From a virus: a DNA stretch of 31,613 nt. Both the position numbers and the translations under genes were made by a program. Under the pieces are notes generated by a model. That model ran no database searches. It was not told the origin of the DNA and saw only the letters and a program-made list of their open reading frames with translations. Position 1 is the first letter of the stretch. Every line of letters starts with the position of its first letter. The stretch is taken from positions 1-31,613 of IMG/VR virus record IMGVR_UViG_3300032241_000389; one strand, 5' to 3'. Of the stretch, positions 1 to 31,613 are shown one piece after another.

Positions 1-18
1 AAAATCATCATCAGACAT
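1..18 (-). CDS. Partial copy: start of the 50-residue early gene
   Basis: The first six codons of the 50-residue protein (MSDDDF) are seen here only because the window start repeats the end. The complete gene is at 31356-31508. It is not a separate gene. Confidence 0.85.
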
Positions 19-123
19 TTGATTCTCCTAATTTTTTCTGTAACATTTCGATTGCTTGGTTGGCTTGAACTCTATCTAAAAGGGCTATAGAAGGCTTTTT
101 AAAATAAGCACATAACTTAGCCT
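1..123. repeat. Left copy of 123-bp terminal direct repeat
   Basis: Bases 1-123 are identical to 31491-31613. This is the overlap expected when an assembler closes a circular or circularly permuted genome, and it gives a unit length of about 31,490 bp. A true packaged terminal repeat is possible. However, the P22-like terminase suggests headful packaging of permuted DNA, and the repeat falls inside coding sequence, so I favour an assembly overlap. Confidence 0.95.
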
Positions 124-586
124 CATCTGATTGTGTTTGTTCAATCAAAGCGTTTATAGAACTTATTTGTTGTGCAGTAATTGGAACTGCGGTAATGCCT
201 TTTGGTTCTTCTTTTTTAAGTTCTTCATCTTCAGGCAAATCTTCACCTGCGTAAATATACAAACCTAATCCGTGAAGTGCTATTGCTTTAGCCAAACACC
301 TTTGCATAGCAGTATTAACTGCAAAACTATCAGGGTTAAGCATAGATTTATTTTGATTGTTCATAACTGGTAATTGAGCAGTCATACTTTTACCAAAAGC
401 TGTAACTGTGCAAAATACCATCATTGAGTCACCAAACTTCATTGGTTCTTTGTATTCCCATGTAGCCATAGGATCAAGTTGAAGTAATTGATCTACTGCC
501 CAAGCCCAAGATAAATAAGTAAAACGACCTTTTTTTTCGGTATTGTCATTTACATTAATTTTGCGAAGTTCTAAATATTTGCTCAT
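11..586 (-). CDS. Single-strand annealing protein, Sak/DUF1071-like
   Basis: A 191-residue protein that probably anneals complementary single strands during phage recombination, working with the exonuclease and SSB of the same operon. The N-terminal block resembles the DUF1071/Sak family: a lysine-rich start, then TYLSWAWAVDQL at about residues 23-34, then the NTAMQRCLAKAIALHGLGLYIY region at about 91-112. The C-terminus is acidic and then helical, as is common for SSAP tails that contact partners. The start has an AGGA-type ribosome site 8 nt upstream and overlaps the stop of the HNH gene (TAATG), implying coupled translation. The stop overlaps the start of the next 50-residue gene, which continues at the other end of the window. 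Family assignment is from remembered motifs. Confidence 0.8.
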   Translation of the reverse strand: MSKYLELRKINVNDNTEKKGRFTYLSWAWAVDQLLQLDPMATWEYKEPMKFGDSMMVFCTVTAFGKSMTAQLPVMNNQNKSMLNPDSFAVNTAMQRCLAKAIALHGLGLYIYAGEDLPEDEELKKEEPKGITAVPITAQQISSINALIEQTQSDEAKLCAYFKKPSIALLDRVQANQAIEMLQKKLGESNV

Positions 587-1089
587 TAAAATTTCCTTTC
601 AACATTAGCAAATGGATGTAATTCTTTTTTTGCAATTAAATAAGCATTTTTTGCATCACCAATAGTATTAAAACAACCTAAATATTTTCTTTGTTTATTA
701 ACGCTAATATGAGACTGCCATTTATTCATACTCTTAGACCAACTCACACCTAATTCACCACTTTTATTATTTTTTTGTGGTTTAAATTTATTTTGAGTGT
801 TTTCTGATCCTGTAGCTTCTCTTAAATTAGAAATTCTATTATCAGATTGATTCCCATTGATATGATCAATTTCATATTTAGGAAAATTTCCATGTATATA
901 AAACCAAGCTAATCTATGCGAGTAATAACTTTTTCCACAAACAGTAATTCTTAAATATCCAAAACCATTTGATGAACCTAATATTTTGTTAATATTTATC
1001 CCTTTTCTTTTTGATTTCCATTTAAAAATGCCTGTTAATGAATCATAATCAAGCAATTCATGTAACATTAATTGAGTTAATTCTTTCAT
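586..1089 (-). CDS. HNH homing-type endonuclease with AP2 DNA-binding domain
   Basis: A 167-residue two-domain protein. An HNH_3-type nuclease core lies at about residues 55-100 (SHRLAW, then IDHINGNQSDNRISNLREA) with the usual His and Asn residues. An AP2-like DNA-binding segment follows at about 108-160 (GVSW, W124, the YLGCF strand and the following DAKNAY helix). This architecture is typical of free-standing phage homing endonucleases. It sits exactly between two operon genes, with an ATGA overlap upstream and a TAATG overlap downstream, so it is read in the operon without breaking a neighbour. No intron is evident around it. Homing activity is inferred. Confidence 0.85.
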   Translation of the reverse strand: MKELTQLMLHELLDYDSLTGIFKWKSKRKGININKILGSSNGFGYLRITVCGKSYYSHRLAWFYIHGNFPKYEIDHINGNQSDNRISNLREATGSENTQNKFKPQKNNKSGELGVSWSKSMNKWQSHISVNKQRKYLGCFNTIGDAKNAYLIAKKELHPFANVERKF

Positions 1090-1277
1090 TTAACACTCCT
1101 TAAACTCATAAACAAACTACGGCTAAGACCACACTCAGACCAGATAAGTTGTTTATCTTCTAAAGATGCAAGACCCTTTTCCATATTGGTAAGTGCCTCA
1201 ACCATTCTTACTTGCTTTTCTTCAAAGAACATCCTTTGTTCTTGAATGTCAGCTTCCATATCAAAATTATCAAACAT
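1086..1277 (-). CDS. Small early protein of unknown function
   Basis: A 63-residue acidic, helix-rich protein and the first gene of the leftward early operon. A strong GGGAG ribosome site lies 8 nt before the ATG, and its stop overlaps the HNH start (ATGA). Residues 10-45 have a heptad-like charge pattern, so a short coiled coil is possible. I do not recognise a family. Its promoter-proximal position suggests high early expression. Confidence 0.65.
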   Translation of the reverse strand: MFDNFDMEADIQEQRMFFEEKQVRMVEALTNMEKGLASLEDKQLIWSECGLSRSLFMSLRSVK

Positions 1278-1384
1278 TGTTTTTTCTCCCCTAAGTTTTA
1301 AACAATAGTTACATTATACCTATAAATTTACTTGTGTGTGGATATTTACCAAAAATAAAGTAAAATAAATTAACGAGGAGAATT
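1278..1384. promoter_or_regulatory. Divergent control region between early operon and cro-like gene
   Basis: A 107-bp AT-rich gap separates the leftward early operon from the rightward HTH gene. On the minus strand a perfect TATAAT lies at 1318-1313, followed by about 30 nt of leader and a strong ribosome site, so it probably drives the early operon. Its -35 is weak (CCACAC region), which suggests activation or a tolerant promoter. For the plus strand I see only weak candidates such as TTGTGT at 1332-1337. Operators for the HTH protein would be expected here, but I find no convincing repeated dyad. Confidence 0.55.
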
Positions 1385-1621
1385 ATGAAATTATCAGATG
1401 CACAATTAATTGACTTATTAGGTGGTTCTGGCAGAGTAGCCAAACTATGTAATGTAACTATGCCTAGTGTTACTCATTGGAGAACAAGAGGAATACCGCA
1501 TGGGCAGTTATTATTTATGGCAGCAACATTAGAGAAAGAATCTCATGGATTGATTAGAAGACAAGATTTGTTTCCTAAAAACTTTTGGTTAATTTGGCCA
1601 GAACTTGTGGATAATAATTAA
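1385..1621 (+). CDS. Cro/YdaS-like HTH transcriptional regulator
   Basis: A 78-residue DNA-binding protein. A helix-turn-helix is visible at about residues 6-40: SDAQLIDLLGGSGRVAKLCNV, then the recognition-helix region MPSVTHWRTRGIP. The C-terminal RRQDLFPKNFWLIWPEL motif is characteristic of small Cro/YdaS-type phage regulators. It is transcribed away from the leftward early operon with a strong GAGGAG site 5 nt before the ATG, the usual place for a Cro-like repressor of early transcription. No CI-type partner is visible. Its probable targets are the divergent gap at 1278-1384 and possibly the dyad at 1899-1915. Confidence 0.82.
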   Translation: MKLSDAQLIDLLGGSGRVAKLCNVTMPSVTHWRTRGIPHGQLLFMAATLEKESHGLIRRQDLFPKNFWLIWPELVDNN

Positions 1622-1635
1622 ATTTGTTGTATAAT
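1605..1635 (+). promoter_or_regulatory. Promoter for the structured small RNA
   Basis: A consensus TATAAT is at 1630-1635. A possible -35 TTGTGG is at 1605-1610 with a long 19-bp spacer, inside the 3' end of the HTH gene. The expected transcription start is about 1641-1643, which is exactly where the first RNA hairpin begins. That fit is the main support. Confidence 0.55.
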
Positions 1636-1640
1636 TTATA

Positions 1641-1770
1641 TATCAAGCGTGGAAACTTGATACAGATCGAAGACAAAGAACTCTCGCATGGGTTTGGTCT
1701 TTTTACATAAATTTTACTTCGATCTTGTTATGTAGAATTTCCACACCAAATCCAGCCGAGAGTTTTTTTT
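1641..1770 (+). ncRNA. Candidate pseudoknotted small RNA
   Basis: About 130 nt with unusually dense self-complementarity. Hairpin A is TATCAAG (1641-1647) with CTTGATA (1656-1662). Hairpin B pairs 1680-1686 with 1757-1763 and, after a 2x2 internal loop, 1689-1698 with 1745-1754. Hairpin C, inside B, is TACATAA (1704-1710) with TTATGTA (1728-1734). Two long-range pairings tie these together: loop A GTGGAAA (1649-1655) matches TTTCCAC (1738-1744), and linker AGATCGAAG (1664-1672) matches CTTCGATCT (1717-1725) in loop C. The G1692-T1751 pair is a wobble only in a plus-strand RNA. It has its own TATAAT box and ends in a T8 tract. I do not recognise a known RNA class; the function is unknown. Confidence 0.62.
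1680..1770 (+). terminator. Intrinsic terminator at the 3' end of the small RNA
   Basis: The outer arm of hairpin B (ACTCTCG at 1680-1686 with CGAGAGT at 1757-1763) is followed directly by a run of eight T at 1763-1770. This is the classical intrinsic terminator layout. It would end the small RNA and also read-through from the cro-like gene. Confidence 0.65.
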
Positions 1771-2004
1771 CGTCTGGTCGTACTCCACACGATAGCAACG
1801 AATCTAAATGGATTGCATGGAAGAGAACATAGGCTAGTTTGACACTTAACTCTAAGCCTCGCTGACTTAAATGGGTACAGCACAAGTTTATAAAGACAAA
1901 AGTGGTAGCCACTTTATAAACGATTGAACATTAACTTCGGTAGCAGTAGTATTAATAAATTCTTTTAATATCGCTGTAGTTGGTAAAGCAAATGCTTACC
2001 ACTT
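1771..2004 (+). promoter_or_regulatory. 234-bp non-coding leader with hairpins and a candidate promoter
   Basis: No credible gene is seen here, and base composition is less AT-rich than the flanks. Visible structures are AGGCT (1831-1835) with AGCCT (1854-1858); a dyad GTTTAT / AAAGTGG-TAG-CCACTTT / ATAAAC at 1886-1921; and TGGTAA(A)GCA with TGCTTACCA at 1981-2001, directly before the next gene. AAGTGGTA at 1900-1907 recurs inverted at 1997-2004. A promoter candidate is TTGAAC (1924-1929), 17 bp, TAGTAT (1947-1952). The 17-bp dyad AAAGTGGTAGCCACTTT could be an operator for the HTH protein. The assignments are tentative. Confidence 0.45.
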
Positions 2005-2220
2005 ATGGCAGAACTATTGGTAAATATGAGTATAAACAATGTAGATACATATTCAGAACAACACAGAAATTCATGCGAAGCTCGTCATATGCTTACATTA
2101 CCTTTAATACAACGCAGAAAAGAATTAGATTTAATTGAGAAACAAAGAGGAACAAAAGCAGTTGAGTATCTTAAAAATGAGATGATTGTTCAACACAAAT
2201 TAAAGAAAACAAATGATTAA
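2005..2220 (+). CDS. Conserved phage protein of unknown function (EQHR...CEAR type)
   Basis: A 71-residue charged protein with the pattern EQHRNSCEARHMLTLPL at about residues 19-35, then a helical segment with QRRKELDLIEKQRG and KAVEYLKNEM. I recall similar short proteins in many phages just upstream of nuclease genes, but no function is known. The start is uncertain: ATG at 2005 follows a hairpin, whereas ATG at 2026 would give 64 residues, and neither has a strong ribosome site. Its stop overlaps the next gene by 8 bp. Confidence 0.65.
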   Translation: MAELLVNMSINNVDTYSEQHRNSCEARHMLTLPLIQRRKELDLIEKQRGTKAVEYLKNEMIVQHKLKKTND

Positions 2221-2536
2221 TCCACATGAACACTTACAATTTATTGCAGATAATGTAGAAGCATTTGCTAAAGCTGACCAAGAACTTACAGCGTCAGAAT
2301 CATGGAAATCAGCGATTAAAGCAGTTGAGATGGATCATAGTAATCAGACATCAATGGCAGGGAAAGAAATGGAAGCGTATGGTTCTGATGCCTATAGACA
2401 ATGGTGTAATGCTCATGCCAAAGCTAAAAAGACTTATACCGAATTAAAATTAAAGATTGAGTTGGCTAAATTAACGATTGAGGTGTGGCGTAGCCAAGAA
2501 GCCAGTAATAGAACAACAGATAAGACATTAAGATGA
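2213..2536 (+). CDS. Conserved phage protein of unknown function
   Basis: A 107-residue largely helical protein ending in a segment VEVWRSQEASNRTT-like (about residues 90-103) that I remember as recurring in phage proteins next to DUF1364 nucleases. It is likely read in one transcript with its neighbours, overlapping the upstream stop by 8 bp and the downstream ATG by 4 bp. No catalytic motif is visible. A role in recombination or replication is only guessed from the neighbours. Confidence 0.7.
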   Translation: MINPHEHLQFIADNVEAFAKADQELTASESWKSAIKAVEMDHSNQTSMAGKEMEAYGSDAYRQWCNAHAKAKKTYTELKLKIELAKLTIEVWRSQEASNRTTDKTLR

Positions 2537-2820
2537 CATACAGAAATAAGAAGTTATTAGAAATAGTTAGAAAATTACCTTGTCAAATATGTGGAATAGA
2601 AGATGGAACAGTTATCGCAGCACATAGCAACCAGTTACGAGATGGAAAAGGAACAGGAATTAAAGCCCACGATTATCGAATCGCTGCTTTATGTAACTTG
2701 TGTCACATGGGACTTGATCAAGGCAGAGCAATGTCGAAAACAGAAAGAATGGAACTCTGGGAAGATGCACATAGAAGAACAATTGGAGAATTATTTGAAT
2801 ACGGGCTTTTAAAGGTTTAA
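2533..2820 (+). CDS. YbcO/DUF1364-like HNH-fold putative nuclease
   Basis: A 95-residue protein matching the DUF1364 (YbcO) pattern: a CQIC knuckle at residues 17-20, VIAAHSNQLRDGKGTGIKAH at about 28-47, and a second pair CNLC at about 54-57 followed by H58 and the DQG turn. The four cysteines probably hold a structural zinc, and the AAHSN histidine fits the HNH active site. Such proteins occur beside recombination genes in lambdoid prophages. It starts in an ATGA overlap with the previous gene and ends the rightward block. Nuclease activity is inferred from family structure, not shown here. Confidence 0.82.
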   Translation: MTYRNKKLLEIVRKLPCQICGIEDGTVIAAHSNQLRDGKGTGIKAHDYRIAALCNLCHMGLDQGRAMSKTERMELWEDAHRRTIGELFEYGLLKV

Positions 2821-2965
2821 TTTATTCTGCGTAATGTTACTTATAGGTTACTTATCGACAATAAAATAAACATAATGTGATTTATAAGTAACACTTTAAG
2901 GTCATAATGCACCATATGTAATACATTATGATTAAAAGCAGACAATATGTATCAAATAAGATACA
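2821..2965. other. Repeat-rich AT intergenic region between convergent genes
   Basis: A 145-bp non-coding gap between converging genes. GTTACTTAT occurs at 2836-2844 and again at 2847-2855 (11 bp apart), and inverted as ATAAGTAAC at 2884-2892. CATAATG occurs at 2871-2877 and 2903-2909 and inverted at 2924-2930, giving an 8-bp stem TCATAATG/CATTATGA. ATGTATC (2947-2953) pairs with GATACAT (2960-2966) at the stop of the next gene. The hairpins may terminate the convergent transcripts, although no strong U tract follows. The phased repeats are also compatible with a protein-binding site. Confidence 0.5.
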
Positions 2966-3328
2966 TTAAAACCCTATACGCTCAAGGCCATATTGTTCGC
3001 AAATTTCTTTAGCATATTTCTTAAAGACTGCATCATGTAAATGCCAATCCTCAGACTTTTTAGACCTACGCATATGAATACATTCGTGTAACATTGAGGA
3101 AAGTAGAATCGTAAAATTCGTATTCATCTCTCGTGAAATTAGGATTTCATGCAAGTCAGTTTCACCATCAAAGGTATAGGTAGCAAAACATTCTGCACCA
3201 TCGTGAAATACTTTATCAGTTACTTTGAAATCAATTTCAGCAGTTGATGGCATCTTCCATTTGTTAATAGGTGGGAGTTGGCAAATAAGACAATAGATTG
3301 CTTCTAAATTCTTACTTGTGGGATTCAT
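2966..3328 (-). CDS. SprT-like zinc metalloprotease-fold protein
   Basis: A 120-residue protein with the zinc motif HECIH at residues 81-85 and a downstream third-ligand candidate in DWHLHDAVF (H96 or H98), the layout of the SprT-like domain. Family members include the DNA-protein crosslink protease Spartan, and phage versions are of unknown function. I chose the ATG at 3328, which has an AGAGG ribosome site and overlaps the phosphoesterase stop by 17 bp. The upstream in-frame extension lies inside that gene. It is coupled to the metallophosphoesterase. A role in clearing or processing DNA-bound protein is inferred. Confidence 0.78.
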   Translation of the reverse strand: MNPTSKNLEAIYCLICQLPPINKWKMPSTAEIDFKVTDKVFHDGAECFATYTFDGETDLHEILISREMNTNFTILLSSMLHECIHMRRSKKSEDWHLHDAVFKKYAKEICEQYGLERIGF

Positions 3329-4271
3329 GGACTTTGCCTCTGAATTCAAAGTGATCCTCATCCCATACTCGCACAAGTTCAGGTATTAATAACTTACCCT
3401 CATGGAATGATAGAACTGCAAACCCAGCCATCCAATCTTTAGGATTATCCTCAGCATATTCAAATTGCCTACCTAAAGGATCAGCTAAAGTTCCTGTTTG
3501 AACTCCATACCTAGTTCCGTTATAGTCTGTTAATAAATTAACTGCTCCAACATGAGTATGCCCCGTAACAAAGTTAATACCGCCATGAAGCGTGTTATTT
3601 CTACCAGCCATTGCACCACCTTTATATCGGTGCTTAATCACAGTATCACCATTAACCCAAAACGAATAGCAAGGCTGCCATAATGGGAAGTAATCCCTAA
3701 GTTGCGTACCTTGTAAACCTTGTAACTCTGGTGCTTTATTCACAATAAGTTGTTCATACCTTGCATCATGGTTTCCCATAGGCCAAATTAATGGAGTTTG
3801 TTTTAATACTCGATTTTCTATTTCAGTTAAAGATGTTTGACAAGCCTCAAGTTCTTCTTTGACTGAAGGTAATTTATTAAAATTGATGCTTGGAAACCTT
3901 GAGATTGAAGCACCATCAAACGCATCACCATTATTAACTACGCATTTAATCTCTTGTTTGTGCATTTCTAAGAACTTGAGTAATGCTCGATATGCTGGAG
4001 TTGGTTCGTCTGGCCAAAAATGAGCATCAGAGAAAACTACAATCATTCCATTATCAATGTTTAATTCTCTACGCATATTGCCAGGAGTAACAAGTCGAGT
4101 AGGTTTTGCGTGTGGATGATCAGCATCTAGGGAAATTTTATATCTTTCTTCTAAATTTTTTCTTCTTTTATAAACTGCCCTAAGATCCATATTAAAAAAC
4201 TCAGCTACTTTAGCAGCAGATTTTAAATCTTGCCAAACTTGTATAAATTCTTCATCAGTAGAATATTTCAT
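3312..4271 (-). CDS. HTH-fused metallophosphoesterase
   Basis: A 319-residue protein. Residues 1-50 look like a helix-turn-helix (SAAKVAEFFNMDLRAVYKRR). A calcineurin-like phosphoesterase then shows all metal motifs in order: FSDAHFWPD at about 80-88, NNGDAFDG, GNHDARY and GHTHVG. This family covers nucleases and phosphodiesterases, including SbcD/Mre11 relatives, and the fused HTH suggests a DNA substrate. The start chosen is ATG 4271, behind a GGGGGG-AAT ribosome site; a longer reading frame upstream lacks one. It is transcribed opposite to both flanking blocks and translationally overlaps the SprT-like gene. Confidence 0.82.
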   Translation of the reverse strand: MKYSTDEEFIQVWQDLKSAAKVAEFFNMDLRAVYKRRKNLEERYKISLDADHPHAKPTRLVTPGNMRRELNIDNGMIVVFSDAHFWPDEPTPAYRALLKFLEMHKQEIKCVVNNGDAFDGASISRFPSINFNKLPSVKEELEACQTSLTEIENRVLKQTPLIWPMGNHDARYEQLIVNKAPELQGLQGTQLRDYFPLWQPCYSFWVNGDTVIKHRYKGGAMAGRNNTLHGGINFVTGHTHVGAVNLLTDYNGTRYGVQTGTLADPLGRQFEYAEDNPKDWMAGFAVLSFHEGKLLIPELVRVWDEDHFEFRGKVHESHK

Positions 4272-4319
4272 ATTCCCCCCATATAATAGCGATTTATAAC
4301 ACAATTTTATTAATATACA
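4272..4319. promoter_or_regulatory. Divergent promoter region, phosphoesterase versus VRR-NUC
   Basis: A 48-bp gap. On the plus strand TATAAT lies at 4282-4287 without an obvious -35. On the minus strand TTGTAT (4319-4314), 16 bp, TATAAA (4297-4292) makes a plausible promoter for the phosphoesterase pair. The VRR-NUC gene has no visible ribosome site, so it may be translated from a short, poorly marked leader. Confidence 0.4.
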
Positions 4320-4601
4320 ATGACATACGCAAAAAGAGTAGATAAAAACCAAGCTGAAATAGTTGAAGAATTTAGAAAACTAGGTTTTAATGTGTATATT
4401 ACTTCTCATGTTGGTCGTGGATTTCCCGACATTATGGTTGGTTATGGCAATACGCATACCATCTTAGTTGAGATTAAATCGAGTGAGAAAGCTAAATTTA
4501 CTGAGGCTCAAAGTGAATTTATGCGTAATTGGAAGGGCGGGCCAGTAGTAAGGATTGATTCAATAGATGGTGTTCACAAACTCGCAAATATGTTAAAATA
4601 A
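4320..4601 (+). CDS. VRR-NUC-type PD-(D/E)XK nuclease
   Basis: A 93-residue minimal nuclease domain. The catalytic signature is GFPDIMV at about residues 34-40 followed by LVEIKSS at about 49-55, giving the D...ExK centre. The TEAQSEFMRNW segment after it is typical of VRR-NUC proteins. Stand-alone phage versions are thought to be structure-specific DNA nucleases, possibly for branched replication or recombination DNA before packaging. It is the first gene of the rightward late block. Confidence 0.85.
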   Translation: MTYAKRVDKNQAEIVEEFRKLGFNVYITSHVGRGFPDIMVGYGNTHTILVEIKSSEKAKFTEAQSEFMRNWKGGPVVRIDSIDGVHKLANMLK

Positions 4602-4604
4602 GTC

Positions 4605-4619
4605 ATCTCATGTTGAGAT
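4605..4619 (+). terminator. Small hairpin after the VRR-NUC gene
   Basis: ATCTCA-TGT-TGAGAT is a perfect 6-bp stem with a 3-nt loop, followed by TTCTTTG, and lies directly after the nuclease stop. The T-rich tail is broken, so it could be a weak terminator, an attenuator or an mRNA 3'-end protector. It sits just before the ribosome site of the next gene. Confidence 0.4.
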
Positions 4620-4640
4620 TTCTTTGCAAAGGAAAATAAA

Positions 4641-4904
4641 ATGAAAGATTATGATGTTAAAGATATGAGTGATTCAAGCAAAAAAATGAAATATGAATCT
4701 ACTGCTGAAAAAGATAAAATGAGTTCTTCTGGTTTAAAAGATCCAGGACACTTACAGCGTGCTGCTGATTATGCCAACGAGTGCAGAGTTGGTGACAAGC
4801 CGATGATTGTTCCCCCAGCAGGCCCTAAAGCTGAGCCAGTTCGTGTTAATGGTGTGCCAATGCCTAAAGAAACTAACATTTCTTCTGGTAACAAAGGTAA
4901 GTAA
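4641..4904 (+). CDS. Small hydrophilic protein of unknown function
   Basis: An 87-residue, lysine- and serine-rich, probably disordered protein with a proline-rich stretch (PMIVPPAGPKAEP) in the second half. An AGGA ribosome site precedes the ATG, and the stop overlaps the next start (TAATG). No family is recognised. Its place among other small late genes before the terminase suggests a minor virion or assembly role, which is only positional. Confidence 0.65.
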   Translation: MKDYDVKDMSDSSKKMKYESTAEKDKMSSSGLKDPGHLQRAADYANECRVGDKPMIVPPAGPKAEPVRVNGVPMPKETNISSGNKGK

Positions 4905-5113
4905 TGGTTGCGGTCAAGAAAGCTCCAGCATTGATGAAATTAGCAACTGCTGAGATGCGTGAAACCGAAGAATCAAAAAGATGGCAAGCTGAAGATGATT
5001 TAAGAACTCTTCAGCAAGCTAAAGAGATTGAATCAAATCGTGCAAGAATGAGTGCTGCTAAAAAAATAGCTATTTCTCAAATCAAGCAACTCGAAAAAAT
5101 TAAAGGAAGATAA
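4904..5113 (+). CDS. Small helical protein of unknown function
   Basis: A 69-residue charged protein; residues 10-65 look like one long amphipathic helix or coiled coil (ETEESKRWQAEDDL, QQAKEIESNRARMSAAKK). Translation is coupled to the upstream gene through TAATG. Similar short helical proteins are common ahead of phage packaging genes, but I cannot assign a function. Confidence 0.65.
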   Translation: MVAVKKAPALMKLATAEMRETEESKRWQAEDDLRTLQQAKEIESNRARMSAAKKIAISQIKQLEKIKGR

Positions 5114-5115
5114 TT

Positions 5116-5511
5116 ATGGCATTTACAGGCGTAGCAGTCAGCGATCCAATATTTAATACTTGTTTCGCAAATCAACAATTAGGTTATTCACAATCTGCTC
5201 AAGGTGCTGTTACTCAAGCAACTAGCAAATCAACAGCAGTAACTTCTAACTTTAGCAACATTCAAGTGACAATGAACAACGCAGCTTTAGCGGCTGGAGC
5301 AGTTGTTTCATTTACTTTGAACAATTCACTAATTTCAGCAAGAGATGTATTAATTATTAATGTATCAGGTGGAAATGCAACTCAAGGTACTTATGTAGCA
5401 TTTATATCAACAATTTCTACAGGATCAGCTCAAGTTAGTTTACAAAACATTTCTGGTGGTTCATTATCTGAAGCTGTAAATTTAAACATTGCAATTATTC
5501 ATGGCCAATAA
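5116..5511 (+). CDS. Beta-rich putative virion decoration or fibre-type protein
   Basis: A 131-residue Ser/Thr/Ala/Asn-rich protein without charged clusters. It starts with a short segment carrying two Cys or Phe positions and continues with alternating hydrophobic strands (TQATSKSTAVTSNFSNIQVTMNN, VSFTLNN, DVLIINVSGG), a pattern I associate with beta-sandwich domains on phage capsids or fibres. It lies 2 nt after the previous gene. There is no signal peptide. Identification as a structural protein rests on composition and position only. Confidence 0.6.
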   Translation: MAFTGVAVSDPIFNTCFANQQLGYSQSAQGAVTQATSKSTAVTSNFSNIQVTMNNAALAAGAVVSFTLNNSLISARDVLIINVSGGNATQGTYVAFISTISTGSAQVSLQNISGGSLSEAVNLNIAIIHGQ

Positions 5512-5513
5512 TT

Positions 5514-5654
5514 ATGCCTTTAGTAAAATCTAAAAGCAAAGAAGCCTTTGAAAAAAATGTGAAGGCTGAATTAAAAAGTGGCAAGCCTTTAAAACAAAGT
5601 CTTGCTATTGCCTATTCTGAAAAGCGTGAAGCTGGAAAGAAGAAAAAGAAATGA
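5514..5654 (+). CDS. 46-residue basic phage protein
   Basis: This short gene reads MPLVKSKSKEAFEKNVK, then a GKPLKQSLAIAYSEKR-type segment, and ends in a poly-lysine tail. The pattern (KSKS..F.KNV..E...GKP..Q.LAIAYS) recurs in many environmental phages as a tiny conserved protein of unknown role, by memory. It overlaps the next gene by ATGA and begins 2 nt after the preceding stop, so it fits the operon precisely. Its positive charge suggests nucleic-acid or capsid-interior binding, as inference. Confidence 0.7.
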   Translation: MPLVKSKSKEAFEKNVKAELKSGKPLKQSLAIAYSEKREAGKKKKK

Positions 5655-5923
5655 AAAAGCACGACAAGCCAATCCCACACAAAACAACAGGCAAGGATAA
5701 AACATATAATCCTACTGACAAAGGTGCTGGGATGACCGCTAAGGGTCGTGCTGAATACAATGCAAAGAATGGTTCTAACTTAAAAGCACCTGCACCGAAT
5801 CCTAAGACAAAGAAAGATGAAGGTCGTAAGGCTTCATTTTGTGCCAGGATGGAAGGGGTTGTAAAGAAAGCTAAAGGCCCTGCAGAACGAGCAAAGGCTT
5901 CTTTAAAAAATTGGAATTGTTAA
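5651..5923 (+). CDS. Small basic conserved protein, DUF6321-like
   Basis: A 90-residue lysine-rich protein with the conserved pattern GAGMTAKGRAEYNAKNGSNLKAP at about residues 26-48 and KASFCARMEGV followed by a C-terminal LKNWNC. I associate this with the DUF6321 family common in aquatic phages. Two cysteines (about C64 and C90) sit in the two conserved blocks. Function is unknown. Coupling to the 46-residue gene is by ATGA overlap. Confidence 0.68.
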   Translation: MKKHDKPIPHKTTGKDKTYNPTDKGAGMTAKGRAEYNAKNGSNLKAPAPNPKTKKDEGRKASFCARMEGVVKKAKGPAERAKASLKNWNC

Positions 5924-5926
5924 ATC

Positions 5927-7159
5927 ATGCCTTCCCTAATGGACTTAATCTCTGGTTATAGTCAAGGAGGTGCTCCGACTGATGGTAGCACACAAACATT
6001 AGGGCAAGCTGCAAGAGACATTTATCAAGGGTTAATTAATCCTCAGCAATTACAAGAAGTTCAAAGAGCTACTCAACGCACACAAAATGTGCTTCCATCT
6101 GTTTTAGAATCCTTAGCTCGTGGATCAGTTGCTCAAGTGCCTGGCACAGTTGGTGACATTAGTTCTTTATTGCGTCAATTATCCCCTGAGACAATGCAAC
6201 AATTATTTGGTAATAGGTCAGCTCCAACTACTGAAGAAGTGCTTGGCTTAGTGCCTAGAATGACTCCTAATTATCAAGGAAGTGAATCACATGAGATGAT
6301 GGGTGGATTATTAAGCCCAGCTATGGGGTATTTTGCTAAAGCAATACCTATGCAAATGAAGGGTATGCCTATTGGAAACATGATTGCTTATCATGGAACG
6401 CCACATCAAATACAAGGTGGCTTTGATATGTCAAAAATAGGAACTGGAGAAGGAGCTCAAGCATATGGTCATGGAATGTATTTTGCTGAAAATCCTGATG
6501 TAGCTAAAAGTTATCAAAAAGACTTAGCAAATCATTATGAGCCTTATATTCAATATGGGAAAGAAAAAATTTCAGGACAAGGATTATCTAATACTGATTT
6601 GAATGTTTATAAATATCTTGAAACAGGTAAAAAATATGCTGGTCAGTTTCCACATAATACGCAATATTATGCTAAAAAAATTGCTGAAGAAGCAAACGAT
6701 TTGGAAGCCTTAAAAAAATTACAAGAACATTCAGATATAAAATTTGGGGAACAATTTAATAAAGGTAATTTATATAAAGTAGATATTCCTGATGAACATG
6801 TTGCAACTTATATGGATTATGACAAGCCATTAGGACAACAAAGTGTAATAGTAAAAAAAGCATTAAATGAGTTAAAAAAACAAATTACCCCTGAAATGAA
6901 AATGGAATTAGGTGGTGATATGAATATATTATTTGGCAAAGATGTGACACCAGTTCAATTTTTAAATACTATGGAAATAATCCATCCTACAGGTGGAGTA
7001 GGTATTGGTGAAAAAATGTTAAATGAACTTGGTGTAAAAGGTATTAAATATTTTGATAATACCAGTAGAAATGCTAATCAAGGAACTCGTAATTTTGTAT
7101 CTTTTGATCCGCAAGCTGTAAAAATATTAGAAAAAAACAGTAAAAAACTTGGAGATTAA
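5927..7159 (+). CDS. Putative virion-associated ADP-ribosyltransferase-like (ART-PolyVal) protein
   Basis: A 410-residue protein. The first ~140 residues resemble linkers of phage polyvalent proteins (SVAQVPGTVGDISSLLRQL at about 68-86). The rest looks like an ART-PolyVal domain: AYHGTPH at 154-160, GEGAQAYGHGMYFAENPDVAKSY at 174-196, and a C-terminal GVKGIKYFDNTSRNANQGTRNFVSFD region at about 369-394. The HG and YF positions fit the NAD-binding H-Y frame of such enzymes. Polyvalent proteins are thought to be packaged and injected to modify host proteins. Late position before the terminase fits this, but packaging and activity are inferred. Confidence 0.72.
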   Translation: MPSLMDLISGYSQGGAPTDGSTQTLGQAARDIYQGLINPQQLQEVQRATQRTQNVLPSVLESLARGSVAQVPGTVGDISSLLRQLSPETMQQLFGNRSAPTTEEVLGLVPRMTPNYQGSESHEMMGGLLSPAMGYFAKAIPMQMKGMPIGNMIAYHGTPHQIQGGFDMSKIGTGEGAQAYGHGMYFAENPDVAKSYQKDLANHYEPYIQYGKEKISGQGLSNTDLNVYKYLETGKKYAGQFPHNTQYYAKKIAEEANDLEALKKLQEHSDIKFGEQFNKGNLYKVDIPDEHVATYMDYDKPLGQQSVIVKKALNELKKQITPEMKMELGGDMNILFGKDVTPVQFLNTMEIIHPTGGVGIGEKMLNELGVKGIKYFDNTSRNANQGTRNFVSFDPQAVKILEKNSKKLGD

Positions 7160-7318
7160 ATGCAAAACAATCTTAAAGACTTCTATCTAACATGGGTAGA
7201 GATGACAAAAGTAATACCTAGTAATCGTTTAGAAAGACAGCGTGGCGAATTATTAGCTCAAAAATTACTTGATTTATCAGATAAAATACAAGAAGAACTA
7301 CAAGCAGAATCTATCTAA
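7160..7318 (+). CDS. 52-residue small protein
   Basis: This starts immediately after the ART gene stop, with GGAG 6 nt before the ATG, so it is almost certainly translated. It reads MQNNLKDFYLTWVEMTKV, then RLERQRGELLAQKLLDLSDKIQEEL, a helical protein with no membrane segment. No family is recognised. A small partner or antidote of the ART-like protein is conceivable from the tight linkage, but nothing in the sequence proves it. Confidence 0.62.
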   Translation: MQNNLKDFYLTWVEMTKVIPSNRLERQRGELLAQKLLDLSDKIQEELQAESI

Positions 7319-7439
7319 TTGTTATATAAGTTAAATCTTTGATATATAATAACTTAAGTAAACTAAATATATTCTGTAAGTTATTGATTTATATGCTTAT
7401 CGTTAAAATTGATTAAAAACCATTTACCTATTATAAAAG
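7319..7439 (+). promoter_or_regulatory. Intergenic region before the terminase genes
   Basis: 121 very AT-rich bp. A TATAAT at 7345-7350 could be a -10 for the packaging and virion genes, but its -35 is poor. A stronger-looking pair, TTGATT (7409-7414), 17 bp, TATAAA (7432-7437), would start transcription downstream of the terminase ATG and so cannot serve it. The small terminase has no clear ribosome site. Confidence 0.35.
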
Positions 7440-7775
7440 ATGATTGCTCACGAACCTACTGATGTCACTAAAGAACTTGTTAAAAGATCGAGTGGCTTAG
7501 GCTTACCTCAAGAACAAATTTGTGCGTTACTTGGTGGCATTACTTCAAAGACATTGAGAAAGCATTATGAACTTGAACTATGCTTAGGTAAGGCGGAAGC
7601 TAGTGCGAAGATTGCTGATACTTTATTTAACAAGGCTCAATCAGGCGATACAACAGCAATGATCTGGTGGACTAAAGCACAGATGAGATGGTCAGAAACA
7701 CAAAAGCAAGAAATATCAGGTGCGGATGGTGGTGCATTGACTATCCAGTTATTATCTCAAGATGAAAATGCGTGA
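7440..7775 (+). CDS. Terminase small subunit
   Basis: A 111-residue DNA-recognition subunit of the packaging motor. An HTH is visible at about residues 10-45: ELVKRSSGLGLPQEQICALLGGITSKTLRKHYE. The C-terminal half is helical (oligomerisation, contact to the large subunit). This is the same N-terminal pattern as many short phage TerS proteins, shorter than P22 gp3. Its stop overlaps the GTG start of the large subunit. It is expected to form a ring that selects the pac site. Confidence 0.82.
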   Translation: MIAHEPTDVTKELVKRSSGLGLPQEQICALLGGITSKTLRKHYELELCLGKAEASAKIADTLFNKAQSGDTTAMIWWTKAQMRWSETQKQEISGADGGALTIQLLSQDENA

Positions 7776-9127
7776 AGCTCCATAATAAACAATTAGAAGC
7801 TCTTAATGTTATTAATGGTAATGCGACCTATGCCATGTTGTTCGGTGGCTCAAGGTCAGGCAAGACTTTTCTCCTAGTAAGACAGATTATTGTCAGAGCA
7901 CTTAAAGCTCCTAAATCTCGTCATGCAATCCTTCGATTCCGATTTAACCAAGTTAAAAACTCTATTGTTTACGATACCTTCCCAAAGGTGATGGAGTTAT
8001 GTTTTCAAGATATAACCTATAAGATTAATAAGACTGATTGGTTCATTACGTTGCCAAACGGTTCGGAGATATGGTTCGGTGGGTTAGATGACAAAGAGAG
8101 AACCGAGAAGATTCTTGGTATGGAGTTTGCAACTATCTACTTGAACGAATGTAGTCAAATACCCTATAATTCTGTAGGGATTGCTATTACCAGACTTGCA
8201 CAGAAAGTTGAACAAGTCATCGAAGGTAAGAATCCTACATTACTTAAACCAAGAATGTATTTTGACTGTAATCCACCTAATAAAAATCACTGGACATATG
8301 CACTATTCATACAACACCGAGACCCTGAAACAAAGAATCCGATTAATAATGAACAGGATTATGTTTATTTTCAAATCAATCCATTCGATAACAAAGAAAA
8401 TTTATCAGATGGTTACCTCGATACGCTTAAAAATCTAAGTGCAAGATTAAGAAAGCGATTTCTTGAAGGAGAGTTTGCCGATGCGAACCCTAATCAATTA
8501 TTTAAAGAAGAAGATATTGACAAATGGCGTGTGGAAGATGAACGCCTACCTGACTTTGTGCGTGTTCTTGTCGGTGTTGATCCAAGCGGCTCTGGTGATA
8601 CTGATAATGCGGATAATGATGCAATTGGAATTGTCGTTGGTGCTCTAGGGGTTGATGGTAATGCCTATTTACTTGAGGATTGCACAGTTAAAGCAGGCCC
8701 TTCTACATGGGGTAAAGTGGCAGCATCAGCATTTGACCGTCATAAAGCAGATTTAATCCTTGCAGAGTCCAATTTTGGTGGTGCAATGGTAGAACAAGTT
8801 ATCCAAACTGCAAGACCTAGAACCCCTTACAAGGCTGTAAGTGCTTCTCGTGGTAAAGTAATTCGAGCTGAACCCTTTTCACTTCTCTATGAACAAGGTA
8901 AAATTAGACATTGCGGAAGATTTATTGATCTTGAGGATGAGATGGCTGGATTTTCTACGCAGGGATATGTTGGTAATGCGTCACCAAACCGAGTTGATGC
9001 TTGGATATGGGTGCTTACTGAATTATTCCCAGGCATGGTAAGAGATCGAGCAGAAAAGAAATTAACAATACCTAAAAGACCACCAATGTTATCAAGAAAT
9101 GGTAACTATGGCGGTTCGTGGATGTGA
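7772..9127 (+). CDS. Terminase large subunit
   Basis: A 451-residue packaging ATPase and nuclease. Walker A GGSRSGKT is at 25-32 and Walker B TIYLNE at 121-126, followed by CSQI. The nuclease domain begins near VGVDPSGSGD with D270 as the first metal ligand, and further acidic residues follow (LAES at about 329, a C-terminal RVDAW). It starts with GTG in a GTGA overlap with the small subunit, which implies translational coupling. It cuts concatemeric DNA and pumps it through the portal encoded next. Confidence 0.95.
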   Translation: MKLHNKQLEALNVINGNATYAMLFGGSRSGKTFLLVRQIIVRALKAPKSRHAILRFRFNQVKNSIVYDTFPKVMELCFQDITYKINKTDWFITLPNGSEIWFGGLDDKERTEKILGMEFATIYLNECSQIPYNSVGIAITRLAQKVEQVIEGKNPTLLKPRMYFDCNPPNKNHWTYALFIQHRDPETKNPINNEQDYVYFQINPFDNKENLSDGYLDTLKNLSARLRKRFLEGEFADANPNQLFKEEDIDKWRVEDERLPDFVRVLVGVDPSGSGDTDNADNDAIGIVVGALGVDGNAYLLEDCTVKAGPSTWGKVAASAFDRHKADLILAESNFGGAMVEQVIQTARPRTPYKAVSASRGKVIRAEPFSLLYEQGKIRHCGRFIDLEDEMAGFSTQGYVGNASPNRVDAWIWVLTELFPGMVRDRAEKKLTIPKRPPMLSRNGNYGGSWM

Positions 9128-9135
9128 GGATAAAT

Positions 9136-11313
9136 ATGGCAGAAAAAGAAAAAGATATTATCGCAAGAGCACAAGAGAATTTTAAAGCGTGTCAAGATTG
9201 GGAAGCATTAACTCGTCAGCGTTTTAAAGAAGATATGCGGTTCTTATTTGCTGATTCTGATAACCAAGACCAATGGGAGCCTTCAGTCAAGGCTCGTAGG
9301 CATATGGCAACTCAGCCTATGATTACAATTAATAAAGTCCATACACATTGGTTAATGATTGTAAACCAGATGAAGGAAAATAAGCCTTCTATTCAAGTTC
9401 ATCCTACGAATGGCGAAGCAAGTTATGAAGCTGCTCAAATCTACGAAGGATTAATCAGACACATTGAATACAAGTCTAATGCTAAAGTTGCGTATGATAT
9501 TGCCTCTGAACAACAAGTCGGTGGTGGCGTAGGTTATGTGCAAGTCATTACAAAGTATGCAGATGATTCTACATTTGACCAAGAAATCTTTATTAAAGAG
9601 ATTCCAGATGCGTTATCTGTTTATCTAGACCCTCATATTAAGAAGCGTGATGGCTCTGACGCTAAGTTTGCATTTATTTACGAAGATATGCCAAGACGAG
9701 AGTTTGAGCGTAAATATCCTAATTTTAAAATGCCATCTTCTAATGGTAATCAGATGTGGGTTACTAAAGATGTTGTTAGAGTTGCCACTTACTTTGAAAA
9801 AGAAACTCGTAAAGAATGGTTATATTCCATTACTAATGACGATGATTCAGTAAAGTTTATGCGTGAATCTGACATTTCTGTAGAGGAGCGTAAACTCTTT
9901 AACGAGATTATTCGTCAAGGTGGCGAAGGAATTGATCGCAGAAGAATTGATAAACACATTATTAAGAAGTATTTAATTGGTGGCACAGAAATACTTGAGA
10001 AAGGTACTTGGCCTGGTTCTTATATTCCTATTGCTAGACAAGTAGGCGAAGAAGTAATTATTGAACAACGATTAGACCGTAAGGGTATTGTGCGTTATAT
10101 GAAGGATGCACAGAGAGCGTATAACTATAACGCTAGTGCTGCCTTAGAGTTCGGAGCATTACAATCGAAGTCACCATACCTTGCACCAGTCGAAGCAATT
10201 GAAGGGCTTGAGAATTATTGGTCAACTGCCAATGTGGAGAATCATGCCTATTTGCCATATAACCACGCTGACGAACAAGGCAATCCAGTCCCAACACCAA
10301 GCAAAGCACCAGCTCCAATGGGTGCTCCAGTTTACATGGATGGTATGCAGGTAGCCAACATGGAAATGATGATGACCTCTGGTCAATACGAGCAAACATT
10401 TGGAGAACAATCTCAAGAGTTATCTGGTGTAAGTATTGATAAGCGTATTAAACAAGGTAATCGTGCTACATTCCATTTCCAAGATGCACAAGCTAATACA
10501 ATTCAATTTGTTGGTAAGATTATTATTGACTTGATTCCTAAAATCTATGATACCAAGCGTATTGTAAGAATTTTAGGTGAAGATGGTTCTGAAGATCAGA
10601 TTATGGTTGATCCACAGGCTAAACAAGCAATTATTCAAAACGAGCAAGAGGAAGAAGCTAAAGTTCAGACTATCTTTAATCCTAATGTTGGTAAGTATGA
10701 TGTGGTGGCAGAGTGTGGTCCAAGTTATGATACGAAGCGTCAAGAAGCATTTGATTCAATGACTAAGTTACTTTCTGCCCAACCTGCTTTATCACAAGTT
10801 ATTGGTGATTTATATATGGGATCTGCAGACTTCCCTGGTGCTGATAAGTTACAAGAACGCATGAGAAATTGGATTCCACCTAATATTTTAGGTACAGGGC
10901 CATCTGAGCAAGAACAACAGTTAATGCAACAGTTACAACAATCACAAATGGCTATACAAGAATTAACTCAGCAACTCAATGATAAACAGGCTTATGTAGC
11001 AATTGAGAAGCAAAGAGCGGACATTGATGCGTTGAACCATTTAGCTCTCAGATATGAGAATGAGCGTCAAGATAGTATTCAAGCGTTTAAAGCTGAGACA
11101 GACCGCCTCAAAGCAATCTTAGCGAATATGACCCCTGAGCAAATGAGTGGTATAACAGAAAAGACTTACCAAGAAATAGAAGTGCAACAACCCCCTGCAG
11201 TCGAATACGATCAGACACAATTTGATCCATCACAATTGATTCAAGAATATTTACCAAAGATTCAAGAACCAACGCAACCTCAACAACAACCACAAGGAAT
11301 GAACAATGGATGA
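9136..11313 (+). CDS. Portal protein (P22 gp1-like)
   Basis: A 725-residue protein, the same length as P22 gp1. N-terminal helices (ENFKACQDWEALTRQRFKEDMRF) and the TINKV..HWLMIVNQMKENKPSIQVHP segment match P22-like portals. The C-terminal ~150 residues are a glutamine-rich long helix, consistent with the barrel of this portal family. I start it at ATG 9136 behind GAGGATAAAT; an earlier in-frame GTG overlaps the terminase and lacks a site. It forms the dodecameric DNA channel at one capsid vertex and docks the gp4-like tail ring. It overlaps the scaffold start. Confidence 0.9.
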   Translation: MAEKEKDIIARAQENFKACQDWEALTRQRFKEDMRFLFADSDNQDQWEPSVKARRHMATQPMITINKVHTHWLMIVNQMKENKPSIQVHPTNGEASYEAAQIYEGLIRHIEYKSNAKVAYDIASEQQVGGGVGYVQVITKYADDSTFDQEIFIKEIPDALSVYLDPHIKKRDGSDAKFAFIYEDMPRREFERKYPNFKMPSSNGNQMWVTKDVVRVATYFEKETRKEWLYSITNDDDSVKFMRESDISVEERKLFNEIIRQGGEGIDRRRIDKHIIKKYLIGGTEILEKGTWPGSYIPIARQVGEEVIIEQRLDRKGIVRYMKDAQRAYNYNASAALEFGALQSKSPYLAPVEAIEGLENYWSTANVENHAYLPYNHADEQGNPVPTPSKAPAPMGAPVYMDGMQVANMEMMMTSGQYEQTFGEQSQELSGVSIDKRIKQGNRATFHFQDAQANTIQFVGKIIIDLIPKIYDTKRIVRILGEDGSEDQIMVDPQAKQAIIQNEQEEEAKVQTIFNPNVGKYDVVAECGPSYDTKRQEAFDSMTKLLSAQPALSQVIGDLYMGSADFPGADKLQERMRNWIPPNILGTGPSEQEQQLMQQLQQSQMAIQELTQQLNDKQAYVAIEKQRADIDALNHLALRYENERQDSIQAFKAETDRLKAILANMTPEQMSGITEKTYQEIEVQQPPAVEYDQTQFDPSQLIQEYLPKIQEPTQPQQQPQGMNNG

Positions 11314-11998
11314 GCAATCTACAACGCAAATAGATAGCGAATTACCCCAAGAAACCCCTAAAGAAGAACCGAAACAAGAAAACTCCTATAACGAATTGCC
11401 TGATTGGGCAAAGCGTAGAATGGGAGAACTTGCAGCAGAAAAGAACGCTGCTAGGCAAAAATTAGAGGAATTACAATCTAAACAACAACAACCACAAGAG
11501 CAAAGCTATACTCCACAGGAAAATATCCAAGAGTTAGCAATGACTTATGCTAAACAAATTGCAGCACAACAAGTGCAAGAGCAATCCTTTGTAAACAAGA
11601 TGACTGAAATTGAACGCAATGCTAAGGAAGAATTTGGCGATGTTTACGATCAGTCCGTAGCAAACTTACAATTAGCTGGAGTTGGTGGTCAAGACTTTTT
11701 ACAGGCTTTAGCAGCAATACCAAGTCCTGAGAAAGTAATTACATTTTTAGGAAAGTCACAGAATATTAATGAGGCAATCCGTATCGCTAATTTAAGTCCA
11801 ATGCAGATGGGAGTCGAATTGACAAAGTTATCTACAAAAGCTACCAAAGAACTTGGTAAACAAAAATCAAATGCTCCAGCACCAGTCGGAGATGTAGAAG
11901 GTGGTTCAAGTCGTACAACAGGTGGAGCTGAGCCTAGTCCATCTGATACTCAAGCATGGATTAAATGGCGGTCAGAAAACGCTAGACGCAGAAGGTAA
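11306..11998 (+). CDS. Scaffolding protein (gp8-like)
   Basis: A 230-residue acidic, Gln/Glu/Lys-rich protein without globular motifs: a disordered N-terminus (ETPKEEPKQE), a coiled coil at about 40-120, and a C-terminal basic tip (KWRSENARRRR). A basic C-terminal helix-turn-helix that binds the coat is the hallmark of P22-type scaffolds. Its place between portal and coat matches P22 gene 8. It is expected to fill the procapsid and exit before DNA packaging. Confidence 0.85.
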   Translation: MDEQSTTQIDSELPQETPKEEPKQENSYNELPDWAKRRMGELAAEKNAARQKLEELQSKQQQPQEQSYTPQENIQELAMTYAKQIAAQQVQEQSFVNKMTEIERNAKEEFGDVYDQSVANLQLAGVGGQDFLQALAAIPSPEKVITFLGKSQNINEAIRIANLSPMQMGVELTKLSTKATKELGKQKSNAPAPVGDVEGGSSRTTGGAEPSPSDTQAWIKWRSENARRRR

Positions 11999-12002
11999 AA
12001 AA

Positions 12003-12038
12003 TTAACCCTTATTGAAAATTATTTTAATAAGGGTTAA
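12003..12038. terminator. Strong inverted repeat between scaffold and coat genes
   Basis: TTAACCCTTATT (12003-12014) and AATAAGGGTTAA (12027-12038) form a perfect 12-bp stem; AAAA/TTTT in the loop can extend it to 16 bp around TTA. The plus-strand tail is AAATAAC without a U tract, while the minus strand runs into TTTTTT, so as an intrinsic terminator it is better for leftward transcripts. On the plus strand it may partially terminate or stabilise the mRNA end ahead of the coat gene. Confidence 0.6.
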
Positions 12039-12163
12039 AATAACACCATAGGTCTAAATGAACCGTAAAATCATTGTATCAGGCGTGAATATTTCTCTTT
12101 AGCCAAGACGAAAAGTAAGTATTTTTTATTATTTTTTATCCTTAATCCTTTGGAGATTTAATT
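12039..12163 (+). promoter_or_regulatory. Leader of the coat gene
   Basis: 125 non-coding bases before the coat ATG. They contain a tandem T-rich element at 12120-12139 (TATTTTTTA repeated) and a GGAG ribosome site 8 nt before the ATG. No convincing promoter hexamer pair is seen. With the hairpin just upstream it probably sets a high, separate level of coat synthesis, as the capsid needs hundreds of copies. Confidence 0.4.
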
Positions 12164-13366
12164 ATGGCCTCAAATTCATTATTAACCATCGACCAGATCA
12201 CCAATGAAGCGGTGCGTCTGTTCACACAAACTAATGCCTTTTTAAGAACTGTATCTCGTCAATATGATGATCAGTTTTCTCGCACAGGAGCGAAAATTGG
12301 AAGCACACTCCGTGTAAGATTACCGAACGACTATACAGTTACAACTGGCCCTGCTATTACCCCACAAGGTACTAATGAGCAAAACACAACTTTAACTGTA
12401 GCAACTCAAGCCAATGTTCCAGTATCTTTTGGAACTGCTGAAAAGACTTTGCAATTAGATGATTTCTCTGAGCGTGTATTAGCTCCAGCAGTAAACCGTT
12501 TAGCTGCTTATGTTGCTGCTGACTTAATGAATGTTGTTAATTCATCTTCTAACCTAATTGCTAACTTATCTGGCACAACTATTAACAGCCCACAAGCTCA
12601 ACAATGGTTACAAGCTGGTGCAGCACTAGACCAGAACTTAGCACCTAGAATGGATCGTAAGATTATTCTTGACCCAATTACTCAATCAAGAACTATCAGC
12701 TCATTAGCTGGCTTATTTAACCCACAAGTTAAAATTGCTGACCAATATGAGACAGGTATTATCTCTCGTGATACTTTAGGCTTTGACTGGATGTATGACC
12801 AGACTACTTTGGTTCACACAACTGGTACATTCTCTGCTGGTACTGTAAATGGTGGATCACAAACTGGTACTACATTAACAACCAATGCTATTACTGGTAC
12901 ATTCACTAAAGGTGATGTAATCACAATCGCTGGTGTTTATGCAATTAACCGTTTAACTGGTTTATCACAAGGCACATTGCGTCAATTCGTAGTAACTGCC
13001 AATGTGGCTACTGGTGCAACATCTATTCCAATTTATCCAGCAATCGTTCCAGCTCCAGCAGCGTTCAATACTGTAACTAACTCACCAGCTAACTCTGCTG
13101 CAATTAGTTTAGTAATGCCTGCAGGTTCACAGTATCGTCAGAACTTGGCATACTTCCCAGAAGCCTTCACATTGGCTTGTGCTGACTTAGAAATGCCTAC
13201 TGCTGGTGTTGTCCAAGCTGCAAGAGCACAATTTGATGGTATCTCATTGCGTATGATTGAAGCATATGATGTTATGTCAGATAGCTTAATTACTCGTATG
13301 GACATCCTTTACGGTTATGCAGCAATCAAACCTGAATGGGCTTGCGTAGTAGCTGATGTAGTTTAA
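12164..13366 (+). CDS. Major capsid (coat) protein, P22 gp5 family
   Basis: A 400-residue coat subunit, slightly shorter than P22 gp5 (430). The N-terminal SLLTIDQITNEAVRLFTQTNAFLRTVSRQYDDQF and RVRLPNDY..TTGPAITPQ blocks are typical of the P22 coat family, as is the spine-helix region SERVLAPAVNRLAAYVAADLM. A Thr/Gly/Val-rich segment at about 215-300 probably corresponds to the inserted I-domain. It builds the icosahedral shell around the scaffold. The adjacent hairpins suggest control separate from the flanking genes. Confidence 0.9.
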   Translation: MASNSLLTIDQITNEAVRLFTQTNAFLRTVSRQYDDQFSRTGAKIGSTLRVRLPNDYTVTTGPAITPQGTNEQNTTLTVATQANVPVSFGTAEKTLQLDDFSERVLAPAVNRLAAYVAADLMNVVNSSSNLIANLSGTTINSPQAQQWLQAGAALDQNLAPRMDRKIILDPITQSRTISSLAGLFNPQVKIADQYETGIISRDTLGFDWMYDQTTLVHTTGTFSAGTVNGGSQTGTTLTTNAITGTFTKGDVITIAGVYAINRLTGLSQGTLRQFVVTANVATGATSIPIYPAIVPAPAAFNTVTNSPANSAAISLVMPAGSQYRQNLAYFPEAFTLACADLEMPTAGVVQAARAQFDGISLRMIEAYDVMSDSLITRMDILYGYAAIKPEWACVVADVV

Positions 13367-13385
13367 TTGCGTTGTAGTTGTATTT

Positions 13386-13412
13386 AATGGGCTTCCTTAT
13401 AGGGAGTCCATT
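13386..13412 (+). terminator. Hairpin after the coat gene
   Basis: AATGGGCTTCC (13386-13396) and GGGAGTCCATT (13402-13412) form an 11-bp stem with two G-U wobbles and a 5-nt loop, followed by ATTTAATTTT. The wobbles are valid for a plus-strand RNA. It may be a leaky terminator that lowers tail-gene expression relative to coat. Confidence 0.6.
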
Positions 13413-13432
13413 ATTTAATTTTAAGGATAGAT

Positions 13433-14176
13433 ATGAGCCAACCATTGCCGACAACTCCGAGAGATATTGTAAATTTAGCTCTTAAGACTGCGAATGTGGT
13501 GGGTGTAGGACAATCTGCCTTAGCAGAAGATACAAATGATGTATTCAATATGTTGAATATGATGCTTGCCCAATGGCAACGCAGACGCTATATGGTTTAT
13601 AACTTAGAGACCATCGGCATTACAGCAACAGGAGCAGTATCTTATACCATTGGTGTAGGACAACAGTTCAATATCACAAGACCAGTTAAGATTGAATCAG
13701 CCTATATTCGTATGCAAGGTGGTTCAACTTTACCAGTCGATTACCCTTTACAAGTATTAAGAGCACAAGAAGATTACGATAGAATCAGTATCAAGACTTT
13801 AAATGCTTTCCCTCAGTATGTTTATTACGATACAACTTTCCCAGTCGGGAATATTTATGTATGGCCAGTCCCTAATAATCAGTATCAAATATTTTTAACG
13901 GTAATGGTTCAATTGCAATCATTCCAAAATTTAAGTGACCAAATTGTATTACCTCCAGAGTATTTAGATGCGATGCAATGGAATCTTGCTGATCGTATTA
14001 CTGCTATGTACGGTATGCCGCAGAATCCACAGATTACAAAGTATGCTGAAGCCTCTATGAGAGCTATTGAGGAAGTAAACTCACAAATTCCATTGTTGCA
14101 TATGCCAATTGCTTTACGAGGCAAGTCTGGTGCTTATAACATTTATGGCGATTTCTATGTTGGAAGTGCTGGATAA
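13433..14176 (+). CDS. Tail accessory / packaged-DNA stabilisation protein, P22 gp4-like
   Basis: A 247-residue protein, longer than P22 gp4 (166). The N-terminal TPRDIVNLALKTANVVGVGQSALAEDTNDVFNMLNMMLAQWQRRR helical block is the typical gp4-like adaptor pattern, followed by an aromatic beta-rich middle (YYDTTFPVGNIYVWPVPN). It would form the first ring below the portal, sealing the DNA. It lies directly after the coat gene and shares TAATG with the gp10-like gene. Confidence 0.88.
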   Translation: MSQPLPTTPRDIVNLALKTANVVGVGQSALAEDTNDVFNMLNMMLAQWQRRRYMVYNLETIGITATGAVSYTIGVGQQFNITRPVKIESAYIRMQGGSTLPVDYPLQVLRAQEDYDRISIKTLNAFPQYVYYDTTFPVGNIYVWPVPNNQYQIFLTVMVQLQSFQNLSDQIVLPPEYLDAMQWNLADRITAMYGMPQNPQITKYAEASMRAIEEVNSQIPLLHMPIALRGKSGAYNIYGDFYVGSAG

Positions 14177-15597
14177 TGGCAAAAGTTGCTTTATCCAATG
14201 GTGCTTATCAAGCAAGAAGCGTTATAGCGTCTGCACAGCGATGTGTTAATCTTTACTTGGAAGCGAATCCACAAACAAGTGTATTTCCATTTACGCATTA
14301 CCCAACACCAGGCTTAACTTTATTAGGCTCATCTTCTCAAAACAAATGGAGAGGGTTATATTCGGCTACAAATGGGCAATTATATGGTGTCTGCGGTAAT
14401 ACAGTTTATGCAATCAGTTCTACCTATACTTTAACAATTATTGGCACTATCAGCTCCTATAATGGCCCAGTATCTATGGTGGACAATACCACAGATATTA
14501 TTTTGGTAGATGGCGTATATGGTAGTGGATGGACAATTCATTTAGCTGATAATTCATTTGCTCAGATTACTCAAGATGGGTTTTATGGTGGCAATCAAGT
14601 TAATTATGTAGATGGATATTTTGTTTTAAACCGTATTGGTACAAGAGAATGGTATATATCTCTGCCTAATACAACAACATTTGATCCAATTGATTACGCA
14701 TCAACTACAGGATTCTCAGACACATTAATTGGTATTGGTATTACAAGAAGATATGTTTATTTATTTGGCAAGATTACAACTGAAATCTGGTTTAATCAAG
14801 GTAACACTACTTTCCCATTTGGAAGATTACCTGGTTCATTTATGCAATATGGTTGTGCTGCAACAAATTCGATTGCTCAGATGGATGGAGAATTGTATTG
14901 GGTGGCTCAATCTCCACAAGGTCAAGCGTTTATTTGTAAGACAGCGAACTTTGCTGCGAATATTATTTCTACTTTTGCAATCAATAATGAGCTACAAAGT
15001 TACCCAACTTTAGCGGATGCGATTGGTTATACCTATGAGTTGAATGGTCATTTCTTTTATGTAGTGACATTCCCAACTGCTAACAAAACATGGGTTTATG
15101 ACTTAAGTAATCAACAATGGAATGAATGGAATTGGATAGATAATAATGGTGGATTTAATAGACATCGTAGTAACTGCTTTGCTTTTGCTTATGGCAAATT
15201 AATTGTAGGTGACTGGGAGAATGGTAATTTATATGCTATTGATCAGGATAACTATACAGACAATGGCCAAGTTATAACCAGAGTGCGTACCTTTTATCAA
15301 ATGGAAGATGACGGTGCAAATCGTGTGCGTTATCGCAGTTTTATTTCTGAAATGGAATCTGGTAACGGATATAACAATCAGTCAGTAAATGTAAGTTTAA
15401 GATTCTCAGATGATCGTGGTAAGACTTATGGCAATCCAGTTATGCAAAGTTTAGGTAAAGAAGGTGAATATATTACCTCTATGCAATGGAATCGTTTAGG
15501 AATGGCTCGTGATCGTGTATTTGAATTATCTTGGAGCTCACCAGTCCGTACTGCGTTGAATGGTGCGTTTGTTGATGCGTTGAGTAATCACGAATAA
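14176..15597 (+). CDS. Packaged-DNA stabilisation / tail hub protein, P22 gp10-like
   Basis: A 473-residue beta-rich protein, almost exactly the length of P22 gp10 (472). The N-terminus (NGAYQARSVIASAQRCVNLYLEANP and PFTHYPTPGLTLL) and the repeated YxxG/VDGYF strand pattern are typical of this beta-propeller-like family. It would form the hexameric ring on gp4 to which the needle and tailspikes attach. Start and stop are linked to neighbours by TAATG overlaps. Confidence 0.88.
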   Translation: MAKVALSNGAYQARSVIASAQRCVNLYLEANPQTSVFPFTHYPTPGLTLLGSSSQNKWRGLYSATNGQLYGVCGNTVYAISSTYTLTIIGTISSYNGPVSMVDNTTDIILVDGVYGSGWTIHLADNSFAQITQDGFYGGNQVNYVDGYFVLNRIGTREWYISLPNTTTFDPIDYASTTGFSDTLIGIGITRRYVYLFGKITTEIWFNQGNTTFPFGRLPGSFMQYGCAATNSIAQMDGELYWVAQSPQGQAFICKTANFAANIISTFAINNELQSYPTLADAIGYTYELNGHFFYVVTFPTANKTWVYDLSNQQWNEWNWIDNNGGFNRHRSNCFAFAYGKLIVGDWENGNLYAIDQDNYTDNGQVITRVRTFYQMEDDGANRVRYRSFISEMESGNGYNNQSVNVSLRFSDDRGKTYGNPVMQSLGKEGEYITSMQWNRLGMARDRVFELSWSSPVRTALNGAFVDALSNHE

Positions 15598-16313
15598 TGG
15601 CTAATTTATCTACCAATCTACCAGTCTTAAATGTTCCTTTGGTAGATGCGAACAATAATTTAACTGTTCCGTGGTTAATGTTTTTAGTTCAGCTATACCA
15701 AAGAAGTGGTGCTGATCAAACTCCAGCGTTGAATTTAACGCAAGTTCAGGCATTAGCTTTAATTGATTTAGTCATTGCATCAACGAATGGATTTGCAGGT
15801 ACAACAACGGTTTTAAATAATGTAGCAACAGTAACGCTTAGAACGACCGTTACAGGCATTATTAAAGGTAATGGTACATCTTTATTGCCTGCGGTATCTG
15901 GAAGCGATTACGCACCTCCTACAAGTGGTTCAAGCATACTTTATGGAAATGGTGTTGGTGGTTTTAGTAATGTAACGGTTGGTAGTGGGTTAGGGTTTAC
16001 AGGTGGTACTTTATCGAATACTTCACCTATGGTTTACCCTAGTACGGGATTTGCGTATTCTACTGGAACTGCGTGGGCTACAAGTTATGGTTTTACAGGA
16101 ATTGGAACAAATGTAGTAACGGATAATAAGCCTACAATCAAAGAACCGATTATTGGCACAGGTTATACGGTTGCAACATTGCCTACGGGTGTGATTGGTA
16201 TGAGAACTTATGTAACTGACGCCTTAGCACCAGTATTTTTAGGTGTTTTAGTAGGTGGTGGAGCAATAAAAGCACCAGCATTTTATAACGGAACTGCATG
16301 GGTGGCAGGATGA
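15597..16313 (+). CDS. Tail needle/fibre protein in the gp26 slot
   Basis: A 238-residue protein close in length to P22 gp26 (233) and in the same gene position, but without obvious sequence match to it. Residues 1-40 (VLNVPLVDANNNLTVPWLMFLVQLYQR) look like the attachment end. The middle has phage-fibre repeats (GIIKGNGTSLLPAVSGSDY, YGNGVGGFSNVTVGSG). The C-terminus ends in a tip-like VLVGGGAIKAPAFYNGTAWV. It probably plugs the tail hub and may contact the cell surface first. The needle role is from synteny, the fibre character from sequence. Confidence 0.72.
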   Translation: MANLSTNLPVLNVPLVDANNNLTVPWLMFLVQLYQRSGADQTPALNLTQVQALALIDLVIASTNGFAGTTTVLNNVATVTLRTTVTGIIKGNGTSLLPAVSGSDYAPPTSGSSILYGNGVGGFSNVTVGSGLGFTGGTLSNTSPMVYPSTGFAYSTGTAWATSYGFTGIGTNVVTDNKPTIKEPIIGTGYTVATLPTGVIGMRTYVTDALAPVFLGVLVGGGAIKAPAFYNGTAWVAG

Positions 16314-16702
16314 AAGAGTTTATTGAAAGCATTATGCAGAATGACAGGGTTTGGAACTCGGTCAGAGTGGATGGAATTGAAAAAGAACAGTTTACTTTTA
16401 GCGAAACTGCAGATTATTTCATTCATGAGTGCGGTTTTGTCATGTTTAGGGCATTAACACCATCAACATCTGAGATTCATGTGTGTTTATTAAAGTGTAA
16501 AGAAACAAAAGAGTTTATTGAATATTGTTTAAAACAAATGAGAAATCGTGGAGTATGTAAGTTCATTGCTCCTATTGGCGATTGGAACAAAAGTGCATTA
16601 AAATTGAGTAAATCATGTGGCTTTATTGAAGAAGGTAGAATTTCTAAAGCCTATATTAGAGATAACAAATTTCATGCAATGGTCATGATGGGGAGTAGAT
16701 AA
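16310..16702 (+). CDS. GNAT-like head assembly protein in the gp14 slot
   Basis: A 130-residue acetyltransferase-fold protein: a beta-strand pair (FVMFRALTPSTSEIHVCLL), a helix, IAPIGDWNKSALKLSKSCGF and an EEGRISKAYIRDNKFHAMVMMG tail, the usual C-terminal GNAT layout. P22 gp14 (DUF2824-type, head assembly) occupies the same place. A strong acetyl-CoA P-loop (Q/RxxGxG/A) is not obvious, so it may be structural rather than catalytic. I use ATG 16310, in an ATGA overlap with the needle gene. Confidence 0.72.
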   Translation: MKEFIESIMQNDRVWNSVRVDGIEKEQFTFSETADYFIHECGFVMFRALTPSTSEIHVCLLKCKETKEFIEYCLKQMRNRGVCKFIAPIGDWNKSALKLSKSCGFIEEGRISKAYIRDNKFHAMVMMGSR

Positions 16703-17466
16703 TGAGTTTTATTACAGATGCAATTGGTGGATTATTTGGGACAAAGCAACAAGCTGATGCAGCGACATTAGCTGCACAACAGCAAGCTAATTCTCAAGCA
16801 CAAGGACAAGCTCAATTACAACAAAATTTAGCTCCTTTTGCTAACTTCGGTGCTTCTGCCATGCCTAATCTTGTAAAGTTATTAGGATTAGGTGGCACAG
16901 GTGGTGGATTTAGTTTTAACCCTCAAGACTTGCAAAATACTCCTGGTTATCAATTTACCTTAAATCAAGGATTAAAAAATACTAATAATGCGTTATCTTC
17001 TCAAGGTTTATTAGGTTCTGGAGCACAAGCAAAAGCCCTTTCAGACTACACAACAGGATTAGCAGGCAATACATATAATCAACAGTTTTCTAATGCTTTA
17101 AATTCATATAATGCTAATTTAAGTCCTTTAATGAGTTTATTAGGTATGGGACAAAACTCTGCTGCTGGAATTGGTCAAGGTGCTTATAATTCATCGGTTA
17201 ATGCTGGTAATGCAATTGCTCAAGGTACAATAGGTGCAGGTTCACAATCAGCTAATACAATGAATTCTTTATTAGGATTAACTGGATTAGCAAATACAGG
17301 ATTAGCTTCATATTCTCCTTCCGCTGGTTATCAAAGTGGACTATCTAATATTTATAATAGTTTGTTTGGCACAAGTAATCCTATCAATAGTTCTGGCGGT
17401 GGGGGTTTAGGAGCATCTTTAGGAAGTAGTTACTCTCCAAGTGGTGCTATTGGTTCGTTACTATAA
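16702..17466 (+). CDS. DNA transfer/ejection protein, gp7-like
   Basis: A 254-residue Gly/Ser/Ala/Gln/Asn-rich protein. The N-terminus is ITDAIGGLFGTKQQADAAT. Then PFANFGASAMPNLVKLLG, TPGYQFTLNQGLKNTNNALSSQGLLGSGAQAKALSDY-type and TYNQQFSNALNSYN segments follow, which are typical of phage DNA-transfer proteins. Length and order match P22 gp7 (229). It is likely packaged in the head and ejected to help form the DNA conduit. It lacks cysteine and has few charges, as expected for ejected proteins. Confidence 0.82.
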   Translation: MSFITDAIGGLFGTKQQADAATLAAQQQANSQAQGQAQLQQNLAPFANFGASAMPNLVKLLGLGGTGGGFSFNPQDLQNTPGYQFTLNQGLKNTNNALSSQGLLGSGAQAKALSDYTTGLAGNTYNQQFSNALNSYNANLSPLMSLLGMGQNSAAGIGQGAYNSSVNAGNAIAQGTIGAGSQSANTMNSLLGLTGLANTGLASYSPSAGYQSGLSNIYNSLFGTSNPINSSGGGGLGASLGSSYSPSGAIGSLL

Positions 17467-17475
17467 GGAATAAAA

Positions 17476-18828
17476 ATGGACTTAGCACAATCAACCAAAT
17501 TAAATCCTAATCAGATGATAACACCTGATTTTTCAAAGATTAATTTAAATGCACCTCAAGAGTTTGTTAAAAATCAACTTGGCATACAACAATTAGGGCA
17601 AGGTATTGCTTCTAATCAAGCTGTTTCTGATGCAATGAAACTAAGCACTAATCCAGAGACAGGCGAAATAGATCAAAATAAATTATTAAGTTTAATAAGC
17701 CAAGACCCTAGAGCTGCTTACAATTTGCCAACAATTGCTAATCAAGTTAATCAAAATGCAAAAAGCCAAGAAGATGCTAAACAGGCAAGAATAGATACTT
17801 CATTAAAAGTTTTAAATTGGACTCATGATCGTTTAGGTGGCTTAAGAGTAATGGATAATTTAGACCATTCTCATATTGTTGATACTTTAGCAAAAGGCGT
17901 ACAAGATAAAGTTTTAACTTTGCAACAAGCTCAAGACCAATTAAAAGATTTGCCAAAAGATAAAAAAGAATTACCAGCATGGGTTGATAAACACTATTTA
18001 ATGTCAGCAGATGCTAAAAAATTAATTGATTTATATGTTCCAACTGAAACAATTAAAGACCCGATTACAGGTGAACAAAAGAAAATACCAAAAGCTGTAT
18101 TTCTAGGATTACAAAAAAATACAAATCCTAACATAGATATTAATGCTCCAGTTACAGGATTGGCTACTTCTACTGAATCAGCATTAACAACAACTGGAAC
18201 AAATCAAGCTAATGCAGTCCAAGAACTTCATAATAATGTTTCTACTGCTCCTACTAGAATTAATATTTTAGAATCAGCTAGAGGAAACTTAGATAATCCA
18301 GATTTAAGCACAGGCCCAGGCGTTGAAGGTCGCAATCAACTTAAATCATTCTTTAATGCTCTTGCTCCAGAATATGCTCAAAAAGTATTTGGTAAAGACT
18401 TTAACGGTAATATTAAAGATACAGATGAATTTAAAAAGTATATGGCTTCTTATACCAACGCTGCTTCAGCTAACTTAGGTAGTGGAACAGATGCTAGATT
18501 AAACGCTGCGATTGCTGGTAATGCCAACATCAATATGAATAAGATGGCTAACCAAGACATTATCACTAAGACCATTGCAATTGAGAAAATGAATCAAGCT
18601 CAAGATTACGCTTGGAATAAGTCGGGTATTTCTCCTGATAAGTTTAATTCATGGCAAGCGGATTTTAATAAGAAAGTGAAACCAGAGGTATTTGCTTTTG
18701 ATTCAATGACTCCTAAACAACAAAAAGATTTTATTGAACGCAAGACTAAAGATGGTAGCTTAGGTTCGTTTAAAAAAGATTTAGTGAATATGGTTCAACA
18801 AGGTTTAATAGAACCTTCAGGAAGATAA
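17476..18828 (+). CDS. DNA ejection protein in the gp20 slot
   Basis: A 450-residue mainly helical protein of about P22 gp20 length (471) in the gp20 position, Gln/Asn/Lys-rich throughout. No enzymatic motif is visible. Segments LNPNQMITPDFSKINLNAPQEF at the start and NAAIAGNANINMNKMANQDI near 350 look like long amphipathic helices. An AAGGA ribosome site precedes the ATG. Assignment as an ejection protein rests on order, size and composition. Confidence 0.72.
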   Translation: MDLAQSTKLNPNQMITPDFSKINLNAPQEFVKNQLGIQQLGQGIASNQAVSDAMKLSTNPETGEIDQNKLLSLISQDPRAAYNLPTIANQVNQNAKSQEDAKQARIDTSLKVLNWTHDRLGGLRVMDNLDHSHIVDTLAKGVQDKVLTLQQAQDQLKDLPKDKKELPAWVDKHYLMSADAKKLIDLYVPTETIKDPITGEQKKIPKAVFLGLQKNTNPNIDINAPVTGLATSTESALTTTGTNQANAVQELHNNVSTAPTRINILESARGNLDNPDLSTGPGVEGRNQLKSFFNALAPEYAQKVFGKDFNGNIKDTDEFKKYMASYTNAASANLGSGTDARLNAAIAGNANINMNKMANQDIITKTIAIEKMNQAQDYAWNKSGISPDKFNSWQADFNKKVKPEVFAFDSMTPKQQKDFIERKTKDGSLGSFKKDLVNMVQQGLIEPSGR

Positions 18829-18829
18829 T

Positions 18830-21280
18830 ATGGCTAATGAAGATGATCTATTTAATGCGTTTTTAAAAGCTCCTATTACAACGGGAGTTGCCGAATCTAA
18901 AAAAACAATTGGCTTATCAAATCAAAAGAAAATTGATTTAGAAAATCTCGACCCACAATTATATGAGCGTGTTCAAAGAATGCGTGAGGATTGGAAAAAT
19001 AACAAAGAATTAAATCCTAAAGGGTTAGATTTACCAATTACTAGAGCTGCAAGCACCGCAGCAGAGCAAGAAGATTTAATTAGAAGAAAAAAAGCTGGTG
19101 AAAAAGGTATTTATACACCTGCTGCAGTTCCCGAAGGTGCAACAATGGTTCATTTAAATGCCATTGATTTACCAACAAATGTACCTGATTCTTTTTTAGA
19201 ACAATATGGATTACACAGACCTTATATTAAAAAAGGTGATCCAGTTCATGTTCAAATTAACCCTAATGCTAAATATGAATCTCCACAAACTTCTAACACA
19301 AATGAAGATGTTTTATTTAAATCTTTCTTAAAAGAGCCAACGGTAACAATGGGAGAACTAACTCCTATTCAAGAGCCAACTAAGCCACAAGATAATATAG
19401 GGACTTTTTCAAACTTTTTAGAGGCGGCTGGTCATCATGCCATTATGCCTTTGCATGGTGCTGCTAATCTAATTGAGCAAGGTGGTGCTTCGTTATTAAA
19501 TAAGATTGCACCAAATAGTTCTATTGCAAAATTAGCTGGCAATGTAGCGAATCAAGATGTTCAAGCCACTAGAGCCTTAGAAGCAGAATACCAAAAGAAT
19601 CAACCAGAGAACTTAGCAACTTTATTAGGTGCGGTTGGCGGTGAAGTTGCTCCTTTAATGGCTACAGGTATGGGCAAGGCTATTACCAAAGGTGGTGAAC
19701 TAGGAGCTAATTTAATATCAAGATTAGGATTAGGTAAGACTGCTCAGGGTGTTGGCAATGTTGGTGGTCAAGCGGTCGCAAGTGGTGGCTTATCTGGATT
19801 GTTAGGTGCTACACAAAATACAACTAATGAAAAACCATACTTTGAACAAGTAGCACAAAATGCACAAAATAGTGCTTTGTTAGGTAGTGCTATACCTATT
19901 GCAATTCCAGCTATTACTGGAACAGGTAAATACATAGGTAATGTAGCTCAATCTATGGTTTCTCCATTTACTAGTGGAGGCACAGAAAAAATTGCACAAA
20001 ATATATTAAATAGATTTGCTCAAAACAAGCCAATTAATATTAATAACGCAGAAATTATTTCTGGCTCAAAGCCAACATTAGCAGAATTATCTAACAATGC
20101 AGGATTAAGCAATCTTCAAAGAACAATTAGAGATATTAATCCAACTCCATTTGTTGAAAGAGAACAAGCAAATGCACAAGCTAGATTAGACGCATTAAGT
20201 AAAATTGCAAAAACTCCTGAAGAATTAGCGGCTCTACAATCATCTAAAAATTTATATGCTGATAATAAAGTTAATAAAATACTTTTTGCTAATAAGGGAA
20301 CAGTAGATTCAAAACCTATTTTAGAAACAATTGATTCAATCCTTAAAGGACCTGGTGGAGAAAGAACTGCAGTAGCAACAACTTTAAATAAAATTAAAGG
20401 AATGATTGATAAAGGTATTCAAGAAATACCGGCTTCTAAAGTTTTAGACGCATCAGGAAAACCGATTACTCCAGCATCAAAAGTTAAAAAATTACAAGAT
20501 GATCCTGAAGTTCTTTATCAATCAGTTCGTAAAGAAATTGGCGATATGTTGGATAAAGCAAATTTAGCTGATCCAGCAGGTAAGCAAGCAGCTAAAGAAT
20601 TATTACAAGTTCAAGGTTCTATTGATGATGTTATTGAACAAGGTGCTCCAGGCTTTAAAACTTATTTAGATACTTATCACAATAATTCAACAGCAATTGA
20701 TTCTTTAAAGTATTTACAGAATTTAAGAATATTTGATCAACAAGGCAATATTACTTTATCAAAAGTTCAAAATGCTATTCAATCTATTCTAAAAGGTCAA
20801 AAAGAAGCAGGCGTTAAAGCTGAGAAAACAATTAATGAAAATCAATTAAATGCTCTAAAGGGAATTAGAGATGATTTATTAAGACAAAGTAAATTAGGAT
20901 TAGGAAGGTCTTTAGGCTCTAATACTGCTCAAAATTTAGTGACTCAAAATATGTTAGAAACTGCATTACCAGGCGGATTAGGTAGATTAACAGGTCATTT
21001 ACCAACTGGGTCATTATCTGGATTAACAGGTGGTGGCATAGGTATGATAGCTGGTGGTTTACCTGGTGCGGCAATAGGAGCTATGGCGGGTGGAAAATTA
21101 GGTAATGTAGCTAAGTCATTAATGCAAAACAAAAATGATGCAGTAATACAAGCATTAACTGAAAAATTATTAAATCCAACATCGTTATCCGTTCAACCTA
21201 AAAGGCCAACATTATCTCCAGAGATAATTCAAAAGTTATATCCAGGCTTGATTGGTTCTATGGATACTTTTCAAAGGTAA
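18830..21280 (+). CDS. Large DNA ejection protein in the gp16 slot, with M15-like segment
   Basis: An 816-residue protein, longer than P22 gp16 (609). The N-terminal motif NEDDLFNAFLKAPIT (3-17) recurs as NEDVLFKSFLKEPTV (158-172). Between the copies, LDPQLYERVQRMRED, GLDLPITRA, HLNAIDLPTNVPDSFLEQYGLHRPYIKKGDPVHVQI resembles part of an M15 D,D-peptidase domain with an imperfect His-x-Asp motif. Hydrophobic Gly/Ala-rich stretches near 255-330 and 720-770 could be membrane-inserting. The rest is helical. It is likely packaged and ejected with the gp7 and gp20-slot proteins to breach the envelope. Confidence 0.72.
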   Translation: MANEDDLFNAFLKAPITTGVAESKKTIGLSNQKKIDLENLDPQLYERVQRMREDWKNNKELNPKGLDLPITRAASTAAEQEDLIRRKKAGEKGIYTPAAVPEGATMVHLNAIDLPTNVPDSFLEQYGLHRPYIKKGDPVHVQINPNAKYESPQTSNTNEDVLFKSFLKEPTVTMGELTPIQEPTKPQDNIGTFSNFLEAAGHHAIMPLHGAANLIEQGGASLLNKIAPNSSIAKLAGNVANQDVQATRALEAEYQKNQPENLATLLGAVGGEVAPLMATGMGKAITKGGELGANLISRLGLGKTAQGVGNVGGQAVASGGLSGLLGATQNTTNEKPYFEQVAQNAQNSALLGSAIPIAIPAITGTGKYIGNVAQSMVSPFTSGGTEKIAQNILNRFAQNKPININNAEIISGSKPTLAELSNNAGLSNLQRTIRDINPTPFVEREQANAQARLDALSKIAKTPEELAALQSSKNLYADNKVNKILFANKGTVDSKPILETIDSILKGPGGERTAVATTLNKIKGMIDKGIQEIPASKVLDASGKPITPASKVKKLQDDPEVLYQSVRKEIGDMLDKANLADPAGKQAAKELLQVQGSIDDVIEQGAPGFKTYLDTYHNNSTAIDSLKYLQNLRIFDQQGNITLSKVQNAIQSILKGQKEAGVKAEKTINENQLNALKGIRDDLLRQSKLGLGRSLGSNTAQNLVTQNMLETALPGGLGRLTGHLPTGSLSGLTGGGIGMIAGGLPGAAIGAMAGGKLGNVAKSLMQNKNDAVIQALTEKLLNPTSLSVQPKRPTLSPEIIQKLYPGLIGSMDTFQR

Positions 21281-21314
21281 TCTTTGATAAAATAGATAAA
21301 ATTAAGGAATAATT

Positions 21315-23042
21315 ATGAGCGGATCACTAATACCAAATGGTAAACAACAGTATTTAGATGCAAATGGAAAACCTTTGGCAGGTGGTAAGGTTTATTATTA
21401 TATTCCTTCGACAACTACACCAAAAAATACATATCAAGATGCTGCATTGACTATTCTTAATGCTAATCCAATTGTGTTAGATTCTGCTGGAGAATGTATT
21501 GCTTATGGATCAGGTGCATATCGTCAAATTGTAAATGATGTTAATGGTAATATTATTTGGGATCAGCCAACTTATTCACCAATAACATTAACGGATGTAG
21601 CGACTGTTTATTCAGCTCCAAATGGCTCATCTTTGATTGGATATAACGAAGGTGCAACTGGAGCAGTCAATATAACCGTTCAATCTAAATTACAAGAATC
21701 TATATCAGTAAAAGATTTTGGTGCTAAAGGTGATGGCACAACAAATGACACAACTGCTATTCTTTCCGCTTTTGCTTCCTTAACATCTAATTCAAGTTTA
21801 TGCTTCCCCCCTGGTACTTATATTTTTTCTAATGGTTCAACAGGAATTTCTATAAATGGCTTATCTAATGTTGAAATTTTTGCGATGGGTGCGAAAATTA
21901 ATTTTTTAGCAAATGATGCTTTTATAAACTTGATTAATTGTAATGATGTAAAAATTCATGGGTTTTTACTTAAAGGAACATTGAGCAATTCTCAGAGATA
22001 TGTTGGTATTGAAAATCAAGGACAATTAGTCCCACAAAGTTGTAACGATGTTGAAATTTATGAAAATACTTGGCAAGATACTGCTGGGGGTGTATTTTTA
22101 CAAGTAAATAATCAAAATGTTAATGTACGCAATAACAATTTCATAAGAACTCATGCTGGATGTCAAACTTCTGGTGGTACAAATAATTCAATTTTTATTT
22201 GTGATAATTATTTTTTAGGTCATGTATATCAAACCGTTGATCTTGGAAGTGATGATCAAATTGCAGTATTTGGAAGTGGCAAAGATTTTGTTATAACAGG
22301 TAACATTATTGATAAACAAGGCCCAACTGCATATAATCAAGCTCATGGAATTTTAGTGGCTTTTGGCCCTAACCCTATATCAGATGTAATTATTTCTAAT
22401 AATCTTATTAAAAATTGTGTTTCTACAACTAATTCAAGTTCATCAATTACTTTGGTGGGAACAACTGGTGGTGGAATAGTTACTAATGTTGTTATTGAAA
22501 GCAATAATATTATTTATACAAATTTAGGTATTGAAGTTAATGTTATTACTCAAAGCACTACAATAGGAAACAATAACATAGCATTTGTATCTGCTATTTC
22601 AGGTGATTCAACAACTGGTGGTGGTATTCGTTGCACAGATAATGGTGTTGCCAATAAAACAAAAACAATTATTACAGGAAATTCAGTAAAATCTTGTGCT
22701 AATGCTGGTATATATATTGCTGGTCAAAGTAATGTTATTGTTTCAAATAATATGGTTACATTAAGCACAGGACAAGGTATTTTATTAGATGCAGTTAATT
22801 ATGCAGTTATTTCAAATAATATTTGCACAGATAACACATTTGCTGGAATACAAACTAATACTTGCGAAGTTATTTCGATTAATGGGAATACATCTTCATT
22901 AAATTCAACCTATGGATTATTATGTTCTGGAACAATTATTTCTGGGACTATTTGTGGGAACTCTTTTACAAGTAATACAACTGCTAACTTAACAGTTACT
23001 GCTGGAACTGACAATTCAGTTAAAACAGGAAATTTTAATTAA
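21315..23042 (+). CDS. Tailspike: P22-type head-binding domain plus beta-helix
   Basis: A 575-residue receptor-binding protein. Residues 1-100 (GSLIPNGKQQYLDANGKPLAGGKVYYY, QDAALTILNANPIVLDSAGE, YRQIVNDVNGNIIWDQP) match the P22 tailspike head-binding domain. At about 128-150 the ISVKDFGAKGDGTTNDTTAI motif starts a pectate-lyase-like right-handed beta-helix, with repeated IxxNxI/GNxI coils to the end. It probably binds and may cut host surface polysaccharide; the catalytic residues cannot be picked out. It follows the ejection genes as in P22. Confidence 0.9.
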   Translation: MSGSLIPNGKQQYLDANGKPLAGGKVYYYIPSTTTPKNTYQDAALTILNANPIVLDSAGECIAYGSGAYRQIVNDVNGNIIWDQPTYSPITLTDVATVYSAPNGSSLIGYNEGATGAVNITVQSKLQESISVKDFGAKGDGTTNDTTAILSAFASLTSNSSLCFPPGTYIFSNGSTGISINGLSNVEIFAMGAKINFLANDAFINLINCNDVKIHGFLLKGTLSNSQRYVGIENQGQLVPQSCNDVEIYENTWQDTAGGVFLQVNNQNVNVRNNNFIRTHAGCQTSGGTNNSIFICDNYFLGHVYQTVDLGSDDQIAVFGSGKDFVITGNIIDKQGPTAYNQAHGILVAFGPNPISDVIISNNLIKNCVSTTNSSSSITLVGTTGGGIVTNVVIESNNIIYTNLGIEVNVITQSTTIGNNNIAFVSAISGDSTTGGGIRCTDNGVANKTKTIITGNSVKSCANAGIYIAGQSNVIVSNNMVTLSTGQGILLDAVNYAVISNNICTDNTFAGIQTNTCEVISINGNTSSLNSTYGLLCSGTIISGTICGNSFTSNTTANLTVTAGTDNSVKTGNFN

Positions 23043-23058
23043 ATGAAAGAATTTAATC

Positions 23059-24276
23059 ATGTTAAGAAATAATGGCAGACACAATTTTAGAAGTCCTCTT
23101 TTAGCACAAGGGCCAGTTCCATCCTTGATTCTTGATTTTGCTGGGACAGGAACTTTAGATTCTCGTGTTACCTTTACTCGTAGCACAACAGGCACTTATT
23201 ACAATTCTAGTGGTGTGCTATCAACCGCAGCAATTGATTCTCCACGATTTGATTATGATCCATCGAATTTAACGCCATTAGGTTTATTGATTGAGCAAAG
23301 TAGCACAAATTTAATTACTTATTCGCAAGCAATTAACACAACTAATTGGTCAGCTTATAATGAAATTTATGGCACTACAACAATTGATACTATTGCTCCT
23401 GATGGAACAACTTCCGCTACAACCATAAATGATACTTCTACACTTGGATATTATGGTGTTAATAAATCTATATCTTTATCCGCTTCGACAAACTATACTT
23501 ATAGTTGCTATGTCAAACAAGGAACTTCCTCTGCTGGATTTTGTGTTTGGTTAATTGGAAATAATGGGACTATTTTTCAAAACACGATTGCATGGACTGC
23601 TGGCGTTCCTACTGCTACAGGATGGATTGCAACTCCAGTAGGTAATGGATATTATAGAATATCTTATTCATTCAACTCATCAACAAACACAATTATTAGT
23701 CTATATTTATTAGGTGCAATTCAAAATCCAACCGCAACTGGATCAACTATATTTTGGGGAGCAATGCTAGAAGCCCAAGCATCTAGCAGTTCATATATTC
23801 CCACTACTTCTGCCCAAGTAACAAGGTCTGCTGATAATGTAAGTATGACAGGAACAAATTTTTCTAGTTGGTATAACGCTACTCAAGGAACATTTTTTGT
23901 TGAAAATAATTGTTCTAATAACCCACTTGTTCAAGTTTATATATTAAGTAATGGAAGTTCAAATAGATATTATTATTCAGGTTCTGTTACAAGCAACACA
24001 TCATCAACCGCTTCTTTTGATGGCACTAATGTATTAACCAATTTAGTAATAACTAATGGAGTATTCAATAAAATTGGTTCAACATATAATTCTGGGACTA
24101 ATCTTAAAACATTATCTGCAAATGCTTCAACAACGACCTCAGGTGCATATAATGGTGCTTGGGCAACAAATAATACATTAAAAATTGGTGAACAAGCATT
24201 TTTTGGATGGGTTAAAAAAATATCTTATTACCCAATTGCATTAACCTCTACTCAACTTCAAGCTATCACAACATAA
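23059..24276 (+). CDS. Tail receptor-binding protein with ConA/LamG-like domain
   Basis: A 405-residue protein. The N-terminal part has the widespread phage-tail pattern LDFAGTGTLDSRVTFTRSTTGTYY, SPRFDYDP and LGLLIEQSSTNLITYSQ. A carbohydrate-binding-like domain follows (YTYSCYVKQGT, GYYRISYSF), and the C-terminal lectin-like ending has WVKKISYYPIALTSTQLQAI, typical of LamG/concanavalin-like folds in tail fibres. It starts 16 nt after the tailspike stop with only a weak ribosome site. It probably gives a second adhesin on the same tail. Confidence 0.78.
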   Translation: MLRNNGRHNFRSPLLAQGPVPSLILDFAGTGTLDSRVTFTRSTTGTYYNSSGVLSTAAIDSPRFDYDPSNLTPLGLLIEQSSTNLITYSQAINTTNWSAYNEIYGTTTIDTIAPDGTTSATTINDTSTLGYYGVNKSISLSASTNYTYSCYVKQGTSSAGFCVWLIGNNGTIFQNTIAWTAGVPTATGWIATPVGNGYYRISYSFNSSTNTIISLYLLGAIQNPTATGSTIFWGAMLEAQASSSSYIPTTSAQVTRSADNVSMTGTNFSSWYNATQGTFFVENNCSNNPLVQVYILSNGSSNRYYYSGSVTSNTSSTASFDGTNVLTNLVITNGVFNKIGSTYNSGTNLKTLSANASTTTSGAYNGAWATNNTLKIGEQAFFGWVKKISYYPIALTSTQLQAITT

Positions 24277-24277
24277 T

Positions 24278-24541
24278 ATGCAAGATATATATTTAACATT
24301 CCAAGATGAAATAGAAGCAAATTCTGTGCTTTTTACTAATAATTTATCTAATTATAAAAATATTGATGTGCTTGGTATAGTTTATCAGCGACCGCCAAAT
24401 CCAACACCTGAAGATTATGTTTTCATCCCTTACCCAGCACCAAACTTTGGTGTCAATATTCGGTTATTAGATGGTGAGGACATTACCCCTTTGCAACCTT
24501 ACATCGTTAATATTGTAGATCCCATAAGAATGTGGGCATAA
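24278..24541 (+). CDS. Small conserved protein downstream of adhesin genes
   Basis: An 87-residue protein starting MQDIYLTFQDEIEANSVLF, with YKNIDVLGIVYQRPPNPTPEDYV and an aromatic end. Comparable small proteins occur after phage fibre genes by memory and may be fibre chaperones or minor tail parts, but no role is established. It follows the adhesin stop directly. Confidence 0.65.
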   Translation: MQDIYLTFQDEIEANSVLFTNNLSNYKNIDVLGIVYQRPPNPTPEDYVFIPYPAPNFGVNIRLLDGEDITPLQPYIVNIVDPIRMWA

Positions 24542-24594
24542 GTTGTTTAATAGCTTTTTAAAAAGTAAAATATTATTAATTTGAAAGGAATAAT

Positions 24595-24924
24595 ATGACA
24601 CCATTTGCACAATCAGGTAACTCCATAGCATTTACTGCTGCAACTTCAGCACCAACTGCTATTCAAGCTAGTAACTATGAAGGCACAAGTTTATCTGGGA
24701 ATTATAGAATTTGTAACTCTGGCACAAGCGTAGTATTTTTAGGTATTGGTAGAAATGCCACAGAAGCCGCAGCAAATGCAACCGTTTTAACTTCTTCAGC
24801 TCAATGTTTGCCTATTTTGCCTGGTGCTATTGAAGTATTTAAATTTGGTCTTAATTCTTATTTTACTGGTATTACTGCTAGTGGTACTTCAGTAGTTTAT
24901 GTAACTCCTGGTGCTGGTATCTAA
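24595..24924 (+). CDS. Small beta-rich putative structural protein
   Basis: A 109-residue low-charge protein with alternating strands (NSIAFTAATSAPTAIQ, YRICNSGTSVVFLGIGRNATEAAAN, CLPILPGAIEVFKFG). This resembles small beta-sandwich virion proteins found near tail genes of many environmental phages. A GAAAGGA ribosome site lies 7 nt upstream. Whether it decorates the capsid or caps a fibre cannot be told. Confidence 0.6.
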   Translation: MTPFAQSGNSIAFTAATSAPTAIQASNYEGTSLSGNYRICNSGTSVVFLGIGRNATEAAANATVLTSSAQCLPILPGAIEVFKFGLNSYFTGITASGTSVVYVTPGAGI

Positions 24925-24925
24925 A

Positions 24926-25198
24926 ATGAATATTGCCTTATTTATTCTATTTGTCATAATTCAAATTGCAGATGGATGGACAACTATCCAATGTATTGAG
25001 TTTGACAAAGGTACTGAGGCTAATCCAATCGTGGCTTGGGGTATTAAAAAAATTGGTCTTGAACCTGCATTATTTATTTATAAAGCAATAGCAATAGGAA
25101 TGGGTTATTTTCTAATGGATTATCCTATTGCGTTAGGTTTACTATGTTTACCTTACGCATATATTGTATATAATAACTATAAAATACTGAAAGGTTAA
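24926..25198 (+). CDS. Small multi-span membrane protein (DUF5658-like)
   Basis: A 90-residue hydrophobic protein with probably three membrane segments: residues 1-16, 37-57 and 60-80. The pattern DGWTTIQCIEFDKGTEANPIV between spans 1 and 2 resembles DUF5658 proteins. ATG 24926 is preferred over an upstream GTG because it sits just after the preceding stop. Position at the head of the lysis cassette suggests a holin or holin-related role, unproven. Confidence 0.62.
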   Translation: MNIALFILFVIIQIADGWTTIQCIEFDKGTEANPIVAWGIKKIGLEPALFIYKAIAIGMGYFLMDYPIALGLLCLPYAYIVYNNYKILKG

Positions 25199-25200
25199 TC

Positions 25201-25434
25201 GTGGAATTCCAAATGATTCTTAATACACTACTTCCGTTAGTGTTCATTGCACTTGGTTGGTTTTGTAAAGAACTTTGGACTGCGGTTCAGAATCTAAAAG
25301 ATGAGATGAATAGTTTAAAAACGCATCTTGCTGAAAATTATTTACATAAAGATGACTTTAATTCTCGGTGGGATGAAGTTCTAAAAGCTATTCATCGTGT
25401 CGAAGATAAGTTAGACAAACTTAAGGACAAATAA
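25201..25434 (+). CDS. Single-span membrane protein with cytoplasmic coiled coil
   Basis: A 77-residue protein with one N-terminal membrane helix (about 5-25: LNTLLPLVFIALGWFCKELW) and a charged coiled coil to the end (NLKDEMNSLKTHL, VLKAIHRVEDKLDKLK). It starts with GTG, supported by AAGG 6 nt upstream. It is coupled to the next gene by a TAATG overlap. The shape fits a holin regulator or a spanin-like partner, though no lipobox or partner Rz1 is visible. Confidence 0.62.
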   Translation: MEFQMILNTLLPLVFIALGWFCKELWTAVQNLKDEMNSLKTHLAENYLHKDDFNSRWDEVLKAIHRVEDKLDKLKDK

Positions 25435-25928
25435 TGGAATGGTTAGCCCAAATTGCCCCAAGCATTGCAACAGCACTAGGTGGCCCATTAGCTGGACTTG
25501 CGGTTACTGCAATCAGTAAAGCATTAGGCATTGATGAAAAAGATGTTCAATCTACTATAGAACAAGGTAAACTTTCTGCAGATCAATTAACAAGCCTTAA
25601 ACAAGCCGAGATTGAGTTACAAGCCAAAGCACAAGAGTTAGGCTTAGACTTTGAAAAACTAGCCACAGATGACCGCAAATCAGCTCGTGATATGCAGATA
25701 GCAAACAAGTCTATTATTCCTTCTATCTTAGCTTTTATTGTGATTGGTGGATTTGGACTTATTACAACACTTAAGATAAGCGGATATGCTATTGTTCAAG
25801 ACCCAAGTATTCAAGACTTATTAACGACCTTGCGTGATGGTGTTATCTTGGTTCTATCTTTTTACTTTGGATCAAGTGCTAGCTCACAAAATAAAGATAT
25901 GATGATTCACAATTCTAAGCCTCTATGA
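25434..25928 (+). CDS. Holin, three-segment (GTA-type) candidate
   Basis: A 164-residue protein resembling the 3TM holin family known from gene-transfer agents. A weakly hydrophobic N-terminal helix (IATALGGPLAGLAVTAISKALG) is followed by a charged middle (EKDVQSTIEQGKLSADQLTSLKQAEIELQ, LATDDRKSARDMQ) and two clear membrane spans at about 95-115 and 130-148, ending FYFGSSASSQNKD. It would open the inner membrane so that the muramidase can reach the wall. Both ends overlap neighbours. Confidence 0.75.
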   Translation: MEWLAQIAPSIATALGGPLAGLAVTAISKALGIDEKDVQSTIEQGKLSADQLTSLKQAEIELQAKAQELGLDFEKLATDDRKSARDMQIANKSIIPSILAFIVIGGFGLITTLKISGYAIVQDPSIQDLLTTLRDGVILVLSFYFGSSASSQNKDMMIHNSKPL

Positions 25929-26146
25929 GCAAAGAATCTTTGTCTAACTATATAACTTTAATTGCAACGGTAACGCTAGCTATTATATTGTTAAGTATGG
26001 TATTTGTTTTGTTGGCTGGGCTATTTGTTGCAAGCGTAGATAACACTAAAATATTTGAAGCAATTACTCCAGCATTTCAAACTATTGTTGGTGGATTTAT
26101 TGGTTTAATTACTGGCATTAAAATTGGTGAAAATAATGAAAAATAA
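25925..26146 (+). CDS. Two-span membrane protein, holin-like
   Basis: A 73-residue protein with two membrane helices (about 10-35 and 48-66) and a short charged C-terminus (GENNEK). It starts in an ATGA overlap with the holin candidate and overlaps the endolysin start. It could be a second holin or antiholin. There is no family-specific motif. Confidence 0.6.
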   Translation: MSKESLSNYITLIATVTLAIILLSMVFVLLAGLFVASVDNTKIFEAITPAFQTIVGGFIGLITGIKIGENNEK

Positions 26147-26651
26147 CTTTGAGACTTCTTTAGCTGAAGTATTAAAGTCGGAAAGTGGATGGTCAGATAA
26201 TCCAAGTGATCCTGGCGGTGCAACAATGAAAGGAATTACTTTCCAAGTTTATAAAGACTGGAAGCGTAATATACACCTTACTAAAGACGATTTAAAAGCC
26301 ATTACAGACCAAGAAGTGCATGACCTATACAAAGCCCTATATTGGGATAAAATATTTGGTGATGACTTGCCTAGTGGTATAGATTATGCAGTATTTGACG
26401 CATCAGTAAATATGGGAGTTGGTCGTGCAACAAAGTTATTACAAGAAGCGGTGGGCGTTGTTGCAGATGGTGTTATTGGTCAGGCAACAATAAAAGCTGT
26501 TTTAATGGTTAATCCACAAGATTTAATTGATAAGTTTACACAAGAAAAAACCAACTTTTACCAATCACTAAAAACATTTCCAGAATTTGGTAAAGGCTGG
26601 CTTTCAAGAGTTGCATCAGTAAAGAGTATTTCTGAATCAATGATTGCGTAA
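26136..26651 (+). CDS. Endolysin, GH108-type muramidase
   Basis: A 171-residue peptidoglycan hydrolase. The GH108 N-terminal signature is present: VLKSESGWSDNPSDPGGATMKGIT, with E16 as the probable catalytic glutamate. The C-terminal part (GIDYAVFDASVNMGVGRATKLLQEAVGV, VADGVIGQATIKAV) matches the partner PG_binding_3 domain. No signal peptide is seen, so it depends on a holin. I use ATG 26136 behind GGTGA; an upstream GTG is less likely. It is the last rightward gene and converges with a small leftward gene, overlapping it by 15 bp. Confidence 0.9.
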   Translation: MKNNFETSLAEVLKSESGWSDNPSDPGGATMKGITFQVYKDWKRNIHLTKDDLKAITDQEVHDLYKALYWDKIFGDDLPSGIDYAVFDASVNMGVGRATKLLQEAVGVVADGVIGQATIKAVLMVNPQDLIDKFTQEKTNFYQSLKTFPEFGKGWLSRVASVKSISESMIA

Positions 26652-26765
26652 TTTCTCGCTTGGTGGCTTCCAACCAAGTGTTTTAAAGCGTTGCAATATG
26701 TTGGTGGCTACTGCTGGTATATAAACATATTTAGGGTTTTTCCAGTTAGGTTCAATTTTTTTCAT
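26637..26765 (-). CDS. 42-residue small protein ending in GWKPPSE motif
   Basis: A short gene beginning MKKIEPNWKNPKYVYIP and continuing with LQRFKTLGWKPPSEKLR. The GWxPPSE ending is one I recognise from many tiny phage proteins. Its ATG shares TAATG with the upstream gene stop, typical of this operon, which argues strongly that it is translated. It is the last gene of the leftward operon and overlaps the 3' end of the endolysin gene on the other strand by 15 bp. Function unknown. Confidence 0.7.
   Translation of the reverse strand: MKKIEPNWKNPKYVYIPAVATNILQRFKTLGWKPPSEKLRNH
26659..26678. terminator. Possible bidirectional terminator hairpin after the endolysin
   Basis: CTTGGT (26659-26664) and ACCAAG (26673-26678) form a 6-bp stem with a loop that may pair further (GG/CC), followed by TGTTTT on the plus strand. 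It lies between the converging late and early transcripts and also within the 42-residue leftward gene. Weak but well placed. Confidence 0.4.
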
Positions 26766-27079
26766 TATTTAACTCCATGTGATATTTTTAAATGGTCTGG
26801 AAAAACTACTTTGTGTTTCTTAGCAGTAGCAAACTGATTAGTTCCACTAGGTGCATGATAAAAGTTTCTGTCTAGCAACAAAGAAACAATATCCATTTTT
26901 TCACCTTTATCGTATCGAAATAAAAAGTTTTGTGGACTGACTGTGTGGATCGTGGCAATTGCAGCCTCAACCCTTTTTGTGTAAAACTCTTGTTCCTCTT
27001 TCTCTAAGGCCATAAAGTCCTCTGGTGACATTTTGCTTGAGGCCATTCTTAGTAATTCTTTCTGATCCGGACTTAACAT
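26765..27079 (-). CDS. Early protein of unknown function, 104 residues
   Basis: Starts MLSPDQKELLRMASSKMSPEDF behind a strong GGGGAGG ribosome site, which decides for ATG 27079 over a longer in-frame start. The sequence is acidic-helical in the first half and more basic at the end (ATAKKHKVVFPDHLK). No family is recognised. It overlaps the 30-residue membrane peptide upstream and couples to the 42-residue gene downstream. Confidence 0.65.
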   Translation of the reverse strand: MLSPDQKELLRMASSKMSPEDFMALEKEEQEFYTKRVEAAIATIHTVSPQNFLFRYDKGEKMDIVSLLLDRNFYHAPSGTNQFATAKKHKVVFPDHLKISHGVK

Positions 27080-27165
27080 ACACCTCCCCTTGTGTTTTCG
27101 ACTAAAAAAATAGTTAAACTGCAAATGAATAAAGCAACTAAAAAACAAAAGAATAAAAATCTCAT
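27073..27165 (-). CDS. 30-residue membrane micro-protein
   Basis: MRFLFFCFLVALFICSLTIF then LVENTRGGVC: a single hydrophobic helix with a positive N-terminus and a short polar tail. It starts in an ATGA overlap with the 28-residue peptide, and its 3' end overlaps the next gene start, so it fits the operon chain. A lipoprotein signal is not convincing. Function unknown. Confidence 0.5.
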   Translation of the reverse strand: MRFLFFCFLVALFICSLTIFLVENTRGGVC

Positions 27166-27248
27166 TTGATTCCCCAAATTAAATAACCGAGCCAAAGTCC
27201 CCAAACAAGTGCTAATAAAAGAGATAAATACAAATCTATTAATTTCAT
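27162..27248 (-). CDS. 28-residue membrane micro-protein
   Basis: MKLIDLYLSLLLALVWGLWL then GYLIWGIK: one transmembrane helix with flanking lysines, spaced 3 nt after the previous stop and overlapping the next micro-gene by ATGA. This is the typical form of phage micro-membrane proteins. Function unknown; a role at the host membrane during takeover is a guess. Confidence 0.52.
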   Translation of the reverse strand: MKLIDLYLSLLLALVWGLWLGYLIWGIK

Positions 27249-27251
27249 TTC

Positions 27252-27701
27252 TTACTCGCTTTCTTTATAGGCAAACAAAGTAATTAATTCAACTCTGGTA
27301 TAATTTCCATAACATCCATCATCAAAGCTAATTCTTGCACCGCCAGCAATAGACAAACTTTCAATAATTCCTTCTGATTCGTCATCAAGCAAAATGATGC
27401 GATCGCCTATTTTTGGCTCTCGAGAAACAGATAATTGAGTAATTTGTTTTTTTAAATTATTAATTTCTTGTGCTTGGTCATCACACTTGTCATGTAGACA
27501 AGAACTTTCATTTGTTTCTTTTTTTACTTCATCAAGAGCAAGTTTTAAATCTGCTTTTAATTGTTTAATCTCTTTTGCTTGGTCTTGAAGCATATTTGCT
27601 GCTGCCAAAAGCTGGTCTTTATTGCCTATCCAGTTTCTTAAAGCATTTGCTAATTCATTTGATGTCCACTCCATATAGGATGGTTTTAGCCTTATAGTCA
27701 T
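27252..27701 (-). CDS. Coiled-coil early protein with C-terminal beta domain
   Basis: A 149-residue protein. Residues 1-30 contain an aromatic segment (YMEWTSNELANALRNWIG), 35-90 form a coiled coil (QDQAKEIKQLKADLKLALDEVKK, QAQEINNLKKQI), and 95-145 are beta-rich and SH3/KOW-like (KIGDRIILLDDESEGIIESL). A strong GAGGTGAG site precedes the ATG, and the upstream gene stop overlaps it. No known family. Confidence 0.65.
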   Translation of the reverse strand: MTIRLKPSYMEWTSNELANALRNWIGNKDQLLAAANMLQDQAKEIKQLKADLKLALDEVKKETNESSCLHDKCDDQAQEINNLKKQITQLSVSREPKIGDRIILLDDESEGIIESLSIAGGARISFDDGCYGNYTRVELITLFAYKESE

Positions 27702-28090
27702 TTCTCACCTCTACTGGCTTTAATAATTGCTCTTGCAAAAACAACCATAAAATTTGTTTCTTTTGTAAATCCTGATTGTTCTAATGCTTTATGACTAATT
27801 TCTCTTATTTCTTCATCAGTTAATTCACGAGGTTTATATTTTTCACGCAAAGGTCTTGCTTCGGCATAAAACTTTTCCACTTGTTCTTTGCGAAAAATAT
27901 CATCGTCTTCATTATTACGCATTGGATGTGTATAAAGAAATTCACAATCTTTAACCCTTGATGCCCAATCTGAACCACTTCCAGCATCCATGTATAAATA
28001 ACCATTTCCATCAAAATCGTATCTTACTGCTACAGGTTCGTTTATCTCTCCCTTATCAATGTGGGAGACATCTGTTTGATCCTTATTCAT
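27698..28090 (-). CDS. Conserved phage-type early protein, 130 residues
   Basis: Contains EPVAVRYDFDGNGYLYMDAG and CEFLYTHPM in the first half. The EPVA...Y...LYTHP pattern recurs in small proteins of many phages without known function. A helical C-terminal half follows (REKYKPRELTDEEIREISHKALEQ). I prefer ATG 28090 (GGAGAGTAAAG upstream), which overlaps the stop of the HTH gene. Unknown role. Confidence 0.65.
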   Translation of the reverse strand: MNKDQTDVSHIDKGEINEPVAVRYDFDGNGYLYMDAGSGSDWASRVKDCEFLYTHPMRNNEDDDIFRKEQVEKFYAEARPLREKYKPRELTDEEIREISHKALEQSGFTKETNFMVVFARAIIKASRGEK

Positions 28091-28265
28091 CTTTACTCTC
28101 CTCAAAAAAGTGATTTGCTTTATAACCTTTTTTTTCTAATAAGGCCTTTGCTTTTTCTAGTGCTTTTACTTTAATATTCGTTGCACTTCTAGTAGTTACT
28201 CCAAGTTCGGCAGCAACCTCATTATTGTTATCTATTAAATCAAAGGGCGATCTGTTATCCTTCAT
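28083..28265 (-). CDS. Sigma-region-4-like HTH protein (paralogue 1)
   Basis: A 60-residue protein with a clear HTH: EVAAELGVTTRSATNIKVKALEKAKALLEKKGYKANHFF at about residues 16-54, the layout of sigma-70 region 4 or LuxR-like recognition helices. It shares xAxEL, ALxK and KGYKxxxFF with the gene at 28617-28805, so the two look like paralogues. Lacking the other sigma regions, it probably modulates rather than replaces host sigma. It overlaps both neighbours. Confidence 0.65.
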   Translation of the reverse strand: MKDNRSPFDLIDNNNEVAAELGVTTRSATNIKVKALEKAKALLEKKGYKANHFFEESKDE

Positions 28266-28428
28266 TTTCTTCTAACCAATTTAAATATTTATCAATAATT
28301 TGATTACTTACTTGTGATGTATCTTTAATCAATAAATCCACTAAATAAGACTTTTGTCTGTTTATTTTGTCGGCCAATTTAATTGCCAGGTCAAGCTGTT
28401 GTTGCAGCCTAGTTATTAAATCATCCAT
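28255..28428 (-). CDS. Small helical early protein, 57 residues
   Basis: MDDLITRLQQQLDLAIKLADKINRQ then a second helix ending YLNWLEENEG. ATG 28428 is chosen because GGAGA lies 6 nt upstream. Helical-hairpin or coiled-coil character; no family recognised. It overlaps both neighbouring genes. Confidence 0.6.
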   Translation of the reverse strand: MDDLITRLQQQLDLAIKLADKINRQKSYLVDLLIKDTSQVSNQIIDKYLNWLEENEG

Positions 28429-28627
28429 TTGAAATCTCCAATTCAAATTGTTTTATTTTAGGTTTAGCAATACGATAAACAAGAGTAGGACACCAGATAG
28501 GATTAGTATCTGGCAGCCAAAATTTATCATGCACTTTTTGTCCTTGACCAAGATAAGATACTTCAATCTTTTCACCTTCTGCCCAAGCGTGAATTAAATC
28601 AGCGTGTTTATGTCGTTTAATGGTCAT
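28421..28627 (-). CDS. Conserved phage protein with KHADLIHAWAEG motif
   Basis: A 68-residue protein opening KRHKHADLIHAWAEGEKIEV, then NPIWCPTLVYRI. This motif pair (HADLI.AWA.G, then NP.W.....YRI) is common in small early phage proteins of unknown function, from memory. Its ATG lies inside the 3' end of the upstream HTH gene. Probably a small soluble beta-rich protein. Confidence 0.7.
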   Translation of the reverse strand: MTIKRHKHADLIHAWAEGEKIEVSYLGQGQKVHDKFWLPDTNPIWCPTLVYRIAKPKIKQFELEISNG

Positions 28628-28805
28628 TTTTTAACCCCACAAAAAAATCATCAACTTTATAACCTTTTCTGCGTAAAATAACTTGTAACTTAACTAATGC
28701 TCGTTTATATGTTTCAAAAACTGCTCCCTCATTTTCATTAAGTTCTTTTGCAATTTGTGGAAAAGTTGCAATAGGCTCTAAATTCAATTTATTAATAATT
28801 TTCAT
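28617..28805 (-). CDS. Sigma-region-4-like HTH protein (paralogue 2)
   Basis: A 62-residue HTH protein: FPQIAKELNENEGAVFETYKRALVKLQVILRRKGYKVDDFF at about residues 15-56, homologous in pattern to the gene at 28083-28265. ATG 28805 is preferred, with AAGG 6 nt upstream; ATG 28811 would put that site directly on the start codon. It overlaps the 53-residue gene upstream and the KHADLI-type gene downstream. A regulator acting on host RNA polymerase or a phage promoter is inferred. Confidence 0.62.
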   Translation of the reverse strand: MKIINKLNLEPIATFPQIAKELNENEGAVFETYKRALVKLQVILRRKGYKVDDFFVGLKNDH

Positions 28806-28953
28806 TGACATCCTTAAACTTAGTATTAAGATCGTATAAAGTGTCTTGAATAAGGTCTAGTTTCTGTTGTGAGCGTAAGGCCTCAAACTCTGGTGGAAAC
28901 TCTACTACCCAGCCAAGATGATCTTTTTGTTCTATTTTTAAAGTGATAATCAT
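28792..28953 (-). CDS. Small early protein, 53 residues
   Basis: MIITLKIEQKDHLGWVVEFP, then a helical part with LRSQQKLDLIQDTLYDLNTK. GGAG lies 8 nt before the ATG, and the start overlaps the upstream stop (ATGA), so translation is very likely. The beta start plus helix resembles small adaptor-like folds, but no family can be named. Confidence 0.62.
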   Translation of the reverse strand: MIITLKIEQKDHLGWVVEFPPEFEALRSQQKLDLIQDTLYDLNTKFKDVNENY

Positions 28954-29144
28954 TTAGGTTCTCCAATACATTTGTAAAGTTTAAAAGACTTGTCTTTGTT
29001 CCATTTGATACTAAACTCATATCCTGCCTTTTTAAGCTCTCCGACACGAGTAGATAACTTCATACCACCGCCAAGTTTTAAACAGTCTAGTGGGCTAATA
29101 AAGCGTTTCTTTGATGCTTTAATAATGGTTTCGTATTGACTCAT
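28950..29144 (-). CDS. HTH_39-like small DNA-binding protein
   Basis: A 64-residue protein with the pattern FISPLDCLKLGGGMKLSTRVGELKKAGYEFSIKW (about residues 15-48). The CLK...LSTRVGELKKAGY core is typical of small winged-helix HTH_39 proteins that phages carry near replication or regulatory genes. The basic C-terminus would form the wing. It overlaps the gene on each side by ATGA. Confidence 0.72.
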   Translation of the reverse strand: MSQYETIIKASKKRFISPLDCLKLGGGMKLSTRVGELKKAGYEFSIKWNKDKSFKLYKCIGEPK

Positions 29145-29305
29145 TTTTTACACCTTTCAATAGTTGGTTTGGATAAATCTACTGCAATCGGATATGTTGT
29201 ATTTTTGCAATCAACTTGGTATGTTGGGTCTTGCAAAGTCCAGACTAAGAGAGCTGGGCCAAAAACTACACAAGCACCAATTAAGGCTTCAAATAATATT
29301 TTCAT
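29141..29305 (-). CDS. 54-residue membrane-anchored or exported small protein
   Basis: MKILFEALIGACVVFGPALL then VWTL, followed by a polar ~30-residue part with two cysteines (C33, C52). It is either a single-pass membrane protein or a signal-peptide-bearing exported peptide with a possible disulfide. Start in TAATG and stop in ATGA overlaps with the neighbours make it a firm operon member. Function unknown; superinfection exclusion is one possible guess. Confidence 0.6.
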   Translation of the reverse strand: MKILFEALIGACVVFGPALLVWTLQDPTYQVDCKNTTYPIAVDLSKPTIERCKK

Positions 29306-29487
29306 TAGTTAAACCTCAATTCAATTATTTCTGCTGGATAGCAATCATTATCTTTTGAGAACTCCTCTGGATTCTTATAAGATTTATCAAACTCAACCTC
29401 ACCTTTAGAGTTAAAGTATTCAGCAATCCAGTAATCATCAGTCCAAAACATAAAACCAATCTTTACAATGTTTTCGTTATATTCCAT
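29305..29487 (-). CDS. Small acidic early protein, 60 residues
   Basis: Aromatic and acidic: EYNENIVKIGFMFWTDDYWIAEYFNSKGEVEFDKSYKNPEEF. The repeated acidic/aromatic pattern over a beta-like framework could be a DNA mimic, but this is only suggested by composition. ATG 29487 has GTGAG 6 nt upstream; ATG 29493 is the alternative. No family recognised. Confidence 0.6.
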   Translation of the reverse strand: MEYNENIVKIGFMFWTDDYWIAEYFNSKGEVEFDKSYKNPEEFSKDNDCYPAEIIELRFN

Positions 29488-29494
29488 TGTCATC

Positions 29495-29791
29495 TCACTT
29501 AGAAGTTGTTTTAACGCTGAATACAGCAGTTATTTTTGTATGCTTAGCGATTACATCAGCAGATACATTTAACTCTGCCAATAGCGTTTTATAGTCGATT
29601 ACATTGCGATTTGATTCGATAACTGTAGACTTAAATAAAGCACCTTCAAAGACTTTGTTATTGCTAATTGTTGCTTGGTCTTTGAATGAATCTTTAATCA
29701 TGTCAGCTTGTTTAGTAAGCTCTGCTATTTGTGCAAGTAATGTGCCTAATGTATCGGCTGAAATTGCGTTGATGTTTGTTAATTGATTCAT
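29495..29791 (-). CDS. Conserved-looking early protein, coiled coil plus beta domain
   Basis: A 98-residue protein: helical 10-42 (ADTLGTLLAQIAELTKQADMIKDSFKD), then beta-like NKVFEGALFKSTVIESNRNVIDYKTLLAELN and AVFSVKTT. I recall comparable small proteins beside phage recombination genes, all unnamed. It is the first gene after the internal promoter at 29840-29868. Confidence 0.65.
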   Translation of the reverse strand: MNQLTNINAISADTLGTLLAQIAELTKQADMIKDSFKDQATISNNKVFEGALFKSTVIESNRNVIDYKTLLAELNVSADVIAKHTKITAVFSVKTTSK

Positions 29792-29839
29792 ATTTAATTA
29801 CCCCTAATTAATTATTAATAAAATTTACTGCATGGATAA

Positions 29840-29868
29840 ATATTAACTTATGTAAATATCAATTGCAA
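29840..29868 (-). promoter_or_regulatory. Internal leftward promoter candidate
   Basis: On the minus strand TTGCAA (29868-29863), 17 bp, TAATAT (29845-29840), followed by a ~45-nt leader to the 98-residue gene (ATG 29791) with GGGG near the start. It would re-start transcription of the distal half of the early operon downstream of the RNA hairpin at 29914-29968. Both hexamers match consensus at 4 of 6 positions. Confidence 0.4.
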
Positions 29869-29913
29869 TAGTTTTCATTCCACAATGTAAAATAGTTGAA
29901 AATATTTTTAGGT

Positions 29914-29968
29914 GGTCTGGAGAAGTCACGTTTGAGTAACTTAGGGGAATTACTCACTTCCCCAGACC
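29914..29968 (-). other. Long conserved-looking RNA hairpin with alternative fold
   Basis: On the minus-strand transcript, 29968-29956 pairs with 29926-29914 over 13 bp, with one G-U wobble that is an A-C mismatch on the plus strand, so the RNA is leftward. An inner 6-bp stem pairs 29955-29950 with 29939-29934, leaving a 7-nt bulge (29927-29933). GGGGAA/TTCCCC (29958-29963 with 29944-29949) could form instead, which is exclusive of both stems. It starts 6 nt after the exonuclease stop. Possible terminator, processing site or switch; no U tract follows. Confidence 0.55.
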
Positions 29969-29973
29969 TAGAT

Positions 29974-30705
29974 TTATAGACCTTTTTCAAGGTAAAAGTA
30001 ATGCTTTAAAAGAGTAAATTTTTTATATGCTAAGTTTAAATCTTCTTCTTTAATTTCACAAACTTTGGTTTCTGTGTCATTTACAAAGACAATTGCACAC
30101 CGAGCTGATGGCATACCAAAGCCTTCTCGATACGCTGCGAGTTGCATCATGTGTTCTGCATAGACTGTGGCTTTATCTAATGAATCTGTCTTAGTCTTAA
30201 AGTCTATAACAATGCCTGGTGCGTGTAGATCACATTTACCTGCGTAACCATTATGGGCAAATGATTCTTCACACTTCCAATCATTTAGGCCATAAAATTC
30301 TGTAATAACTTTTTCTGTTCTCAATACGAACTGTGGGTATTCAATCATGTAAACACCACTAAAAAACAGTTCAAGCTGATTATGCATCTCTGTGCCTCTG
30401 TTCATTGCGTCTTTGCCTGTCGATCGGCTATCTTCCACAACTCTTGCAATATAATCGGTTTCTGATTCGTTTTCTAATCTTGGCAAGGTCATACTAGCCA
30501 ATAACATCTGCTCCATCTTCCAACGAGTAAGAGCTGGTTTATCTAACAAACCAATAATTGTAGTTACAGATGGTAAAAACTTATGTTCACGAGCATCTCT
30601 TACTGTGGTGGCTCTTTCTTTACCATTTTTGCCAATAATTGTATAAGCTGGTTTACCATTCTGATCATACCAATGCTGCGAATTTGATTCATTTTTAACT
30701 AACAT
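29974..30705 (-). CDS. RecB-like PD-(D/E)XK exonuclease
   Basis: A 243-residue nuclease of the RecB/Cas4/lambda-exo-like superfamily. Motifs: SVTTIIGLLDKPALTRW at about 46-62, GTEMHNQLE near 108-116 (RecB-type His motif), the catalytic GKCDLHAPGIVIDFKTK near 155-171 (D...DxK), and MMQLAAYREG near 186-195 (QxxxY). It probably resects double-strand ends to produce single strands for the annealing protein in the same operon. An AGGGG site precedes the ATG. No iron-sulfur cysteine cluster typical of Cas4 is present. Confidence 0.85.
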   Translation of the reverse strand: MLVKNESNSQHWYDQNGKPAYTIIGKNGKERATTVRDAREHKFLPSVTTIIGLLDKPALTRWKMEQMLLASMTLPRLENESETDYIARVVEDSRSTGKDAMNRGTEMHNQLELFFSGVYMIEYPQFVLRTEKVITEFYGLNDWKCEESFAHNGYAGKCDLHAPGIVIDFKTKTDSLDKATVYAEHMMQLAAYREGFGMPSARCAIVFVNDTETKVCEIKEEDLNLAYKKFTLLKHYFYLEKGL

Positions 30706-30777
30706 TTTTTTCCCCTAAAAAATTTGTGAATACTACTCTGTTCATGCCTAAAACATGATTCGCTAAAACTAAGTTAT

Positions 30778-30948
30778 TTAAGAATATACGATTGCAGATA
30801 ACTCATTAGTCCGATTCATCACTTGATTAATAAAGCGAACTAACGCTATTTCATCAAATTGATAAATCTTCTTCTCCTCATCTACTCCAACTGGCAGAGT
30901 AAATGATTGTGAGTTATTTGCAACATATTCACGAATCATATTATCCAT
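30778..30948 (-). CDS. Small early protein, 56 residues
   Basis: MDNMIREYVANNSQSFTLPV, then EKKIYQFDEIALVRFINQVMNR. ATG 30948 is supported by GAGG 6 nt upstream; longer in-frame starts lie inside the SSB gene. It lies between SSB and exonuclease, so a link to recombination is possible by position. No family recognised. Confidence 0.6.
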   Translation of the reverse strand: MDNMIREYVANNSQSFTLPVGVDEEKKIYQFDEIALVRFINQVMNRTNELSAIVYS

Positions 30949-30955
30949 AATTACC

Positions 30956-31369
30956 TCAAAATGGTACTTCGTCATCCATACTATTTAACATATCACTTGC
31001 GTGAGTGCTTATTACTGGTGCTTCTGCTTCTTTACTACCTTCTACCTTATTTAACACTTGCACAACATCACATTTAACTTCAGTCATGTATCTATCAACA
31101 CCAGACTTGTCTGTCCATTTGCGTGTTGTGATCTTGCCCTCTACATAAACTTGTGAACCTTTGTGAACGATTTGACTACAAATCTCAGAAAGTTTGCCAA
31201 AGGCTGCGATATTGTGCCAGGTCGTTGATTCTTTAATTTCACCAGACTTATCTTTGTATTTCTCTGAAGTTGCGATACTAAAATTAGTTACTGCATCACC
31301 ACTTGGAAAAATTCTTGTTTCTGGTTCTTTGCCTACATAACCTAAAATTATTGCTTTATTTACGCTCAT
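30956..31369 (-). CDS. ssb: Single-stranded DNA-binding protein
   Basis: A 137-residue SSB. The N-terminal OB fold has the usual VNKAIILGYVGKEPETR, then FSIATSEKYKDKSGE, TTWHNIAAFGKLSEI, GSQVYVEGKITTRKWTDKSG and YMTEVKCDVVQVL. The C-terminal acidic tip DDEVPF matches the partner-binding tail of bacterial SSBs, so it can recruit host repair and replication proteins. It works with the annealing protein and exonuclease. GAGG lies about 7 nt before the start, which overlaps the previous gene. Confidence 0.95.
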   Translation of the reverse strand: MSVNKAIILGYVGKEPETRIFPSGDAVTNFSIATSEKYKDKSGEIKESTTWHNIAAFGKLSEICSQIVHKGSQVYVEGKITTRKWTDKSGVDRYMTEVKCDVVQVLNKVEGSKEAEAPVISTHASDMLNSMDDEVPF

Positions 31370-31508
31370 TGTTATCCTCTAATAAATTATTAATTAATGA
31401 TGTTTTAAGAACATCCAACATCCCAATTGTTTTAAATATTCCGATTTTGTTATTTAATGCTTCGGTTACTAATTCAGATAATTTGTCAGCAAAATCATCA
31501 TCAGACAT
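31356..31508 (-). CDS. Small early protein, 50 residues, spanning the circular join
   Basis: MSDDDFADKLSELVTEALNN then KIGIFKTIGMLDVLKTSLINNLLEDNNERK: an acidic helical protein. Its ATG lies 8 bp inside the annealing-protein gene, whose stop is nearby, and its stop overlaps the SSB start by 14 bp. In the window it appears whole here; its first 18 bp are repeated at 1-18. No family recognised. Position suggests a partner of SSB or the annealing protein. Confidence 0.65.
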   Translation of the reverse strand: MSDDDFADKLSELVTEALNNKIGIFKTIGMLDVLKTSLINNLLEDNNERK

Positions 31509-31613
31509 TTGATTCTCCTAATTTTTTCTGTAACATTTCGATTGCTTGGTTGGCTTGAACTCTATCTAAAAGGGCTATAGAAGGCTTTTTAAAATAAGCA
31601 CATAACTTAGCCT
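31491..31613. repeat. Right copy of 123-bp terminal direct repeat
   Basis: Exact second copy of bases 1-123. It contains the 5' end of a 50-residue early gene and the 3' end of the annealing-protein gene, so both are continuous once the molecule is circularised. Only one copy should be counted in gene totals. Confidence 0.95.
31501..31613 (-). CDS. Partial copy: 3' end of the annealing-protein gene
   Basis: The last 37 codons and stop of the Sak/DUF1071-like gene, repeated from 11-123 because of the terminal overlap. The complete gene is at 11-586. It is not a duplicated gene. Confidence 0.9.
   Translation of the reverse strand, partial: AKLCAYFKKPSIALLDRVQANQAIEMLQKKLGESNV

Follow-up and report, generated by a model that had tools for sequence, protein, structure and literature searches.

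In the late leader of phage lambda, the promoter pR′, the short 6S RNA and the terminator tR′ follow one another under the control of Q. The locus described here, which we call element A, presents the same order of promoter, short leader RNA, intrinsic terminator and operon, as judged from sequence features alone. Conserved pseudoknots are not a known feature of the lambda 6S leader, whereas in element A the RNA fold itself is conserved. In many cases element A also occupies the same genomic place as the lambda nutR/tR1 region, but no boxA/boxB-like element was noticed at it. Riboswitch-type attenuators likewise place a structured leader and an intrinsic terminator ahead of genes; in element A, however, the helices all fit the terminator state, and the downstream genes differ between loci. 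The C4 antisense RNA of P1/P7 and the CI RNA of P4, which end transcription early, resemble element A in being small phage RNAs of the immunity or early region. They act by pairing with a distant target, whereas no such target was found for element A in a search of the same phage for the words of its second pseudoknot (PK2). GOLLD and ROOL are large structured phage RNAs of unknown function that were recognised through covariation, GOLLD exceeding 800 nt in many members. Element A is far smaller and has no sequence or Rfam match.

The put RNAs of phage HK022 offer a further comparison; together with the lambda leader–terminator nodes they are the nearest functional analogues. Like element A, they are cis-encoded structured phage RNAs heading early operons, one of them directly past its promoter (PMC9378689). 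Each put is ~70 nt long and consists of two adjacent stem-loops with no terminator (PMC9378689); the two copies, putL and putR, suppress downstream termination through the zinc-binding domain of the RNAP β′ subunit. Element A, in contrast, measures 100–165 nt, contains two long-range pseudoknots, occurs in one copy per genome and ends in a terminator, its architecture being a 5′ hairpin joined to a pseudoknotted long terminator stem. Put-like, RNA-only processive antitermination, in which element A, alone or with the RNA behind it, would bind the elongating polymerase and carry it past the terminators of the long rightward operon, draws on the location at the head of a phage operon and on the HK022 precedent, where putL lies just downstream of its promoter (PMC9378689). 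We consider it unlikely, since put suppresses terminators whereas element A ends in one of its own, the two RNAs differ in size, stem-loop number and copy number, and they share no sequence match. A repeated nut- or put-like site with several copies per genome was also considered and rejected, as none of 18 whole records carried two convincing copies of element A.

The window analysed here is a 31.6-kb phage record from IMG/VR. All features lie on its plus strand. Element A follows a gene for a 78-amino-acid Cro/YdaS-like DNA-binding protein (1385–1621), which matches PHROG 8008 (DNA binding protein, 3e-9) and PHROG 35 (transcriptional repressor, 1e-7), with further Pfam matches to YdaS and P22_Cro that both fall below cut-off; the cro-like neighbour named in the initial annotation is thereby borne out. 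The −10 box of the putative promoter, TATAAT, occupies 1630–1635. The hairpin P1 (1641–1662, strands 1641–1647/1656–1662) begins 5–7 nt past such a box, that is, at the predicted transcription start, where the initial annotation had also placed it. The P1 loop, GTGGAAA (1649–1655), is complementary to TTTCCAC at 1738–1744, forming the first pseudoknot, PK1. The linker AGATCGAAG (1664–1672) is complementary to CTTCGATCT (1717–1725) in the apical loop, forming PK2. The terminator stem is composed of P2 (1680–1686/1757–1763) and P3 (1689–1698/1745–1754), and encloses the hairpin P4 (1704–1734, strands 1704–1710/1728–1734), to which the minimum free energy (MFE) fold adds three pairs. Since the 3′ strand of PK1 abuts that of P3, these two helices can stack. 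The terminator itself (1757–1770) comprises the 3′ strand of P2 and a run of eight T residues (1763–1770). Direct reading of the window recovers every one of the five helices that the initial annotation had proposed, together with its TATAAT box and T8 ending. The five are mutually compatible, as it had held, and each can form within one chain.

Folding of positions 1641–1768 yields an MFE of −38.7 kcal/mol (z −5.4), a value that none of 200 shuffles equalled. P1, P2, P3 and P4 are all present in this fold. Apart from a few flanking positions, its unpaired bases are precisely those of the four pseudoknot strands, which lie in the linker, the P1 loop, the apical loop and at 1738–1744. The pair 1692/1751 within P3 is a G-U wobble that would become a C-A mismatch on the minus strand, in agreement with the strand preference originally claimed for it. 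The T-run, the −10 box, this wobble and the better z-score (−6.0 for 1636–1775 on the plus strand versus −4.5 on the minus strand) all identify the plus strand as the correct one. No mutually exclusive terminator/antiterminator pairing was noticed in the MFE and centroid structures; the folded state of element A is the terminator state.

The layout as a whole was scored with a descriptor comprising the −10 box, P1, PK1, PK2, the terminator stem and the T-run. Element A scored 35.9 and the next-best site in the window 26.8. The score at element A was matched by none of 200 Markov shuffles of the whole window and by none of 2000 local shuffles in which the promoter and the T-run were retained. 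These shuffle controls, which the initial annotation had proposed, speak against an ordinary terminator with accidental complementarity, a reading that has nothing in its favour beyond the AT-rich context. Chance origin is already contradicted by the compensatory changes described below, and we regard its probability as negligible.

The initial annotation had set compensatory change in both long-range pairings as the test by which its proposal could fail; such change is found in IMG/VR relatives of element A, in which the layout is kept while the letters differ. We distinguish three types. Type I consists of five sequences, those of the window and of loci L163, L104, L189 and L186, with a mean column identity of 95% over the whole alignment. 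These sequences are nearly invariant outside PK2; within PK2, seven of the nine pairs have changed on both sides and all remain paired, an outcome reached in 0 of 500 shuffles. Type II, defined by the anchor TGCTCTCGCCAAGAGCCAAG, comprises 111 sequence-distinct elements on at least 120 contigs, 85 of which could be parsed. Among these 85, PK2 takes the form of 60 distinct helices with complementarity kept: a helix score of at least 8 is reached in 97.6%, versus 1.7% when the 3′ strands are swapped between elements. Counted by column, type II contains 18 pairs with double changes (186 cells; 0/500 shuffles). Its PK1 contact is an invariant TGGC/GCCA loop–loop match, with no variation to score.

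Type III follows the pattern GTTGC-N-GTNNNNN-GCRAY and has no clear PK2. Because the MAFFT alignment of this type shifts PK1 by one column, PK1 was scored by exact complement; an exact complement to the element's own 7-nt loop is present in 87 of 88 elements, across 15 different loops that include the GTGGAAA of the window. Covariation in types II and III extends to P1 and the terminator stem. The compensatory changes in the proposed helices establish element A as a structured RNA. From the layout common to the three types, rather than from sequence identity, we infer that they form one family: each has a hairpin at the start of the transcript, a loop of that hairpin paired with a strand on the 3′ side, and a terminator.

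The hypervariability of PK2 within an otherwise nearly fixed element could suggest an RNA of the P1/P7 C4 or P4 CI kind, with an antisense or immunity function and PK2 as the specificity segment. Both PK2 strands, however, lie inside element A, there is no Rfam family match, and copies or complements of the PK2 words occur elsewhere in the same phage no more often than expected (5 seen versus 8.8 expected). PK2 thus finds no support as an antisense segment, and we judge this explanation very improbable.

The positions of the predicted transcript ends recur across the types. The distance from the −10-like box to P1 is 5 nt in all five type I elements, mostly 7 nt in type II and mostly 6 nt in type III, a count in which elements were selected for having a TANNNT box but not for the precise distance. 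Of 137 elements of types II and III, 46 have a perfect TTGACA upstream of the −10 box, at the unusual spacing of 15 nt (for example L118, L094 and L172). Many type III promoters also carry a palindrome, ACACAN..TTGTGT, between the −35-like TTGACA and the −10 box. As a repressor operator shared with other promoters it was rejected, for it is not repeated nearby except for one further match in L118. At the other end, a T-run of at least five residues accompanies the terminator stem in types I, II and III; the terminator pattern of our promoter/terminator scan cannot detect a hairpin with a loop this large. The promoter and terminator that the initial annotation assigned to element A thus hold as positions and features across types, but the promoter-like match in the window alone does not rise above chance.

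A search of Rfam 15, likewise proposed in the initial annotation, returned no match above the gathering threshold for the window or for the 18 related and 8 further loci examined, and permissive E-values added only sub-threshold chance matches; the earlier statement that the layout belongs to no named RNA class agrees with this result. We found no description of element A in the papers searched, though a subscription-only paper could have been missed. Element A is thus an undescribed small RNA gene, with an intricate knot and its own terminator, carried by many freshwater phages. Its existence is well supported; its function we infer. The strand-specific, doubly pseudoknotted unit at the core of the initial annotation stands; the regulatory role that it suggested, or an effect on proteins of the host or phage, is conjectural.

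The initial annotation had overlooked a second large structured RNA, element B, which almost always lies close behind element A. Element B is conserved and ~230–420 nt long; in the scored type II elements, the distance to it from the first T of the run is 17–25 nt. In the window it is of type B1 (1776–2017), begins with the hairpin TCGT-ACTCCAC-ACGA and is conserved into the start-codon region of the next gene (2005–2220; start possibly TTG at 2017), which encodes a 71-amino-acid protein assigned to DUF7696 by domain match. Among 101 type II elements with enough flanking sequence, 95 could be assigned by pattern to B2 (63), B1 (19), B5 (5), B4 (5) or B3 (3); five of the other six were inspected by eye and resemble the B1 family, B2 or B4 with point differences. 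B1 is present in more than 119 viral contigs, is not in Rfam, and, in 27 distinct sequences, contains a helix of six pairs in which one position can show as many as six pair types. B1, B3 and B5 appear to be related, with a loop contact that, read by eye, shows compensating changes (ACTCC..GGAAG, CAGGG..CCCAAG and TGACT..AGTCA). Two further forms, B2 (~300 nt; L291, L293, L294 and L295) and B4 (~420 nt; L298, L225 and L228), lie directly behind type II elements; neither is in Rfam, and both are apparently unrelated to B1. Type III elements also precede other structured-looking stretches. The varied A–B pairings indicate that A types and B types are freely exchanged.

An open frame in L074 at first suggested a protein, but in-frame stops or a 1-nt gap are present there in the window and L021, so element B is read as RNA rather than as coding sequence. 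B1 also occurs alone, lacking element A, in L170 and L145, where it immediately follows an HNH homing-endonuclease-like gene; in L170 the next gene is a probable capsid gene. In L121, another structured stretch (TGCTAGAA...TTCTAGCA) without a T-run occupies the position of element A upstream of B1.

Usually, element A heads a rightward operon, with a Cro/CII-like gene before it and a replication initiator gene (PHROG 9474) behind it. This initiator is the downstream gene in most related phages, while the window has the DUF7696 gene instead. Other copies lie between terL and the next gene (L212, L217, L226 and L310), before terS (L019–L021) or near capsid genes (L088). The large terminase genes of L217 and L285 carry an apparent intein-like insert (CCTPGT... 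in mid-protein). Seventeen of the 18 whole records contain one recognisable copy of element A, W01 and G017 only at a low descriptor score; in the remaining record, G001, the descriptor has no match and element A is visible by eye beside the single B1, so that the descriptor cut-offs miss or barely catch these three. G001 shares ~74–82% DNA identity with the window over most aligned blocks. Its A–B unit lies in the gap before terS (17098–17531), where the window has an 80-nt gap (7297–7376), its own unit lying beside the cro-like gene. The A–B unit has thus moved between operons in related phages.

Among named phage records, BLASTN returned good matches only to MW202674 and MW202484, both in element B, and MW202674 also carries element A; the remaining phage matches were weak and short and covered the promoter/P1 stretch. 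There were no matches in plasmid records, and ~800 genomes of Comamonadaceae and Burkholderiales contained no type II prophage copies. The only cellular record matching element A was a phage contig in a Comamonadaceae MAG (L204). No conserved antiterminator gene adjoining element A was recognised at the related loci.

Our preferred explanation, to which we assign a probability of roughly 0.4, is that element A represents a new class of phage leader RNA, which stands before an operon as a locked terminator or checkpoint and also releases a stable RNA of ~125 nt. The structure, its covariation, the positions of promoter and T-run, the single copy and the constant adjacency to element B are observed; transcription, termination, stability and any regulation of read-through are predicted. 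In this model, the single-copy RNA gene would supply the leading ~125 nt of a transcript. RNA polymerase would start near the −10 box where P1 begins, and P1 would seal the 5′ end. PK1, through the P1 loop, and PK2, through the linker, would clamp the 3′ half and keep the P2/P3 intrinsic terminator stem compact, so that the knot would favour or stabilise the terminator state. Most transcripts, whether from the element's own promoter or from the upstream cro-like gene, would end at the T-run, leaving a stable small RNA of ~125 nt with protected ends, while read-through would reach element B and then the operon.

The cis checkpoint is preferred because no promoter is visible for element B itself, which sits directly behind the terminator of element A; with B starting 17–25 nt after the start of the T-run, it would be transcribed only by read-through, unless there is an unseen promoter. 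This position, beyond the terminator as seen from the promoter, makes a cis checkpoint at least as likely as the free trans-acting RNA considered below. The location after a cro-like gene and before replication initiator genes at most loci, which is the place of lambda-type nutR/tR1, also supports it. Against the checkpoint count the lack of a recognisable antiterminator arm in element A, the occurrence of B1 without A in L170 and L145, the structure without a T-run upstream of B1 in L121, and the variable placement near terL, terS or capsid genes.

That variable placement is at least equally compatible with a trans-acting RNA gene. Here the end-sealed fold would bind a host or phage protein or titrate an RNA, the terminator would merely end the transcript, and element B would be separate. 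We rank this reading a close second, as possible though somewhat doubtful, because the unit is single-copy (at most one per genome in the 18 whole records), portable, and equipped with its own start and stop. Its position differs between relatives, being before terS in G001 where the corresponding site of the window (7297–7376) is empty, and the retention of architecture while the helix letters vary freely suggests recognition by shape. Placement directly before a B element, for which a free small RNA gene would have no use, and the preferred site ahead of the replication initiator argue against it.

A broader form of control is also conceivable, though we hold it only tentatively. The pseudoknot-locked terminator A and, 17–25 nt on, an exchangeable large RNA B would form a two-part, portable phage RNA control, present as one unit per genome and with its types recombining. 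Element A would gate B and the operon, and B would act on the passing polymerase or ribosome.

Covariation cannot separate intramolecular from intermolecular pairing, and PK1 or PK2 might instead join separate molecules into a ring or cage, as in packaging-RNA-like or GOLLD-like assemblies. Ornate phage RNAs can form homo-oligomers (PMC12286853), and some copies of element A adjoin terL. All of its helices are nevertheless possible within one chain, PK1 directly abuts P3, the element is far smaller than GOLLD or ROOL, and most copies lie away from terL; an assembling RNA is accordingly distinctly unlikely.

What we claim as new is the RNA class and the two-part A–B arrangement, rather than a mechanism. 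Element A constitutes a widespread, previously undescribed class of phage RNA in which the covariation of the fold, including both pseudoknots, is strong enough for the design of mutants. Natural swaps, 60 in PK2 and 15 in PK1, provide ready compensatory variants, and the structure prediction is directly testable. The element is often placed where temperate phages decide early transcription, yet apparently no protein is linked to it. Should elements A and B together make up a control unit, phages that lack a recognised N, Q or put may rely on RNA structure to run their operons.
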